DNA of 64,000 nt, from contig NZ_JABXKQ010000076.1 in NCBI RefSeq assembly GCF_017114945.1, positions 1-64,000 of the forward strand. Direction: 5' to 3'. The notes below the pieces were generated by a model that did no database searches, had not been told where the DNA came from, and saw only the letters and a program-made list of their open reading frames with translations. Origin of the DNA: Nostoc sp. JL34 (lineage in GTDB: Bacteria > Cyanobacteriota > Cyanobacteriia > Cyanobacteriales > Nostocaceae). Positions 1 through 64,000 of the stretch are shown one piece after another; within the stretch, counting starts at the first letter, position 1; each line of letters starts with the position of its first letter. The position numbers and the translations under genes are program-made.

Positions 1-52
1 GTTTAGGGGTAGCCCTACGCAAAAATAGCTCGATGCCAGGATTCATTATTTA

Positions 53-87
53 AAAAAGCCTCTCTAACAAAATTAGAGAGGCTTTTT
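53..87. terminator. Strong bidirectional hairpin terminator
   Basis: A perfect 15-bp stem (53-67 with 73-87) closes a 5-nt loop, CAAAA. The stem begins with an A-run and ends with a T-run, so it can terminate in either direction. It probably ends a gene lying to the left of the window. Confidence 0.8.
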
Positions 88-256
88 GTATAATTGGTGT
101 TTACTTGAAGTCCCTATTTCAAATTTGTCCTCTAATTTATCATACTGATAATCTCTTTCAATACAGCTAGTCTTCTTTGAAATTCATTAACCTGTTCTGC
201 GTCAAAACGCCTTTCTAAAAATTGTGGTCTACTACACCTTTAATTTTTAATCTGAA

Positions 257-1036
257 ATGCCACTAGAACTACAAAATCTCACTGGCGGTTACGCCTTAGT
301 GCCAATTGTCCAAGACATTAACCTCACTTTGCAAAGAGGAGAATGGTTGAGTTTAGTTGGTGCTAATGGCTCAGGTAAATCTACTTTACTTAAATTGCTG
401 AGTCGTATTCTCTGGCCACAACATGGAATAGTGCTACTTGATGGCAAAGCAATTCACTCTCAACCTCCAAATCTAGTTGCACAGAAGCTGGCATTATTAC
501 CGCAACAACAAACAGTTCCCGTTGGCTTAACAGTGCGACAATTAGTAAGTTTAGGACGCACGCCACATCAACCTTGGTGGCAATGGGAATTAAACACCCA
601 AGATTGGGGAAAAGTCGAAGCTGCAATTAAAAAGACACAATTAGAGAAATTAAGCGATCGCTTAGTCGAACAACTATCAGGTGGTGAAAGACAACGGGCT
701 TTTTTAGCTCTAGCACTAGCACAAGAACCAAAAGTTTTACTATTAGATGAACCTACAACTTTTTTAGATATCAACTATCAATTGCAACTATTGGAACTGC
801 TCAAAGAACTGAATCAGCACCAGGAATTAACTATTGTCACAGTTTTACACGAACTCAATTTAGCAGCTCGGTATAGTTCCCGTATTGCATTATTAAAACA
901 GGGTCATATTTGGAAAGTTGGTACACCTGAAGAAGTTCTGACACCAAATGCGATCGCACAAGTCTTCAGCGTAGAATCAGTGATTATTCACACGCCTGTA
1001 GGATTACAGGTTTGTGCCCTTTCTGCTGTGTCATGA
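257..1036 (+). CDS. ABC transporter ATP-binding protein, FecE/FhuC/BtuD type
   Basis: The product (259 aa) is a cytoplasmic ATPase that should energise uptake of an iron-siderophore, haem or cobalamin complex. Walker A is GANGSGKST at residues 35-43, the ABC signature LSGGERQR lies near residue 140, and Walker B VLLLDEPTTFLD follows it. Length and order match the FecE/FhuC/BtuD family. The ATG has no clear Shine-Dalgarno sequence. Partner permease and binding-protein genes are not in the window; they may lie to the left, although a strong terminator separates this gene from that side. Family assignment is firm, substrate is not. A cobalamin biosynthetic operon lies 11 kb away, but that is no evidence of a link. 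Confidence 0.88.
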   Translation: MPLELQNLTGGYALVPIVQDINLTLQRGEWLSLVGANGSGKSTLLKLLSRILWPQHGIVLLDGKAIHSQPPNLVAQKLALLPQQQTVPVGLTVRQLVSLGRTPHQPWWQWELNTQDWGKVEAAIKKTQLEKLSDRLVEQLSGGERQRAFLALALAQEPKVLLLDEPTTFLDINYQLQLLELLKELNQHQELTIVTVLHELNLAARYSSRIALLKQGHIWKVGTPEEVLTPNAIAQVFSVESVIIHTPVGLQVCALSAVS

Positions 1037-1453
1037 TGACTCAATTAATTTTCTGACCAGAGTTTGACAAAATTTTACCGTTTTTCGTGCGTTTGTTGCA
1101 GGGTATAACTCAAGGCAAATCAATCAGACTTTTTCCTTGATTATGAAATGAAGTACAGAAGCATTGGAGATGCCATCTACTTTTTCAGCATCTCTTAATT
1201 TTTTGTAAATCTTCGCTTCGTTTTGTGATTTCTCGCATTGCAAATTTATCACCGTCATAGATTGAATCGAGCCACATGACCTCAACTTTATCCAGTAATT
1301 CTGGACGCTAATAATATTTTGTTGTGTACTTAACCAAGTTTAAATCTGCTGCCTAGCTGTTCTCTTTTGGATGGAATACGCGATAGTGGCGCACATCTGT
1401 GCGCCACTATCACATGGGCATTAGTTTGTCAAAACAACTAATTTAATTGACAC
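1037..1453. other. Intergenic region with possible coding remnant
   Basis: About 420 bp between convergent genes. On the minus strand around 1180-1310 an open stretch reads PELLDKVEVMWLDSIYDGDK and continues to a stop, which looks like decayed coding sequence, but I cannot assign a family. The right end carries the hairpin at 1382-1411. No complete gene is seen. Confidence 0.4.
1382..1411. terminator. Perfect 14-bp inverted repeat between convergent genes
   Basis: GATAGTGGCGCACA (1382-1395) is followed by its exact complement (1398-1411) with a 2-nt spacer. It lies between the 3' ends of the ABC ATPase gene and the minus-strand GIY-YIG gene. There is no T-run, so it may be a dispersed palindrome that also halts transcription, rather than a classical terminator. 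Confidence 0.5.
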
Positions 1454-2116
1454 CTAAGACTTGGTTTCCTGTGTCTGTGCGTCGATAATTACACTCCAGT
1501 CATCATTTTTCACAGCAGCTTCAAGTTGATGCTGACGTTTGGATTCACTTGCATCTCTTGTTTCTGACTCTTTAGAGAGGGTTGTGTCAGCCATTGCTTT
1601 CCGCAGTTTTAGCTTTTTCTCCTCGTAGGCTTGGCGTTGGGCTTCTGACATTACCGCCTTACTAGCTTCGCCTACCGTACTAGCCCACATTTCACTTTCC
1701 GAAGCATTACCAGGTGGCGTATTTTTGAGTTCTGCTATCCACGCATCTCGCAAATCTTCCATTTCTTGACGTTTGGGGAACTTGAATGCTTGCACGCGCA
1801 CAAAAGCACACTTTTGCTTACTATTTTGGCAAAGATGACCGTTTAGGGAAAGCAACACATTTCGAGAATAGCCAATGTATTGTATGTGGTGTTCTGCGTC
1901 TAATACTGCGTAAACACCTGCAATTTTGGCGTTCTGAGTAGCTGTACACCAAGCCTCAAAGTCAATAATTTCAGTCCCATTGTTTGCCAGTTCAGGAGTT
2001 ATACTCACGTCTGTGGTAGTGTGTTCATCATCGGAACTATACAAAAATTCATGCAGTCCTCGGTGATTTGTGGGAACATTTTGATGTTCAATTGGTAGGT
2101 TGTACTGAGTTTCCAT
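1454..2116 (-). CDS. GIY-YIG domain protein
   Basis: The 220-aa product carries a GIY-YIG nuclease-like fold: GVYAV at residues 67-71, IQYIGYSRNV at 78-87 with the conserved Tyr, Gly and Arg. The first 50 residues are low-complexity, and the C-terminal third (about 145-220) is charged, Lys/Glu-rich and probably helical. The GIY motif is degenerate (GVY), and a conserved metal-binding Glu cannot be assigned with certainty, so activity is unproven. Small proteins of this type are common in filamentous cyanobacteria and are usually of unknown function. The gene stands alone, convergent with the ABC ATPase gene. Confidence 0.7.
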   Translation of the reverse strand: METQYNLPIEHQNVPTNHRGLHEFLYSSDDEHTTTDVSITPELANNGTEIIDFEAWCTATQNAKIAGVYAVLDAEHHIQYIGYSRNVLLSLNGHLCQNSKQKCAFVRVQAFKFPKRQEMEDLRDAWIAELKNTPPGNASESEMWASTVGEASKAVMSEAQRQAYEEKKLKLRKAMADTTLSKESETRDASESKRQHQLEAAVKNDDWSVIIDAQTQETKS

Positions 2117-2166
2117 TGCAGTTTATCTCTGAGTTATTGATTGATAATGTCTACGACGAGCTTTTC

Positions 2167-2208
2167 TACGAGACGGTATGCGTAGCTTGCTTCCCTGTAG
2201 CGGTACAC
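2167..2208. repeat. Dispersed Nostoc-type repeat, copy 1
   Basis: The segment containing GCGTAGCTTGCTTCC matches closely a second copy at 35358-35400, which is inside a coding region. It lies in the leader of the sugar permease gene. Repeats of this kind are typical of Nostoc genomes. Confidence 0.7.
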
Positions 2209-2315
2209 TTACACAAGCAAATAATATGCCTTTAGAATATTGAAGCTTAAATCTACTTACATCCCCAAATTCTTGTTATTAAGGATTCTGACAAATAAAA
2301 CAACTTAAACCTTAT

Positions 2316-3245
2316 ATGAATCAATTAACACCTAAAAATGGGATATTCATCAAACAGCAGCTAACCCCTTATTTATTTTTACTACCCGCCTTAGTTATTT
2401 TGGGGTTAACTGTCTTTTGGCCTGCACTGCAAGCGTTTTACCTCAGCTTTACTAGCTATGAAGATATTGCCCAACAGCCACAATGGATAGGTTTTGCTAA
2501 CTTTCTCAAGCTTTGGAAAGATGCAGTTTTTTGGAAAACCTTGGAAAACACTTTTCTATATCTTGTGGGTGTAGTACCAATTTTAGTAATTGCTCCCTTA
2601 ATGCTGGCAATTTTGGTAAATCAGAAACTGCGGGGGATGAATTGGTTTAGAGCAGCCTACTACACCCCAGTGGTAATTTCAATGGTGGTTGCGGGAATAG
2701 CTTGGAAATGGTTGTATGCAGAAAACGGATTACTGAATCAGTTCCTGAAAGCTTTAGGTATTTTTCCAGAAGGTATTCCTTGGCTAACTAGCCCAGCAAA
2801 AATTTTTGGTATCGTACCAATTTCTCTTGCTAGCGTGATGGCTGTCACTGTGTGGAAGGGACTAGGTTACTACATGGTAATTTATTTAGCGGGGTTGCAA
2901 TCAATTCCCAGTGATGTGTATGAAGCCGCAGCCATTGATGGCTCTGATAATATCAGGAAACATTTGGATATTACCATACCTTTGATGAAGCCGTATCTAG
3001 CACTAGTGGCAGTGATTTCGGCTATTTCTGCGACCAAAGTGTTTGAAGAAGTGTACATTATGACCCAAGGGGGCCCACTCAGTAGCTCGAAAACGATTGT
3101 TTATTATCTATATGAGCAAGCTTTCAACAATTTGGAAATTAGCTACGCTTGCACAATTGGCCTAGTGCTATTTTTGATAATTTTGGGGTTATCAATTTTG
3201 CGATTAGTTATTAATCAGCAGAATGACGATAATATCACAATCTGA
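2316..3245 (+). CDS. Carbohydrate ABC transporter permease, MalF/UgpA type
   Basis: An inner-membrane permease of 309 aa with about six transmembrane helices, starting with the hydrophobic segment PYLFLLPALVILGLTVFWPA. The EAA loop that contacts the ATPase is visible as EAAAIDGSDNIRKHLDITIP near residues 203-222, followed by a PLMKP-type helix. This is the first-permease (MalF/UgpA/LacF) class of sugar or glycerol-derivative importers. Its usual partners (second permease, solute-binding protein, MsmK-type ATPase) are absent on both sides, so the transporter is either assembled from distant genes or incomplete. The substrate cannot be deduced. Confidence 0.88.
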   Translation: MNQLTPKNGIFIKQQLTPYLFLLPALVILGLTVFWPALQAFYLSFTSYEDIAQQPQWIGFANFLKLWKDAVFWKTLENTFLYLVGVVPILVIAPLMLAILVNQKLRGMNWFRAAYYTPVVISMVVAGIAWKWLYAENGLLNQFLKALGIFPEGIPWLTSPAKIFGIVPISLASVMAVTVWKGLGYYMVIYLAGLQSIPSDVYEAAAIDGSDNIRKHLDITIPLMKPYLALVAVISAISATKVFEEVYIMTQGGPLSSSKTIVYYLYEQAFNNLEISYACTIGLVLFLIILGLSILRLVINQQNDDNITI

Positions 3246-3479
3246 TATTGACTTAATTTAACCTGATTTCGACGTTTAGAAAAAGATAAAAAGCTTACTA
3301 AATATGAAGTGTGAGAAACTACGTAAGTTTAAGCAATCGCTAAGATTGATTGAGAATCAGCAAAAAATCACAAAAAAACGCGCCTGTCTAAAAATATCTA
3401 AACCTAATAGTTGGGAAAGTTCTTCTCACACCTTTACCCCTCCTACACTGTTACCACGCACATCCAATAGCGACGAAAT

Positions 3480-3757
3480 GTTAGCAAGGGTAACCGCCAT
3501 TACCGCTAAGTCGGCAATTTGGCAATTCACCATCACAGCACACTACTGGAAATAAAGACCCAGCGCCTCTTCAACGTTTCGGAATCATGTCAAAGTTGAG
3601 CATCAGATGCGCCATCGGGCGGTTGTTATACCCTGTATTGTATTCTTAGGTAAAACCTGAAATGTTCCATAATGTATTTTGCTACTGCACCCTGCCGCAC
3701 TGACTCGTACTGAGAATGTAACTCGTTGAGAACAGCTAATAATGGTGATGGTTCTAA
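3480..3757 (-). pseudogene. Decayed glutaminase (GlsA family)
   Basis: Reading the minus strand gives EPSPLLAVLNELHSQYESV followed by RQGAVAKYI, the N-terminal signature of bacterial glutaminases. About 110 residues including the catalytic core are then missing. In other frames the C-terminal half resumes with YNNRPMAHLMLNFDMI, then NVEEALGLYFQ, a stop, and CAVMVNCQIADLAVMAVTLAN. The family normally reads continuously through these blocks. So the gene has an internal deletion, at least two frameshifts and stop codons at the start and inside the body. Family assignment is by remembered consensus only. Confidence 0.75.
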
Positions 3758-4761
3758 TTAAACTCAACGAATCGGTCGCCCAACCCGTTGGTCTTCAGAA
3801 CCCGATATGAAACTTTCTAAATCTCCTTGATGTGCTTGATTTTTCATCAGGCTGATAGCATTTTCCAAAATACTAACTACAAAATACTAACTATATATAA
3901 TAGGGGTTTACAGCCGCATATCCCTACAGTTACAAAGATTTTGTCAAAAACAGCTTCCTCTGAAAAATCATCCTTGAGTAATTACGGAGATTGTCAAGTA
4001 TTGACTGTATTTTTTAAGACGTACTGAGTCTCTTGTACAAGCGATCGCAAAAATTTCTGAATTTTTTCATCATTAATTATAAAAAATATTAAGTTGAGTA
4101 TCATCCTTTATTTTATACTCAGCGACACTGATAGCAAAAGTTGTATTTATTACTGTTTTTGTTGTAACTACGGAGAAAACCAGTTATGAATAATGTACGT
4201 AAAAAAAACTTTGGAAAAAGATATTAAACTCAAACGAATTTGCATAATTATTTAAGATGTAACTCATATCACGACTTATTCATAGGGAAATCTAAATATT
4301 TAATTAAATAAATTTTTTTAAGTATTTATGCCGATGCCATTTAATTAAAGTTATATTACTTCCTTTTAGGAAATAGTCATGAAAGATGTTATCTAGAATA
4401 CACGGGTAGTTGCGAGCCTTTGGAATCAATGTGAATAGGGTATCGTCACTTTGGCGTACAAAAAACGTAAAGTTTTTTTAAGAAATTTTCGACTTGCTGA
4501 AAAAAGCGTTACATAGCCAAAGTCCTCATTTGAGAAAGGTTTCACCCTTAAAATTGGAATCAGAATCTGAAAAGGTGGCCGATAATTACGCTAAAACCCT
4601 GATCCCCAAGCCAAAAGGTTCATGTTAGTCTGTTGCAGTTATAAATAAAAAGTGAAAACGGAACGAGTTCGAGTTTTTCAAAAGGGAAGTTACTTTTTAA
4701 AAGTGAAAAATCCCGCGAATCATAAAACTTAAGTTCTTACACTCGCTTTAAAAACGGACGC
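3758..4761. other. AT-rich intergenic region, no gene seen
   Basis: About 1 kb of AT-rich DNA between the glutaminase remnant and the RlpA-like gene. A 66-codon open frame at 3827-4027 has no codon bias, ribosome-binding site or recognisable motif. The last 100 bp presumably hold the promoter of the following gene, but no clear -35/-10 pair stands out. Confidence 0.5.
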
Positions 4762-5853
4762 ATGAATCAAAGACATTTGTGGACTATTGTTGCCCTGTTT
4801 ATGACTGTTTTGGGTATACCCTCAGTCGGTTGCACTCAAACCACCAGGGGAAATGCGCTAGCATCCCAAAAATCACCTGGCCCTGATGTGGTGAAGGTGG
4901 GAGAGTATCAATCAACAGCAGGAAAGCAAACCTTGGATGCTGTGATTACAGAAATTCATCCTCACAACATTAGAGGACGTAAGGCGGCAACCCTTTTTAT
5001 CCGAAATATACCCGTTCTCACCTTTTTAAGTTCTGTATCAAATACGAATCTTGAAAGTAAAAAAGTTGGTGAAGTTGGAGATGCTAGGGGCGTACAATCG
5101 TACGCCCTTATTGCTAGCAACTCACCAAAGGCAGTAAGTACTGGGAACCTAATGGGTGTGAGTAACCAGATTAGCTCTGTTGACAATGACCCGGTTCAGA
5201 TAGCTGGTGTAATAGCAGCTAAGATCAACCAGTTGAATCGGGAAAATGTGGATGGGAGTAAGATTACCGTTAGTTGGAAAGCAGGGGAAAAATCTACTGA
5301 CAATCAAGCGCAAAACAAAAGCGCCCCTGTCCAGCAAAGTGGCGATCGCTATGTAATCAAAATTAATGACGAAGAATTGGTCGAAATCAACGAAGGTACA
5401 CGATTAGCAGGTAGCACCAACAATCTAGCGCAAGATGCATTGCAAGCAACCAATCGCCTGCGGAGACTACTAGGCAATGCATCTCCCTTAAAAGAGATTG
5501 CTAATTTACCAGTATCAATACCAAAGCTACCCCAACAGATTGCCGTTGGAGGGGTGCGAATCAGTTTCAGAGGCATGGCTTCTTATTACGGCTATGACGG
5601 TTCTGGTAATCGGACTGCTAGTGGTCAGAGATTCAATCCAGAAGAAATGACTGCGGCCCATCGTAGCTTACCCTTTGGTACGCAAGTGCGTGTAACCAAC
5701 ACCCGCAACGGTCGTTCTGTAGTGCTGCGGATTAATGACCGAGGCCCATATATTCGTGGTCGCATTATTGACGTGTCTGCCGGCGCGGCTCGGATTTTGG
5801 GAATGATGGGCAGTGGCGTCGCACCAGTACATATTGAAGTCTTGGGGAAATAA
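4762..5853 (+). CDS. rlpA: RlpA-like exported protein with double-psi beta-barrel domain
   Basis: The 363-aa product has an N-terminal signal peptide, residues 1-24, ending near SVGCTQT. That Cys could be a lipoprotein site, though the lipobox is weak. A long low-complexity, probably disordered linker follows to about residue 265. The C-terminal double-psi beta-barrel (about 268-363) has the family motifs GMASYYGYDGSGNRTASG, FNPEEMTAAHRSLPFGT and VRINDRGP-like VLRINDRGPYIRGRIIDVS. RlpA-family proteins act on peptidoglycan, in some bacteria as lytic transglycosylases for septal glycan. Here the domain has the Asp of NDRGP. Function in septum or cell-wall turnover is inferred from family. Confidence 0.9.
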   Translation: MNQRHLWTIVALFMTVLGIPSVGCTQTTRGNALASQKSPGPDVVKVGEYQSTAGKQTLDAVITEIHPHNIRGRKAATLFIRNIPVLTFLSSVSNTNLESKKVGEVGDARGVQSYALIASNSPKAVSTGNLMGVSNQISSVDNDPVQIAGVIAAKINQLNRENVDGSKITVSWKAGEKSTDNQAQNKSAPVQQSGDRYVIKINDEELVEINEGTRLAGSTNNLAQDALQATNRLRRLLGNASPLKEIANLPVSIPKLPQQIAVGGVRISFRGMASYYGYDGSGNRTASGQRFNPEEMTAAHRSLPFGTQVRVTNTRNGRSVVLRINDRGPYIRGRIIDVSAGAARILGMMGSGVAPVHIEVLGK

Positions 5854-5895
5854 TTATTAGGGACTGAGGACTGAGAACTAGGAAGTAGGAAAAAG

Positions 5896-5940
5896 CTTTC
5901 CCAGTCCCCAATCCCTAATACCCAATCCCCAATCTCCAGT
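5896..5940. repeat. Short tandem heptamer-type repeat (STRR)
   Basis: Degenerate tandem copies of a CCCCAAT-like heptamer (CCAGTCCCCAATCCC and following). Similar tracts occur at 33430-33530, inside the PiT gene at 44825-44872, and inside the membrane-protein gene near 60705-60735. Confidence 0.75.
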
Positions 5941-6036
5941 TCCGTATCACTTAATTCCCCTAGTTCAATCATCTCTTCCCTCTATTTCAGATATAAACTA
6001 ACGGGGGAGGGATCGATAAGAACTAGGGGTATTTTT

Positions 6037-7641
6037 GTGCGCCTGCTGACAACAGTCGCAGCTTTACGCTGCTATTTAACTAAACGCTGCTCAGAAAACA
6101 AGCTGATTGCAGTTAGTGAGGATCTGAGACTAGATGAGATAACTGTCTGGTATCAGACGGCAGTCGGTCTGGTGCCAACAATGGGGAATTTGCATCAAGG
6201 TCATTTAAGCTTGATCCAACGGGCGCGGCAAGAAAATTCTACGGTGATTGTGAGTATTTTTGTCAATCCCCTGCAATTTGCTCCCAATGAGGATTATCAA
6301 CGCTACCCCCGCACTTTAGAGCAAGACCAACAACTTTGCGAACAAGCTGGGGTAGATGCTATTTTTGCGCCGACTCCGGAAGAAATGGCAGTTCCCCAGA
6401 AGAGTATACAAGAATCAAAAGTTACACAAGTTATCCCCCCATCTGCTATGATAACAGGCTTGTGTGGTCGTTCTCGGCAAGGTCACTTTCAGGGTGTCGC
6501 TACGATTGTGACCAAACTTTTCAACTTGGTACAGCCTGACCGTGCCTACTTTGGTCAAAAGGATGGTCAGCAACTGGCAATTATTAAACGCTTAGTAGCT
6601 GACTTAAATTTGCCAGTAGAAATTGTTGCTTGTCCAACAGTGCGGGAAGGGTCGGGTCTTGCCTTCAGTTCTCGTAATCAATATTTAACTGCGACGGCAA
6701 AAGAGCAAGCAGCGGTGTTATATCGCGGCTTGCAACGAGCGAAAACTGCATTTCGGGCAGGCGATCGCGATCGCCACAAGTTGATAGCAGTGGTACAGCA
6801 AGAAGTGGCAATGGTCAGCACGATCTCAGTGGAATATATTGAATTGGTTGAACCGACTACGTTGATGTCTTTAGAAAAAGTTGAGGAGGAAGGAATGTTG
6901 GCGATCGCAGCTCGTCTTGGTGCTACACGTTTGATTGACAATACGATATTGCGCGCTCGTCAACCTATTATCGCCATTGATGGCCCAGCTGGTGCTGGGA
7001 AATCCACGGTGGCGCGTCAAGTGGCAGCAAACCTGAGTTTAGTGTATTTAGATACAGGAGCCATGTACCGTGCTGTCACTTGGTTAGTACTGCAAAAAGG
7101 GATTGCTATTGATGATGAGTGTGCGATCGCTGAATTAACTAACCAGTGTAAAATCGAACTTACTCCTAACCAGGATTTACAATCGTCCGTGCGGGTTTGG
7201 ATTGACGGTATTGATGTTACCCAGGCAATTCGCACAATTGAGGTAACATCTCAAGTATCGGCGATCGCGGCACAAAGCGCTGTTCGTCAAGCACTAGTTA
7301 AGCAACAGCAAAACTGGGGTAAAAGAGGTGGTTTAGTAGCTGAGGGTCGGGATATCGGTACTCACGTTTTCCCCGACGCTGAAGTGAAAATCTTCTTAAC
7401 CGCTTCTGTGAGTGAACGCGCCCGTCGCCGCCAGCAAGACTTTCACAAACAAGGTCAGCCCGAAGTGAGTTTAAAGCAGTTGGAACACGACATTGCCGAA
7501 CGTGACTGGAAAGATAGTACACGCAAAGTTTCTCCTTTGCAAAAAGCAGTCGATGCGATCGAAGTTGTAACCGACGGTTTGAACTCTTTTGAAGTCACAG
7601 CACAAATCGTTAACTATTACCAGCAGCATTTATCTCACTAG
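6037..7641 (+). CDS. panC/cmk: Bifunctional pantoate-beta-alanine ligase / cytidylate kinase
   Basis: A fusion of two enzymes (534 aa) that is characteristic of cyanobacteria. Residues 1-305 are PanC, which condenses pantoate with beta-alanine using ATP to make pantothenate: PTMGNLHQGH at 47-56 with the HxGH adenylylation motif, HFQG near 150, FGQKD at 172-176, SSRN at 211-214. Residues 308-534 are CMP/dCMP kinase: P-loop GPAGAGKST at 316-324, DTGAMYR, and VAEGRDIGTHVFP. Both catalytic motif sets look intact. Translation starts at GTG (6037); there is no in-frame ATG before the conserved region. It stands alone, ending at a hairpin 40 bp downstream. Confidence 0.97.
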   Translation: MRLLTTVAALRCYLTKRCSENKLIAVSEDLRLDEITVWYQTAVGLVPTMGNLHQGHLSLIQRARQENSTVIVSIFVNPLQFAPNEDYQRYPRTLEQDQQLCEQAGVDAIFAPTPEEMAVPQKSIQESKVTQVIPPSAMITGLCGRSRQGHFQGVATIVTKLFNLVQPDRAYFGQKDGQQLAIIKRLVADLNLPVEIVACPTVREGSGLAFSSRNQYLTATAKEQAAVLYRGLQRAKTAFRAGDRDRHKLIAVVQQEVAMVSTISVEYIELVEPTTLMSLEKVEEEGMLAIAARLGATRLIDNTILRARQPIIAIDGPAGAGKSTVARQVAANLSLVYLDTGAMYRAVTWLVLQKGIAIDDECAIAELTNQCKIELTPNQDLQSSVRVWIDGIDVTQAIRTIEVTSQVSAIAAQSAVRQALVKQQQNWGKRGGLVAEGRDIGTHVFPDAEVKIFLTASVSERARRRQQDFHKQGQPEVSLKQLEHDIAERDWKDSTRKVSPLQKAVDAIEVVTDGLNSFEVTAQIVNYYQQHLSH

Positions 7642-7682
7642 TAATAGCCGCTATTTGCTGTTAGTTTCTTAGCTTTAAAGGG

Positions 7683-7710
7683 TGGTAAATGAGTGATTAC
7701 TCATTTACCA
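7683..7710. terminator. Hairpin after panC-cmk
   Basis: TGGTAAATGAGT (7683-7694) pairs exactly with ACTCATTTACCA (7699-7710) across the 4-nt loop GATT. No T-run follows. It lies 41 bp after the stop codon and is the likely 3' end of the transcript. Confidence 0.55.
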
Positions 7711-8000
7711 TTCTCAAAACTGCATTTAAAAACAAAATAAATAACTTGACTTTTGGCTATTTTCTTTGAAAATCAATTTTTAGTACTTTAGACAAAGTTT
7801 AAATTTATTTAAATATTAAATCATCTCGCTTTCGACTGATTTTTCACATCGTAATTAATCCTACTAAAGGTAGAAGTATGAAAGTTTTAATTGCTAAATG
7901 CTAATTAGTTATTGGCCTTTCGCTAGGAAAGATTAGTCATTTTTATTTATAGTCATGAATTTCTAGCGATTTGACTTATCACCGAAGTACTTTGTTTCCG

Positions 8001-8021
8001 TCTTCACTTTATCTTCACTTT
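8001..8021 (+). promoter_or_regulatory. Direct repeat upstream of sodB, possible regulator site
   Basis: TCTTCACTTT occurs twice (8001-8010 and 8012-8021) at an 11-bp period, 135 bp before the sodB start codon. One-turn spaced direct repeats are typical of OmpR/PhoB-class response regulator sites, but the word does not match a cyanobacterial Pho box that I know. The rest of the 514-bp gap between panC-cmk and sodB holds no gene. Confidence 0.3.
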
Positions 8022-8155
8022 GGTAGTAGAATGACGATGCTAAGTTTTATGTTCCATGATTAAAGACATAAAACCCCTAAAAATAAAAGCTATTAATTTC
8101 CCAAGCTTCTGCAATAGCTTAAAACTGGAAACCGGTAAAGAGAGGATTTGACACA

Positions 8156-8758
8156 ATGGCATTTGTACAGCCCCCACTACCCTTTGACAAGAATGCTCTA
8201 GAGCCTTTTGGCATGAAAGCTGAAACTTTCGAGTATCACTATGGTAAGCATCACAAAGCTTATGTAGACAACCTCAACAAACTCACTGAGGGTACAGAAC
8301 TTGCTGATAAGTCTCTGGAAGAGGTGATCAAAATTTCCTTCCAAGACTCCTCTAAAGCGGGAATCTTCAACAACGCTGCCCAAGTTTGGAACCACACTTT
8401 CTTCTGGAATTCCTTGAAACCACAAGGTGGTGGCACACCCACAGGTGAACTCGCCGCCAAAATCGATAAAGATTTTGGTAGCTTCGACAAATTCAAGGAA
8501 GAGTTCTCTAACGCGGCTGCAACTCAATTCGGCAGTGGATGGTCTTGGCTCATCGATGATGGTGGTACGCTGAAGGTGATCAAAACACCAAATGCAGAAA
8601 ACCCCCTAGCTCATGGGAAGAAGGCACTCCTAACCTTGGATGTTTGGGAACATGCCTACTACATTGACTATAAAAACGCCCGTCCAGCATTCATCAAGAA
8701 TTTCCTAGAAAACTTGGTTAACTGGGACTTTGCTGCTGAAAACTTGGCTAAAGCTTAA
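8156..8758 (+). CDS. sodB: Iron superoxide dismutase
   Basis: The 200-aa product is a cytoplasmic Fe-SOD that dismutes superoxide to oxygen and peroxide. Metal ligands are visible: His28 in EYHYGKHH, His80 in AAQVWNHTFFW, Asp162 and His166 in LDVWEHAYYIDY. The segment GIFNNAAQVWNHTFFWNSL and the FGSGWSWL motif with Gln124 (ATQFGSG) favour Fe over Mn. Length is normal, and there is no signal peptide. The gene is preceded by AGAGAGGATTTGACACA, which gives a good ribosome-binding site. It is monocistronic, with a hairpin downstream. Confidence 0.97.
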   Translation: MAFVQPPLPFDKNALEPFGMKAETFEYHYGKHHKAYVDNLNKLTEGTELADKSLEEVIKISFQDSSKAGIFNNAAQVWNHTFFWNSLKPQGGGTPTGELAAKIDKDFGSFDKFKEEFSNAAATQFGSGWSWLIDDGGTLKVIKTPNAENPLAHGKKALLTLDVWEHAYYIDYKNARPAFIKNFLENLVNWDFAAENLAKA

Positions 8759-8917
8759 TTAATTTTTGGTTTTGAACTGAGTGTGATACCTCTTAGTAAG
8801 CTGCTTCCTACCTTTTGAGAATGGCAAAGCTAAATGTGTCTGCGCGGCTTGTGCCAGACTATGTAAAGTATAAACAATAAGTTAATTTACAAAAGTTGAA
8901 GCAGAAAGCCCACCAGG

Positions 8918-8950
8918 AAAGGGAGAAGTTCTTTTTAATTTCTCCCTTTT
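8918..8950. terminator. Hairpin after sodB
   Basis: AAAGGGAGAA (8918-8927) pairs with TTCTCCCTTT (8940-8949), with a 12-nt loop and flanking T residues. It lies between sodB and the next small gene. Confidence 0.5.
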
Positions 8951-9021
8951 CTGTTTTCCAGTAGTGGGACGGGCATCGCCTAAATAAAAGTAGTGACAGG
9001 AAAATCAAAATATAAAACATT

Positions 9022-9228
9022 ATGGATAGCAAAGAACTAGCGCAATACATCGAAGCTACAAATAGCATCTCTAAACCTTGGGTATTGGTACAACTGCGCC
9101 TCAAGAAATTGCAAGAGCGTCGAGCTACCCTGACAAATGATGTTTATACTAAAGAATTAGAAGATATTTACCAAGACTTGATGAAATTGGGTGAATGGTG
9201 GCGCGGTATTGAAGATGAGGTATTTTGA
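9022..9228 (+). CDS. Small conserved cyanobacterial protein, function unknown
   Basis: The 68-aa product is charged and predicted mostly helical, with a Leu-rich middle (VLVQLRLKKLQERRA) and an acidic end containing LGEWWRGIEDEVF. No transmembrane segment or catalytic motif is visible. Base composition and codon use resemble the neighbours, and the ATG follows an A-rich stretch. I recall similar short proteins in filamentous cyanobacteria but know no function. Confidence 0.65.
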   Translation: MDSKELAQYIEATNSISKPWVLVQLRLKKLQERRATLTNDVYTKELEDIYQDLMKLGEWWRGIEDEVF

Positions 9229-9279
9229 GGTATTTTAAAGTGATGAGTTATGAGTTTTCCTAACTTTTAACTCTTGCAC

Positions 9280-9299
9280 AGACGTGATTAATCGCGTCT
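9280..9299. repeat. Dispersed 20-bp near-palindrome
   Basis: AGACGTGATTAATCGCGTCT is palindromic except for one position pair. A related hairpin ending in GCTACGTCTCT occurs at 18084-18108. Such GAGACG...CGTCTC palindromes are common intergenic elements in Nostoc. Confidence 0.6.
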
Positions 9300-9332
9300 C
9301 TACTCCAAACTCCTAACTTTAAACGCAACCTG

Positions 9333-10469
9333 ATGGCTCAAGCTCTCGATCAAGTCGATTACGATACTCTCGATGCCGCAAAACGACGTTTCATCAATGC
9401 TGCAAAACGCACACTTGGCTTTGCAAGCGCCTATGGCATAGTCCCCGCGTCTGGTCTTGGAGCAAGCGCCAACGCTTTCAGTTTTAACCTTGCTCCGTTT
9501 CTGGAGGCGGGGGCTAGAGAACTTTCTATGACACTTGTCCCTGAAGGACTGGGCACCGCAGATGATACCCGACCTGACGACCTCTGTGAAGAAGAACTTC
9601 GACGATTCTGGTGGAATATTGGTATCAAGATCATCTCGTGTCTGACGAACGACGCCGCAACTTCAGGTATGCAGACTATACTTCTCGGTCTTTATCTGCC
9701 ATCAAGTACTCCTGAAACGATCTTCACCCCCGCTTTCCTTGATGGGTTTCTAGATGGAGTGGTTGAGGGGTGCAAACGAGTTGGGTGTGTCTATCTCTCA
9801 GGAGAAACTCCTCAACTTAAAACTAAGATGATTCCAGGACGGCTTGACATCGCCGGCTCGGTTTTTGGGGTTATGCCGCCTGGTGTTGCTCCCATTGATA
9901 GTTCCCGTCTGGATGCCGGAAATACCATTGTTCTCGTCGAGAGTTCAGGCCCCCATGAGAACGGCTTTACCCCACTGCGAAAGCTCGCTGAGTCGCTCCC
10001 TGATGGCTACAGAACAAAACTTCCAAGTGGGCAGGAGTTCTGGGAAGCGATGAATGCTGCGTCGTATCTTTACACGCCGCTTGTACAGGCGGTGCTTGGT
10101 GAGGGAATTCGTCCCACGGCGATGGAGAATATTACTGGTCATGGCTGGCAAAAGCTGATGCGGTCGGTGAAGCCGCTTCGGTATGTCATTGAAACGATGC
10201 TGCCAGTGCCGGAGATATTTACGTTTGTTGAGGGTCATCTGGAAGGCGGGGCCGAGACGATGCTTTCTGTGTTCAATTACGGTGCAGGATTCGCATTCTA
10301 TACAGAGTCGGAGCAGGATGCAGAGAAAATTGTCATGCTTGCAAGAGAACATCAACTCTCGGCTGTGATTGCCGGAAGGGTTGAAGCCTCCCTTAGCCGC
10401 GAGGTGGTAATAGAACCTCTTGGGGTCACTTTGAAGGGAGATTCTTTTGGGATTGCGCGAGGGGTATAA
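9333..10469 (+). CDS. AIR synthase (PurM)-related protein
   Basis: The 378-aa product resembles the PurM/ThiL/HypE ATP-binding superfamily. Visible blocks are LVESSGPHENGFTPLRKL (near 200-220), ENITGHGWQKLMRS (near 266-280), LPVPEIFTFV (near 290) and VFNYGAGFAFYT (near 315-327), which align in order with the C-terminal half of AIR synthase. The N-terminal segment NAFSFNLAPFLEAG is divergent and lacks the usual glycine-rich nucleotide loop of true PurM. It is therefore probably a paralogue rather than the purine enzyme. Its codon use looks somewhat richer in C and G at third positions than flanking genes, which may indicate acquisition. No operon partner is present. Confidence 0.75.
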   Translation: MAQALDQVDYDTLDAAKRRFINAAKRTLGFASAYGIVPASGLGASANAFSFNLAPFLEAGARELSMTLVPEGLGTADDTRPDDLCEEELRRFWWNIGIKIISCLTNDAATSGMQTILLGLYLPSSTPETIFTPAFLDGFLDGVVEGCKRVGCVYLSGETPQLKTKMIPGRLDIAGSVFGVMPPGVAPIDSSRLDAGNTIVLVESSGPHENGFTPLRKLAESLPDGYRTKLPSGQEFWEAMNAASYLYTPLVQAVLGEGIRPTAMENITGHGWQKLMRSVKPLRYVIETMLPVPEIFTFVEGHLEGGAETMLSVFNYGAGFAFYTESEQDAEKIVMLAREHQLSAVIAGRVEASLSREVVIEPLGVTLKGDSFGIARGV

Positions 10470-10520
10470 TGAGCCGCAAGCGATCGCTAATTTTCTCGAA
10501 GCTATTGTAGACTCACTTAT

Positions 10521-10549
10521 GCGATGCCTGCGGCGGGCTACGCCTACGC
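10521..10549. repeat. Dispersed Nostoc-type repeat (GGGCTACGCC family), copy 1
   Basis: GCGATGCCTGCGGCGGGCTA and following nine bases match 59209-59237 with few changes. A shorter GGTGGGCTACGCCAA relative lies near 59109. Confidence 0.7.
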
Positions 10550-10829
10550 TGAAGTCATTAGTGGTTAAATTAAATTAGTGTAATTACTGAGATAAGTAAT
10601 AGTTTTTACACAGGAAATGAATTTACATTTTAGGCTTATTAGAAATAATTTCTCTACTAAGTTTTTAGTATCTAAGTCTTTTACCACAGATACTATAAGC
10701 GTGTTTATGAAATTTACGATGCAATATTTATTACTACTTAATAATAAAGTAGTCCAAAACACCCATGACCACTGAGGTTAAGATTTGCTAACGTAGTCTT
10801 AACATATTGAAAAATTTGCTGAGAAAGCT

Positions 10830-10875
10830 GAGAAAGTAGCAGCCAACACTAAATTTTTAGTGCTGGATCTTTCTC
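10830..10875 (+). promoter_or_regulatory. Long hairpin in the leader of the PHP gene
   Basis: Outer arms GAGAAAG (10830-10836) and CTTTCTC (10869-10875) enclose an inner stem CCAACACTAAA/TTTAGTGCTGG (10843-10853 with 10856-10866, one mismatch, 2-nt loop). It ends 58 bp before the start codon. It may be an attenuator, a terminator of upstream transcription or a dispersed palindrome. Confidence 0.4.
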
Positions 10876-10933
10876 ATCTGTAGATGTAGCGTTTTAGTGT
10901 GTTGAGAATATATATTTTTGTTCAGAGGGGGTT

Positions 10934-11620
10934 ATGGCTGTAAATTTGGCCCGGACTACTGCTTCCACAGAACTTTTGAAGCAAATATTCCATAACATTG
11001 ATGCACATAGTTGTCCAAGGTTATTCAACTTTCACATGCACACTGTCTACTCGGATGGAAGGTTGCAGCCGAGTGGATTGATGGAGCAGGCGATCGCTAT
11101 TGGTCTAAAAGGGTTAGCTATCACCGATCATCATGGTATTATCGGCTATCAAGCTGCACTTGCTTGGTTAGAAGACTGGAAGTGGAATAATCCTGGTGAA
11201 AGCACTCCTCATCTGTGGAGTGGCGTGGAAATCAATGCCAACCTTTTGGATATAGAAGTTCATATTTTGGCTTACGCTTTTGCAACAGAACATCCTAGCA
11301 TGAAACCCTATCTGCAAAGAAGGGCGACTACAGGCCAAGAATATCAGGCAAGTAACGTGATTGCCGCTATTCATGAAGCTGGGGGATTGGCAGTTCTGGC
11401 TCATCCAGCTCGTTACAAGCGATCGCATTTTGACTTAATTCCAGCTGCGGCCCAAAAGGGTATCGATGGCGTGGAAACTTTCTACGCTTACAATAACCCT
11501 AACCCCTGGCAACCTAGCATAGTGGAATCAGAACAAGTGCAAAAGTTAGCTGATGAATACTTTCTTTTCAATACCTGTGGTACTGATACTCACGGTTTGA
11601 GCCTGCTACAACGCTTGTAA
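10934..11620 (+). CDS. PHP-domain metal-dependent phosphoesterase
   Basis: The 228-aa product has PHP motifs in order: FNFHMHTVYSDG (about 34-45; HxH metal site), GLAITDHHGI (about 57-66), the long spacer, LAVLAHPARYKR (about 150-161) and CGTDTHG (about 217-223). All four metal-binding motifs look intact. Members hydrolyse phosphoesters such as nucleoside 3',5'-bisphosphates or act as phosphatases in other pathways, and the substrate here is unknown. The ATG has an excellent ribosome-binding site, AGAGGGGG, and the gene ends at a hairpin terminator shared with the convergent cobI. Confidence 0.88.
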   Translation: MAVNLARTTASTELLKQIFHNIDAHSCPRLFNFHMHTVYSDGRLQPSGLMEQAIAIGLKGLAITDHHGIIGYQAALAWLEDWKWNNPGESTPHLWSGVEINANLLDIEVHILAYAFATEHPSMKPYLQRRATTGQEYQASNVIAAIHEAGGLAVLAHPARYKRSHFDLIPAAAQKGIDGVETFYAYNNPNPWQPSIVESEQVQKLADEYFLFNTCGTDTHGLSLLQRL

Positions 11621-11643
11621 ACATGAATCCATTTTTTTCAACT

Positions 11644-11666
11644 CTCCTGGTTCAATCTGCCAGGAG
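11644..11666. terminator. Hairpin between PHP gene and cobI
   Basis: CTCCTGG (11644-11650) pairs with CCAGGAG (11660-11666) around a 9-nt loop, with TTATT following. The genes on both sides converge on it. Confidence 0.55.
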
Positions 11667-11704
11667 GTTATTCTATTTGGGATTTTTGATTATCCAACAA
11701 AGGA

Positions 11705-12415
11705 CTATAATCGATTCTTAGTAGGAATCACAATCATTGAGAAATAGGGTACTTCATCTGGATTAACTTCATCCAGGGGTATGATGCGTTGCTGTGAGGT
11801 TGATGCCCGCTCAATATATTTTGCCCGTGATGCTAGCCCTAATTTATGCAGGATATCCCGCACTTTGGTAAAGTGGCGACCTAGCTTCATAATTGCTGCG
11901 GCATCAGTCATCAGTAGATGTGTAGTCAGTTCTTCTGCTGGTAGTGGGGCTGGTAGGACAGTAAGAATATCGGTGTAGTAGGTGAAAGGTACACCCAAGG
12001 CTACCGGACAAGCCATCAGCGAGGAAACTCCGGGGACAACTTCTGTTTCGTACTGGTCACATAACCGCGTGAATAGGTACATGAACGAACCATAGAAAAA
12101 TGGATCGCCCTCGCACAGCACTACAACATCTCGACCGGCTGCTAAATGGTCGGCGATTGGTTCAATTTCTTTGTCATAAATAGATTTTGCCTTTTCTGGT
12201 TCCAAAGCGCGGGGGAGGTGAAATAGCACCTCGATTTGATTGCCAGGAAGATACTGCGCCACGATCGCTCTAGCAATACTTTCTTTATCTGTGGCTGATT
12301 GATAAGCTACCACAGGAGCCGCACGTAATAGCCGCAGCGCCTTCAGAGTCAATAGTTCGGGATCGCCTGGGCCGACACCAATTCCATAAAGACGACCTTT
12401 GGGTTGCATATTCAT
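11705..12415 (-). CDS. cobI: Precorrin-2 C20-methyltransferase
   Basis: The 236-aa product is a SAM-dependent tetrapyrrole methylase of corrin-ring synthesis. The N-terminal GRLYGIGVGPGDPELLTLKA matches the family glycine-rich motif, followed by LCEGDPFFYGSF (about residues 100-111) and VVPGVSSLMACP, the SAM-site regions. It methylates C20 of precorrin-2 (or the cobalt form). The ATG overlaps the cobH stop codon by 4 bp, so translation is coupled. It is the last gene of the cobG-cobH-cobI operon, transcribed from the cobalamin riboswitch upstream of cobG. Confidence 0.93.
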   Translation of the reverse strand: MNMQPKGRLYGIGVGPGDPELLTLKALRLLRAAPVVAYQSATDKESIARAIVAQYLPGNQIEVLFHLPRALEPEKAKSIYDKEIEPIADHLAAGRDVVVLCEGDPFFYGSFMYLFTRLCDQYETEVVPGVSSLMACPVALGVPFTYYTDILTVLPAPLPAEELTTHLLMTDAAAIMKLGRHFTKVRDILHKLGLASRAKYIERASTSQQRIIPLDEVNPDEVPYFSMIVIPTKNRL

Positions 12416-13038
12416 TCTTCCTCCGTTGCCAGGGCGTTAACTGCTGCTGCCGCGATCGCACTCCCACCGCGCCGACCATGTAAGGTTAAAAATGGTACAT
12501 TTTTGCTGTCTGCTGCCAGTGCGGCTTTTGATTCTGCTGCACCGACAAACCCCACTGGAAAGCCTAAGATAATCGCAGGTTTAGTAGCTCCTTCATCGAG
12601 CATTTCTAAGAGTCGGAACAGGGCTGTGGGTGCATTCCCAATTGCGATCACTGATCCTTCCAGGTGCGATCGCCATAATTCTAAGGCTGCCGCTGACCTT
12701 GTAGTACCCATAGCCTGGGCAAGTTCTGGCACTTTTGGATCGTTGAGGGTACAGATAACTTGATTGTTTGCAGACAACCGCCGTCTGGTAACGCCTTCAG
12801 CAACCATCCGGCAATCACACAAAATTGGCGCTCCATTTGCCAGTGCTGCTCTTGCAGATTGCACTGCTGTTGGTGAATATCCCAAGTCAGTGACAATATC
12901 CGTCATCCCACAGGCATGAATGAGACGTACAGCAACTTTTGCTACATCTGATGGCAGCACATCTAGGTTCGCTTCTGACCGGATGATTGCAAAGGAATTA
13001 CGGTAAATTTCGTTGGCTTCTCGGATGTAGTCGGGCAT
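12412..13038 (-). CDS. cobH: Precorrin-8X methylmutase
   Basis: The 208-aa product (CobH/CbiC) rearranges the C11 methyl group to C12, giving hydrogenobyrinic or cobyrinic acid. Seen motifs are FAIIRSEANL near residue 20, RLIHACGMTDI with the catalytic His near 42, CDCRMVAEGVTRRRL and NAPTALFRLLEM. It overlaps the cobI start by 4 bp and begins 48 bp after cobG. Confidence 0.95.
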   Translation of the reverse strand: MPDYIREANEIYRNSFAIIRSEANLDVLPSDVAKVAVRLIHACGMTDIVTDLGYSPTAVQSARAALANGAPILCDCRMVAEGVTRRRLSANNQVICTLNDPKVPELAQAMGTTRSAAALELWRSHLEGSVIAIGNAPTALFRLLEMLDEGATKPAIILGFPVGFVGAAESKAALAADSKNVPFLTLHGRRGGSAIAAAAVNALATEEE

Positions 13039-13086
13039 TCAATTTGAGATTTTAAATTTTGGATTGACATATAAAAATCAAAAGGC

Positions 13087-14631
13087 TCAGATTCCCAATT
13101 TCTCTAAAAAGTCGGGAATCTTGTTGTTCACGAATGACTTAGGAATAATGTTAAATAATTGCTGTAATTGAGTCAGTGCATATCGATTAGCAAATTCCCC
13201 AAAGGACTCATCAGAATTTAAGCGTTGAATTTTATATACATATAGCATCCGCTCTATTAATGCAGGTAGTTCGGCAAAAGTTACATATTGATATAGTTCA
13301 CGTCCGAATTTTTGTTTGCTGTCACCAACATAAACGTGATACCTTTCCACAGTTTCATTTTCAGCCTCAATGCTGACGCCGAGGAGAGTAATATCACTCT
13401 TGCTATGCTGGGCACAAGATTTTTCGCAACCGCTAAAGTGGATATTAACTGGGCAATCGAGAATCATGCGAGTTTCAAGATACTCTGCCAATGCCAATGC
13501 ATGACTTTTGGTATCCGTAGCAGAAGCGGCGCAACCCTTTCTTCCAGAACAGGCAACTAATGCACTTTTGATGTTAGTTGCAGAGGAATCTAATCCTAAG
13601 AAAGCAATTTCACTTTGGACATCAGCAACCCATTGCCAAGGAATATCTGTAAGGAGCAAATTTTGCCAAGGGGTTAGCCTGAGATTTCCACTGCCGTATT
13701 TTGCGGCTAAATCTGCTAAACCGCGCATCTGTCTACTCTCCAATCGGCCAAGAGGCAAGACGACACCAATGTAAAATAAGCCTTGCTGACGTTGGGGATG
13801 GATGCCAATATGCTGATACTTACCCTCTCTTTGCACAAGAGTAGAGAATTTCTCCCCCTTCTTTTGCAGGGGTTGGAGGGTTAGGTCTTTTTTTATTTCA
13901 CTGCATAAAAGAGAAAAAGGTAGACGCTGCTCTACTTCTTGGAGATAATTTTCACAACCCAAAGTATTCAATAACTCTAAGAAACGTAGCCGCCGCCTAC
14001 TTGTAGTATGACTATGAGCTAGATAGACATCCGCTAAAGCTGCCAAGACGGGCAAACATTCCTCTGGTGGTAGCAAAATTCCTGTATCGCTGGGTGGTTG
14101 ACCCTTCTCGCCTACACTGAGATAGAGACGAAAATAAACATTACCGTCAACTAAGACAGCAGCAAAGGCGATATCATTCAAGCGATCGCCCACCCGAATT
14201 ATCCCACCACCATCAAAGCAAACGCTAAATTTTGCCGACAGTTCCGAAAGCGCCGGATGTGCAGCAATATAATCATCCCAACCTTGCACAAAAGGACGAG
14301 TGTCGATTAATTCCTGGGGATCGATTCCAGCAGTTGGACTGGTCATAATATTGCGGATTTGATCTACAACACTATTGCCAGAACCCAATCCCATATCCTG
14401 TAGGTGCTTCAAAACCTCAGCATTTATCTCGGTGCGGATTTCACGAACTTGCAGATTAGCTCGATTAGTCACATCTACATAGCCGCCACCGTACTGATCT
14501 GCTATATCTGCGATCGCACGGCACTGCTGACTACTAATAATTCCACCTGGTATTCTAACGCGAGATAATATACCATCTGCGGCGGGTGTAGCATAAAACA
14601 AGCCAGGACAAATGGCAAATCCAGAAAGCAA
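13087..14631 (-). CDS. cobG: Precorrin-3B synthase, siroheme/Fe-S type
   Basis: The product belongs to the sulfite/nitrite reductase fold and uses an Fe-S cluster and siroheme-like site to convert precorrin-3A to precorrin-3B in the oxygen-dependent corrin route. Two ferredoxin-like half-domains lie at the N terminus and near residues 290-340. The cluster ligands are visible as CSGRKGC (C-x5-C) and SGCEKSC (C-x3-C). I place the start at the TTG at 14629-14631 because AAGGAG lies 8 nt before it; a further in-frame TTG 24 bp upstream (14655) has no such site. No ATG is available. It is the first gene behind a cobalamin riboswitch, so it should be shut down by adenosylcobalamin. Confidence 0.9.
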   Translation of the reverse strand: MLSGFAICPGLFYATPAADGILSRVRIPGGIISSQQCRAIADIADQYGGGYVDVTNRANLQVREIRTEINAEVLKHLQDMGLGSGNSVVDQIRNIMTSPTAGIDPQELIDTRPFVQGWDDYIAAHPALSELSAKFSVCFDGGGIIRVGDRLNDIAFAAVLVDGNVYFRLYLSVGEKGQPPSDTGILLPPEECLPVLAALADVYLAHSHTTSRRRLRFLELLNTLGCENYLQEVEQRLPFSLLCSEIKKDLTLQPLQKKGEKFSTLVQREGKYQHIGIHPQRQQGLFYIGVVLPLGRLESRQMRGLADLAAKYGSGNLRLTPWQNLLLTDIPWQWVADVQSEIAFLGLDSSATNIKSALVACSGRKGCAASATDTKSHALALAEYLETRMILDCPVNIHFSGCEKSCAQHSKSDITLLGVSIEAENETVERYHVYVGDSKQKFGRELYQYVTFAELPALIERMLYVYKIQRLNSDESFGEFANRYALTQLQQLFNIIPKSFVNNKIPDFLEKLGI

Positions 14632-14689
14632 ACTTAGAACTCCTTCCCCGTGCAACGCAGGGAGTAGACGGTGAGTGTGTCTTCAGGAC

Positions 14690-14780
14690 ATCGTTGAGAG
14701 TTGGCATTCTGACTTGGGTGATCCCCTCACAGCTGCGGCACAGTCCCGGAATTTCACCGGAGTTTCCCAACTCTCAGCTT
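14690..14780 (-). promoter_or_regulatory. Cobalamin riboswitch
   Basis: On the minus strand the aptamer core reads GAGAGTTGGGAAACTCCGG, then TGAAATTCCGGGACTG, a GCCGCAGCTGTGA element, a short hairpin and the B12-box core AAGTCAGAATGCC, which closes against the 5' GAGAGTTGG arm with CCAACTCTC. These parts occur in the order of the known cobalamin aptamer. It ends about 35-60 bp before the cobG start, so regulation may be by ribosome-site sequestration or early termination. It should repress cobG-cobH-cobI when the cofactor is present. Confidence 0.9.
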
Positions 14781-14903
14781 TAGTAATTTAGACTTTGTTT
14801 AGGTTATAGATATCAACCAGACATCATCCAGATAATCATCTTACATTACCATAGCCAGAAATTTTACTGGTAAATTTTTAACTTACCTTATCCACTCTAG
14901 TGG

Positions 14904-14933
14904 CTAGAGTAGCTGAAAACTCAGCTACCCTAG
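14904..14933. terminator. Hairpin after moaE
   Basis: CTAGAGTAGCTGA (14904-14916) pairs with TCAGCTACCCTAG (14921-14933) with one mismatch and a 4-nt loop. It lies just beyond the moaE stop on the minus strand, upstream of the cob riboswitch promoter. Confidence 0.55.
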
Positions 14934-14968
14934 ACAAAACACGAGTGGAGGAAATTGTCTCTGAAATC

Positions 14969-15454
14969 TTAACAATTTTCTCCTGATGTTTCACAAGCGC
15001 CAATACTCACCCAACGGCTAGAACCATCTTCCCAATGTTCTTTCTTCCATATAGGGGCATTGTGTTTGAGCGTATCAATAGCATATTGGCAAGCTTCAAA
15101 CGCCTCACTCCGATGAGGACAACCCACTGCCACTAAAACGCTGATTTCCCCAACTCGCAAACGTCCAACGCGATGATAAATAGCAACTCGATTCACATCA
15201 GAGGTAGATAAGCGAATATCAGCAGCAATTTGATAAAATATCCGCAATGCCATCGGTTCGTAAGCTTGATACTCTAGAGCAATCACAGGTTTACCATCGG
15301 TTTGATTGCGAACCATACCACTCATCACAACCACAGCACCGTTGGCTGGATCGTCAGACTTGGTGTAAATTTCTTCGAGAGACAATGGTGCAAAGGTAAT
15401 GGCAAAACTATCTTCAGCTCTTGGTTTAACAGCAGAGGCAAGTGTAGTCGTCAT
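14969..15454 (-). CDS. moaE: Molybdopterin synthase catalytic subunit
   Basis: The 161-aa product (MoaE) transfers sulfur from the MoaD thiocarboxylate to precursor Z. Recognised blocks are GAVVVMSGMVRNQTDGKPV (about 38-56), LEYQAYEPMALR (about 60-71), YHRVGRLRVGEISVLVAVG (about 93-111), HRSEAFEACQYAIDTLK (about 115-131) and PIWKKEHWEDGS with the catalytic Lys (about 135-146). All are intact. It is monocistronic. A second pathway gene, moaA, lies 38 kb away in the same window, so the genes are dispersed. Confidence 0.95.
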   Translation of the reverse strand: MTTTLASAVKPRAEDSFAITFAPLSLEEIYTKSDDPANGAVVVMSGMVRNQTDGKPVIALEYQAYEPMALRIFYQIAADIRLSTSDVNRVAIYHRVGRLRVGEISVLVAVGCPHRSEAFEACQYAIDTLKHNAPIWKKEHWEDGSSRWVSIGACETSGENC

Positions 15455-15910
15455 AACTGCATCAATATATGTGGGCTTCTTCTATTGTCTCTGAACAAAG
15501 CGTTGCTAGACTATGTTTAATAGCTCTTGTTAATGCTTTTGAGCAAAAGAGGATTTTTTCAGGTAATTTTATCTGTTAGCAAAAAATTATAATGACTCAA
15601 ATCTTCTAGAATTTACTTTGCGATCGCCTCTACTGGAGCGTAGCCCATCAGGCAAGAATAGCAGGTACTTGTAGCTGTCGGTGGAAGTAACTTGCTGTTG
15701 TGTTGAGGACATAAGGTTCATAACTACTGTTAGTTCAACATCTGCGAACACCAATTATCTACCTTGGTTACTGTCTCGCTTCTTGTTGACTCATGAACAG
15801 TTGAAAGTCATTCATCATCTATCAATAGAACGCGGTAAATGGTAGACGCCAGCAAACGCAGAGAGTATTTGATAATTTCTCTGCGTCCCCGCGTCTTCAA
15901 TAAACAACTA
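15455..15910. other. Intergenic region with terminator-like hairpin
   Basis: This gap contains no gene. At 15856-15886, ACGCAGAGA pairs with TCTCTGCGT around a 13-nt loop, just after the stop codon of the minus-strand gene that follows. This element is of a common Nostoc intergenic type. Confidence 0.5.
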
Positions 15911-16243
15911 CTACCAAATTCGATTTCCATTTTCGTCAAGTCGCGCCTGCCGAATTACGTCGGAAATTTCTTCAGCATCTTTAACGTGGTGGAGTGCCTT
16001 CTTTTCGCCGTTGGGTTCATCCACAACAAAGTAAGTCGGGACTGTGATTCTGTCGCCTGTAATGTCTGGTACATCATCAACAGCTGCCTGTTTAGCCTTC
16101 TCTTCAATTGATTGAGGCTCATCAGCAATTCTATCTCCTGGATTCGCGGTTAAGTTTCTTTCGTTCACATCTGGCTTTTCACGAGAATCCCGATCTTCGC
16201 TTACTGGTTGATTAATTTGATTTTCTTGATTTTTATCACTCAT
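15911..16243 (-). CDS. Small hydrophilic protein, function unknown
   Basis: The product (110 aa from the likely start) begins MSDKNQENQINQPVSEDRDS; an in-frame ATG 13 codons upstream adds a poorly conserved-looking stretch and is less likely. The first 60 residues are highly charged and Pro/Asn-rich, hence probably disordered. The C-terminal 50 residues, VPTYFVVDEPNGEKKALHHV and following, look folded. No domain, signal peptide or membrane segment is recognised. Codon use is like that of the neighbours and there is a hairpin just after the stop. Probably a cyanobacterial conserved hypothetical. Confidence 0.65.
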   Translation of the reverse strand: MSDKNQENQINQPVSEDRDSREKPDVNERNLTANPGDRIADEPQSIEEKAKQAAVDDVPDITGDRITVPTYFVVDEPNGEKKALHHVKDAEEISDVIRQARLDENGNRIW

Positions 16244-16568
16244 GGCACTTTCAGGTATTAAAATATATGACTTGACTAACAACAGCTTAAAAAATCAAAG
16301 GCATAAAGAGTTCTTTCTCTGGAGAGAGTTTGAGAATAGATTTTGAATAGATTTTTTGAGGAACATATCTTAGGTTAGATTCTAGCGCTGAGGTTTATAA
16401 ATCACCTCTTACTCCAGAAATAAATAAGAATTAAAAATTAAAGTTTTAGGAACAATTATTCAAGAAAGTAAATTTTCTGAAAATGAACCTACAGTGAACA
16501 CAAATATACATTAAACCTGATGCGATCGCACCGTAGTATATTACTAGACCTTCTTGGCAAATCGAATC

Positions 16569-17138
16569 ATGAAAGAAGATTCTTCTACTAATGGCAAAAT
16601 TCCAGCGAGGATAAAAACGCGCCGGGATTTCTTAACCTACATGCTAGGAACTACAGTTGCATCAGTAGCTATGGGATATCTATTTCCCAAAGTCAGCCAA
16701 AGTCGTGAGATAGACCTAGAAACCCTTTGCTCACTTTATCCAAAGAATTCACGCTGTCAAAATTATCTTCCAGGATCGGTGGCACTGGCTCAAGATGGCA
16801 AAGAAATTGAGGTTAATGCACTATTGGCAACCGCAAAGCCAGGAATTCCGATTCTCGTAAAAGGCTTGCCAGACCGTAGCGTTGATTATCTGATTATTCA
16901 AAACGGGCCACAGATTGCTGAGTATGCTATCAATCCAATCTGCACCCATTTAGGATGTACAGTTGAATGGGATCTTGAGAAGAATCACTTTATTTGTCCT
17001 TGTCATGGGTCTCAATACGATTCTCAGGGTCGGGTAGTTCATGGCCCAGCTAAACGTTCTTTGCCATTAATCACTGTAGTAGTCAAGCAAAACCAAATTC
17101 GTTTAGTTGATCACAAACCTGCTGTAGATCCTCGTTAA
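16569..17138 (+). CDS. petC: Rieske [2Fe-2S] protein, PetC-like
   Basis: A 189-aa protein with a twin-arginine/membrane anchor and a Rieske domain. TRRDFLTYMLGTTVASVAMG (17-36) forms a Tat-type signal anchor. The cluster ligands are CTHLGC (125-130) and CPCHGS (143-148), and the intact loop between them is typical of cytochrome b6f Rieske proteins, which pass electrons from plastoquinol to cytochrome f. Between anchor and domain lies an extra CSLYPKNSRCQNYLPG block (54-69) not expected in the main PetC. It is probably one of the minor Rieske variants of heterocystous cyanobacteria. The ATG at 16569 is preferred over an in-frame TTG at 16554. No petA is adjacent. Confidence 0.85.
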   Translation: MKEDSSTNGKIPARIKTRRDFLTYMLGTTVASVAMGYLFPKVSQSREIDLETLCSLYPKNSRCQNYLPGSVALAQDGKEIEVNALLATAKPGIPILVKGLPDRSVDYLIIQNGPQIAEYAINPICTHLGCTVEWDLEKNHFICPCHGSQYDSQGRVVHGPAKRSLPLITVVVKQNQIRLVDHKPAVDPR

Positions 17139-17275
17139 CCTGCCAGTATAAAATCAAATTTAACAATGCCACCATCTTTTTTAAGCAAGTTATAAATTAT
17201 CAAAGACTGACAAAAACTACTGCATGATTTAAATTTGTCGGGTAAGCTGACAACAGCAGTTTCATTCTCAAACCA

Positions 17276-18061
17276 ATGACCGCAAGTAGTCCCAAAATTT
17301 TAGCCCTGGACTTTGATGGAGTGATTTGCGATGGATTAATTGAATATTTTGAGGTGGCATGGCGTACTTACTGTGAAATTTGGTCTCCTCCTAACGACAC
17401 ACCGCCAGATGATTTAGCTTTGAGATTCTATCGCCTAAGACCTGTTATTGAAACGGGTTGGGAAATGCCCGTTTTAATTAAAGCCTTAGTAGATGGAATT
17501 TCTGACGAAAAGATTCTTCATGAATGGGTAAGCATTGCCCCACAACTTTTGTTAAATGACAAGCTACAAGCAAGAGAAATAGGTGCGAAACTAGATCAGC
17601 AGCGAGATAAATGGATTACTACGGATTTAGGTGGTTGGCTGAGTCTGCATAGATTTTATCCGGCTGTAGTAGAAAAAATCAAATTAACTATTGAAAGTGG
17701 AGTTAAGCTATACATTGTCACAACTAAAGAAGGGCGTTTTGTGCAGCAGTTGTTGCAACAAGAAGGGGTGAATTTACCACCAAGAGCAATTTTTGGGAAA
17801 GAAGTCAAGCGTCCCAAATATGAAATTTTGCGAGAATTAATCCAGTCAACAGAAGACAAGCCAGTTAGTCTCTGGTTTGTAGAAGATAGACTCAAGACAT
17901 TACAGTTAGTCCAACAGCAAGCAGACCTTGAAGATGTGAAACTTTTCCTTGCCGACTGGGGCTATAATACCCAAGCAGAAAGGGAAGCTGCCCAAAATGA
18001 TCCGCGAATTCAGTTGTTATCACTTTCTCAGTTTGCCAAAGATTTCTCAGCTTGGCTTTAA
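17276..18061 (+). CDS. HAD-superfamily hydrolase
   Basis: The 261-aa product has HAD motif I as LALDFDGVICDG (Asp12 nucleophile and Asp14), motif II as IVTTKEG (about residues 150-156), the Lys of motif III near KEVKRPKYE (about 178-186) and motif IV as WFVEDR (about 203-208). The architecture fits a phosphatase with a helical cap. Substrate unknown. The gene is monocistronic and ends at a dispersed palindrome. Confidence 0.85.
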   Translation: MTASSPKILALDFDGVICDGLIEYFEVAWRTYCEIWSPPNDTPPDDLALRFYRLRPVIETGWEMPVLIKALVDGISDEKILHEWVSIAPQLLLNDKLQAREIGAKLDQQRDKWITTDLGGWLSLHRFYPAVVEKIKLTIESGVKLYIVTTKEGRFVQQLLQQEGVNLPPRAIFGKEVKRPKYEILRELIQSTEDKPVSLWFVEDRLKTLQLVQQQADLEDVKLFLADWGYNTQAEREAAQNDPRIQLLSLSQFAKDFSAWL

Positions 18062-18083
18062 TATATTAAATATCTAGCGAAAA

Positions 18084-18108
18084 AGAGATGTAGCATTGCT
18101 ACGTCTCT
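18084..18108. repeat. Hairpin of dispersed palindrome family
   Basis: AGAGATGTAGC (18084-18094) pairs with GCTACGTCTCT (18098-18108) with one G-T pair and a 3-nt loop. It sits just downstream of the HAD gene and may act as its terminator. Confidence 0.55.
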
Positions 18109-18233
18109 ACAAAGATTCTGAATAATACATATTTAATTTCTGGACATATTTATATAAATCAAACGATGTGTTTTATAAATTTAGGTGAAATAATAACTTA
18201 CAAGTATTCACTCCTCACTTCGCACTTACTTTT

Positions 18234-19412
18234 ATGCTTGACCTAACAAAACTGGCGCGACAAATGCAGGGTTTAAGTCAGCATCTTACCTTAGAAGCTG
18301 CTGCCAGTCGTCAGCGTTTAGAACTGGCACAACAACATTTAAAAAATGCTTACGAGTGTCAACAAGATTTAATCGCTCGTCAGGAAAAATGGCGCGATCG
18401 CATTATCTTTGCTAATGCTACCCCAATCGAGCCGCTAGAAACCTGCATCGATATCCCAGTTCCCCCAAAAATTCATACTGTCATCGCTACCGATGGTTCC
18501 CAAATTGCCCCTAACCATCACGAAATTGCTTACTGTTATCTCCTAAATATCGGCAGAGTCGTCTTACACTACGGGCAAAATCGCCATCCGCTACTCGATA
18601 GTTTGCCAGAAGTATTTTACCGCCCAGAAGATTTATATATGTCTCGGCAGTGGGGAATTAGAACTGAGGAATGGATGAGTTTTCGCCGCACTGCCTCAGA
18701 AGCAACGGTGTTAGCAGAACTGGCATGTGATGCAGCCCAAAGGGAAATGCCAGCGCTAGCAATGGTAGATGGTTCGCTAATTTACTGGTTTTTAGAACAG
18801 TTGCCGATGGATGCACGCGATCGCATTTTACCCCCCATCCTGGAAGCTTGGCAGCAGATGCGTGAGGCGAAAATTCCGTTGATGGGCTATCTTAGCGCCT
18901 CTCGCAGCATTGAAACAATGAACTTTTTACGGTTGTTGGCTTGTCCCCATCCAGCGCCAGACTGTAAAAGTCATTGCCCAAATCAGCTAGAAAAAGTACC
19001 TTGTAAAATTTTTGAACAATTGCGAGATACTTCTGTTTGGGCAACCCGACTCAAACCAGGACAACGCAGTACCTTGTGGCGCAGTAATTCCCCCATTCTC
19101 GAACTTTACGGCGATCAAACAATTTACTTTTGCTACGTTCACGTTGGCACCGAAATCGCCCGCATTGAAGTTCCAGCATGGGTAGCGGAGAATGCAACCA
19201 TGTTAGACCAAGCATTGGGACTGATGTTAGCACAAGTGCAAAAAGGATATGGCTACCCTGTAGCGATCGCCGAAGCCCATAATCAAGCAGTAGTCAAAGG
19301 TGGCGATCGAGCGCGTTTCTTTGCCCTTCTTGAACAACAAATGATTAAAGCTGGTTTGAAAAATGTGGGAACTTCTTACAAAGAAGCCAGAAAGCGCGGG
19401 AGTATTGCGTGA
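18234..19412 (+). CDS. NurA-domain nuclease
   Basis: The 392-aa product has the NurA domain. The conserved VIATDGSQIAPNHHE (about 83-97) supplies the metal-binding Asp, a second acidic motif ALAMVDGSLIYW is near 178-189, and the C-terminal AIAEAHNQAVVKGGDRARFF (about 344-363) resembles the family's third motif. NurA proteins are 5'-3' DNA nucleases, paired in archaea with HerA helicase for end resection; no herA is seen here. An N-terminal helical region (1-70) precedes the domain. Cyanobacteria commonly carry such a lone NurA protein, with role in DNA repair inferred. Confidence 0.82.
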   Translation: MLDLTKLARQMQGLSQHLTLEAAASRQRLELAQQHLKNAYECQQDLIARQEKWRDRIIFANATPIEPLETCIDIPVPPKIHTVIATDGSQIAPNHHEIAYCYLLNIGRVVLHYGQNRHPLLDSLPEVFYRPEDLYMSRQWGIRTEEWMSFRRTASEATVLAELACDAAQREMPALAMVDGSLIYWFLEQLPMDARDRILPPILEAWQQMREAKIPLMGYLSASRSIETMNFLRLLACPHPAPDCKSHCPNQLEKVPCKIFEQLRDTSVWATRLKPGQRSTLWRSNSPILELYGDQTIYFCYVHVGTEIARIEVPAWVAENATMLDQALGLMLAQVQKGYGYPVAIAEAHNQAVVKGGDRARFFALLEQQMIKAGLKNVGTSYKEARKRGSIA

Positions 19413-19426
19413 AGGAGGCAGGAGGT

Positions 19427-19570
19427 ATGATATTAAGATTGTTGACTGATAAGCAACACAAATTTTACGTTGAGCAATTTGCTAAAAACTCAGATGGTAA
19501 ATGGGTATTAACTGAACATGAATCTCCTGATGCTTTGTTAACATTAGCTTCTAGAAATTTACAAATTTAA
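19427..19570 (+). pseudogene. C-terminal fragment of Uma2/DUF820-type nuclease
   Basis: A 47-codon frame with a strong AGGAGG site reads YVEQFAKNSDGKWVLTEHES, then PDALLTLASRNLQI. This resembles the end of Uma2-family (DUF820) PD-(D/E)XK proteins, which are abundant in cyanobacteria and 180-200 aa long. The upstream catalytic part is missing. It could be a remnant that gained a ribosome-binding site by chance, or a translated micropeptide. Confidence 0.45.
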
Positions 19571-19740
19571 TTCAGTAATATTTATGAAATGGTAAATTTT
19601 TAGATTAGCGAGGATTTAAGCATCAATTTTACACATCAGGGAATGCAAAGACATTAATAATTGTTACATTTATTCAGCGATTTCTTCGCTGTTTAAGGAC
19701 AATGACAGATAAAAGTCCTGATTAATTCAGCTTACGTAAT

Positions 19741-19770
19741 ACTTCTTATCTTAAATTTAAGATAAGAAGT
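19741..19770. repeat. Perfect 30-bp palindrome
   Basis: ACTTCTTATCTTAAA is followed immediately by its exact reverse complement. It lies in a 405-bp gap (19571-19975) with no gene, 205 bp before the histidine kinase gene. It could be a terminator, a protein-binding palindrome or a dispersed element. Confidence 0.6.
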
Positions 19771-19975
19771 GTTTACTTTCTACTTTTTTGGGGAACCCTT
19801 TATTTAGTAGAGAACTAAGTCAACAGCTAGCTAGTTTACTCAGTACAAACTAGTAGATACTTCTTGCCTCTACTATCAAGTTAAATACGTTTTATTTAGT
19901 AAGCTAAATAGTCTTCCTCAGAACTGACATTAGGCGAGTCTCTTGCTTGACATATCCCATTGAGATGATTATTCC

Positions 19976-22735
19976 ATGTCAGGAAAAAACGTATTAACTT
20001 ATTTAAGCCATCACAAAAAAAGATTCATACCTAAAAAACTGATGAAACTAGTTAAATCTGAGTACAAACAATCTGAAGAACAATACTCTCGATTTTTCTC
20101 ACTTTCTATAGATTTATTGTGTATTGCTAATTTTGATGGTTATTTTAAGTATTTAAATCCAGTCTGGACAAAAACACTAGGTTGGTCTGTTGAGGAACTT
20201 GTTGCTAAACCCTTTATCGAATTTATTCACCCTGAAGACCGAGAATCTACTATTGTCGCAGCCCAAAAAATTACACAATCTGTAGATGCAATCAGCTTTG
20301 AAAACCGCTATCTTTGTCGGGATGGCTCTTACAAATGGCTGTCATGGAATGCGACTGGTTTCAGTGAAGAAAAGTTGATTTATGCAGTAGCTCGTGACAT
20401 AACTCTGAATAAAGAAAATGAGATAGCGCTACAAAAATCTATCCAAGAATTAGAAGCTTTTAGATTTGCTTTAAATACTCATTCACTGGTAGCTATTACT
20501 GATAAAGCTGGAAGAATAAGCTATGTCAATGACCTATTTTGTCAAGTTTCTAAATATTCTCCAGAAGAACTTCTAGGGCGAGATCATCGGATTATCAATT
20601 CTGGATATCACACAAAAGAATTTTTTGCGAATTTATGGAAAACCATTGCCCAAGGAAAAATATGGAAAGGAGAAATTCAAAATAAAGCCAAGGATGGTAC
20701 TTTTTATTGGGTGGATACTTTGATCGCTCCAATGTTAGGACAAGATGGAAAGCCCTATCAATATGTAGCAATTCGTACAGATATTACACAGCGTAAGCTT
20801 TCAGAGTTAGCTTTATTAGAGCGATCGCGTTTGTCAGTTTTGAGTGCAGAAGTCAGTTTAGCTTTATCTCAAAGTGGTACACTTCCAGAAATTTTGCAAA
20901 ACTGTACAAATACTATTTCCCAATACCTTGATATCGGCTTTGTTTGTATCTGGACTTTTGAACGACAGACAAACCAGCTACAATTGCAGGCTGGCGTTCA
21001 CTGCACAGATATTACTTGTAGTGCTTTGAGGGATACGCAAGATTTCCCAGATCACATGGTTTTAGTCAATAATATTATTGGTTTAATGATTCAAAACCAT
21101 CAGGCTATTTTTAACGAAGAATTATCAATTAATAATTCCGAGCAACTTGTCAATTCTACATTCTCAATTTCTCGATTTTCTGCTTATCCCTTGATAGTAG
21201 AGCAGCAATTAATCGGTATAATAGCTTTATTTAGCAAGCAATTATTTACCGAAGCAACTCATAACCTATTAAATTGGATTGCTAATAATATTGCTGTGGC
21301 TATTGACCGAATCTGGGCGCGAGAAGAACTCTTTAGCCGTCGGGAAGCTTTATTGCTACGTCTAGCTAGCCAAATCCGTAGTTCTCTTGATCTAGATATG
21401 ATCCTAGAAACTGCTGTTAATGAAATTCGTAGCTTATTACAAATTGATCGTTGCTACTTTCTTTGTTATTTACCGCACCCATCCGAATCAAGGTTGACTA
21501 TAACCTATGAAGCACGAAACCCTAACTTACCAACCATGTTAGGTAATATTCCGCTGCCAAAGAGCAATGTTTTGACCCAAATACTTCTCTCTCAAGAACT
21601 AAGTTGCATCGACAATATTAATAGTAAATCACATCTCGATTATGATACTCAAGAACTTTTAACCGAATTTGGGATCACATCTCAATTAATGCTACCAGTT
21701 AAGAGTAATTCCGGGGAAATTGGAGCAATTGTGTGTAGTCATTGTAGTGGCGATCGCATTTGGAGTAACAGTGAAATTAGCCTGCTACAAGCTGTTTGCG
21801 ATCAACTAGCGATCGCCATAGATCATGCACAACTTTATACCCAAAGTCGCTCTGCTACTTTAATCGCTCAAACTCAAGCTGAAAAACTCACCGAAATCTT
21901 GCATAAATTGCAGCAAACTCAATCTCAACTGATCCAAAATGAGAAAATGTCTAGCTTGGGACAATTAGTAGCTGGAGTTGCCCATGAAATCAACAATCCA
22001 GTTAATTTTATTCACGGCAACTTAACTTATGCTAACGAATATTTTCAAGAGATGTTAACTCTCTTGCACCTTTATCAGCAACATTATCCCCAGCCGCAAG
22101 CAGAAATTGCAGATTTCGCTAAAAAAATTGATTTAGAATTCATTACCGATGACCTTTCTAAACTCCTGTCTTCGATGAATATGGGTACTAATCGCATCCG
22201 GGAAATTGTTTTAGGGTTGCGAAATTTCTCTCGTCATGATGAAGCAGATAAAAAACTAGTTAATATTCACGAAGGAATTGAAAATACACTATTAATTTTA
22301 CATCATCGCTGGAAAAATAATGGAATTGGATTGGATATATCTATCGTTAAAAAATATGGTGATTTGCCTTTAGTTGATTGCTATCCTGGGCAGCTTAATC
22401 AAGTATTTATGAATATTTTGACTAATGCGATCGATGCCTTGGAAGAGTCAATGGTCAACAGAAAAATAACCGAGAAACCGCAAATTATAATTAGTACTGA
22501 AATTTTAGAGAGTAAATTTGTTGTGATCCGAATTGCCGACAACGGATTAGGAATAGCAGAAGACGTTAAAAAGCGGCTATTTGATCCGTTTTTCACCACC
22601 AAACAGGTAGGTAAAGGAACAGGTTTAGGACTGTCAATTAGCTACCAAATTGTAGTAGAAAAGCATGGGGGAATTTTGAATTGTCTATCAGAACCAGGAA
22701 AAGGCACAGAATTCTGGATTCAAATTCCCATTTAA
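19976..22735 (+). CDS. PAS-PAS-GAF-GAF sensor histidine kinase
   Basis: A 919-aa signal-transduction kinase with no transmembrane segment, so cytoplasmic. Domains in order: PAS/PAC 1 (about 33-148; LNPVWTKTLGW, FIHPEDRES), PAS/PAC 2 (about 155-275; ITDKAGRISYVND, GYHTKEFFANLW), GAF 1 (about 285-445), GAF 2 (about 455-620; RSSLDLDMILETAVNEIRSL), coiled coil, and a HisKA/HATPase core. The H-box is GVAHEINNPVNF with His670. The N box is LTNAIDALEES, G1 IADNGLGI, G2 GKGTGLGLS. No CxxE-type phytochrome lyase motif or conserved bilin Cys is obvious, so GAF ligand is unknown. No response regulator gene is adjacent, so it is an orphan kinase. Confidence 0.93.
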   Translation: MSGKNVLTYLSHHKKRFIPKKLMKLVKSEYKQSEEQYSRFFSLSIDLLCIANFDGYFKYLNPVWTKTLGWSVEELVAKPFIEFIHPEDRESTIVAAQKITQSVDAISFENRYLCRDGSYKWLSWNATGFSEEKLIYAVARDITLNKENEIALQKSIQELEAFRFALNTHSLVAITDKAGRISYVNDLFCQVSKYSPEELLGRDHRIINSGYHTKEFFANLWKTIAQGKIWKGEIQNKAKDGTFYWVDTLIAPMLGQDGKPYQYVAIRTDITQRKLSELALLERSRLSVLSAEVSLALSQSGTLPEILQNCTNTISQYLDIGFVCIWTFERQTNQLQLQAGVHCTDITCSALRDTQDFPDHMVLVNNIIGLMIQNHQAIFNEELSINNSEQLVNSTFSISRFSAYPLIVEQQLIGIIALFSKQLFTEATHNLLNWIANNIAVAIDRIWAREELFSRREALLLRLASQIRSSLDLDMILETAVNEIRSLLQIDRCYFLCYLPHPSESRLTITYEARNPNLPTMLGNIPLPKSNVLTQILLSQELSCIDNINSKSHLDYDTQELLTEFGITSQLMLPVKSNSGEIGAIVCSHCSGDRIWSNSEISLLQAVCDQLAIAIDHAQLYTQSRSATLIAQTQAEKLTEILHKLQQTQSQLIQNEKMSSLGQLVAGVAHEINNPVNFIHGNLTYANEYFQEMLTLLHLYQQHYPQPQAEIADFAKKIDLEFITDDLSKLLSSMNMGTNRIREIVLGLRNFSRHDEADKKLVNIHEGIENTLLILHHRWKNNGIGLDISIVKKYGDLPLVDCYPGQLNQVFMNILTNAIDALEESMVNRKITEKPQIIISTEILESKFVVIRIADNGLGIAEDVKKRLFDPFFTTKQVGKGTGLGLSISYQIVVEKHGGILNCLSEPGKGTEFWIQIPI

Positions 22736-22800
22736 AAATACTCTGCGTTTAAAAACGCCACGATAGTTCTAGAATAGTCAAAGCTGAAAGTGCTGGTATT

Positions 22801-24156
22801 ATGTCGGTTTATCGTAATCTGCAAGAAACTCACTTAAATCGTGCCCGCGCCAGTCTCAGACAAGCGCTGTCTTGGTATGGATATCTTCGTAAGTCAGGAC
22901 AGTTATCATCTAACCCAGAATTGGTAGGTTTGGTGAAACCAGAATTAGAAGCTTTGAACGCCACACTCAACAAGCTGGATTCTAACGTCATTAGAATTGC
23001 TGTCTTTGGTTTGGTGAGTCGGGGAAAGTCAGCAGTTTTAAATGCTTTACTAGGAGACAAGATTCTGCAAACTGGGCCCCTGAACGGTGTCACCCAATGG
23101 CCCCGTTCCGTCCGGTGGCAACCCAGTGGCAAGGTACTAGTAGAGTTAATTGATACCCCAGGATTAGATGAAATTGAGGGTGAGTCACGGGCAAATATGG
23201 CCCGAGAAGTGGTGCATCAGGCAGATTTGATTTTGTTTGTCGTCTCTGGTGATATCACGCGCACTGAGTATCAAGCACTGCTGGAATTAAGGCGATCGCA
23301 AAAACCCTTGATTTTGGTATTTAACAAGATAGACCTTTACCCAGATACAGACAAGTCCGCGATTTACGAAAATTTGCAACAACTGGGTGCAGGACATCCC
23401 GAAGCAAAACCTCTACTACCTGATGAAATTGTCATGGTGGCGGCGGAACCAGCAGCAATGGAAGTACGGGTTGAGTGGCCTGATGGTAGTGTCAGTTACG
23501 AATGGGAAACACCACCACCGCAAGTAGACGAACTCAAAGAGACAATTCTGAATATCCTGAATCGGGAAGGGCGATCGCTTCTGGCTTTAAATGCACTGAT
23601 CCAAGCCCGGGATGCAGAAGCCGCGATCGCTCAAAAAACCATTGATTTACGCGAACAAGAAGCCGAAGAAATCATTTGGCAATTTACCAAATACAAAGCT
23701 TTGGCAGTAATGCTCAATCCCATCGCCTTTTTAGATATCCTTGGCGGAACTGTTGCCGATTTAGCTTTAATTCGCGCTCTCGCTAGATTATATGGTTTGC
23801 CGATGACTGGCTATGAAGCCGGGAAAATTTTAAAAACGATTTTATTTAGTTCTGGCGGCTTGCTACTGGGAGAATTAGGTAGTAGTTTTCTTCTGGGTTT
23901 AAGTAAAAGTACTGCTGCAATCACCAGTGGTGACAATCCCAGCAATATTACTGCCTTTGCTGGCAGTGCGATCGCTCAAGCTGGTATCGCCGGTTATGGC
24001 GCATACTCTGTTGGCAAAGCCGCTCAAGTCTATCTTGAAAAAGGTTGCACCTGGGGACAGTTGGGCGCTAGCAGCGTCATTCAAGAAATTCTCTCTCAAG
24101 TTGACCAAAACACAATTCTGTATCGTCTGCGACAAGAGCTAGGGATAAAGTATTGA
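22801..24156 (+). CDS. Membrane-associated GTPase with DUF697 domain
   Basis: The 451-aa product has an Era/dynamin-like G domain (about 60-260): G1 GLVSRGKS, G3 DTPG, G4 NKID. The C-terminal half (about 300-450) is hydrophobic, with ALAVMLNPIAFLDILGGTVA and a Gly-rich LFSSGGLLLGELGSSF segment, characteristic of DUF697. Proteins of this kind bind membranes and are found in most cyanobacteria; roles in membrane remodelling are suggested but not established. The ATG is 66 bp after the kinase gene on the same strand, so co-transcription is possible. Confidence 0.87.
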   Translation: MSVYRNLQETHLNRARASLRQALSWYGYLRKSGQLSSNPELVGLVKPELEALNATLNKLDSNVIRIAVFGLVSRGKSAVLNALLGDKILQTGPLNGVTQWPRSVRWQPSGKVLVELIDTPGLDEIEGESRANMAREVVHQADLILFVVSGDITRTEYQALLELRRSQKPLILVFNKIDLYPDTDKSAIYENLQQLGAGHPEAKPLLPDEIVMVAAEPAAMEVRVEWPDGSVSYEWETPPPQVDELKETILNILNREGRSLLALNALIQARDAEAAIAQKTIDLREQEAEEIIWQFTKYKALAVMLNPIAFLDILGGTVADLALIRALARLYGLPMTGYEAGKILKTILFSSGGLLLGELGSSFLLGLSKSTAAITSGDNPSNITAFAGSAIAQAGIAGYGAYSVGKAAQVYLEKGCTWGQLGASSVIQEILSQVDQNTILYRLRQELGIKY

Positions 24157-24558
24157 GAATAAATAAGAATTGTTTCCTCTTTGTTACCGTTTATAAGTGT
24201 TTATCAAGTTCTATCAAGCTCCTCTGACAATTGACTGACATTCCTAATTTGGGATGCAAGATTGAGAACATGAACACCTCTACTAGTGATTACAACTAGT
24301 GGAATTCTCGTACCTTTTTGAATCAAAGATGACAAGAGGGTAATTCCCACTCAATTTTGCGAAAAAGATGGCGGTGTTTACCACTACATCTTGTGGGAAG
24401 CCTATCTAAACTGGAAATGTGAGCCAGCCCGGTCTTGTTGCTCCAACAAAGAGGGACTGGCGTTAGCGACGCAGGAGCGTCACTCGGAGGGTGAGCTTCC
24501 TGAGGTCATTTAAAGTTCATAGTTAATATCTATCTCTGTAAACAAAGGTGAAAGTATC
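24157..24558. other. Intergenic region with dispersed repeat and possible ORF remnant
   Basis: The right half contains a dispersed repeat (24460-24494). On the minus strand from 24350 to 24204 a GTG-led 48-codon frame reads GITLLSSLIQKGTRIPLVVI and further, ending QLSEELDRT. It looks like a fragment of a real protein, but I cannot name the family. The CP12 promoter must lie in the last 100 bp. Confidence 0.4.
24460..24494. repeat. Dispersed repeat GCGTTAGCGA family, copy 1
   Basis: GCGTTAGCGACGCAGGAGCG and the following GTCACTCGGAGGGT match a second copy at 53417-53451 with few changes. Confidence 0.7.
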
Positions 24559-24819
24559 ATGACAACTACCCTAAACTCATTTGAAACTGCTGGGGCGGCA
24601 AATCTTGAAGAAGCCATTACTAATGCCATTACTGAAGCCCGAACAACTTGCGATCTAGATGGCAGTAATTCTGCTGGTTGTGCCGTAGCCTGGGACATTG
24701 TGGAAGAATTGCAAGCCGAGAAATCTCATCAACAGCAAGCAAAATCAAAGAAAACCTCTTTGGAAAATTACTGCGATCGCCATCCAGATTCCGTAGAATG
24801 TCTAATCTACGACGTTTAA
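24559..24819 (+). CDS. cp12: CP12 Calvin-cycle regulator
   Basis: CP12 (86 aa) is a redox-sensitive, partly disordered protein that ties GAPDH and phosphoribulokinase into an inactive complex in the dark. Both Cys pairs are present: Cys31/Cys41 (TTCDLDGSNSAGCAVAWD) and Cys72/Cys81 (YCDRHPDSVECLIYD). The AWDIVEEL core motif (44-51) is intact. Length is normal. It ends 4 bp into the convergent tlyA, with which its 3' end overlaps. In heterocystous strains some CP12 forms lack a Cys pair; this one is the complete type. Confidence 0.96.
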   Translation: MTTTLNSFETAGAANLEEAITNAITEARTTCDLDGSNSAGCAVAWDIVEELQAEKSHQQQAKSKKTSLENYCDRHPDSVECLIYDV

Positions 24820-25634
24820 TTTTTCCGTAAATCAGTTGTTGCTGATTGCGTTATTTGCTTAATTGCTTCTAAATCAAGTGGTGGTGTTTCACTGTCCATT
24901 CCCAACCACAGCAGATATTCGATATTCCCAGCCGGGCCAGTGATCGGCGACCAAGTTAAGCCTTTGTATTTCCATCCTAATTCGTGGGCGGCTTGCAACA
25001 CCTGGAAAATAGCATCAGCTTGGTCGTTTGGATCGCGCACAACACCTTTTTTACCCACACGGGATCTGCCGACTTCAAACTGTGGCTTGACTAACAATAC
25101 AGCTTCTCGGTTAGCTTGAGTTAGTTGCCACAAAGCAGGCAGAATATTGGTTAAAGAAATAAACGATACATCAACCACTGCCAAATCAGGAATCGCGTCA
25201 TTTGCACCATATAACTCATCTGGCCGTAGTTGTCTTAAATTGGTACGTTCCCGCAAAATCACCCGCGGATCGTTTCGCAACCGCCAGTCAACTTGTCCGT
25301 AACCGACATCAATACCGTAAACTTTTGTTGCTCCAGCTTGCAAGAGACAATCAGTAAAACCACCAGTAGAAATCCCACCATCTAAACAAATGCGCTCTGC
25401 TACGGGAATGGCAAATACTGATAAAGCTTTGGAGAGTTTTTCACCGCCTCTAGAAACGAAAGGCGATCGCTCTTTAATATTTATTTTAGCTGCAATATCA
25501 ACTTCTGTACCAGGTTTATCAACTAACTGCTGATTAACAGTAACCTTCCCCGCCTGAATTAGCCGTTGTGCTAAGGCGCGAGAAGAACATAAATTTAACT
25601 CTACTAATAGTGTGTCGAGTCGCTGTTTAGCCAA
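24816..25634 (-). CDS. tlyA: TlyA-type rRNA 2'-O-methyltransferase
   Basis: The 272-aa product has an N-terminal S4 RNA-binding domain (about 1-65; KQRLDTLLVELNLCSSRALAQ spans the first 22 residues) and an FtsJ-like methyltransferase (about 70-250). The SAM site reads LDGGISTGGFTDCLLQAG, with the usual DVGASTGG motif altered to DGGISTGG. VYGIDVGYGQVDW and VDVSFISL follow. The family methylates ribose of cytidines in ribosomal RNA and is often mislabelled haemolysin. It directly follows the DUF29 gene with no gap. Confidence 0.9.
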   Translation of the reverse strand: MAKQRLDTLLVELNLCSSRALAQRLIQAGKVTVNQQLVDKPGTEVDIAAKINIKERSPFVSRGGEKLSKALSVFAIPVAERICLDGGISTGGFTDCLLQAGATKVYGIDVGYGQVDWRLRNDPRVILRERTNLRQLRPDELYGANDAIPDLAVVDVSFISLTNILPALWQLTQANREAVLLVKPQFEVGRSRVGKKGVVRDPNDQADAIFQVLQAAHELGWKYKGLTWSPITGPAGNIEYLLWLGMDSETPPLDLEAIKQITQSATTDLRKN

Positions 25635-26072
25635 TTAACTAGACTCTCCTGGTAAGATTAAAGCCAAAGCACGATTGATAATTTCTTCTTGGTTAACCAG
25701 CTTTTCTAATTCTTGGGCTTCATAACGACCTTCTTCTACTTCTAAGGAAGCCTCATCAATGGCATTTAAATAGGCTTCTGCTAAGATTTCTAACAATTCT
25801 TCTGGCGTGAGATAATAGCCCCCAGCTTCGCGCCGCTTATTTTCCCGCTGAATTTCCCGAACCGAATTCCGAATTGAGACTTCCCAAGAGCGAGTCGTGC
25901 GATTTTCAGCTTGTTGTTTAATCAAATGCAACAATAAAATCACTGCATAGCTACGAATCGTTTTGATTATGTCATTTCGGCTCATTTCTGTTAATTCTTC
26001 AACTATAATCAATGCCCCTTGAACATCGCCCTTAACAAGTAAGTCTTTTAGGGTTAATAATTCTTCCATCAT
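25635..26072 (-). CDS. DUF29-family protein
   Basis: The product (145 aa from the start preferred here) matches the DUF29 pattern: helical N terminus, VILLLHLIKQQAENRTTRSW near the middle with the characteristic Trp, IRNSVREI, then AYLNAIDEASLE. Function is unknown; the family is expanded in cyanobacteria. I choose the ATG at 26072, which follows GAGG by 5 nt; in-frame TTG (26093) and ATG (26087) alternatives have no ribosome-binding site. The stop abuts the tlyA start, suggesting co-transcription. Confidence 0.75.
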   Translation of the reverse strand: MMEELLTLKDLLVKGDVQGALIIVEELTEMSRNDIIKTIRSYAVILLLHLIKQQAENRTTRSWEVSIRNSVREIQRENKRREAGGYYLTPEELLEILAEAYLNAIDEASLEVEEGRYEAQELEKLVNQEEIINRALALILPGESS

Positions 26073-26202
26073 CAGCGCCTCAAACATCGGCAACTTCTAT
26101 TGTGGCTTATGACGGTGATAGTACAGATAAGCTAATGCGTTTAATCTAGGAGCGATCGCTACTTAATGTATTATTCTTTGCAAATACACAATATTCAGAT
26201 AA

Positions 26203-26538
26203 TTAAGATACAGCAAAATCCGTGTATTGCCGTAGTTCAGCCGGATGAAAACCCAAGACAATATCTTCGCGCAAAATACCCGCTTCTAATAATGCCTCTG
26301 CCACTGGAACAGAAGTACCATCATATTGAATCCACACTTTATCATTAATAATATCTATATGTACCACCGAACCATGTATGCGGCGCACTCCATCCCAGCC
26401 AATATGTAACACTTCGTAGTGGTCTCGCTCCGAGTCAATAACAGCTTCTGTCTCTATTTGACCATTGGCAGGCTTATGAGTAGCATAGTCAAATATCAAC
26501 TGACGAATAATTTCACGATACCGAGCTAGCTTATCCAT
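26203..26538 (-). CDS. xisI: XisI-family protein (fdxN element excision controlling factor)
   Basis: The 111-aa product matches XisI: MDKLARYREIIRQLIFDYA at the start, DHYEVLHIGWDGVRRIHG in the middle, and LEAGILREDIVLGFHPAELR near the end. In Anabaena XisH and XisI control excision of the fdxN element by the XisF recombinase. The family has many copies in Nostoc and most lie away from any excision element. The usual xisH partner, normally immediately upstream, is absent: the next gene upstream is the Z1 cassette. This copy is therefore probably not an excision factor in its own right. Confidence 0.85.
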   Translation of the reverse strand: MDKLARYREIIRQLIFDYATHKPANGQIETEAVIDSERDHYEVLHIGWDGVRRIHGSVVHIDIINDKVWIQYDGTSVPVAEALLEAGILREDIVLGFHPAELRQYTDFAVS

Positions 26539-26631
26539 CTAATAATCTTAGTCGAAAGATAGTTCCAAAAACACAGCTTTAATCTAGCAAAACTATTTTA
26601 CAGAGGTGCGATCGCTAATTCAAAATATCAC

Positions 26632-28809
26632 TTATTCATCCTCATGATAATTAAACATTAAAACAAATTTTTGTTTAGGTAATACCAACATCGGTAGATA
26701 TATAGGATGATCATCCCATCCTGTAGTTTTTTCTCCTTTCTGATAACAAATAATTAATGTTGGAACATCAGGATATTCCTTTTTAGCTTGTATTGACCAA
26801 TTACCTGAACCAAAGCCAAATCCTCCCCATTTAAAAGGATCTTTTCTTGGCATATCCAATCCTTGCTTATTATTTTTTTTACCTCTACGAACATTTAAAC
26901 GAGCTTTTGTCAATCCCTTTGATTTCATATCTGTTAATGCTTTAATAATACGTTTAGATTCCCATTCTTCAGAGGAAACATAATAACTTTGCGTGTGACT
27001 GATTATTTTAATAATACAATCTATATTTACCTCAGCATATTCTTCATCGTCTTGATAAGTAATTAAAAGGGTTTCAAGCTCTTTAAAATTATCCTCAATT
27101 TCTTCTCTTTTATAAGCTGGATTTTCAGGAAAAATTAATTTCCCTGGTTTTAATACATTAATAACGGAAGGATCTAAAACATTAGAGCGAGTTGCTTTAA
27201 GATTTCCTCCTATCCAGACAGGTTGAAGTTTAATGTTATGAATATCATCTCCTATCCCTTGACGCACTGCTTCATCAGCTTCGTGAATAGAACGAAAAGA
27301 CTCAAGTATATGTTCTGCTAAAAAGAGACGAGTAACATCTTTTAATTGTGAACGATAACCATACATTCGAGCGTGTTGATGAACTGTATCAATTACTTTT
27401 TGTTTTGCATCACGCCCATAATAAGTTACCATTAAACCATCAATTGTCACACCTCTACCTAATCTATTTCCTCCGATTAGTATATTCATCCCTGGATTGT
27501 AGTTAGGTTCTTTTTCGGGGTTATTTGCATTAATTATTTTAGGAATTGCGTGTCTTAGCTGGATTTTTAATGCATCTATCAGTTCAGTAATTGGAGGTAA
27601 ATTATCAGCAGTTTTCTTTAGCTCGTTATAAGCTTGCTCTAACCATTTTTGGGCTTGCTTATTTTCTGTATCTGAACTCTTCTCTCGAATTGCTTGATCT
27701 AAATTAATTACAAATTGGCTAATCACCTTTTCTAACACACTATGAATATCTTGTTTATAACAAACATGAGCAAGAAAAGAATATTTCTCATCTTCTTTTC
27801 CAGAAGATAACATTTTGTAGGTTGAACCTAAGAAGAAGCAACAAAGTGCAAGTCTTAATCCTTCAGGAATTATCCATTTATTACCCGGATTTATTGCACC
27901 TTTTTGTTTCTTTAATTGGTTAATTTCTTCAGCATCTACAATACACCAGTATTTACTGTTCTCAGCAAAAAATAACTCTCCTCCCATATAACTATCTCCC
28001 GGCTCTGGTAATGCTGCACAGAATTTTGGCTTACAAGGATGAGGGAGACTTTGTAATAATAAACTTTGGGGAGTTGCTGTGATTTGAATATAAATATGAT
28101 TAGCAACCTCTTGACGAATTTTACCTATAGTCTCAAAAATTTTACTATCATCAATCGCATCTTTTCCTTTTTTAGCTTGTTTAGATTCATTCGTATTTAA
28201 ACTAGCGTTATCCGCTTCATCATCAAAAATCAAAGTAGGAACACCTCTAACCTTTGCTACTTTTAAAACCTTCAATAAATTATCCAAGTGATGACCATTT
28301 TTTGTAGAAACTAATACAACACCCGTATCTTTGATATAGGGTACTACTTTAGTTTCTGCAAAACTATCGGGATCTTTTTTCCATGCTTCCCAATCAAAGA
28401 AAACAGGGCCTCCTTGAACTTGATTATTGAAACGATTAGCCGTTTGTTTTCCTAACCATGTATTATCGGAGGTTAAAATAATAAAACAACGAAAATTATT
28501 TTCATGAGCCAGTGCTAAAGTTGCAATAGTTGTGTTAGTTTTACCACTTTGAACACGACCATAAATAAGTCCGGTTGTACCATTAGGAATAGGGTCTTGT
28601 CCTTTATAAGGTTGGCTAACTAAACCTGTACTATTTTCACCTACATCACCATTACCAAAATTTTCAGAGTAAATTTTGACACAATTTTGGACAATTTCAA
28701 TAGCAGTTTCTTTAAGTTTATTCGCTTCTTTTTGCCCAATTTGTTTCTCTAATCTCTTAATTAATTTATCAAGACAGTCGCCATTAGTTTTAATCTGAGT
28801 GGGTGTCAT
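26632..28809 (-). CDS. Z1-domain superfamily-2 ATPase
   Basis: The 725-aa product is a P-loop ATPase of the Z1 family. Residues 80-91 are Walker A (GLIYGRVQSGKT); IFDDEAD at 194-200 is the DEAD-like Walker B; QITATPQS (242-249) resembles helicase motif III; GGNRLGRGVTIDGL (446-459) is the Z1 core; and QHARMYGYR (478-486) resembles helicase motif VI with an arginine finger. Z1 proteins were described as parts of predicted restriction or phage-defence systems, typically with a methylase, a MutL/HATPase protein and a nuclease-like protein, and are usually longer. Here none of those is present, only the coupled 158-aa gene upstream. The gene is more AT-rich than its neighbours, suggesting acquisition. 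Confidence 0.85.
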   Translation of the reverse strand: MTPTQIKTNGDCLDKLIKRLEKQIGQKEANKLKETAIEIVQNCVKIYSENFGNGDVGENSTGLVSQPYKGQDPIPNGTTGLIYGRVQSGKTNTTIATLALAHENNFRCFIILTSDNTWLGKQTANRFNNQVQGGPVFFDWEAWKKDPDSFAETKVVPYIKDTGVVLVSTKNGHHLDNLLKVLKVAKVRGVPTLIFDDEADNASLNTNESKQAKKGKDAIDDSKIFETIGKIRQEVANHIYIQITATPQSLLLQSLPHPCKPKFCAALPEPGDSYMGGELFFAENSKYWCIVDAEEINQLKKQKGAINPGNKWIIPEGLRLALCCFFLGSTYKMLSSGKEDEKYSFLAHVCYKQDIHSVLEKVISQFVINLDQAIREKSSDTENKQAQKWLEQAYNELKKTADNLPPITELIDALKIQLRHAIPKIINANNPEKEPNYNPGMNILIGGNRLGRGVTIDGLMVTYYGRDAKQKVIDTVHQHARMYGYRSQLKDVTRLFLAEHILESFRSIHEADEAVRQGIGDDIHNIKLQPVWIGGNLKATRSNVLDPSVINVLKPGKLIFPENPAYKREEIEDNFKELETLLITYQDDEEYAEVNIDCIIKIISHTQSYYVSSEEWESKRIIKALTDMKSKGLTKARLNVRRGKKNNKQGLDMPRKDPFKWGGFGFGSGNWSIQAKKEYPDVPTLIICYQKGEKTTGWDDHPIYLPMLVLPKQKFVLMFNYHEDE

Positions 28810-29282
28810 AGGTTATTTGATGTTGATAAAATTACGTTAGGCCAATTATTTTGAGGGACTGTCTGCTCTAAGGGAACTCTCCCCGTACCTTTAACATAAT
28901 AACTCCCTCTTAGTTCTCTTTTGACAGAAACACGCTGCTTGGCTAAACCCTCACTAGGATCAATAATTGTCCATAGTTGTTTTTCTGATAGGCAACAAAC
29001 GCCATCTCGATGACAAATCAATGCTATAAAAAGTTTGACATCAGGATAATTTTCACGAAATGTTGTCAGCGCATTTTCTTCCTGTGAACTGAAGCTAAAT
29101 GACCATGAAGAAGTCGGTTTTTTTGATATTTTAAATAGAATCGCTGATTCTTGATTTAAGCTTTTTATAGTATAAAGAGATGAATGAATATAAGATAAAT
29201 AACTAATAGAGATATCAGATGTTCCTTTTAGTAGTCGAAGAAAAGCTGCACCGTGCAGAAATTCTAGATCATTAATACTCAT
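28806..29282 (-). CDS. Unknown protein coupled to the Z1 ATPase
   Basis: The 158-aa product overlaps the Z1 start codon by 4 bp (ATGA), so the two are translated together. I recognise no family. Visible features are a Ser/Tyr-rich N-terminal part, a beta-rich block ESAILFKISKKPTSSWSFSF (about 68-87), a hydrophobic strand with a charged tail VKLFIALICHRDGVCCLSEK (about 106-125), and a basic, possibly nucleic-acid-binding C terminus with KRELRGSYYVKGTGRVPL. An alpha/beta nuclease fold is possible but no PD-(D/E)XK signature can be assigned. Codon use is AT-rich like the Z1 gene. The pair forms a self-contained cassette between xisI and apcF. Confidence 0.75.
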   Translation of the reverse strand: MSINDLEFLHGAAFLRLLKGTSDISISYLSYIHSSLYTIKSLNQESAILFKISKKPTSSWSFSFSSQEENALTTFRENYPDVKLFIALICHRDGVCCLSEKQLWTIIDPSEGLAKQRVSVKRELRGSYYVKGTGRVPLEQTVPQNNWPNVILSTSNNL

Positions 29283-29523
29283 ATAACTGTTGCCAAAAAT
29301 TATTTATATCAATAATAAATATCATACGAGCAGGTATAAAAATTTTCCAGTACTTACTTTCGTTGTAATGCAATTAATTTGTGAGACGACAAATAGTTTT
29401 TTGCTTTAAGAAAAGTAAACGCACCTTGCCAATCAAGCCAAAGTGCGATATCTGTTCTGTAAAGTATGCTTACGTGAACTTTGTTTGTATAGTTCCGCGA
29501 TTTTTAGTCACCAAGGCTAGATG

Positions 29524-30033
29524 CTAAATATCCTGTTCGCTCAACTCGCGTGTGATGTGATCAAATGGTTCATCCACAAAAGCAGTATTAATCACACCGG
29601 CTGCTGCTACTTGTTCCTTAATCAGATCCTTGAGAATTTGGATACCGCGAACCGTAGGCCCAATAGGCACTCCTAAAGAATTGTAAGTTTCTCGCAGCCC
29701 TTGTAGCACACGCTCATCCAATACATTTGTGTTCCCAGCAACCAGCGCATAGGTGGCGTAACGCAAGTAGTAGTCTAAATCCCGCAGACAAGCTGCATAA
29801 CGACGAGTTGTATAAGAATTTCCACCAGGACGAATTAATTCTGGCAGTTCTTCATATAACTTCAAACCAGCTTGCTTGACAAGTGCAGCCGCATTAGAAT
29901 TGATTGCCGCCGCAGCTTGTACCCTTGCTGTACCACTGTCAAAGTAAGACTTTAGGCTATCGATCGCATTCCGGTCAAAATACCGACCAGCTAGGTCATA
30001 ATTCTTAATTAAACTTGTTACCGCATCGCGCAT
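29524..30033 (-). CDS. apcF: Allophycocyanin beta-18 subunit (phycobilisome core)
   Basis: The 169-aa product is a bilin-carrying subunit of the phycobilisome core. It starts MRDAVTSLIKNYDLAGRYFD, and Cys82 in YAACLRDLDYYLRY is the phycocyanobilin attachment site; IRPGGNSYTTRRY and YNSLGVPIGPTVRG are family motifs. The C-terminal VDEPFDHITRELSEQDI distinguishes ApcF from ApcB. I choose the ATG at 30033, with GGAGAAGAAGGA directly upstream, over an in-frame TTG at 30048. It is divergent from glnA, sharing a 357-bp promoter region. Confidence 0.93.
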   Translation of the reverse strand: MRDAVTSLIKNYDLAGRYFDRNAIDSLKSYFDSGTARVQAAAAINSNAAALVKQAGLKLYEELPELIRPGGNSYTTRRYAACLRDLDYYLRYATYALVAGNTNVLDERVLQGLRETYNSLGVPIGPTVRGIQILKDLIKEQVAAAGVINTAFVDEPFDHITRELSEQDI

Positions 30034-30251
30034 TCCTTCTTCTCCCAATCATTGCTATTTATGGTTTGATATTTATTTGGCTGCACTTATGCACCAGTAA
30101 ATTTTTGTGCTATTAAAAATAGATTCGGCACAAAAACAATCTATCCACTATCTATGGATTCTATGCCAAAGTTGACCCCTATATGATGAACTTTCCAGTT
30201 TTGTACAGATGATCGCCGAAAGGTTAATATAACCTGATAATCCAGATATCT

Positions 30252-30294
30252 GTAACACAAGCTACAAAATCCACTAATGTCTAGTATTTAAGAT
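30252..30294 (+). promoter_or_regulatory. NtcA-activated promoter of glnA
   Basis: The box GTAACACAAGCTAC (30252-30265) fits GTA-N8-TAC exactly. A -10 element TAAGAT (30289-30294, matching TAN3T) follows after 23 bp, the spacing of class-II NtcA promoters, predicting a start near 30301. The transcript leader would be about 90 nt. This matches the known nitrogen-starvation promoter of glnA in Anabaena. Confidence 0.88.
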
Positions 30295-30390
30295 ATCTCT
30301 GGTGTGTCACGGCAAGATTTAGATCAGCAGGGTTAGGATGCTTTGGAAGATTCTGGTTTACTTTAGGAAATTGGTAGAGAAGGAGTAACA

Positions 30391-31815
30391 ATGACAACAC
30401 CACAAGAAGTCTTGAAGAAAATTCAAGATGAAAAAATTCAGCTGATTGATCTCAAATTCATCGATACAGTAGGAACTTGGCAGCACCTCACACTGTACCA
30501 AAACCAAATCGATGAGACTGCATTCACTGATGGCGTTCCTTTTGACGGTTCCAGCATCCGCGGTTGGAAAGCGATCAACGAATCGGACATGACGATGGTA
30601 CTCGACCCCAACACTGCTTGGATCGACCCATTCATGGAAGTGCCAACGCTAAGTATAATTTGTAGCATCAAAGAACCCCGCACGGGTGAATGGTACAACC
30701 GTTGCCCACGCGTTATTGCCCAAAAAGCAATAGATTACCTGGTTTCCACTGGACTTGGTGATACAGCCTTCTTTGGCCCGGAAGCTGAATTCTTTATCTT
30801 TGACAGTGCTAGGTTTGCTCAAACCGCCAACGAAGGATACTACTTCTTAGACTCCGAAGAAGGTGCTTGGAATTCCGGTAAAGCCGGTACAGATGAAAAA
30901 CCTAACTTGGGTTACAAACCACGCTTCAAAGAAGGTTACTTCCCAGTTTCACCAACGGATTCTTTCCAAGATATCCGTACAGAGATGCTGTTGACGATGG
31001 CAAAATTAGGTGTACCCATTGAAAAGCATCACCATGAAGTCGCCACTGGTGGTCAGTGCGAATTGGGTTTCCAGTTTGGGAAGTTGATCGAAGCGGCTGA
31101 CTGGTTGATGATTTACAAATATGTCATCAAGAACGTTGCCAAAAAATATGGCAAAACCGTCACCTTCATGCCAAAACCAATTTTTGGTGATAACGGTTCG
31201 GGAATGCACTGTCACCAGTCCATCTGGAAAGACGGCAAACCTCTGTTCGCAGGTGATAAGTATGCTGGGTTGAGTGAAATGGCGTTGTACTACATTGGTG
31301 GTCTTCTCAAACACGCACCAGCGTTATTGGCAATTACCAACCCCAGTACCAACTCATACAAGCGCCTAGTTCCTGGTTATGAAGCACCTGTTAACTTGGC
31401 TTACTCCCAAGGGAACCGTTCTGCTTCTATCCGTATTCCCCTATCTGGAACTAACCCCAAAGCCAAGCGCTTAGAATTCCGTTGTCCAGATGCTACCTCT
31501 AACCCCTACTTGGCATTTGCTGCAATGCTTTGTGCTGGTATCGATGGCATCAAGAACAAAATCCATCCTGGTGAACCCTTAGATAAGAATATCTATGAAC
31601 TCTCTCCAGAAGAACTGGCAAAGGTTCCTTCAACTCCAGGTTCTTTAGAACTGGCGTTGCAAGCACTGGAAAAAGATCACGCCTTCTTGACAGAATCAGG
31701 CGTCTTCACGGAAGACTTTATCGGAAATTGGATTGATTACAAGCTAGGCAACGAAGTCAAGCAGTTGCAGCTACGTCCTCATCCTTACGAGTTTTACCTC
31801 TATTACGATGCTTAA
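30391..31815 (+). CDS. glnA: Glutamine synthetase type I
   Basis: The 474-aa product condenses ammonium with glutamate using ATP, the main entry of ammonium in cyanobacteria including heterocysts. Visible are the beta-grasp region FDGSSIRGW (about 51-59), the metal site [10 protein letters not shown], the ATP-site [12 protein letters not shown], the flexible-loop [17 protein letters not shown] and RIPLSG. Length is typical of GSI-beta. A good GAAGGAG site precedes the ATG. The gene is under NtcA control (promoter at 30252-30294), and its product is post-translationally inhibited by GifA encoded next door. It ends at a strong terminator. Confidence 0.98.
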
Positions 31816-31850
31816 TTAAGAGTCGTATCTAACTAAAAGTAACAAGTTTT

Positions 31851-31883
31851 GCCACCCTAAAGTAGAGGGTGGCTTTTTTTTTC
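31851..31883 (+). terminator. glnA terminator
   Basis: GCCACCCT (31851-31858) pairs with AGGGTGGC (31866-31873), with a 7-nt loop and a run of nine T residues. It is a textbook intrinsic terminator 35 bp after the stop codon. Confidence 0.93.
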
Positions 31884-31934
31884 AGAGTTGTCAGTTGAGA
31901 CATGAGACATTCACTCAAAAATCAACCTTAAAAC

Positions 31935-32135
31935 TTAGCTCATGGAAGCATGACTCGGCCCATAAATCATCCGAGTGTTAGCATCTACCTTCCCTTGAAT
32001 CGGGTTCCAGTGGTGAGATGCTTCTTCAGGAAGACCAAGTTCTTGTGCTGCCCGCATCAGTATTGATTGTTGGCGATTCTTGACTTGCTGATGTTCACGC
32101 ACCATTAACGCACGAGATTTATCTGCGATAGACAT
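31935..32135 (-). CDS. gifA: Glutamine synthetase inactivating factor IF7
   Basis: The 66-aa product is the small basic inhibitor that binds and inactivates GlnA when ammonium is added. The core ALMVREHQQVKNRQQSILMR resembles the known IF7 motif with its essential basic residues; the C terminus ends IYGPSHASM. I choose the ATG at 32135, 8 nt after GAGAGGA, over an ATG two codons upstream, which is only 2 nt from it. Position beside glnA, convergent with it, matches Nostoc gene order as I recall it. The NtcA box upstream (32209-32222) implies repression under nitrogen limitation. Confidence 0.9.
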   Translation of the reverse strand: MSIADKSRALMVREHQQVKNRQQSILMRAAQELGLPEEASHHWNPIQGKVDANTRMIYGPSHASMS

Positions 32136-32191
32136 AACCATAGTCCTCTCTATTTTTGTGAATATATAATTTTTTTGTTTCTCACAAGACT

Positions 32192-32222
32192 AATATAGCA
32201 AAAATTCTGTAACATAAGCTAC
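32192..32222 (-). promoter_or_regulatory. NtcA box over the gifA promoter, repressing arrangement
   Basis: GTAACATAAGCTAC (32209-32222) fits GTA-N8-TAC and is almost identical to the glnA box. On the minus strand a TATATT -10 element lies at 32197-32192, 11 bp downstream of it, so the box covers the -35 position. NtcA binding here would block RNA polymerase, the known mode for gif genes. Confidence 0.8.
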
Positions 32223-32525
32223 TTTTTATAAAAATTTATATTTTCTTTGCCGACAATATCAGGTATTTTTTCCCAAAAGCCAGAAAAATCTCCCTAATTC
32301 ACCTTTGATGACTAAAATCATCTAGCTTCAGATTGGTCTGACCTGAAAAAACACACCTTTCCCAAGACTGAACATTTATTCGTTACTTTTATTTACACTT
32401 AAGCTCAACTAAGGTGATTAATTTTTGTAACCTTTACTGTTTTTTTCGGTGAAGCGGTACGAATACAGCAGTTGCAAAAACTAAGTTAGCATCACAATAC
32501 AGATTTACAAAAATTTACATAACTT
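32223..32525. other. Divergent intergenic region, gifA to ferritin-like gene
   Basis: About 300 bp of AT-rich sequence with no gene. A ferritin-like gene promoter is expected in the right part; no clear box is seen. GTAACCTTTAC near 32428 has the wrong spacing for NtcA. Confidence 0.5.
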
Positions 32526-33425
32526 ATGACAGTTACTTACCCACGTAAATTTCAGAATGTTTTGGGTGCCAGAGATATATTAAAACGGGTGATATGCGAT
32601 CGCGAAATCCATCTCATTACCCTCAACCGCTACCGTTACAGTGAACAACGCAGTTGCAAAGACCTCACAGAGCTAATTGAACAACTGAATGGACAGCCAC
32701 GGCAACTGGTGCGGGATTTGTCTCATCACATCTCAGATGAAGCTCGTCATGCCATGTGGCTCACTGACTTGTTGGTGGAACTGGGAGCAGATATTGGTAA
32801 GCCGCCCGGTTCCTCCTATATCAATGAATTTGAACGTCTGCTCGACCACGAACAACAAGATCCAATCCAAGACCTCGAAGATTTTGTGATTTCTTCCCTT
32901 GCTGCCATTAACGTCACCGAAAAACGGGGCTGTGAGTATTTCTCTGCCCATATTTATGCACTCAAGCAAGGAGCGCAGACACAAGAAAACATCAAAATCC
33001 AAGAAACGATTGAAAAAATTCTCCCAGAGGAAGTGGGGCATGTCCGCTGGGGTAATCGTTGGCTAGGAGAACTTGCGCGTAAGAGTCCAGAACATCAGCA
33101 AAAAGTAGAGCAAGCCAAGCGAAAATATACCGCAATTGAACAAGCGGCATTTGAATCAGGAATGGATATCACTTTGGGTGCAGAACTGCGGCGAGTTGCC
33201 AACTTAGTGGAAGTGGCAAATACTATGCCACTTTGGCAACGTCCCCAATATCTGATGGAACGCTTACCCCAAACTTTGCTAGCGCCTGAGTTGCAATTTA
33301 CTAGGATTCAGGCTGCACAAACGGCTTGGCAGCGCGATCCACAGATGTTTATCGAGAAGTTTGTGCCAATGTTCCTCAACGGCATCCAGGGAAGAGAAAA
33401 TAACCGCAAGAAAACAACTGTTTAA
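32526..33425 (+). CDS. Ferritin-like diiron protein
   Basis: The 299-aa product is a helical ferritin-like protein. Metal-ligand motifs are visible: CDREIHLITLNRYRYSEQRS (Glu and Tyr region, about 24-43), ISDEARHAMWLTDLL with ExxH (about 69-83), EKRGCEYFSAHI (about 131-142), and LPEEVGHVRWGNRWL with the second ExxH (about 165-179). The pattern of two carboxylate helices plus two ExxH helices supports a diiron centre. The substrate or reaction (oxidase, hydroxylase or ferroxidase) cannot be deduced. The gene is in the glnA-gifA neighbourhood, but without clear regulatory link. Confidence 0.8.
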   Translation: MTVTYPRKFQNVLGARDILKRVICDREIHLITLNRYRYSEQRSCKDLTELIEQLNGQPRQLVRDLSHHISDEARHAMWLTDLLVELGADIGKPPGSSYINEFERLLDHEQQDPIQDLEDFVISSLAAINVTEKRGCEYFSAHIYALKQGAQTQENIKIQETIEKILPEEVGHVRWGNRWLGELARKSPEHQQKVEQAKRKYTAIEQAAFESGMDITLGAELRRVANLVEVANTMPLWQRPQYLMERLPQTLLAPELQFTRIQAAQTAWQRDPQMFIEKFVPMFLNGIQGRENNRKKTTV

Positions 33426-34210
33426 AAGGCAGTGGGCATTGGGCATGGAGAAGAGACAAGGGACATAAGGAAGAGACTTGTTCAATAATTCCCCCTCGTC
33501 CTCCTCATCCCCCACTCCCTTTTCTTTAAGTAAAATTCATCTAAAAAGACCAAATGCAAAATTCTGCATCTGGCCTTGGGTGTAGAATAATTAAAATGAC
33601 TAAGATGATCTAGTAGATCCTTCTTAATATTTATTTCGTCGGGAGCCATCTGCGAGGAGAAGGAAGCAGGGTGCAAGAGTAGGTCAAGAATAGTAAGATT
33701 TGTTGCCAATTGCAATAAACCTGTACTACTTGTGAAAATCCATGCCCTAGATTCAGATTCAGATGAAACGAAAGAGATTTTATGCTTCAGCAAAGGACGT
33801 TAAACAGGCGTCGAAGCGAAGATAAATTACTGCTGATGTAGAAATCAGCTAGTCAATGTATGAGAAGAAAAACTATTGGGGAATAAAGTGAAGTTGCTTT
33901 AAGACTGTTTCCTCAATCAAGCAAAATATCTGAATTAGATGTGCTTTAGATTAACTGATAGCCTAAGTCACATTTATTTCTAGAACAGTTGAAGATTGAG
34001 ACGCAGAGCTTCTCAGGAATATGAACAACAGTTGTGTAGCTTTTGAGGAGTTGGTAATGCTGTTGATCAAGGCACTGAATTTGATTTGCGTTTTGATCGG
34101 CAGGATTGACACCAACTATATATACAAAGCTTGCAGTTGAAATACTAAGCGATCGCTGAAGATTTTCGTGTGTCAACTGTATATATCTCTGCCAGAAAAG
34201 CTGTGTAAAA
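33426..34210. other. Intergenic region, no confident gene
   Basis: This holds a tandem-repeat tract at 33430-33530 (GGGCATTGGGCATGG-like), an imperfect hairpin near 33546-33578 that could end the ferritin-like transcript, and two minus-strand frames, 33482-33793 (103 codons) and 33946-34221 (91 codons), without recognisable domains or good ribosome-binding sites. I do not call them as genes, though a small conserved protein cannot be excluded. Confidence 0.45.
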
Positions 34211-34227
34211 GATGTTAGCACAACATC
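34207..34227 (-). terminator. patX terminator
   Basis: On the minus strand GATGTT (34227-34222) pairs with AACATC (34216-34211) over a 5-nt loop and is followed by TTTT. It lies 54 bp after the patX stop. Confidence 0.6.
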
Positions 34228-34280
34228 CTGTTTTATGGTAATTCTGTTCCTTTAGGAAAAGAGGCATTACCTTACAGTAG

Positions 34281-34508
34281 TTAAACCACAGCATAGATAT
34301 TTCCGAATTTTTGTGTCACTTCTCTACGCCCACTACCGCGATGACGTGGCGCATCATCTGGATTTTGTTCAGATGCTGCCGAGAGCCACTGTTCCGAAGC
34401 AGGCGTGGAAAGCAGCCCATAGGATAAGTGATTGACCATTGCTTGGCAGTTAGAAGCTAAGGGGCCGAACACCAGACTCGATATTAAAAGTGAAATGGCA
34501 GCACGCAT
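34281..34508 (-). CDS. patX: PatX-type RGSGR peptide precursor, heterocyst pattern inhibitor
   Basis: The 75-aa product has a hydrophobic N-terminal secretion signal (AAISLLISSLVFGPLASNC, residues 3-21), a short spacer and a C-terminal block DDAPRHRGSGRREVTQ with the hexapeptide HRGSGR at residues 56-61. RGSGR is the morphogen pentapeptide that binds HetR in PatS and HetN; PatX proteins (signal peptide plus RG[ST]GR near the C terminus) are found across heterocystous cyanobacteria. Gene order near glnA-gifA agrees with the Nostoc patX locus as I recall. After export and trimming the peptide should suppress differentiation of neighbouring cells. A TCCGGA promoter element lies upstream, and hetR is 16 kb away in this window. 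The start has no strong ribosome-binding site. Confidence 0.87.
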   Translation of the reverse strand: MRAAISLLISSLVFGPLASNCQAMVNHLSYGLLSTPASEQWLSAASEQNPDDAPRHRGSGRREVTQKFGNIYAVV

Positions 34509-34539
34509 AGCAAATGTCTATTTTGGAACTCTCCACTTC

Positions 34540-34571
34540 ACTGATACTTAGCTTTTTGATTAATATCCGGA
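34540..34571 (-). promoter_or_regulatory. Candidate developmental (DIF1-type) promoter of patX
   Basis: TCCGGA at 34566-34571 is the -35 motif of promoters switched on in differentiating heterocysts in Nostoc 7120. On the minus strand TAAGTAT follows after 15 bp as a possible -10, predicting a start near 34535 and a leader of about 27 nt. TCCGGA is itself a palindrome and lies in the loop of the hairpin at 34553-34585. Confidence 0.55.
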
Positions 34572-34585
34572 TAATTAATCAAAAA
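34553..34585. terminator. Hairpin after the FAD oxidoreductase gene
   Basis: TTTTTGATTAAT (34553-34564) pairs with ATTAATCAAAAA (34574-34585), with a 9-nt loop. It lies 30 bp beyond the stop of the minus-strand oxidoreductase gene. The loop contains the TCCGGA element of patX, so one sequence may serve both as terminator and promoter. Confidence 0.6.
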
Positions 34586-34615
34586 GTATTCTGTTTTACT
34601 GAAAATAAACTCTTC

Positions 34616-36454
34616 TTATCCTCCGTTTAAATGTTCGACTAATAACCAATTACCAGAGTGATTGTGACGACCCCACAATGTAACTAATTGTTCGTGGGGA
34701 TAAGCGCGTAATTGCTCGTCGATATGCGATCGCAAAGTCACAAGCTGCCAATTTTGCCCTTGATATGCGGCTGGTGCTGTGACAGTGAATCTGTATTCCT
34801 GCTGTGACAAGCGGTAAAAAATACCTTTGAAACAGTTACTTTCCCGAATTAATGCCTTGTCAAAAGCAGAGTCAGGGTATTCATTCCCCGATGGGAAAAG
34901 GCAATCGCCACTAACTGGATAGGCTTGTGGGTTATCTAAGTAATACAGTTGCCAGTGCTGCCAATCCGAACGATTGGGTGGAAGATTAAACAAAGGAATA
35001 ATTAGCGCTTTTGAGCGATTATCTTCCAATAAAGCCGTTTGCAGTGTTCTAACAGGTAAATCCCTCGGCTGGCAGTTTAACTCAACACACATCGCCGCTG
35101 CCATCCCAGCTGCTTGACCAATGCCCATAACCACAGGTTGTAATCTGGTGGCCCCATTAGCAATGTGGGAGACAGAAATATTCTTTTCACAGACCAAGAA
35201 ACCATTTGTTGTGGCTGGAATTAGGGAACTGTAGGGAATTGTAAAGGGAGTTCCAGTCCAACGTCCCCCCCAGCGGATAGATTTAGGTTGCAGTGGGAAT
35301 TGAACACCAGGATAATGATGGTCATTGGCGTAGTTACCAACAGCGATCGCTTCTCCTGTCGGAGACGCTTTGCGTAGCTTGCTTCCACGAAGTGGTACGC
35401 AAAAACTCGCATCATTAAATATAGATGCAACTCTACCTCTTGCGATCGGCAAAATATCCTGTTCACGGACAGTAGTTAGCCCCACTAGGCGACGGCTTTC
35501 CCGATAATAAGGATGCAGTGCAAAAGCTGTAGAGGTGTGAGGAAATATTTTTTCTGCTAAACCATAGCGGCGACCAAGCTGATTTTGGATAAAATGGGCA
35601 AAATTTTGGCTGTGCCAGCGAGATTCTTGGATGAATTCACCTCTGGATACATCTGACTCTATCAGCCGCCCTACTCCTTGGCCGTAGTCATTGCCACAGA
35701 TTGGCCAATTAATCATGAATCGACCACCAGGTAAGCGTCCATAATTCAAAAATGTCTCTGCTCCATAGCCATCCCAAGCACCTGTAAACTGGGATGGATG
35801 ATAGTTAGGGGCAGCCGGAATTTCTAGTGCAATCGCTTCACCAAAGTCTTGCATAATTACTACATAAGTAGGCGCTTGCACAGGATATTTGTGAGTTAAA
35901 GAGTTAAAAGTCACTGGGGCGCTGGGTTCTCCCCACTCAGATTGCAATTCCCAACCCCAACGGTAAGGTATTTCAGCTAAAGCTAATAAATCTCCTAATT
36001 CTGTACCGTCAAGAATAATCTTGGCTGTGATAGCAAAATCAGCAAAGCGGACACCAGTTATAGAATCATCTTGTCGGAATACTTCTATTGGTACTTGTCC
36101 AGAAATCCAGTGCAAATTGGGCAATTCCTGCACCCAATCAGCAAAAATCTCTGCCCCAATTCGGGGATCGTAACTAAAAAAGCTTACCCAACTGTTATCT
36201 AATCCTCCAGGTTGTCGGTGTCGCAATTCCTGCAAAAACGCACCCCATAAGCCCGTTTGAAAGGCTTCTAATTCGTTGCCATCGGGTACAGACACTCCAG
36301 CCGAAGTTAGCATTCCTCCCAACCAAGGAAATTCACTTACCAAAATGGTTTTGGCTCCCCGTCGCGCCGCTTGGATAGCCGCCGCAGTCCCTCCGGTTCC
36401 ACCACCGACGACTAAGACATCAGCTGTATATGTCTGATTGAGCATTTTCTTCAC
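34616..36454 (-). CDS. FAD-dependent oxidoreductase
   Basis: The 612-aa product has the Rossmann FAD motif ADVLVVGGGTGGTAAAIQAA (11-30) with ADP-binding GxGxxG, and LILDGTELGDL-like IILDGTELGDLLALA, in the flavoprotein family related to FAD_oxidored/xanthan lyase-linked enzymes. No signal peptide is visible. Substrate unknown. At the nucleotide level a dispersed repeat (35358-35400) is inserted in frame, adding about 16 residues (VPLRGSKLRKASPTGE) between FNDASF and AIAVGNYAND. The reading frame stays open, so the insertion may be tolerated. The gene ends at a hairpin that overlaps the patX promoter. Confidence 0.85.
   Translation of the reverse strand: MKKMLNQTYTADVLVVGGGTGGTAAAIQAARRGAKTILVSEFPWLGGMLTSAGVSVPDGNELEAFQTGLWGAFLQELRHRQPGGLDNSWVSFFSYDPRIGAEIFADWVQELPNLHWISGQVPIEVFRQDDSITGVRFADFAITAKIILDGTELGDLLALAEIPYRWGWELQSEWGEPSAPVTFNSLTHKYPVQAPTYVVIMQDFGEAIALEIPAAPNYHPSQFTGAWDGYGAETFLNYGRLPGGRFMINWPICGNDYGQGVGRLIESDVSRGEFIQESRWHSQNFAHFIQNQLGRRYGLAEKIFPHTSTAFALHPYYRESRRLVGLTTVREQDILPIARGRVASIFNDASFCVPLRGSKLRKASPTGEAIAVGNYANDHHYPGVQFPLQPKSIRWGGRWTGTPFTIPYSSLIPATTNGFLVCEKNISVSHIANGATRLQPVVMGIGQAAGMAAAMCVELNCQPRDLPVRTLQTALLEDNRSKALIIPLFNLPPNRSDWQHWQLYYLDNPQAYPVSGDCLFPSGNEYPDSAFDKALIRESNCFKGIFYRLSQQEYRFTVTAPAAYQGQNWQLVTLRSHIDEQLRAYPHEQLVTLWGRHNHSGNWLLVEHLNGG
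35358..35400. repeat. Dispersed Nostoc-type repeat copy 2, inside coding sequence
   Basis: The segment matches the intergenic copy at 2167-2208, sharing TGCGTAGCTTGCTTCC. It lies in frame in the FAD oxidoreductase gene. Neighbouring conserved sequence resumes immediately on both sides. Confidence 0.75.
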
Positions 36455-36599
36455 CTCGTTGGAATGTACCCAGTTAGGCTACATCAGACAAGGTATTTTT
36501 AATATCCGTTGCCAGAGAAAGACACAAAGAACTTTCTTCTTTGACATCTCACGGATACAAGCGAGCATATTGCCCTCACCACAAGATTAGATCAATTAT

Positions 36600-36823
36600 T
36601 TTTTACCTTAACAACACAACAAGCGGCTGATTTGTTGAATGTATCACGTCCCTATCTGATTAAATTATTAGGGCAGGGTAAGCTTCCTTACATGATGGTA
36701 GGAACTCATAGACGGGTGAAATTTGAGGATTTAAGAAAATATAAACAGCAAAGGGATATTAAACGTAGACAATTGCTAGATGAATTAATAGCCGAAAGCC
36801 AAGAGTTAGGATTTTATGAGTAG
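36600..36823 (+). pseudogene. Helix-turn-helix antitoxin fragment lacking a start codon
   Basis: The frame FFTLTTQQAADLLNVSRPYL, then IKLLGQGKLPYMMVGTHRRV and LDELIAESQELGFYE, matches excisionase-like (MerR/SinR-type) antitoxins that pair with PIN toxins. The frame is open from 36545 but there is no ATG; the first usable start, a TTG at 36632, would remove the first helix. The N terminus has therefore probably decayed. The PIN toxin remnant follows 28 bp downstream. Confidence 0.6.
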
Positions 36824-36850
36824 GGTATTCTCGATTATTTACTGAGTATT

Positions 36851-37279
36851 ATGTATCCTGCTGTACTAGATTGTTGTGTAATGTTCCCTATGTAATTACA
36901 AGATACTCTGTTGTGTGTTTCTGAGGCTGGATTATGATTATATGTACCGCATTGGTCGCAAGAAATACTTGATGGTGCAACTCGTAATCTAGTAAATACA
37001 AGTAGACTTACAACTACCCAAGCGATGAGACTGGAAGCGAGAATTAAAGAAGCTTTTCCCACAGCACTAATCGTAATTACTGATAGTATTGTTCAATTAA
37101 TGACAAATCACCCTGGCGATCGCCATGTTCTGGCTGCTGCTGTGGTAGCGAAGGCTAATATAATTGTCACCTCAAACCTGAAGCATTTTCAAGATCAGGA
37201 TTTAGCACCTTGGCAAATCGAAGCCAAATCTCCAGATGAGTTTTTAACCGATCGCAAAGAGGAACAATTGCCCTTCTAG
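36851..37279 (+). pseudogene. PIN-domain toxin with two in-frame stop codons
   Basis: A single frame reads MYPAVLDCCVMFPM, stop TAA (36893-36895), LQDTLLCVSEAGL, stop TGA (36935-36937), YVPHWSQEILDGATRNLV, then through LTTTQAMRLEARIKEAFPTA, MTNHPGDRHVLAAAVVAKAN and IIVTSNLKHF to its end. This matches the VapC/PIN_3 family, whose first catalytic Asp is present. Both stops replace codons one mutation away from sense (TAT/TTA), so decay is recent. No frameshift is needed. The 3' part from 37025 has an internal ATG but lacks the catalytic start. Confidence 0.8.
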
Positions 37280-37280
37280 T

Positions 37281-37584
37281 TGACAACCAATCCCCGGAAT
37301 TTCGGGCGAGTTTACAAAAGTCACCTCAAGAACAGCAATATTCAACGCCGCGTTTATATCAGCATCATTTCAAATCCGCAATGCCCACAATTAAAAACTT
37401 TTCCGTTGCCATAGGACTTCCCTTTAATTGGGTGGACACGGTGACACCGAGAACAAGTTTGACTTGTATAGGCTAGCTGGAACAAATACCACTGGAACAT
37501 CTGCAATATTTGCTTTGTACCCAACGAACAATTCGTAACCAGGGAGGACAAAAATCCTTTAATACTGATACAACATAGTTCCAC
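37281..37584 (-). pseudogene. TnpB transposase remnant (IS605/IS607 type)
   Basis: On the minus strand the C-terminal zinc-ribbon reads LAYTSQTCSRCHRVHPIKGK, YGNGKVFNCGHCGFE, and then, after a one-base frameshift, NDADINAALNIAVLEVTF. This is the signature of TnpB (CxxC...CxxC followed by DxNAAxNI). The N-terminal RuvC part is gone. The last stretch PEIPGIGCQL is seen downstream. It is a decayed insertion-sequence accessory gene. Confidence 0.75.
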
Positions 37585-37680
37585 TGAAATAAAACGCTAT
37601 GTAAAAGTCAAAGGGGCAGCATCCTCCTATGACAGTAACTCCCCCAAACCCGTACTGCTAAAGCGGAACCCGAAGGGTAG

Positions 37681-37716
37681 GGGGTTTCCCAACTGGAGGA
37701 AGTTGCGGGAAACCCC
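37681..37716. repeat. 10-bp hairpin and GC-rich repeat segment
   Basis: GGGGTTTCCC (37681-37690) pairs with GGGAAACCCC (37707-37716), loop 16 nt. Flanking GCGGAACCCGAAGGGTAGGG and TGGGTATCC belong to a repeat type seen elsewhere in Nostoc, related to the GGGGGTTTCCCCCAT hairpin at 53388. The remaining gap to 37970 holds no gene. Confidence 0.5.
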
Positions 37717-37970
37717 TGGGTATCCATCAGTGGCTCCTGGACACTTAACTTATTTGCTCTCAATTATGCCCTTAGAGAGATGATTTATATTTATTTATTG
37801 AATTTTTGATAAATTCTCCTCAAATACCAAAGAGTTAGCCGTAATATTACCATCAGTACTAAATAAAAATTGCAGATAGTCGGGTGCTACCTGTATAAAT
37901 TTCCATTACTTCTGTAATGGAAACGGTTTTGTTGTATATCAAAAATTTTTAATAAATTCAAAACTTTTGT

Positions 37971-39476
37971 ATGGAAAGTTTTCTGCACCGCAGTAACGCC
38001 ATGCCATCGTCAAGTGCGCCCAAACTAGAAATTACCTGTTCGCCGCACTTAGTAACCTGGCTGCAAACCCAGCTTCTTAGCCTTGCCTTCACTACTTATC
38101 AAACTAATCGCTTGTTTTTTATTGGCTGCAATGACCAAGGTAGGATAACTGCTCACGAGCGATTGTTTGATAAACCAATGGGCATGTATGCATCAAACAA
38201 CAGTATATATGTTAGCACGTGTTATCAAATTTGGCGATTTGAAAATTTACTCAAACCACAGGAAATATATCAGCAAAGCGATTGCTTTTACATACCTCGC
38301 ACGGCATACACTACTGGTGATTTGAATGTCCACGATGTAACGCTGGATGATTCAGAAAATCTGATATTTGTTAATACAAATTTTAGTTGCCTTGCTACTA
38401 TCAGCAACGACTACAGTTTTGTACCCCTGTGGCAACCACCGTTTATTTCCAAGTTGGCAGCAGAAGACCGTTGTCACCTCAACGGGTTAGGGATGCGCGA
38501 CGGCAAACCCGCGTATGTTACTGCCTGTAGCACCACCGACACCGCCGCCGGCTGGCGTAACCACCGAGTTGGTGGAGGTGTGGTGATTGATGTGCAAACC
38601 AACAACATAATTGCCACGGGGTTATCTATGCCCCACTCGCCCCGCTGGTATCAAGGAAAGCTGTGGCTATTGAATTCGGGAACGGGGGACTTGGGATATT
38701 TGGATGATGGGAAATTTGTACCGATCGCCTTTTGTCCTGGCTTTTTGCGCGGGCTGGCCTTCTGGAACAACGTCGCCTTGGTGGGCTTGTCAAAGCTGCG
38801 ATCGCGCAGTTTTAGCGGACTTGCCTTAGAAGAGCGGCTGGCGGCTCAGGGTCAGGAGGCACAGTGCGGTCTAATGCTGATTGACCTGAACACGGGTGAA
38901 ACCTTGCACTGGTTACATATAGACGGCGTTGTGGAGGAACTGTTTGATGTGGTTGTGCTGCCAGGTGTGGTTCAGCCCCGCGCCATTGGCTTGCAGAACG
39001 AAGACATCAAGCGTCTAGTCACCTTTCCAGGGTCTAACGGCATTGTTATCACCAAGCCAACCGCCAAACGTCCCAGTCAGGGTGAGGCTGCACCACGAGC
39101 AGGTCTGCCGCGATCGCCCTCAGTTGCCGCCCAGAGCCAGGAACTCGATCTGGCAAACATCAAATACCAGCGGATCTACCACCTCAACGCCGACAACCTA
39201 GCTCCCTACGAGGCGTTCACGTTTCCTAGCCTGCAAAGGCGCTGGCAAACTCAGCCGCAGCGGGGCGAACTGCTGGGAATTTCAGCGGCAGTGGCGGGTG
39301 AGATGGTCGGCTTGGCGATCGCCGAACTATTACCCGACCAGACAGCAGAGATGTTGTCGCTGTATGTCTTGCCGAATTGTCGCCGGCAGGGCATCGGCAC
39401 GCGATTAGTCAAGCACCTAGAGCGGAGCCTTGCCGAGCGGGATTATCTGTTACGGCAACTCACCGCACAAGGATAG
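37971..39476 (+). CDS. TIGR03032-type protein fused to a GNAT-like domain
   Basis: The 501-aa product has an N-terminal domain (about 20-360) of the TIGR03032 type, a beta-propeller-like family: CNDQGRITAHERLFDKPMGM, LNVHDVTLDDSENLIFVNTN, PRWYQGKLWLLNSGTGDLGY and LALVGLSKLRSRSFSG-like VALVGLSKLRSRSFSGL. A Ser/Pro linker (about 361-390) leads to a C-terminal GNAT-like segment with AEMLSLYVLPNCRRQGIGTR (about 463-482), the acetyl-CoA motif A. The GNAT domain stops soon after and lacks the final strand, so it may be truncated. The DNA is GC-richer than the flanks. Function unknown. Confidence 0.65.
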   Translation: MESFLHRSNAMPSSSAPKLEITCSPHLVTWLQTQLLSLAFTTYQTNRLFFIGCNDQGRITAHERLFDKPMGMYASNNSIYVSTCYQIWRFENLLKPQEIYQQSDCFYIPRTAYTTGDLNVHDVTLDDSENLIFVNTNFSCLATISNDYSFVPLWQPPFISKLAAEDRCHLNGLGMRDGKPAYVTACSTTDTAAGWRNHRVGGGVVIDVQTNNIIATGLSMPHSPRWYQGKLWLLNSGTGDLGYLDDGKFVPIAFCPGFLRGLAFWNNVALVGLSKLRSRSFSGLALEERLAAQGQEAQCGLMLIDLNTGETLHWLHIDGVVEELFDVVVLPGVVQPRAIGLQNEDIKRLVTFPGSNGIVITKPTAKRPSQGEAAPRAGLPRSPSVAAQSQELDLANIKYQRIYHLNADNLAPYEAFTFPSLQRRWQTQPQRGELLGISAAVAGEMVGLAIAELLPDQTAEMLSLYVLPNCRRQGIGTRLVKHLERSLAERDYLLRQLTAQG

Positions 39477-39630
39477 GTTAGCCGCGGCAGCAACAGGCGA
39501 CTGATGTCGGGTTACAGGGGGGTAGAAACAGGGTGCAGTTTCATCAGGGGCGATCGTCGCGCGGCGCAAACCTCCCTCGGTTACACAGCTTAATAAAACC
39601 ATTTTTTCTATTGAATCAAGAGAACAAAAT

Positions 39631-42597
39631 ATGGCAACACCTAATTTCGATGCCCCAATCGCCAATCCCTTCGGATTGAGAAATATTCGGACTATCACCA
39701 GTCCCCTCAATGCGTATGCCAACGATCCGGTCTTTGTCGATATTGACAACGATGGCGACCTTGATGCGTTCATCGGCAGCGATATTAACAATGATAGCGG
39801 CAGCCGCACATTCTTTTTCGAGAACACGGGCACAGCCTCTGCACCCAGCTTTGCCGCTCCCGTCATCAACCCCTTTGGGCTGGGCTTTTCCAGGGGGTAC
39901 AACTCACCCGATTTTGCCGATATTGATGGCGATGGCGACTTCGATGCCTTCATCGGAGACAGTGACGGCAACACGCTGTTTTTCCGCAACACGGGCACAG
40001 CCGCCGCTCCTACCTTTGTGGCAGCAACCAGCCCCTTTGGTGATGTGGGGGCTTACAGCAAGCCCACCTTTGCCGATATTGATGGCGATGGCGACCTCGA
40101 TGCTTTCATCGGAGAAGAGTATGGCAACACGCGGTACTTCCAGAACACGGGCACCAGGACAGCGCCCAGCTTTGCCGCTCCCGTCACCAACCCCTTTGGG
40201 CTGAGCGATGTCAATCCCGCTTCCTTCACCTTTGATAACGCCAGTCCGACCTTTGCTGATGTGGATGGCGATGGCGACCTCGATGCCTTTGTGGGGGCTT
40301 TTAACGGCAACACGTTTTTCTTCCAGAACACGGGCACCAGGACAGCGCCCAGCTTTGCCGCTGCCGTCATTAACCCCTTCGGGCTGAGCGATGTCGGGAA
40401 CAATAGCAATCCCACCTTTGCCGATATTGATAACGATGGCGACCTCGATGCCTTTGTGGGAGAACTTTTGGGCGATACCAGATTCTTTGAGAACACGGCG
40501 AACGACCCCAGCCTTAGCATCGCCGCTGGTAACAATGCGGCTGAACCCAGCACACCGGGCAGCTTCACCCTCAGCCTCAGCAAAGCTGCTCCTGCTGGCG
40601 GTCTCACCGTTGCCTACACCCTGAGCGGCACTGCCACCAACGGCACCGACTACACCACGCTCCCCGGCACCGTCACTTTTGCGGCTGGAGCCACTACTGC
40701 TACCGTTACTGTCGCGCCGATCGCCGATACGTTGGTAGAGGGTAATGAAACGGTGATCCTCACTCTGGCAGATCGCTCCGGTTATACCTTGGGTGCTACC
40801 ACCACTGCCACCATTACTCTGGCCGATCCTAACAATCAACCTCCAGTTGCTGTCAACGACACTGCCACAACCGATGAGGACACCCCGGTTACAATCAATG
40901 TCTTGGTAAACGACACTGACCCCAACAGCGACCCCCTCAGCCTCAGCAGCTTCACCAACCCCACCAACGGCACTGTCACCCGCAACGACAACGGCACCCC
41001 CACCAACTTGACCGATGACCAGTTAATCTATACTCCTAATGCCAACTACAACGGCAGCGATAGCTTTACCTACACCATCAGCGATGGCAACGGCGGCACG
41101 GCAACCGCTACCGTCACTCTGACGGTCAACAGCGTCAATGATGCTGCCAGCATCAGCGGTACAGCAACGGGAGCTGTCACCGAGGATCTGAATGTGGTTA
41201 TCGGCAATCTCAACGCCACAGGCAACCTCACCGTTGCTGATGTCGATACCGGGGAGAACAAGTTCAAAACCACTGTTGCCGCAGCTAGTGGCAACCTGGG
41301 CAGCCTCAGCATTACCGAAGCAGGAACCTGGAATTACAGCGTCGCTAACAGTGCGGTGCAATCTCTCGGTGCAAGCGTTACCAAAAACGAAACCTTCACG
41401 GTGCAATCTTTTGATGGCACAGCCAGCCAGAATATCGTCGTGACGATTACCGGGGTGAATGATGCCGCCAGCATCAGTGGCACGGCAACCGGGGCAGTGA
41501 CTGAAGATGCCACCACTCCCAACCTCACCACCACAGGCACCTTAACCGTTACTGATGTCGATACCGGAGAGAACAAGTTCAAAACCACCGTCACCTCAGC
41601 TAGTGGCAACCTGGGTAGTCTCAGCATCACTGAAGCAGGAGCCTGGAATTACAGCGTCGCCAACAGTGCGGTGCAATCTCTCGGTGCTGGAGCCACTAAG
41701 ACCGAAACCTTCACTGTGCAATCTGTTGACGCTACAGCCAGCCAAAATATTGTCGTCACCATTAACGGAGTCAACGATACCCCAGTTGCAGGCACTGACT
41801 CCTTAACTGCCACCCAATTCATCCCCACCACCATTGCTATCAGCACCCTACTTGCCAACGACAGCGATGTCGATACTGGGGATGTGTTGAGGATTACCGG
41901 GGTCAGCAATGCGGTAGGCGGCACGGCTGTCTTGCTCAACAATTTTACTCCTGCCAATCCTGCGGATGATTTCATCGTCTTTGTCTCTACTAGCAGCGGT
42001 ACAGGCAGTTTCAAATACACCCTCTCTGATGATAAAGGTGGCACTACCTTGGGCAGTGTCAACCTACTAATTGGCTCTAGCCGATTCGGCGGTAATGGCA
42101 AAGATACCCTCAACGGCAATGACGGCCCTGACTTGCTCGATGGCGGTAACGGCAAAGACACCCTCAATGGCGGCAAAGGTAATGATACGCTGATTGGCGG
42201 CAACGGTGACGACCTGCTGGTAGGTGGTGAAGGTGGTGATTTGCTTACCGGAGGCAATGATGCTGATACCTTCCGCTTCGCCCTCACCGACTCGCTGCTG
42301 AGTAACTTTGATCGCATTACCAACCTGCAAATTGGCACGGATGTCATTGATGGACCTCATGCTGTCAGCGCAGCCAATCTCAGGAAACTGGGGGCAGCGA
42401 TCAGCCTAGATGCTGTAGGAGTAGGTGCGCTGTTGAATAATACCAATTTTGTCGCTAATGGGGCTGCCACTTTTACCTCTGGTAGCCGCCGCTTTGTGGC
42501 TCTCAACGATAACATCGCTGGTTTTCAATCTAGTAGCGATGCTGTGATTGAAATTACCGGGTTTAGCGGCAACATCAACAATTTGGCGATCGCTTAA
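39631..42597 (+). CDS. Large secreted RTX/VCBS/Calx-beta protein
   Basis: The 988-aa product is a modular secreted calcium-binding protein. Residues 1-290 hold five FG-GAP-like repeats of the type FADIDGDGDLDAFIGE...FFFQNTGT. Residues 291-405 are a Calx-beta domain. Residues 406-498 resemble a cadherin/Big-type domain. Then come two VCBS repeats (about 502-608 and 609-714; periods 107 and 105 residues), another Ig-like domain, RTX nonapeptide repeats GGNGKDTLNGGKGNDTLIGG (about 819-877), and a RTX-associated C terminus. No cleaved signal is seen, so type I secretion is expected. The GC content is visibly higher than the surrounding DNA. Confidence 0.9.
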   Translation: MATPNFDAPIANPFGLRNIRTITSPLNAYANDPVFVDIDNDGDLDAFIGSDINNDSGSRTFFFENTGTASAPSFAAPVINPFGLGFSRGYNSPDFADIDGDGDFDAFIGDSDGNTLFFRNTGTAAAPTFVAATSPFGDVGAYSKPTFADIDGDGDLDAFIGEEYGNTRYFQNTGTRTAPSFAAPVTNPFGLSDVNPASFTFDNASPTFADVDGDGDLDAFVGAFNGNTFFFQNTGTRTAPSFAAAVINPFGLSDVGNNSNPTFADIDNDGDLDAFVGELLGDTRFFENTANDPSLSIAAGNNAAEPSTPGSFTLSLSKAAPAGGLTVAYTLSGTATNGTDYTTLPGTVTFAAGATTATVTVAPIADTLVEGNETVILTLADRSGYTLGATTTATITLADPNNQPPVAVNDTATTDEDTPVTINVLVNDTDPNSDPLSLSSFTNPTNGTVTRNDNGTPTNLTDDQLIYTPNANYNGSDSFTYTISDGNGGTATATVTLTVNSVNDAASISGTATGAVTEDLNVVIGNLNATGNLTVADVDTGENKFKTTVAAASGNLGSLSITEAGTWNYSVANSAVQSLGASVTKNETFTVQSFDGTASQNIVVTITGVNDAASISGTATGAVTEDATTPNLTTTGTLTVTDVDTGENKFKTTVTSASGNLGSLSITEAGAWNYSVANSAVQSLGAGATKTETFTVQSVDATASQNIVVTINGVNDTPVAGTDSLTATQFIPTTIAISTLLANDSDVDTGDVLRITGVSNAVGGTAVLLNNFTPANPADDFIVFVSTSSGTGSFKYTLSDDKGGTTLGSVNLLIGSSRFGGNGKDTLNGNDGPDLLDGGNGKDTLNGGKGNDTLIGGNGDDLLVGGEGGDLLTGGNDADTFRFALTDSLLSNFDRITNLQIGTDVIDGPHAVSAANLRKLGAAISLDAVGVGALLNNTNFVANGAATFTSGSRRFVALNDNIAGFQSSSDAVIEITGFSGNINNLAIA

Positions 42598-42861
42598 GTA
42601 TAGATGGAGCGATCGCACTTTGGGAAACTTCAGGGGCGATCGCTTGATCAAGCGAATGGTATCTTAAGCTTTGGTTTACGAATCAGATATAAAGCTACAG
42701 TCTCAAAGTCTCAAAAAACCACCCATAAGTTTTTTTGAGCTTCTAGAATTACTCAGTAGAGAAGCACCAAGATTTACAAACAATATTAAATCCCAAACTT
42801 CATAGCCTAACCTGAACCACTAAATGTTACATCTAGTATCGTTGAGCGGGGAAAAACCAAC

Positions 42862-43908
42862 GTGAAAGCACAGGTATTTAGAGGCGTCAATCAACTGTCT
42901 TACGAAGATATCCCAGTTCCAACCCTAGAACCAGATGAAGTGCTGGTACAGGTGCGGGTTGTGGGATTGTGTCAGTCAGATATTAAAAAAATTCGTTATC
43001 CGCTATATGAACCGCCGCGCATTTTTGGACATGAAACTGCCGGCACGATCGCAGCACTCGGCAATAATGTCAAAGGTTGGCAAGTTGGACAACGGGTAGC
43101 AGTGATGCACCACATCCCCTGTATGCGTTGCACCTACTGTCTAAATGATAATTTCTCCATGTGTGATGTTTACAAAAACATCTCTACTACCGCAGGTTTT
43201 AACGCCAGTGGCGGCGGTTTTGCCGATTATGTCAAAGTACCGGGACATATTGTGCAAAACGGCGGGTTAATTCCCATCCCTGATCATATCAGTTTTGAAG
43301 AAGCGAGTTTTGTAGAACCAACTAACTGCTGCTTGAAAGCTGTAAAAAAAGCCCAAATTGCCCCAGGACAAACTGTATTAGTTACTGGTGCTGGGCCAAT
43401 TGGGTTAATGTTCATTATGTTGGTGAAGTATTTCGGAGCAAAAGCGATCGCTACCGATTTACTACCCTCTAGAATTGATAAAGCCTTGAGTGTCGGTGCA
43501 GAGGCGGCTTTTGATGCTCGCGATCCCGATTTACTCGCCAAAATCTCTGCCTTAACTGGTGGACTAGGTGTTGATGTCACCCTGTTGGCTGTTCCTAGTG
43601 AAAAAGCCTTCTTTCAAGCACTTGATAGTACCCGCAAAGGCGGTAAAATTTTGTTTTTCGCCGAATTCCCTGATGAGGTGGAAATTCCCATCAATCCTAA
43701 TACCCTCTACCGTCGAGAAATCGACTTGATAGGTAGTTACAGTTCATCTTATCGGCTTCAGAATCTATCAGCTGATATTGTATTTAATCAGCGGATTGAC
43801 GTGCAAGCATTGATTAGCGATCGCTATCCCTTAAAAGATTTATCAGCAGCTGTGGAGCAAGCGATCGCACCCACATCGGATACTTATAAAATCTTAATTT
43901 ATCCGTAA
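42862..43908 (+). CDS. Zinc-dependent alcohol/polyol dehydrogenase
   Basis: The 348-aa product is of the medium-chain family (sorbitol/threonine dehydrogenase-like). Catalytic zinc ligands Cys37 (VVGLCQSD) and His57-Glu58 (FGHETAG) are intact, as are the four structural zinc Cys (87, 90, 93, 101). The NAD(P) Rossmann motif is VLVTGAGPIGLMFIMLV. It starts with GTG at 42862; the following MKAQVF context fits the family N terminus. The gene stands alone; substrate unknown. Confidence 0.9.
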   Translation: MKAQVFRGVNQLSYEDIPVPTLEPDEVLVQVRVVGLCQSDIKKIRYPLYEPPRIFGHETAGTIAALGNNVKGWQVGQRVAVMHHIPCMRCTYCLNDNFSMCDVYKNISTTAGFNASGGGFADYVKVPGHIVQNGGLIPIPDHISFEEASFVEPTNCCLKAVKKAQIAPGQTVLVTGAGPIGLMFIMLVKYFGAKAIATDLLPSRIDKALSVGAEAAFDARDPDLLAKISALTGGLGVDVTLLAVPSEKAFFQALDSTRKGGKILFFAEFPDEVEIPINPNTLYRREIDLIGSYSSSYRLQNLSADIVFNQRIDVQALISDRYPLKDLSAAVEQAIAPTSDTYKILIYP

Positions 43909-43961
43909 ATGGAAGATGAGGGAGATGGGAGAGTGTTAAAACTAGAATTTTAAAGCACAAA

Positions 43962-44014
43962 GGTTCAACGATGAAGCTCCGAGGTTCAACGATGAAGCTC
44001 AAAGGTTCAAAGTT
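43962..44014. repeat. 21-bp-period direct repeat
   Basis: GGTTCAACGATGAAGCTC occurs at 43962-43979 and 43983-44000, followed by a third partial GGTTCAA at 44004. It lies between the dehydrogenase and PiT genes. Confidence 0.75.
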
Positions 44015-44074
44015 CACCCTTAAAAACTCAAGTTTCATCCTCATCTCTCTCACTTTCCTCTTGTCCCCAATAAA

Positions 44075-45376
44075 ATGCTTATTACCCTACTTTTCGTAGC
44101 TCTACTAGCTTTCTACGTCGCCTGGAATCTCGGAGCCAACGATGTTGCTAACGCGATGGGAACCTCTGTAGGTTCCAAAGCTGTTACTCTCAAACAGGCA
44201 CTAATAATTGCTGGGGTTTTAGAGTTTACGGGTGCTGTATTGTTTGGACATGAGGTAACGGAAACTCTCGCCACAAAAATTGCCAATCCCGCCTTATTCG
44301 CAGCTACACCCCAAATATTCGTTGTTGGGATGGTAACGGTACTAATATCGTGTGGTGTGTGGTTGCAAATTGCCACATCACGCGGTTTACCTGTATCCTC
44401 TTCTCATGCAGTTGTTGGTGCGATCGCTGGATTTAGTTGGGTAGCTTTGGGAGTAGATGCAATTGATTGGTCATCAATTGGCTTAATCACCATTGGCTGG
44501 ATTTTAACGCCGTTAATTAGTGGTGCGATCGCTGCTTTATTTTACAGTCAAATCAAGCACTGGATTTTAGATCAACCCAATCAAGTAGTGCAGTTACAAG
44601 AATGGATTCCCTGGTTGAGTACTCTGCTGCTAGGTGTATTCGGCGTGATTGTATTACCATCACTCACAGAACCGCTAACCAATTTTGTAATTGAGCAAGT
44701 TGGTTTTACAATCCCTTCTCATGACATACCCCTGTTAACAGGTGCAATCGCAGCAGTTGGACTCACAATCATTAGTTGGCGACAATTGGCAGACAAAGAG
44801 ACAACATGGCAAGGGGAAGAATCTACTCAATACCCAATGCCCAATGCCCAATGCCCCATGCCCAATCCCGTAGAAAGATTATTCGCCCGATTCCAACTGC
44901 TAAGTGCTTGCTTTGTAGCCTTTGCTCATGGTTCTAATGATGTAGGAAATGCGATCGCTCCTTTAGCTGCGATCGTTTACATCAATCGTACTGGTAGCGT
45001 ACCTATTGATGGTATTACTATCCCCCTTTGGATTTTAATCCTTGGTGGTGCAGGTATTGTTGGTGGTTTAGCCGTCTGGGGTAAAAAAGTCATCGCTACC
45101 ATTGGCGAAAACATTATTGCCTTGCAACCTAGTAGTGGATTTTGTGCCGAACTGGCTACTGCTACCACCATTCTCATCGCCTCCCGGCTAGGTTTACCAG
45201 TTTCCACCTCTCACGCTCTTGTCGGTGGTGTAGTTGGTATTGGACTAGTGCAAAATTTCAAGTCGATTAAGTTTCAAACACTAAAAGGTATTGCCGCCGC
45301 ATGGCTAATTACAATCCCTGTGAGTGCTGGCCTTAGCGCTGCCATCTTTAGCATCGCCCGGATTTTATTTTTCTAA
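44075..45376 (+). CDS. PiT-family inorganic phosphate transporter
   Basis: The 433-aa product is a low-affinity phosphate permease with about ten transmembrane helices. The two inverted family signatures are present: GANDVANAMGTSVGSKAV (about 20-37) and FAHGSNDVGNAIAPLAA (about 288-304). Between them lies a cytoplasmic loop (about 240-265) in which a tandem-repeat tract (44825-44872) is translated as QYPMPNAQCPMPNPVERL. The sequence resumes in frame afterwards, so the insertion appears tolerated. No phoU or pho box is seen. Function as phosphate uptake is family knowledge. Confidence 0.9.
   Translation: MLITLLFVALLAFYVAWNLGANDVANAMGTSVGSKAVTLKQALIIAGVLEFTGAVLFGHEVTETLATKIANPALFAATPQIFVVGMVTVLISCGVWLQIATSRGLPVSSSHAVVGAIAGFSWVALGVDAIDWSSIGLITIGWILTPLISGAIAALFYSQIKHWILDQPNQVVQLQEWIPWLSTLLLGVFGVIVLPSLTEPLTNFVIEQVGFTIPSHDIPLLTGAIAAVGLTIISWRQLADKETTWQGEESTQYPMPNAQCPMPNPVERLFARFQLLSACFVAFAHGSNDVGNAIAPLAAIVYINRTGSVPIDGITIPLWILILGGAGIVGGLAVWGKKVIATIGENIIALQPSSGFCAELATATTILIASRLGLPVSTSHALVGGVVGIGLVQNFKSIKFQTLKGIAAAWLITIPVSAGLSAAIFSIARILFF
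44825..44872. repeat. STRR tract inside the PiT gene
   Basis: Tandem copies of CCCAATG-type heptamers (ACCCAATGCCCAATGCCC and following) are read in frame as a Pro/Met/Asn-rich segment. Confidence 0.8.
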
Positions 45377-46049
45377 GAATTATTAATATTTTCCTCTACT
45401 GCAATTTACTCAAAGTAAAACATAGACTGCAACAACGCCAAAAAAGCGTGCTTTTGCAGAATTGCTGCTCATTCATTTAGAATGTTGTGCAGGGGATAGC
45501 GTAACTTTGAATTTCCACAGAAAGATACTTTAATCTCCATTTAGAGATGTAAACTGTCACACAAGTTACATTCCACACAAATTTGCAGTTAGTTTCGCAA
45601 GTCAGACAATTTTGTGGCAATAGCACACGCATCTGCAAGTCTTTGACATTATTATTGGCAGCAAAACAATAAATATTTATTTGGAGTGAGATTTCTTTAA
45701 AAGTAAAAATCTCATTGGCAAATAATTGATGAAAATTAAACTGACCAAAAACAAAAAAGTCTTAGCTCAAGCGACTTCCAGTCGTGGTGATCATTCCAAA
45801 ATTCTAAATTCCAAAATCCCAAATCGAATGGCCAAATACTTGTCAATGTTGAAGAGAACACGGTGTAGTCAGCCGTGGGGCAAACTTGATGCTTTGCCAA
45901 CCTGTGTCCAGTATGACAGAATTACGTTGAAATGCGGAAGTGCTGTTAATATTTTTAATTTATCTGACAAAATACAGGAAATTAGGATGACCGCCAATAA
46001 AGTGTACGGGAAGCAGCTTTATCGTCAAGGTGTTAGAGGTTAGAAGCTA
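45377..46049. other. Intergenic region before the DMT gene
   Basis: The region contains an ATTCCAAAAT-type repeat near 45795-45825. A 105-codon frame (45726-46043) runs through it and is read in the same direction, but overlaps the repeat and has no recognisable domain, so it is not called. A promoter for the next gene is presumed here. Confidence 0.4.
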
Positions 46050-48383
46050 ATGGGGCGATTCGAGAAGCAACCAGAAAACCCGAGAATCAGAGGCGAGCTA
46101 TCTAGAGCAGCAGAAAATGCTCTTTGGGCTGTAGTTGAAGATTTAGAAAATCTTCAGCAGAATGTCCTCAGAGCATTGCAGGAAGACGTAAAGCGGCTTC
46201 AGTCAGAAAAAAATCGGTTATCTGATGAGATTCAAAGCTTGGTAGAGGAAAAAGAGCATTTACAACAAGTGCGCCAAATCACTGAGCAGCAAGTTTTAAT
46301 TCGTCAATTGGCAGAAGTTCTGGCAAAGCATATATCTTCGCAACTGCAATCCTCTCTGGCAACTTTAGCTAACCAAAGCATAGAGGGCAAATCTTATGAA
46401 CAAGCTGCGTTGAAGTCCGCTGAAGTGAGTAGCAATGTAGTAGGTGAAATCAATGAAAAAGTCGAACACATGTTTGACAGCCTAGATGACACCGTTACTG
46501 TTACCTTTAATTCGCTGCAACAGGAGCTAAAGAACTATCAAAGTAATCTTTCCCAACAGTTGTCAAGGATGTATAGCCAGCAGCAGCAAGGGGAAACGAT
46601 TTTAGCGGAGTTTGTTAATCGGCTGCATGGAGAACTAGAAAAAACTATAGAAGAAACTTCACGCAAACCAGCAACAGCAGGTACACCTACTGTTTTGCAG
46701 TTTACGGAGCCAGAAAAAAATAGTTCTGTTGATACATCCCTGCCAGAGTTTGAGGAAATAGTAAGAAATTCCCTTGAGCCAATTTCCCCGATCTCCAATC
46801 AATTTTCACCAAGGGAAACGACATCAGAGCCGCCGATTGTTAAAGAAAACACCGCAAATCCAATTTCTTCTCCCAGCAAGGATTTGTCGGCAAGGGAAAC
46901 GACATTAGAGCCGCCGATTGTTAAAGAAAACACCGCAAATCCAATTTCTTCTCCCAGCAAGGATTTGTCGGCAAGGGAAACGACATTAGAGCCGCCGATT
47001 GTTAAAGAAAACACCGCAAATCCAATTTCTTCTCCCAGCAAGGATTTGTCGTCAAGGGAAACGCCATCAGAACCTACTGCGGCTGTAGTTCCCCCACCAA
47101 AAGACAATGCCACTGAGCCAATTTCTGTCCTCAATCAGGAATCGCCAGAAAACGAAACGAAATCAGAGCCTGCGATCCCAGCTGTACTACAGCCGAGAAC
47201 AATCCGACCTTCTCTAAAGATTCCTATTGAACCACTTTCTGTCCGCCGTAAGAACGAATCGCAGAGCAAAGCTAAATCCTCATCTACCACTGCCCTAGAA
47301 CCACAGGCGGAAGCAAAACCCTCACAATCGCGATCGCCTAATTCTTCCGGTTTTTCGCCCCTGCAAATTGGTTTCTTGTTGATTGTCTTATCAGCAGTAG
47401 TATCGTCACTTTACAACGTAGCCATCAAAGTAATTTTCCACGAAGGTTCCCAGATTTTTGGAGTATTAGAGGTAGAGCAGCTGCTACCACCGACTTTGGG
47501 TAATACTCTGTTAATTTTGACGCTACGGTTTATGGTAGTAGTACCACTGATGGTACTGTTGTCTCCTATATTGCATCCCAGACTGTGGCAAGATTTGGAA
47601 AACTTGGCCGCTTCAGTCCGAGGAAATCCCACACCTGCCAATGCAGCTACCAAGCAGATTTTGGTGTTGTCAATTGTGAGTGGGTGCTTTTTGTTTTTGT
47701 CTCAGGTACTCATCTACATTGCGATCGCTCAAGTCACAACTGGAATGGCGATCGCACTGTTCTTTGTCTATCCAATGGTTAGTGGTCTGTTGTCGTGGTT
47801 TCTGTTTCGCGATCGCCCCACTCTATTCCGCATCGCTGCGATCGCCGCGATTTGCTGCGGTGAATTGTTGGTTTTAAGCGGTTCTCCCAGCATTGGGATA
47901 GGTAATACTTCAATGGGAAGCAGCACCGCCATTCTTTCGGGCGTGGCTTTTGCTGCCTACATAATTCTGACGCGGGTTTGTGCTAGCAAACTGCATCCCG
48001 TGACTTTTACTTTAATTAACTTCGCTACCATGTTGTTGTTGAGCTTTATCTGCTTGATGCTACCTTTGCCAAGCAGTTGGAACTTGGTAGTAGTTGACCC
48101 CTCTAAGATGCTGGAACTGGTTTTAAGTGCGTTTATTTTGGGTGTGCTGACTCTTGCTGGCTATCTGCTCAACAATGTTGGTATTAGTAAACTAGGTGCC
48201 TCGCGATCGGCGCTCATCGGTGGTAGCATCCCAGTTTTAACCGTGATTTTCGCTGGGTTAATCATTCAAGAAAATTTGGATATTGTGCAAATTCTGGGAG
48301 TGTTATTTGTGACCTTTGGTGCGGCTGCTTTCAGCTTTGAAACAATGCGAAATCAGGTTAAACCCTCTAGTCCGACGAATTAA
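46050..48383 (+). CDS. Coiled-coil protein fused to a DMT/EamA transporter
   Basis: The 777-aa product joins two very different halves. Residues 1-230 are a long coiled coil (heptads such as LENLQQNVLRALQEDVKRL and LVEEKEHLQQVRQI). Residues 255-335 are three exact tandem copies of a 27-residue unit (SARETTLEPPIVKENTANPI followed by SSPSKDL), then Pro/Ser-rich linker to about 425. Residues 430-765 are a ten-helix EamA-type drug/metabolite transporter, with FFVYPMVSGLLSWFLFRDRP and GASRSALIGGSIPVLTVIFA, the conserved EamA features. The cargo and the purpose of the coiled coil are unknown. Cyanobacterial proteins with this arrangement may interact with cell-division or junction scaffolds, but that is speculation. 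Confidence 0.8.
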   Translation: MGRFEKQPENPRIRGELSRAAENALWAVVEDLENLQQNVLRALQEDVKRLQSEKNRLSDEIQSLVEEKEHLQQVRQITEQQVLIRQLAEVLAKHISSQLQSSLATLANQSIEGKSYEQAALKSAEVSSNVVGEINEKVEHMFDSLDDTVTVTFNSLQQELKNYQSNLSQQLSRMYSQQQQGETILAEFVNRLHGELEKTIEETSRKPATAGTPTVLQFTEPEKNSSVDTSLPEFEEIVRNSLEPISPISNQFSPRETTSEPPIVKENTANPISSPSKDLSARETTLEPPIVKENTANPISSPSKDLSARETTLEPPIVKENTANPISSPSKDLSSRETPSEPTAAVVPPPKDNATEPISVLNQESPENETKSEPAIPAVLQPRTIRPSLKIPIEPLSVRRKNESQSKAKSSSTTALEPQAEAKPSQSRSPNSSGFSPLQIGFLLIVLSAVVSSLYNVAIKVIFHEGSQIFGVLEVEQLLPPTLGNTLLILTLRFMVVVPLMVLLSPILHPRLWQDLENLAASVRGNPTPANAATKQILVLSIVSGCFLFLSQVLIYIAIAQVTTGMAIALFFVYPMVSGLLSWFLFRDRPTLFRIAAIAAICCGELLVLSGSPSIGIGNTSMGSSTAILSGVAFAAYIILTRVCASKLHPVTFTLINFATMLLLSFICLMLPLPSSWNLVVVDPSKMLELVLSAFILGVLTLAGYLLNNVGISKLGASRSALIGGSIPVLTVIFAGLIIQENLDIVQILGVLFVTFGAAAFSFETMRNQVKPSSPTN
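46811..47053. repeat. Tandem 81-bp coding repeat
   Basis: Copies start at 46811, 46892, 46973 and partial at 47054, each with an AAGGGAAACGACAT start, period 81 bp (27 codons). The copies are nearly identical at DNA level, indicating recent duplication or gene conversion. Confidence 0.88.
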
Positions 48384-48503
48384 ATGGCGAGTTCAATCAG
48401 TTTCGGTGTGATGGGAGCTACTTTACCTCCCATCACTCTCAGCATCAGTTCTGACGCTAATGCACACACTTGTAACTTCTCTAAATTATCTGTAAGAAAC
48501 AAG

Positions 48504-48532
48504 ATCCCCGATTTCTTTGAGAAGTCGGGGAT
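48504..48532. terminator. Dispersed 13-bp hairpin after the DMT gene
   Basis: ATCCCCGATTTCT pairs with AGAAGTCGGGGAT (one G-T pair, 3-nt loop). Such CCCCGAT/ATCGGGG hairpins are frequent behind Nostoc genes. It lies 120 bp after the stop. Confidence 0.6.
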
Positions 48533-48599
48533 TTAAGTTTTCACGAATGATTTAGGACTGCTGTATAGGTGCAGATAACATTTAATAGATGAGCGAGCA

Positions 48600-48725
48600 G
48601 TAATCTAGATTCAGGAGGAACCCACCTTTACTGGGACTTAGGCTGTGGACGCTTTGTATTACCAAGAGCGCCTCTGGTAGCAGTATCTTCTTTTTAAACT
48701 GGGTAATAACTCAGAACTAAGTTTT
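48600..48725 (+). ncRNA. Candidate structured foldback RNA (6S-like shape)
   Basis: The stretch folds back as a rod: ACCCA (48620-48624) with TGGGT (48700-48704), and an apical stem CGCTTTG (48650-48656) with CAAGAGCG (48663-48670, one bulge). This resembles a rod with internal bubbles as in 6S RNA, but conserved promoter-mimic bases were not verified and no promoter is clear. It is a weak candidate. Confidence 0.28.
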
Positions 48726-49912
48726 TATTCATAATTCTTTCCTCCAGGAGGAACTGCCTACCTCCTGCCTTCTCTTATAACTTGATTTGTAATATATTTT
48801 TAGGGATTTAGCCTGATACAGGTAGGGAAAACACGTATATATAAGCAGTATGAGTAGTACTGACTCGATCAATTGAGTACGAGTACTTGCTTAGATAGGA
48901 GATTGGCAAAGATTTAAGACCATTGCAGCACATTTTGGAACTAGAAGATCAAGAAGTAGGAGAAATGTTTAGAGTAACCCGTTTTTTAAGCGTCAAAGAC
49001 TATTGTAGCTACATGAATATATGGAGCGATCGCTCGTGAAACAGCTAGTACCTTTATCCTACGAAAACCCCTGCGGGTAAGGCTGAATCCAAAATTACTC
49101 ATTTCCATGCTCTTGTGTTTGGTGAAATGGTATCTTTATTTCTGTCGTTCTCTACTAGTCAATTTAGTCTGCGATCGCCCAGACACCCAGAGAAAGAAGC
49201 TTATATCATAGCCTACTGCGGATTCTCCTCTTTGTTATAGCAACAAACTATCTACGTAATTCAAGTCTCTCAAATATATAAAACAGCGAGGTAAAAACAT
49301 CCTTTGAAGTAGCTAATGAATTAGTTAAATCATGAAAATTTAAAATTCTTTCATGAAAAAAATATAAATTTATCGAAAAAAAGTCTCTAAATAATCATCA
49401 GATGGAATCTAAGATGTTTTATTATATGTATGGTTAGTAACTAAACTTTTAGTTCTTAGCACGCTCAACAAAGCCTTATAGCTACGCGATTCAATCGGAA
49501 TTAATCGCGCCTTTCTGTGTCTAATCATCAATATAAAAATATCAATCAGGCTTGATTTAGGAGTAAGTCTAAAATTATCATCAAACCTTGATTTAGCCAA
49601 AAGATAAAATATTTAAAAACACATTATTTATCAACTTTAAAATCCATATTTTTATTCCCAAACTAAAAATTAATGATATGATAAGGAACGATATTTGAAA
49701 AAGCAACAGGTATTTTGAAATTGGAATTAATTGATCTACTTGATGTCTACTATCTTCTCTCAAGCCAACGGCTGATACTGCCGAGACATCACTGGAGGTT
49801 GTGAACTTCATCTTGTTCACAACGAGCCGTGTGGCTCAACCTCTAAATGTGGCTACACCTGGTAAGCGATTTCTTTTTAGATCACTCCCAATTATTTTTA
49901 GTCACCTGTGTA

Positions 49913-50299
49913 CTACAAATAATTCGCCAAAGCTGAAAAAAACCATCTTTTTCTAGTAACAGATATCCCAGATGAACCGCGCAAACTAGTTTTTACTCCG
50001 AGTCGGCATAGTGCCATAATTAGGTGTAAGCAGCTTGACGTTGTTGCTCTTGAAAGATGAGAAAAATCCCAGAGAACCGAAAGGCTTTGTAGATTAGTTG
50101 CCACACATTTGACTTTTGGGATGTAAACCGCCGTCAAGCTGAACTCGGTGATGTCTGTAATTTTCTGGTCAGATGCAGAGACAGTTATAGTAACAACAAA
50201 CGAATCTGCTTTTGTCCCAGAAAATATGCGAAAATGGTAGTTTGGGCTACCACCGATTTCGTAGTTATCGCATACTAATATAGTCTGAAGTAAAGACAT
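49913..50299 (-). CDS. Possible small protein upstream of hetR
   Basis: The 128-codon frame starts with MSLLQTILVCDNYEIGGSPN and has a beta-rich, coding-like N-terminal half (FRIFSGTKADSFVVTITVSA). The C-terminal part is less plausible and may be out of frame. No domain is recognised. It is divergent from hetR and would share its promoter region. Confidence 0.35.
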   Translation of the reverse strand: MSLLQTILVCDNYEIGGSPNYHFRIFSGTKADSFVVTITVSASDQKITDITEFSLTAVYIPKVKCVATNLQSLSVLWDFSHLSRATTSSCLHLIMALCRLGVKTSLRGSSGISVTRKRWFFSALANYL

Positions 50300-50352
50300 T
50301 GCCTTCAGCCAGGTGTATACTACCTATTTTCATTCGATTAAAAACTGTGTAA

Positions 50353-51276
<924 letters not shown>

Positions 51277-51453
51277 TACCGCTACTGCAAGGGTTTCATT
51301 TATTTGAGATGGGTGGTTCACTTCCGCCTTGCTGTGCTAGTGCCATTACGCGAAATTCAAAAGGCTGACAAAGTAAACTTTTTACTGATCTTTTCCCTTG
51401 CTTAAGAGTAAGGGTATGGTTGATCTATTTACATTGTAATACTTTACTAGTAG

Positions 51454-51487
51454 TACAAAAGTCACAAAATTGCTTGTGACTTTTGTA
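51454..51487. terminator. Strong terminator downstream of hetR
   Basis: A perfect 14-bp stem (TACAAAAGTCACAA, 51454-51467, with 51474-51487) with a 6-nt loop ends in TTTTGTATTGTT. It lies 178 bp after hetR and can also serve the opposite strand. Confidence 0.8.
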
Positions 51488-51630
51488 TTGTTAAATATTC
51501 AGTTTGTATAATATGTAAGTAGAAGGCAATTATAGCGAGTTTTATCCGAATAGTATTGTTCCAGTAATAGTAGGGTGGGACAATGCCCATCCTACTAATT
51601 AACTTTCAACCTAGCATCCTTGGAATTCAA

Positions 51631-52254
51631 TTAGGGCTGGGCTGGAACGAGGGGTTGCGTTGGAAATGGGGTAGTCTCGATACTTGGACTTGATCCGGCT
51701 GGAATGATAGTCGGTGGTGTAGACGAAGATGAAGCGCCGATAACGGTGTCACTGGCATCGATACAGGTATCCAACGCCTGGGTAGGAGGAAGGTCGATTT
51801 TACTACGCAAGCCAACCACACACTGACCAAAGCGCACGGGCAACAAACTACGACCACAGTAATCTAAAGCTGCGGGATTAACTGCTTCCTGAGTACTAGA
51901 ACTGACACCGACTACACAAGTAGCTAACTCCTCAGGACGCCGGGCCTTCCCACAAGAAGAAAGCGCATCTGTTGCGGCAATTTGGGTCTGCTTCTCAATT
52001 TTAGCCACGCAACCAGCCAAATCTGTTGGACGCAGTGCCTTTGCACAACCTTGTGATGCCGCTTCTGCCGTTATGCCTACGCTCAGAAGGCGACCAGCAC
52101 AGACACTATAATCGTTGCTGTAGGAGGCAGCAACAGCCACATTAGGCAAGATTGTTGTCAACCATCCAGCTATAGCCAAAACTGGTACTGTTAGAATCCT
52201 GGAGGTGGAACTGCCTTGTTTGTTCTTACCTCTGCTAACCACTTTTTTGCTCAT
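51631..52254 (-). CDS. Cysteine-containing exported protein, function unknown
   Basis: The product (207 aa from the ATG at 52254; two in-frame upstream starts exist) has a signal peptide (ILTVPVLAIAGWLTTILPNVAVA). The mature part holds repeating units with Cys pairs about 25-35 residues apart: VCAGRLLSVG, GCAKALRPTDLAGCVA, SCGKARRPEELATCVVG, YCGRSLLPVRFGQCVVG, TCIDAS. The repeat consensus is [SGY]C.[KG]...R[PL]..[LF].[GTQ]C. A Ser/Thr/Pro-rich tail ends it. This suggests a disulfide-stabilised exported repeat protein. Function unknown. Confidence 0.75.
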   Translation of the reverse strand: MSKKVVSRGKNKQGSSTSRILTVPVLAIAGWLTTILPNVAVAASYSNDYSVCAGRLLSVGITAEAASQGCAKALRPTDLAGCVAKIEKQTQIAATDALSSCGKARRPEELATCVVGVSSSTQEAVNPAALDYCGRSLLPVRFGQCVVGLRSKIDLPPTQALDTCIDASDTVIGASSSSTPPTIIPAGSSPSIETTPFPTQPLVPAQP

Positions 52255-52529
52255 TGATATTGCCATTCTCCAAACACCCAAGGTTATGCTAACTCAAATA
52301 TCTTAAAAATCCTCTGTAATCAAAGAATTTCGGCGGGAGTAAAGTATAGACATAATTAATTATGTCGAAAATTGTGTTAATATAACTGTTTGAAAGATAA
52401 GTAGGCAACGTAAAAAGTATTTCAGAGTAAGAATACTGCGTAAACCAATCTGATGATTGAGTAGCCTACGAAACTAAATAAACACAAAAAACTTATTGGC
52501 AGGAGTACGGCGGGGCACGTCGGAATTCA

Positions 52530-52576
52530 GGCTTGGAAGCCAGTGCGTCGGCTCTACCGACTATAAAGCAACTGGC
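52530..52576 (+). promoter_or_regulatory. Structured leader upstream of rpsD
   Basis: Two alternative pairings share bases: GGCTTGGAAGCC (52530-52541) as a hairpin, or GCCAGT (52539-52544) with ACTGGC (52571-52576) enclosing GTCGG/CCGAC (52547-52551/52557-52561). It lies about 150 bp before the rpsD start. Ribosomal protein S4 regulates its own mRNA in other bacteria, so a regulatory leader is possible. The rest of the 52255-52722 gap holds no gene. Confidence 0.35.
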
Positions 52577-52722
52577 GCAAAGAAGATGCCTCTACATTGG
52601 TAAGAACCGTCATACCAAGGTAAGCAGCCTCGCAAAACCAAGAATTTCCTGATTTTTGATCAGGGGAATGTCAAAATGGAATGTCTAAGTAAAGTTTAAA
52701 CAGGATTAGATTAAGGAAACTC

Positions 52723-53331
52723 ATGTCCCGATATAGAGGGCCACGCCTCAGAATTGTCCGTCGCTTGGGCGACTTACCAGGATTGACTCGTAAAAGCGCT
52801 AGACGCGCTTACCCACCTGGTCAGCATGGTCAGAACCGCAAAAAGCGCTCTGAGTATGCTATCCGTCTAGAGGAAAAGCAAAAGCTCCGCTTCAACTACG
52901 GTTTGACTGAAAAGCAATTGCTACGCTATGTGCGGAAAGCCAGGCGTGTTACTGGTTCTACCGGACAAGTGCTGCTGCAATTGCTAGAAATGCGCCTAGA
53001 TAATACCGTTTTCCGTTTGGGTATAGCCCCAACTATCCCAGCAGCTCGTCAACTGGTGAATCACGGTCACGTAACTGTTAACGGTCGTGTGGTGAATATT
53101 GCCAGCTACCAGTGCCGTCCTGGTGAAGTAATTGCGGTCAGAGATCGGGCACAATCACGGAAGTTGGTGGAAGCTAACTTGCAATATCCCGGTTTGGCAA
53201 ACCTCCCCAGTCATTTGGAGTTTGACAAAAATAAGTTGGTTGGTAAAGTCAACAGCGTTATTGAACGAGAATGGGTGGCATTACAAGTTAATGAACTACT
53301 TGTGGTTGAGTACTACTCACGACAAGCGTAA
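52723..53331 (+). CDS. rpsD: 30S ribosomal protein S4
   Basis: The 202-aa product is a primary 16S rRNA-binding protein that nucleates the 30S body. It starts [20 protein letters not shown]; the S4 RNA-binding domain with [20 protein letters not shown] and [14 protein letters not shown] spans about 88-150. Length is normal for cyanobacteria. In most bacteria it lies in the alpha operon, but here, as in other cyanobacteria, it is separate. An AAGGAAACTC region precedes the ATG. Confidence 0.98.
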
Positions 53332-53369
53332 TAGTCATTTGTCCTTAGTGAGCTAGTGCGGTCTTCTCC

Positions 53370-53495
53370 CAAAGGGAGACGCCAAAGGCGATGGGGGTTT
53401 CCCCCATGAGCAACTAGCGTTAGCGAGGCACGAGCGTCACCCGAAGGGTCATTTGTCCCTAGTCATTTGCAAAGGACAAATGACCAGTGACTAAT
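53370..53495. repeat. Composite repeat cluster between rpsD and moaA
   Basis: This contains GGAGACGCCAAAGGCG, a palindrome ATGGGGGTTTCCCCCAT at 53388-53405, the GCGTTAGCGA repeat copy 2 (53417-53451), and inverted GTCATTTGTCC/GGACAAATGAC arms at 53450-53485. GTCATTTGTCC also occurs just after the rpsD stop. It is a mosaic of dispersed elements. Convergent genes on both sides may use its hairpins as terminators. Confidence 0.75.
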
Positions 53496-53497
53496 GA

Positions 53498-54484
53498 CTA
53501 ACCACCAATTTGCGACATTGTGCGTGTATATGTACCTAAAATGCCGGAATCGCGCCCTTTAAAGTTAATTTCTGGCTTGATTCCGAGTAAATGCCTGACG
53601 TGCTCTTGTAATTGAGTGGTGCTCATACCAGAACGCAGAGCAGTTTTTAAATCTATTTGACCAGTTTCATTCAATAAACAGGGACGCAGCCAGCCATCAG
53701 CACTCAGGCGCATCCGGTTACAACGATCGCAAAAACATTCTGACATCTGACTAATAAATCCTAGTGTCCCCTTCGCACCGGGAATTTTAAAGACATCAGC
53801 AGGCCCAGCCCCACGAACTTGGGATTCTGTCAAGCCCCAGCGATCGCGGATTTGTTGCCGTAAATCGGCTGAAGATACCCAACCGCGATCGCCAAACAAA
53901 TGCACATTACCAATAGGCATAAATTCAATAAATCTAACGTGCCACTGTTTGTCAATTGTCAGGGCAGCTAAATCTAGAATTTCGTGGTCATTAACGCCTG
54001 GAATCACCACCACATTCAGCTTCAGTGGGTCGAATCCGACGTGATGAGCAGCTTGAATGCCATGCCAAACTTGTTGCCAACGAGAACGCCCCTGATTACC
54101 GATAATTTGGTCAAAAGTGTCGGGATCAAGAGAGTCCAGACTAATATTAATTCGTCGTAGACCAGCATTATATAGGTTTTGCGCCATCGGAGCCAGCAAA
54201 AAACCGTTGGTGGTCATTGAGAGGTCTTGAGTTTGGGGGAGAGTTGCGATCGCGCTTACCACATCCACTACACGTGGACGCAATAAGGGTTCACCTCCAG
54301 TCAAACGAAACCGATTAAAGCCTAATGGAATAAATACCTCTTGAATTAAGGTGAGCAGCTCCTCATCAGTCAACTGCTGTTGCTTAAGAATATAGTCCAG
54401 TTCTACTCCCTCCGGCATACAGTATTGACAACGGAAATTGCAGCGATCAATTAAGCTAATGCGGAGGTAGTCTACCTGGTTCAT
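53498..54484 (-). CDS. moaA: GTP 3',8-cyclase
   Basis: The product (328 aa) is a radical-SAM enzyme that starts molybdenum cofactor synthesis from GTP. The radical-SAM cluster is CNFRCQYC near residues 15-22 and the second cluster is [20 protein letters not shown], supplying three Cys. [10 protein letters not shown] and [10 protein letters not shown] are intact. It ends with the GG needed for function (SQIGG). The ATG at 54484 fits the family start; an in-frame TTG nine codons upstream is less likely. The partner moaE lies at 15 kb. Confidence 0.95.
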
Positions 54485-54646
54485 CGTTTTATTTTTATTG
54501 TCTCCGATCAATTAAAAACCTCACTGAGGTGGTTTACCCCTTCTTACTATATTTGTTGTAATTCAAAATACCGCACTCCCCCTTAAGTGATAGTCTACAG
54601 ATTGTGGCATAATAAGCCGATCGCATCCACTAGTTAGTCATCAATC

Positions 54647-55678
54647 GTGCAAGACACCGACTCCATCAACGACCTTGCTGCTGCGTTACTACAGCCAGCA
54701 GATATCAGCTTTGAACTGCCCGATCCAGAAGATGAACAGATTCTAGAGTCAGATTTTCAACAGCAGCTCGAAATTGCTTGGCAGGTATGCGATCGCTTTG
54801 ATTTGCAAACTGAAATCTGGCGGGGGCGAATTTTACGAGCTATCCGCGACAGAGAGAAAGTGGGTGGTGACGGACGCGGTACTGGCTTTCTCCGATGGCT
54901 AAAAGAGCGGGAAATCAGCAAAAGTCAAGCTTATGCCTGGATTCAACTGGCGAATAGTGCCGATACTCTCATCGAAGACGGTAAACTTGACCCCGGATCT
55001 GTGAACAACTTCAGTAAACGGGCTTTTGTGGAAACCTCCAAAGCATCCCCAGAAGTGCAGCAGATGGTGAGTGAAGCCGCCCAAAAAGGCGATCGCATCA
55101 CTAGGCGGGAAGTGCGTCAACTCAGCGATGAATGGACAGCTATGTCCTCAGATTTATTACCCGAAGCAGTTAAAGAAAAAGCAGCAGATAACACCCTCCC
55201 CCCACGCTACATTGCCCCACTGGTGAAGGAAATGGAAAAACTGCCAGAATCGCACCAAAAGTTTATCCAGAAAGAAATAGCTGCCAATCCTGATGTGGAT
55301 ACCTTGAAACAAGTAACTACTGAAGCGCGTAACTTAGCCAAATATCTCAAAGGGGCGGCTCAAGTTCAGGCGCTGACAAAGGAAGATGTTGATATTGAAA
55401 CAGCCTTAGAAGAAGCGCAAAGAGTCGGCTGTTTGAGCATTGCTGCTGATTTGGTAAATCAAGCATCGCAGATTGAACAAACGATCGCTAAATTGTATAT
55501 GACTTGGAAACGGATCGGCAATTTGGCAGATCGATTATATGTAGATACTGGCGCAAGTACACCCAACTTGCGATCGCTCCTCACTTGCTTGGAACCTCTA
55601 GGTGGTGAAATCATGGAATTGCAACTTAGTGGTGCGACTGAACACACTATTCGTTTGCAAATTCAGGAGACGAGTTAG
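54647..55678 (+). CDS. Conserved cyanobacterial protein of unknown function
   Basis: The 343-aa product, starting at GTG (54647), is soluble and mostly helical. It has an acidic N terminus (QPADISFELPDPEDEQILES), a central FLRWLKEREISKSQAYAWIQ block resembling a helix-turn-helix, an ITRREVRQLSDEW motif near 150 reminiscent of ParB/KorB-type DNA-binding proteins, and a C-terminal domain with LGGEIMELQLSGATEHTIRL. These similarities are weak and I make no functional call. I recall such proteins in many cyanobacteria. Confidence 0.7.
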   Translation: MQDTDSINDLAAALLQPADISFELPDPEDEQILESDFQQQLEIAWQVCDRFDLQTEIWRGRILRAIRDREKVGGDGRGTGFLRWLKEREISKSQAYAWIQLANSADTLIEDGKLDPGSVNNFSKRAFVETSKASPEVQQMVSEAAQKGDRITRREVRQLSDEWTAMSSDLLPEAVKEKAADNTLPPRYIAPLVKEMEKLPESHQKFIQKEIAANPDVDTLKQVTTEARNLAKYLKGAAQVQALTKEDVDIETALEEAQRVGCLSIAADLVNQASQIEQTIAKLYMTWKRIGNLADRLYVDTGASTPNLRSLLTCLEPLGGEIMELQLSGATEHTIRLQIQETS

Positions 55679-55754
55679 GGAATAGGCATCGCGCATGGCC
55701 GCGAAGTTATGAGAATTAAACATTGATCCAGAAACAGTTTAACTTATAGTCTAA

Positions 55755-55880
55755 AGGGCGGTTAGAAACCTCGTCTACACGAGACTTTACCCACCTTCGT
55801 AGGTTTCAAGCCCTCAATTTTTCCTTAGTCCGCGGAGGCGGACGAGAGTTTGTGTAGCCGCGAATTCCATTCGCCTTGGC
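55755..55880. repeat. Dispersed Nostoc repeat with GTCCGC palindrome
   Basis: The segment GGCGGTTAGAAACCTCGTCT continues to a GTCCGCGGAGGCGGAC hairpin (55828-55843) and GTGTAGCCGCGAATTC. Such units are multi-copy intergenic elements in Nostoc. The gap has no gene. Confidence 0.65.
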
Positions 55881-55901
55881 TCTAAGTTGACTGTTCATCT
55901 T

Positions 55902-58253
55902 CTAATTAGCAGCGCAAGATGTAGCGGTGAGCGAGGAGTTATGGGGCGATGCAGTGGGTACTTGAGCAACCAGAACCACGTTACCATTGGCATCTATAAC
56001 CCACCCTTGGGCTTCTACAATTTGAGTAGGTTCATTGACAAAATTAGCTTTCTGTGATTTTTCTTCTGTGTTTCGCTGCGCCTGAACAACCGCTTTTTTC
56101 TGAATACCGCTAGCACGTTTCTGACTCTCTGGAGAGAGTGTGATCCAATCTGCCAGCACTGCATCCTCAGCTATCAATGGCTGCGTGGGATCGGCTACTA
56201 ATCCTCCACGCCCAGTAGTAATAAATGAACTTCTTGCTATTTTTCCACCAGAATCACAACCAGCAGCAATTTGCTGCGAAGCATCAACCAGATTTACAGG
56301 CAATTCCACTAATCCCTTACTGGGGTCAGCATCTGGGGAGTTGATTTGTACAGTGCCACTTAATGAAGGGTTTTGTTGAGAAAATGCGGTGATGTCACTT
56401 GTTCGCAGGTTATTCGGGTTTATTTCCTTTGGATCAAGCATTTCTACATTTGTACGGGTGCGAGGCACAAAACCAAAGATGCTCTTAGCGGTGATTGTGA
56501 TTTTACCACCTGAGCCAGAAACTGCGTTGGCGGTGATATCGCTATTTCCGAAGGGAGCGGCGACAAGGAAGCCATTAGGTGCTTTGATGGTGATATTACC
56601 GCCATCTCCATCACCCCCCGCATTAGTGGATATTTGGCTGTTGCGGCGCATTAGTAATAAGTCCCGCACCTGTAGCGCAATATTCCCACCCTGTCCTGAC
56701 TCACTATCAGATGTGATTTGTCCTTGGTTGTCCAGCAGGATGGAGCGAGCAGTTATATTTAGTGCACCTGGTGTTTCTGTAATATTTATGTTTTCTGGGA
56801 GAATCGCATTTGGTGGAATCGCAACATCCACAGCTATTGCAGCATTGTTTTGGATAAACAATTGGCCCGTGGTTATGTTTATATTTCCAGTATTTCCGTA
56901 CTTTATAGCCGAAGTAAACAAGCCACTGGGATGGGAATCATCTGTTGCCGAAGTTCCAATTAGCTCTATGGACTCGGAGGCGTTCACAGTCAAATTCCCT
57001 CCTTTTCCTTCAGCTATTATCAATTGTGAGTCTCCCACTATTGCCGTAGACCCTGCTGATATCTCTGCTCCTTGGACACGCAACTTTCCAGTTTTGATCG
57101 TAAGATTACCCGCATTTCCATCACTGAAAGTTGTAGTAAACAGTGTAGTAGTACTATCTGGTAAGTTATTACCAATCAACTGTACAGACTTAGAGGCATT
57201 CACAATCAAGTTTCCTCCCGAACCCTTATTTAAAGTAGAAGTGCCCACTTGTGCGCCATTCTGAACAATTAATTTTTCAGTCGTAATCGTTATATCTCCG
57301 CCATTTTTGTCACTCGTAGTTAAACTGATCAAGCGCACAAAATCACCACTTAGTTCGACTGTCTTGCCCTGTACCTGGATATTCCCGGCATCATCGCCAC
57401 TAGCATCTACAATAGATGAAATATTAGAACCATCAACAGTTTGCCTCTGAATTAGTCGAATGTTTTGGAAATTTTGGACACCTTCATATCCCAAACTCCA
57501 GCCTTGGCTCGTTGGTTTCAGACTGACTAAACTATTACTAGCAACACTTCCTAGCTCTATTCGCCCCGATGCTGCTGTTAAATTTCCATTCTCCACCGTG
57601 ATATCACCACCCACTAATGCCAAGGTTTTACCTGGCTTAACCTGTAGACCAACTGGTTGACCAAAAAGATTAGTTATACCATCTGGATTCTTTGCTTGGG
57701 ATTGATTATGGATGGGAGCCGCAGTCGCTCCGAATTGTAAACCAATAGGTACACTTACTGTCAGCAAAGGTGTGGTTTGGGGATTTGTGGCACTAAATTT
57801 AGTACCATCGGCAAAGTTCAAACTACTCGCGGTACTTGCAACAAATGAACCGCCGATCTGTAAAGAAGCATTGGAGCCAAAAATGATCCCGTTAGGGTTA
57901 ATTATAAACAGATTGGCTTTATGTTGAGCTTTAATGATGCCTTCAATATTAGAAACAGACTTCCCTGTTACCCGGCTAATAATGTTCTCAACACCTTCAG
58001 TATTTCTAAACTCAGCAGTAGTTCCAGGAAGTACAGAAAACTCTTTAAAACTGTGAAACAAATTGCTTCCTACTAAAGTTCCATTTTCAATAGTTGTTAT
58101 ATTGTCCTGTGTTTTAACAAGAGAATTAGTAGATAGAGTACCATCCGGAATTATTGGTATTTGTGCAATAGCACAATTTGGTAATTGTGCTATTGCACTA
58201 CCTAATAAAAATCCTAGCCCTTGGAACCATCTCAAAAGACTACTTGTATTCAC
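55902..58253 (-). CDS. Two-partner-secretion exoprotein (filamentous haemagglutinin N-terminal domain)
   Basis: The 783-aa product has an N-terminal signal (LGFLLGSAIAQLPNCAIAQI) and the TPS/FHA N-terminal domain (about 35-170) with LFHSFKEFSVLPGTTAEF and the hallmark LFIINPNGIIFGSNASLQIG. Beta-helix repeats of the type GGNITI/GGDITI follow to about 640, and a C-terminal region with VEAQGWVIDANGNVVLVAQ. Such proteins are exported across the outer membrane by a TpsB partner and act in adhesion. No tpsB is in the window. The signal peptide region contains a striking inverted repeat (58163-58198). Confidence 0.9.
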   Translation of the reverse strand: MNTSSLLRWFQGLGFLLGSAIAQLPNCAIAQIPIIPDGTLSTNSLVKTQDNITTIENGTLVGSNLFHSFKEFSVLPGTTAEFRNTEGVENIISRVTGKSVSNIEGIIKAQHKANLFIINPNGIIFGSNASLQIGGSFVASTASSLNFADGTKFSATNPQTTPLLTVSVPIGLQFGATAAPIHNQSQAKNPDGITNLFGQPVGLQVKPGKTLALVGGDITVENGNLTAASGRIELGSVASNSLVSLKPTSQGWSLGYEGVQNFQNIRLIQRQTVDGSNISSIVDASGDDAGNIQVQGKTVELSGDFVRLISLTTSDKNGGDITITTEKLIVQNGAQVGTSTLNKGSGGNLIVNASKSVQLIGNNLPDSTTTLFTTTFSDGNAGNLTIKTGKLRVQGAEISAGSTAIVGDSQLIIAEGKGGNLTVNASESIELIGTSATDDSHPSGLFTSAIKYGNTGNINITTGQLFIQNNAAIAVDVAIPPNAILPENINITETPGALNITARSILLDNQGQITSDSESGQGGNIALQVRDLLLMRRNSQISTNAGGDGDGGNITIKAPNGFLVAAPFGNSDITANAVSGSGGKITITAKSIFGFVPRTRTNVEMLDPKEINPNNLRTSDITAFSQQNPSLSGTVQINSPDADPSKGLVELPVNLVDASQQIAAGCDSGGKIARSSFITTGRGGLVADPTQPLIAEDAVLADWITLSPESQKRASGIQKKAVVQAQRNTEEKSQKANFVNEPTQIVEAQGWVIDANGNVVLVAQVPTASPHNSSLTATSCAAN
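58163..58198. repeat. 16-bp perfect inverted repeat in the TPS signal-peptide codons
   Basis: GTGCAATAGCACAATT (58163-58178) is followed after 4 nt by its exact reverse complement (58183-58198). It is coding on the minus strand, translated AIAQLPNCAIAQ, so the protein repeats AIAQ/CAIAQ on both sides. Confidence 0.85.
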
Positions 58254-58365
58254 TACATAAGTCCTAGTTTACATTTTTACCAGTGTTTAATTTAAAGCAT
58301 ATTTGTCAACTTCAAAGTTGACAAATATGCTTATTGAGAATTAAGACAAAATTTTATGAAATTAC

Positions 58366-58662
58366 TTAACATGAGGATGAGCAAGGACAAACACCTCTAC
58401 ACGGACACCAGCAACCCGATAGTAAGGTACGTTTACTTGGTGGTGCTATGAGTGAACGTTCCGTACCACTAATTGTAATTTGAGTTAAGTCTAAATTGCA
58501 TTCCAATTGCAAATTTTTTTCTTCTGATATACCATACTTTTCAAGTATCTTGTCAAAGTTAGCATTCTTCAAAATCTCACACATTTCTTGCTGAATCTCT
58601 GCTTCTAACTTCTCTAATGTTTGAGCATCTATGATTGTTGATTGTCCTATTTTAGAATCCAT
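58366..58662 (-). CDS. Cys-rich-tailed small protein, candidate RiPP precursor
   Basis: The 98-aa product has a charged, helical leader-like part (TLEKLEAEIQQEMCEILKNA, 15-34) and a C-terminal tail with six Cys in 15 residues (84, 86, 88, 92, 94, 98: GCWCPCRGVCPCSSSC). Such a division, leader plus Cys/Ser-rich core, is the form of ribosomally made modified peptides (Nif11- or NHLP-type in cyanobacteria), but the leader does not clearly match either. No modification enzyme or peptidase/transporter gene is in the neighbourhood, so a metal-binding or disulfide-linked small protein is the alternative. AGAGAG precedes the ATG. I do not recognise the family. Confidence 0.65.
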   Translation of the reverse strand: MDSKIGQSTIIDAQTLEKLEAEIQQEMCEILKNANFDKILEKYGISEEKNLQLECNLDLTQITISGTERSLIAPPSKRTLLSGCWCPCRGVCPCSSSC

Positions 58663-59272
58663 AAATTTTGCTCTCTTTGCAGACTGTGTAGATGTGTGAA
58701 CTTATTTTGTGATGTACTAAACTAACGTGACTTCGATTAGTACATTTTGGCGACGAAGGAATTAAGGATAAAGAGTCTAGAGTGGCACGAAAGCATTCGG
58801 TTTCTAAAGCTCTTGCGAACTCCCATAATTATCAATTCAGCTTGGCTAGTTATAATTACGCATTACGTAACAAAACTTCATATATTTCTGTTGGATTTCC
58901 ATAAAGCATTCATGAATCTGGCTACTTACCGTTGATCGCTCAAGAGTATTGAGTAATTGATACCTCCTCAACTCTCACACTCTGCTTACATTTGGATAAG
59001 TCCAGAGGCTAAAGCCTTACCATTAGGCGTTTCATCTTTCTCATCCTGTCAGAAAATCAAATATGTTCTTTGTTGTGAGTGTTGAGGATGATCGAATCCG
59101 TGATACCTTTGGTGGGCTACGCCAATGTACGAACACTCAAATTAATTACAAGGGGCGATCGCTTGCAATTAATTTTGCCTGATTACTTATCAAGGTTATT
59201 GCAAAGAAGCGATGTCTACGACGGGCTACGCCAACGCACCACACTTAAGTTCAGTACAAGGAGCGATCGCAC
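58663..59272. other. Intergenic region with repeats, no gene
   Basis: Two short plus-strand frames (58747-58935, 59079-59297) have no coding character. The second overlaps the dispersed repeats at 59100-59237. An inverted AAATTAATT / AATTAATTT pair flanks a HIP1 site near 59136-59176. Confidence 0.5.
59209..59237. repeat. Dispersed Nostoc-type repeat (GGGCTACGCC family), copy 2
   Basis: GCGATGTCTACGACGGGCTA and following nine bases match 10521-10549. The element lies just beyond the 3' end of the membrane-protein gene. Confidence 0.7.
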
Positions 59273-61036
59273 TTACCCGCCTAAAGTCCGTGTATAGATT
59301 ACCTGACCTTGGGAATCATAGAGGAAAAGGGACACATTAGCATTGTCACTAATTACAGCTAAAGCTTCCCGTAAGATTTGCAAGTGATTGGTAACATCAA
59401 CAGCAGTATCCGAGTTCTCAGAATAAGGATTAGCCAAGTTATTTTGCCTGATTTGGTCATACTCAGCCGTTAGCCGGACAATAATTCCTGCATTGTCCAC
59501 ACTAAAAGTGCAAATCCGAATTCCATTAATGCAGGTTTTATCCAAGTCAGTGCGGGTTTGTTGCAAACTACTAACAACTTGTACTTTTTCTTGTGCTTGT
59601 TTGAGGGCTGCTGAATAGGGTTCGATAAGAGACTGAGCCTGAGTGTAGTACAAGCTATCTTCAGAAATCTGTTTAGCAGTTTGCAAAGCCTGATCCCAGT
59701 ATGTCGCCGCAGCTTGCCATTGGTTTTGTTGCTGATATACTTTGGCTTGCTTGGCAGTGCTAAGGGCTTGTTGGTAGCTTTTAACAGCAAATCGTTCTTT
59801 AGTAGCGCGATCGCGTACTACTGATAACTTAGGTTTATAATCTATCAACAGCTTTTGGGCTTCTTGGTATCCAGCGCTAGTTCGGGGAATGGTATTCAAG
59901 GTATTAACTACCACCAGCCAAGTAGACTGCACCTTTTGCCAGTCATTCAAGGATTTAGCAGTAGCTTGCCGCTTCTGGGCTGCAACAGCTACAGCTTTTG
60001 CCGCTGTTAGTTTTTTCAGCCAATTTTCCTCAGTAAATATCTGTTGATTTACGGCGTGCAAATGGACACGATAATTAAGTAATTTCCCCTGCACCAGTCC
60101 ATAGAGTTCACTACTGGAACTTATAGCTTCTAGTGGCGCTATAGCCTGTCGCCATAAGTGTTGCCTAGCTTGTAATTCCTCTAGGCTATATGCAGGAGTT
60201 TGAACTTTTTGTGTCGCCAAAGATGCTGTCTGCAAAGCCATGACCACCTGGCTGATTTTTTCTGACCGTCCAGACAAACTTGCTTTTAGTTCTTTTGATA
60301 CCTGGTAACGGGGCGACCAACTAGGAATTATATTCAGGGCTGTACTGGCTGCCGCAAGTTGCTGTTGTATAGCTAATAATTCTTTTTCAGATTTGGCGTG
60401 GCGCATCAGTTGCGGGGATTTTGTTTTTACTTCCTCAGCGTTTTGTATTTCTTTACACTCAGACATCACACAAGGGCGAGTCAAGAAGTAAGCACCACCG
60501 CCTAAAACTACAATTCCCAGCAACGCTGCACCTAGTAGGATCGGTTTGACTTGGAATCCTGGCTTTAAAGCCGACAAATTCGGCACATCTGCAAACGGGT
60601 CAAACAGTTCCTCTTCCTCAGCCTCATCAATTGATGGAGAATATGTCAGAGCTGATGAGGAGGATGAGTAGGATATTGCTTCCCCTGCTTCTTCTACTCC
60701 CCATCCCCCCATCCCCCCATCCCCCCATCTCTCCGTCTGCTTCAACGCCAAAAAACATTTGGCATAAGGGAGTTGTTCACCAAAAACTCTGAGGAAACAT
60801 TGCACCCGCTGCTTTTTGTGGGGTGCTAGAGACTGAAGTACTTCCTCGATGACTGCAAAAATTAGTTGAGCATCAACTATTACATCTGATGCATGTTGCG
60901 TTAAAATCATTAGCCCGTCTTTATTGACGGCGCATTTAACCTCGAAGACTTCAGCAGTTGAGACTTCTACAAGTAATTGTTCCTGCAAAGTTTTGGCTAA
61001 AAGCTGTAAATCTTCCTGCTGGACTGCTACTTTCAT
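59273..61036 (-). CDS. Membrane-anchored coiled-coil protein of unknown function
   Basis: The product (587 aa from the ATG at 61036, which follows GGGAAAG; an upstream ATG at 61123 adds 29 residues) has a cytoplasmic N-terminal part, about 1-125 with FLRVFGEQLPYAKCFLALKQ, a low-complexity insert, one transmembrane helix (LLGAALLGIVVLGGGAYFLT) and a long helical periplasmic part with repeated Ala/Gln-rich tracts, ending VSLFLYDSQGQVIYTRTLGG. The low-complexity segment RWGDGGMGGWGVEEAGEA is encoded by a tandem-repeat insertion. No family is recognised. Confidence 0.75.
   Translation of the reverse strand: MKVAVQQEDLQLLAKTLQEQLLVEVSTAEVFEVKCAVNKDGLMILTQHASDVIVDAQLIFAVIEEVLQSLAPHKKQRVQCFLRVFGEQLPYAKCFLALKQTERWGDGGMGGWGVEEAGEAISYSSSSSALTYSPSIDEAEEEELFDPFADVPNLSALKPGFQVKPILLGAALLGIVVLGGGAYFLTRPCVMSECKEIQNAEEVKTKSPQLMRHAKSEKELLAIQQQLAAASTALNIIPSWSPRYQVSKELKASLSGRSEKISQVVMALQTASLATQKVQTPAYSLEELQARQHLWRQAIAPLEAISSSSELYGLVQGKLLNYRVHLHAVNQQIFTEENWLKKLTAAKAVAVAAQKRQATAKSLNDWQKVQSTWLVVVNTLNTIPRTSAGYQEAQKLLIDYKPKLSVVRDRATKERFAVKSYQQALSTAKQAKVYQQQNQWQAAATYWDQALQTAKQISEDSLYYTQAQSLIEPYSAALKQAQEKVQVVSSLQQTRTDLDKTCINGIRICTFSVDNAGIIVRLTAEYDQIRQNNLANPYSENSDTAVDVTNHLQILREALAVISDNANVSLFLYDSQGQVIYTRTLGG
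60704..60737. repeat. STRR tract inside the membrane-protein gene
   Basis: CCCCATCCCCCCATCCCCCC-type heptamers, read on the minus strand as GDGGMGGWG. The tract lies next to an acidic/Ser-rich stretch before the transmembrane helix. Confidence 0.75.
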
Positions 61037-61682
61037 AGAGCTTTCCCGCTGAACTTCTATATTGTTTTGATTATTTTTAAGGGGATGAAACGAACTTTCT
61101 CGGTTTTTTGAATGCAAATGCACAGTTTAAGCAACCACAGCCTGAAAATCTGAACGACCAACTTTCTAACACAAATTCTGACTTTTCACCAAAAATTCAA
61201 AAAGCAGTTATTGTTCGCGTCGCTACATTTTTATAGTGATAGATGCAAAATTAAATAATCTGTCTTCAGATATAAATTACAAATAAAAAATGGGAATAAT
61301 AAAATTTTTGAGTGTTTTCACTGCATTATTTCGCGACAATAAAATTCACAGTCGCTACAGCTTGGCAAAATTCTAGTTGCACAGTTGTGGCCAAATTATC
61401 TCAAGGTTAAGGAAAAGATGCTATGTCAGAGGGTTTTGACAGAAATGCTAGTTATCTTCTATGCTGGGAAACTTACTGAAGAGATTAATTACGTGTTGTG
61501 GCTCTGGCACAAACAGGTTGGCTATCGAAATTAATATGCCTCATTTGCTGAATTCGATAAAATTGATCCGTGAAAAATAAGTTTTTATAGCTGCCAAAAG
61601 CTTAATTCTGCAATAAAGGTGCTGCAAAATATTAAGACAGGACTAATCAAAAGCTTGGAAAGTCTCAATACAAGGTGTATCA
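61037..61682. other. Divergent intergenic region, no gene seen
   Basis: About 650 bp between divergent genes, AT-rich. Promoters of the membrane-protein gene and the sucC-like gene are presumed here. No recognisable operator, repeat or small gene was found. Confidence 0.5.
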
Positions 61683-62909
61683 ATGGATTTATTAGAGTAC
61701 CAAGTTAAAGAATGGTTTGCGAAGATAGGCATTCCGGTATTGCCTTCCCAACGAATTGACCATCCTACAGATTTGAAACGTTTAAAAATTCGCTTTCCAA
61801 TTGTACTAAAATCTCAAGTACATGGCGCGGAACGGGCAAAAGCAGGTGGAGTTAGGTTTGCCCAAACGACTATTGATGCGATCGCAGCTGCTCAAAATAT
61901 CTTTAGTTTACCAATATGGGGCGAGTTGCCAGAAGTTGTGTTAGCAGAATCCCAATACGACGCCAACCAGGAATTTTATCTCGCGGTGGTTTTGGATACT
62001 GCTGTCTGCCGACCGGTACTTTTAGGTTGCAAAGAAGCAGACATCGATTGGGAATCCGCTGGAGAAAGAATGCACTATGTTGTCGTAGAACAGGAATTCT
62101 CACCATTTTATGCCCGACGATTGGCTTTGAAAATGGGTTTGCAGGGGACGCTGATGCAGTCGGTAAGCAGCGTTGTCCAGAAGATGTACCAGTTATTTGT
62201 GCAAAAAGACCTGGATTTAGTCGAAATCAATCCCTTGGCAGTCAGCGCTACTGGTCAAGTTATGGCTCTTAATGGTAAAGTCAGGGTCAACGAACGGGCG
62301 ATCAAGCGTCATCCCGATCTTGCCGAGATGGCGGCAAAAATTATCAGCCGTCATACCAGTACTGAAATCAATGGTATTTTGGGCGACTGGGATGGTGTAG
62401 AAATGCACGGAAAAATCGGTATTTTAGGTAATGGTACTGGTTCGGTGATGGCAACTTTGGATTTAGTCGCTAATGCTGGTGGGAACCCAGGTGTTTGTTT
62501 GAATCTACGTCATGCTTTCCTCACAGATACTACACCAACGACCTTCTGCGATCGCCTAGAGATAGGTTTGAAAATGCTGGAGGCTGATAAAAGCATTCAA
62601 GTAATATTAATTAACTTTCTGGGTAGCATTCCTCAAACTGAGGAAGTGGCTGAAGTGATAGCCAGAGTTGTGCAGCCAGACAACAGCGAACTTCAATCAC
62701 AGGTTGTACGTTCTAATGGTAGTAAAGTTCGGCGAGAACTGAATTTTCCATCCTTAGTTATCCGTCTTGCTGGTTCTGAATTTAATGCTGCTAGAAAATA
62801 TTTAGCAACACTAACAACCCACAGTGATGCGCTCGTCGTCGTAGAAAATTTAGATGAGGCAGTGGCGGCAGCAGTTCGTCTTGCTAGGCCAACAACTAAT
62901 AAGAAGTAG
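61683..62909 (+). CDS. sucC: Succinate-CoA ligase beta-subunit-like protein
   Basis: The 408-aa product has an ATP-grasp domain (about 1-230: MDLLEYQVKEWFAKIGIPVL start, FPIVLKSQVHGAERAKAGGV, DLDLVEINPLAVSATGQV with the metal-binding Glu and Asn) and the CoA-ligase domain (about 245-400) with GKIGILGNGTGSVMATLDLV. The beta subunit binds nucleotide and activates succinate. It is somewhat longer than the 388-residue typical SucC. The substrate could be another acyl-CoA. The alpha-subunit gene follows in the same direction after a 324-bp gap. Confidence 0.85.
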   Translation: MDLLEYQVKEWFAKIGIPVLPSQRIDHPTDLKRLKIRFPIVLKSQVHGAERAKAGGVRFAQTTIDAIAAAQNIFSLPIWGELPEVVLAESQYDANQEFYLAVVLDTAVCRPVLLGCKEADIDWESAGERMHYVVVEQEFSPFYARRLALKMGLQGTLMQSVSSVVQKMYQLFVQKDLDLVEINPLAVSATGQVMALNGKVRVNERAIKRHPDLAEMAAKIISRHTSTEINGILGDWDGVEMHGKIGILGNGTGSVMATLDLVANAGGNPGVCLNLRHAFLTDTTPTTFCDRLEIGLKMLEADKSIQVILINFLGSIPQTEEVAEVIARVVQPDNSELQSQVVRSNGSKVRRELNFPSLVIRLAGSEFNAARKYLATLTTHSDALVVVENLDEAVAAAVRLARPTTNKK

Positions 62910-63233
62910 TCAAACAATTTTAGATTTTAGATTCACCCCATACTTAAAGTTAGGGGCTTGTCATTTAATTTTAGATTTTGGATTTTAGATTTATTCCACG
63001 TAGCTGGCTGATCGCAAGGCGGGTATAAATTCGGTGCTAACTCTTGGAGACACCGTTTGGTTCAGACCTTTTGAAATTTTGGATTTTAAATCTTCAATCC
63101 AAAATTTAAAATCTAAAATCGTGCTGTACTCGTTTTTGTAATTTCAGTAATAATTGAATACGACACTGTAAACTTGTCGTTTTTATGCCCAGTAATCCAA
63201 GTCACTGGGTTGCCAAACTTACGGTAATTTTTT
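62910..63233. repeat. AT-rich repeat cluster between sucC and sucD
   Basis: ATTTTAGATTTTGGATTTTA-type units occur near 62920-62995 and, inverted, at 63072-63120. Similar words occur in the cobH-cobG gap (13040-13070). No gene is present. Confidence 0.65.
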
Positions 63234-64000
63234 ATGAACCTAACGCCAGAAAGTAAAGTCTTAATTCAAGGCTTTTGTGAATTTATCTCAGGCACTCATG
63301 TTGCTCAAATGAAAGCTTATGGCACGAATTTGATAGCTGGTGTCAATCCTGGATGTGGCGGACAGGAAATGCATGGACTGCCAGTATTTGACTTAGTAGA
63401 AGAGGTAATAGAACAATTTGGAGCAATTGACACGACAATTATTTGTGTAGATCCTTATGACGTGCTAGATGCGGCATTAGAAGCGATCGCATCTCATATT
63501 TGCCAGATCATAATTATTACTGCTGGCGTGCCGCCTTTGGATATGGTGCAATTACTCCGCAAAGCCGAAGCCTGTGAAACTTTGGTAGTCGGGCCAAATA
63601 GTCCGGGGATCATTGTACCGGGAAAAATTCTCTTAGGGACTCAACCCAGCGAATTTTATACCCCTGGGACAGTGGGGATCGTCAGTCGTAGTAGCACCCT
63701 CACCTATGAAATCGCCTACGAATTAACAAAAGCAGGTTTGGGGCAATCGATTAGTGTCAGTATTGGTAGTGATGCGATCGTTGGTTCCTCATTTCTGCAA
63801 TGGCTGCAAATTCTCGATGAGGATGAAACCACACAGGCGATCGTTTTAGTCGGTCAACCTGGTGGTGGTAGTGAAGAAGCAGCAGCGCGATATATTACTG
63901 AGGCAATTGATAAACCAGTAATTGCCTACATTGCCGGCCGACAAGCACCACCGGGAAAAAGTTGGCGTCAAACCGGGACTTTAGCAACGGTTATCGGACG
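63234..64000 (+). CDS. sucD: Succinate-CoA ligase alpha-subunit-like protein, partial
   Basis: The frame starts at ATG 63234 and is cut by the window end after about 255 codons. It reads MNLTPESKVLIQGFCEFISG, then GTNLIAGVNPGCGGQEMHGL, IICVDPYDVLDAALEAIASH, VVGPNSPGIIVPGKILLGTQ and GTVGIVSRSSTLTYEIAYEL, which match the CoA-binding domain of SucD. The phosphohistidine region is expected downstream of the window. In typical SucD the second motif is GVTPGKGG; here it is GVNPGCGG. The beta-subunit-like gene precedes it. Confidence 0.88.
   Translation, partial: MNLTPESKVLIQGFCEFISGTHVAQMKAYGTNLIAGVNPGCGGQEMHGLPVFDLVEEVIEQFGAIDTTIICVDPYDVLDAALEAIASHICQIIIITAGVPPLDMVQLLRKAEACETLVVGPNSPGIIVPGKILLGTQPSEFYTPGTVGIVSRSSTLTYEIAYELTKAGLGQSISVSIGSDAIVGSSFLQWLQILDEDETTQAIVLVGQPGGGSEEAAARYITEAIDKPVIAYIAGRQAPPGKSWRQTGTLATVIG

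Follow-up and report, generated by a model that had tools for sequence, protein, structure and literature searches.

The window, by which we mean the whole stretch of 64,000 nucleotides of Nostoc sp. JL34 that was analysed (contig NZ_JABXKQ010000076.1), carries on its minus strand a 75-codon open reading frame whose translation, read from 34508 down to 34281, starts with MRAAISLLISSLVFG. The 75-residue protein matches NF047413, the curated PatX equivalog model of NCBIfam, at 88.4 bits (cut-off 30), and a Pfam search with it gave no match. An earlier note on this DNA had described such a gene, with a secretion signal and HRGSGR near the C-terminus, and the frame bears this out: HRGSGR occupies residues 56–61, and inspection of the translation reveals a hydrophobic N-terminus that is a putative Sec signal sequence. 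A hetR gene lies in the same window. Judged from its sequence, the frame is the patX orthologue of this Nostoc, well preserved and typical of its clade. The PatX family, the RGSGR motif and this type of promoter are already published, so the locus is not novel and the finding is real but expected. Coordinates are collected in Table 1.

Table 1. Features of the patX locus and of the loci compared with it.
Feature	Position or locus	Strand	Evidence or remark
patX CDS, 75 aa (75 codons)	34281..34508	-	NCBIfam NF047413, PatX equivalog
Putative Sec signal sequence (hydrophobic N-terminus, residues 1-23)	34440..34508	-	Inspection of translation
HRGSGR hexapeptide (residues 56-61), predicted HetR ligand	34326..34343	-	RGSGR in 75/75 relatives
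Conserved leader, putative -10 to ATG	34509..34543	-	Column conservation
AAGTAT, putative -10 element	34544..34549	-	16 nt after TCCGGA
TCCGGA, DIF1 motif at -35 position	34566..34571	-	Starts 63 nt before ATG
GTA-N8-TAC, NtcA-type site	34586..34599	-	Starts 28 nt upstream of TCCGGA
Inverted repeat, perfect 13-nt arms around TCCGGA	34552..34586	.	11 or more of 17 pairs in 29/29 close relatives
Weak hairpin downstream of patX	34211..34227	-	2 G-C pairs, then 4 T; terminator unsupported
hetR, expected target, 299-aa ORF	50377..51276	+	HetR_C PF18460, 159.6 bits, cut-off 27
patS candidate, short frame MLVTDSGERGSGR then stop, ends in ERGSGR	G000:C123:67053-67070, locus L115	-	
Dyad loci	L128, L130, L133, L134, L200, L203, L205, L207, L208, L219, L221-L226		Several other families

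Relatives of the gene were gathered in two ways. One scan of genome contigs gave a first set of 75; since MRAAISLL was among its search peptides, a second set was taken by profile. From the profile matches, 20 stretches and then 80 loci chosen from the listing were fetched, the 80 comprising 40 loci of the window's family and 40 of other families. Ten of the 40 same-family loci are identical over positions -63 to +60 to one of the first 75, so the two sets overlap and are not independent. A profile search finds the PatX family in 42 of the 59 genomes near that of the window, its own included. Among 387 genomes sampled from the order, 192 have a match, of which 183 score above the cut-off. Within the window's genome the PatX model has a single match at E ≤ 0.001, and querying with the protein sequence brought just two further places, both weak (E 0.25 and 0.39). 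The hydrophobic N-terminus is conserved among the relatives, MRAAISLL being one of the peptides by which they were found. PatX of a Nostoc sub-group (L063, L064, L068, L069, L071-L073, L075) is lengthened to 104–128 residues by an insert that follows the signal sequence and precedes the motif.

Across all six frames of the window RG[ST]GR occurs once, inside the patX frame. Every one of the 75 relatives of the first set has RGSGR, and the preceding His is found in 66 of 76 loci (window included); one relative, L107, has RGSGR early in the protein and RGEGR at the near-C-terminal place. The RGSGR codons show synonymous changes among the 75. The profile-picked loci of the same family divide into 36 with RGSGR and four with RGTGR, and the 40 from other families into 33 with RGSGR, four with RGGGR, two with RGEGR and one in which the motif was not found. 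The PatX of Anabaena/Nostoc PCC 7120, which we take to be asl2332, is like that of the window in its signal-like N-terminus, RG[S/T]GR in the C-terminal part, DIF1 promoter and accompanying HetR; HetN is a much larger, dehydrogenase-like protein. The former has RGTGR where the window has RGSGR, the two being placed in one family by the curated model, and HetN shares the presence of RGSGR inside the protein (PMC7761841, cited, like the other papers here, from the accessible part of its text). The earlier note had treated Ser as a variant; it is instead the rule, with RGSGR in 75 of 75 relatives and Thr in four of the 40 profile-picked loci, and the accessible part of PMC7761841 has Thr in only a few alleles, which makes RGSGR the usual PatX motif. 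The curated family model and the conservation seen in all 75 relatives uphold the note's assignment to PatX, as do studies of PCC 7120 (accessible parts of PMC7377430, PMC7761841 and PMC12756182).

TCCGGA begins exactly at -63 from the ATG in all 75 relatives; among the 40 profile-picked loci of the family it begins at -63 in 29, at -62 in nine and at -66 in one, and the remaining locus lacks an exact TCCGGA. Between 50 and 75 nt upstream, the 40 other-family loci show TCCTGA (18), TCCGGA (7) or TCCCGA (1), with no TCC-N-GA in 14. The count of TCCGGA in the window is itself unremarkable (three, against 8.65 expected from shuffles), and the remaining two copies both lie inside large open reading frames; it is the conserved place at -63 that makes the patX copy more than a chance occurrence. 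Elhai and Khudyakov reportedly described PatX in 2018 with a DIF1 motif within about 69 nt upstream, and are said to have placed an NtcA-type site upstream of patX in heterocyst formers. Of 76 loci (window included), 61 have GTA-N8-TAC, which we take to be the NtcA consensus, no more than 40 nt upstream of TCCGGA, 60 of them at the window's distance; the other 15 lack an exact match. At the putative -10 place, AGTAT is found in 70 of 75 relatives, and the corresponding word in the 39 profile-picked loci with TCCGGA is AGTAT in 22, AGTAG in 11, AGTAC in four and another word in two. According to the accessible part of PMC7761841, patS and patX are induced early from promoters with DIF1, in dependence on NtcA and HetR, and expression from the patX DIF1 promoter depends on hetZ (PMC7377430, in part). 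The order of the elements, as read from the sequence of the window, agrees with this published work on patS and patX, and the promoter word TCCGGA named in the earlier note is thus supported both by its position in the relatives and by the accessible PCC 7120 literature. TCCGGA-N14..19-AGTAT occurs five times in the genome, patX included, against none for the reversed control; the flanks of the four further sites were printed, and we claim no regulon from them. A pattern with a fixed 17-N spacing missed the patX of the window because its spacer before AAGTAT is 16.

The TCCGGA of the window is also the centre of an inverted repeat. Pairing in all 29 close relatives reaches at least 11 of 17 pairs, 11 being the 99.9th percentile of chance, and 31 of 33 distant loci lie at or below the 95th percentile (9), so the palindrome, which had looked like a possible operator, does not belong to the widely conserved promoter. 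Loci L051 and L052 carry different arms that are likewise complementary around TCCGGA, and templated correction of a quasi-palindrome may account for such changed yet complementary arms.

The hetR gene of the window supplies the expected target. In none of 17 genomes of the genus, the window's own included (L122; L228-L239, L241-L244), do the 846 nt upstream of hetR contain TCCGGA, and the five readable loci from other families lack it too (one with 343 nt only; two further loci are unreadable). The patS candidate at L115 has no TCCGGA within 900 nt upstream. In PCC 7120, hetR is driven by DIF1 (accessible part of PMC7377430).

With the gene, its motif, its promoter words and hetR all observed, we are highly confident that the locus is a Nostoc patX orthologue acting by the published chain of HetR inhibition, in which expression, export, cutting and HetR binding would be as in PCC 7120. 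On nitrogen starvation, NtcA and the HetR/HetZ-dependent DIF1 (TCCGGA) promoter would turn patX on in differentiating cells; the 75-residue precursor would be exported via its N-terminal signal sequence, and a peptidase, PatP for instance, would cut it; and the RGSGR-containing peptide so released would reach neighbouring cells, bind HetR and block its DNA binding, keeping the neighbours undifferentiated. For PCC 7120, the accessible parts of the literature report that overexpression of patX blocks heterocyst formation (PMC7761841), that export of PatX is demonstrated, that HRGTGR binds HetR with a KD of 88 nM, and that PatX is cut by PatP, with the cutting site located only by means of an E. 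coli reporter (PMC12756182); in the accessible part of PMC7761841, loss of patX alone had no discernible phenotype in nitrogen-depleted medium. No sequence evidence against the patX explanation was found.

HetR might not be the main target of PatX in this strain. Transcript changes caused by PatX in Leptolyngbya BL0902 do not seem to require HetR (PMC11298460, in part), and the role of PatX as a HetR inhibitor may therefore not hold in every lineage; however, direct HetR binding and genetic interaction are reported for PCC 7120 (accessible parts of PMC12756182 and PMC7761841) and RGSGR is kept in 75 of 75 relatives, so that we consider such an alternative target very improbable here. That the locus is instead a patS gene, encoding a very short peptide that ends in RGSGR, is scarcely credible. 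PatS is a HetR-inhibiting RGSGR peptide with a DIF1 promoter in PCC 7120 (PMC7377430, in part), and the locus shares RGSGR and a TCCGGA promoter with it, but PatS has 17 residues in that strain (PMC12756182, in part), whereas the protein of the window has 75, its N-terminus is signal-like, and 14 residues follow the motif. Its length and its score as PatX by the family model refute the patS identity, and the patS candidate of Table 1 is a separate frame. A chance frame with a chance motif, which the shortness of the frame and the lack of a Pfam match might suggest, has a negligible probability and is refuted by the family model match and by the 75 relatives, which keep both the frame and the motif while their RGSGR codons vary synonymously.

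Having identified the gene as patX, we consider the region between its putative -10 and its ATG. A 22-mer at 34526-34547, which takes in the -10 and some of the leader, has a single occurrence, with at most two mismatches, in each of 34 of 59 genomes, always next to patX. These 34 account for all but one of the 35 genomes of the genus; that one, which is incomplete, and 24 genomes from other families make up the 25 that lack the 22-mer. In the first set, the synonymous sites of the initial codons had seemed conserved. In the profile-picked set the mean same-codon share, taken from printed per-codon values with codon bias uncontrolled, is about 0.78 for codons 2–8, 0.55 for codons 9–16, 0.75 for codons 17–23 and 0.51 for the RGSGR codons. 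A special start element was accordingly dropped, codons 17–23 being about as conserved, and this lowers the probability of patX-specific control in the leader. RNA structure was not found in the leaders of the window's family (mean z 0.06; 0 of 40 below -2).

Several other families have an imperfect dyad over the patX -10 and start region, CCGTATCAGG-N8..11-CCTGACACGG and variants. By GTDB practice, heterocyst formers are placed in the window's family. Compared with single-base shuffles of the sequence that follows the left arm, the dyad reaches p ≤ 0.05 in 16 of 46 anchored leaders from other families (Table 1), several of them near-identical pairs and hence not 16 independent cases, and falls short in 30; the window's family gives 0 of 38. 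Three of 49 and two of 40 leaders could not be anchored, and L204 and L210 had been excluded beforehand because the profile match missed the ATG. Folding gave z below -2 in 12 of 37 other-family leaders. In some loci the arms change together (TCAGG/CCTGA, TTAGA/TCTAA, CTGT/ACAG). As the left arm covers the putative -10, a full RNA hairpin is impossible if that promoter is used, in which case a DNA operator is the more likely role for the dyad. A literature search, whose reach did not extend to the founding PatX paper, found no description of the dyad. Conservation from the -10 to the ATG in the genus and its kin, with a dyad instead in several families, might reflect a patX-specific control element in the leader beyond the promoter words, which we regard as unlikely. 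If it were true, patX output would be tuned by a dedicated regulator or post-transcriptionally, and this control would have changed between families.

Downstream of patX, the hairpin that the earlier note had read as a terminator did not withstand scrutiny. A terminator scanner listed none at 34211-34227, folding of the stretch is no stronger than that of shuffled versions (z -0.36), and conservation is poor: a full stem followed by TTTT is found in three of 20 loci examined (drawn from the 76), and 17 of the same 20 have short weak hairpins with at least four T somewhere downstream.

Wider sampling of the family revealed PatX-like proteins, from other families, that have a signal-like N-terminus and carry RGSGR more than once. 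Six distinct genes encode them; of the 126 loci scanned, five are repeat fetches of a gene already sampled. L275 (G126:C95) has 17 copies, spaced mostly 15–16 residues apart, L251 (G042:C156) has 11, L252 (G181:C35) has four, L253 (G064:C58) and L254 (G054:C7) have three each, and L189 (G104:C35), which runs off, has at least two. Two of the six score below the PatX cut-off of 30 (L275, 26.1 bits; L254, 28.2 bits), and L275 has no DIF1-like word upstream. From their sequences, these proteins look like multi-copy peptide precursors; the literature search, which did not reach the founding PatX paper, found no description of RGSGR repeats. Some Nostoc genomes also hold a diverged paralogue with RGGGR for RGSGR and ACCGGA in place of TCCGGA. 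It accounts for all four second copies of the genus above the cut-off (L131, L132, L137 and L138, in G006, G029, G009 and G012), three weaker second matches lying outside this count.

The analysis confirms that this Nostoc genome has both hetR and patX, the latter with DIF1 and NtcA-type words in its promoter. Fresher than the patX locus itself are the poly-RGSGR proteins, the RGGGR paralogues, the hetR genes of the genus without TCCGGA and the dyad of the start region. The first three, the poly-RGSGR proteins as candidate precursors, bear on the evolution of the inhibitor and on the generality of the wiring described for PCC 7120.
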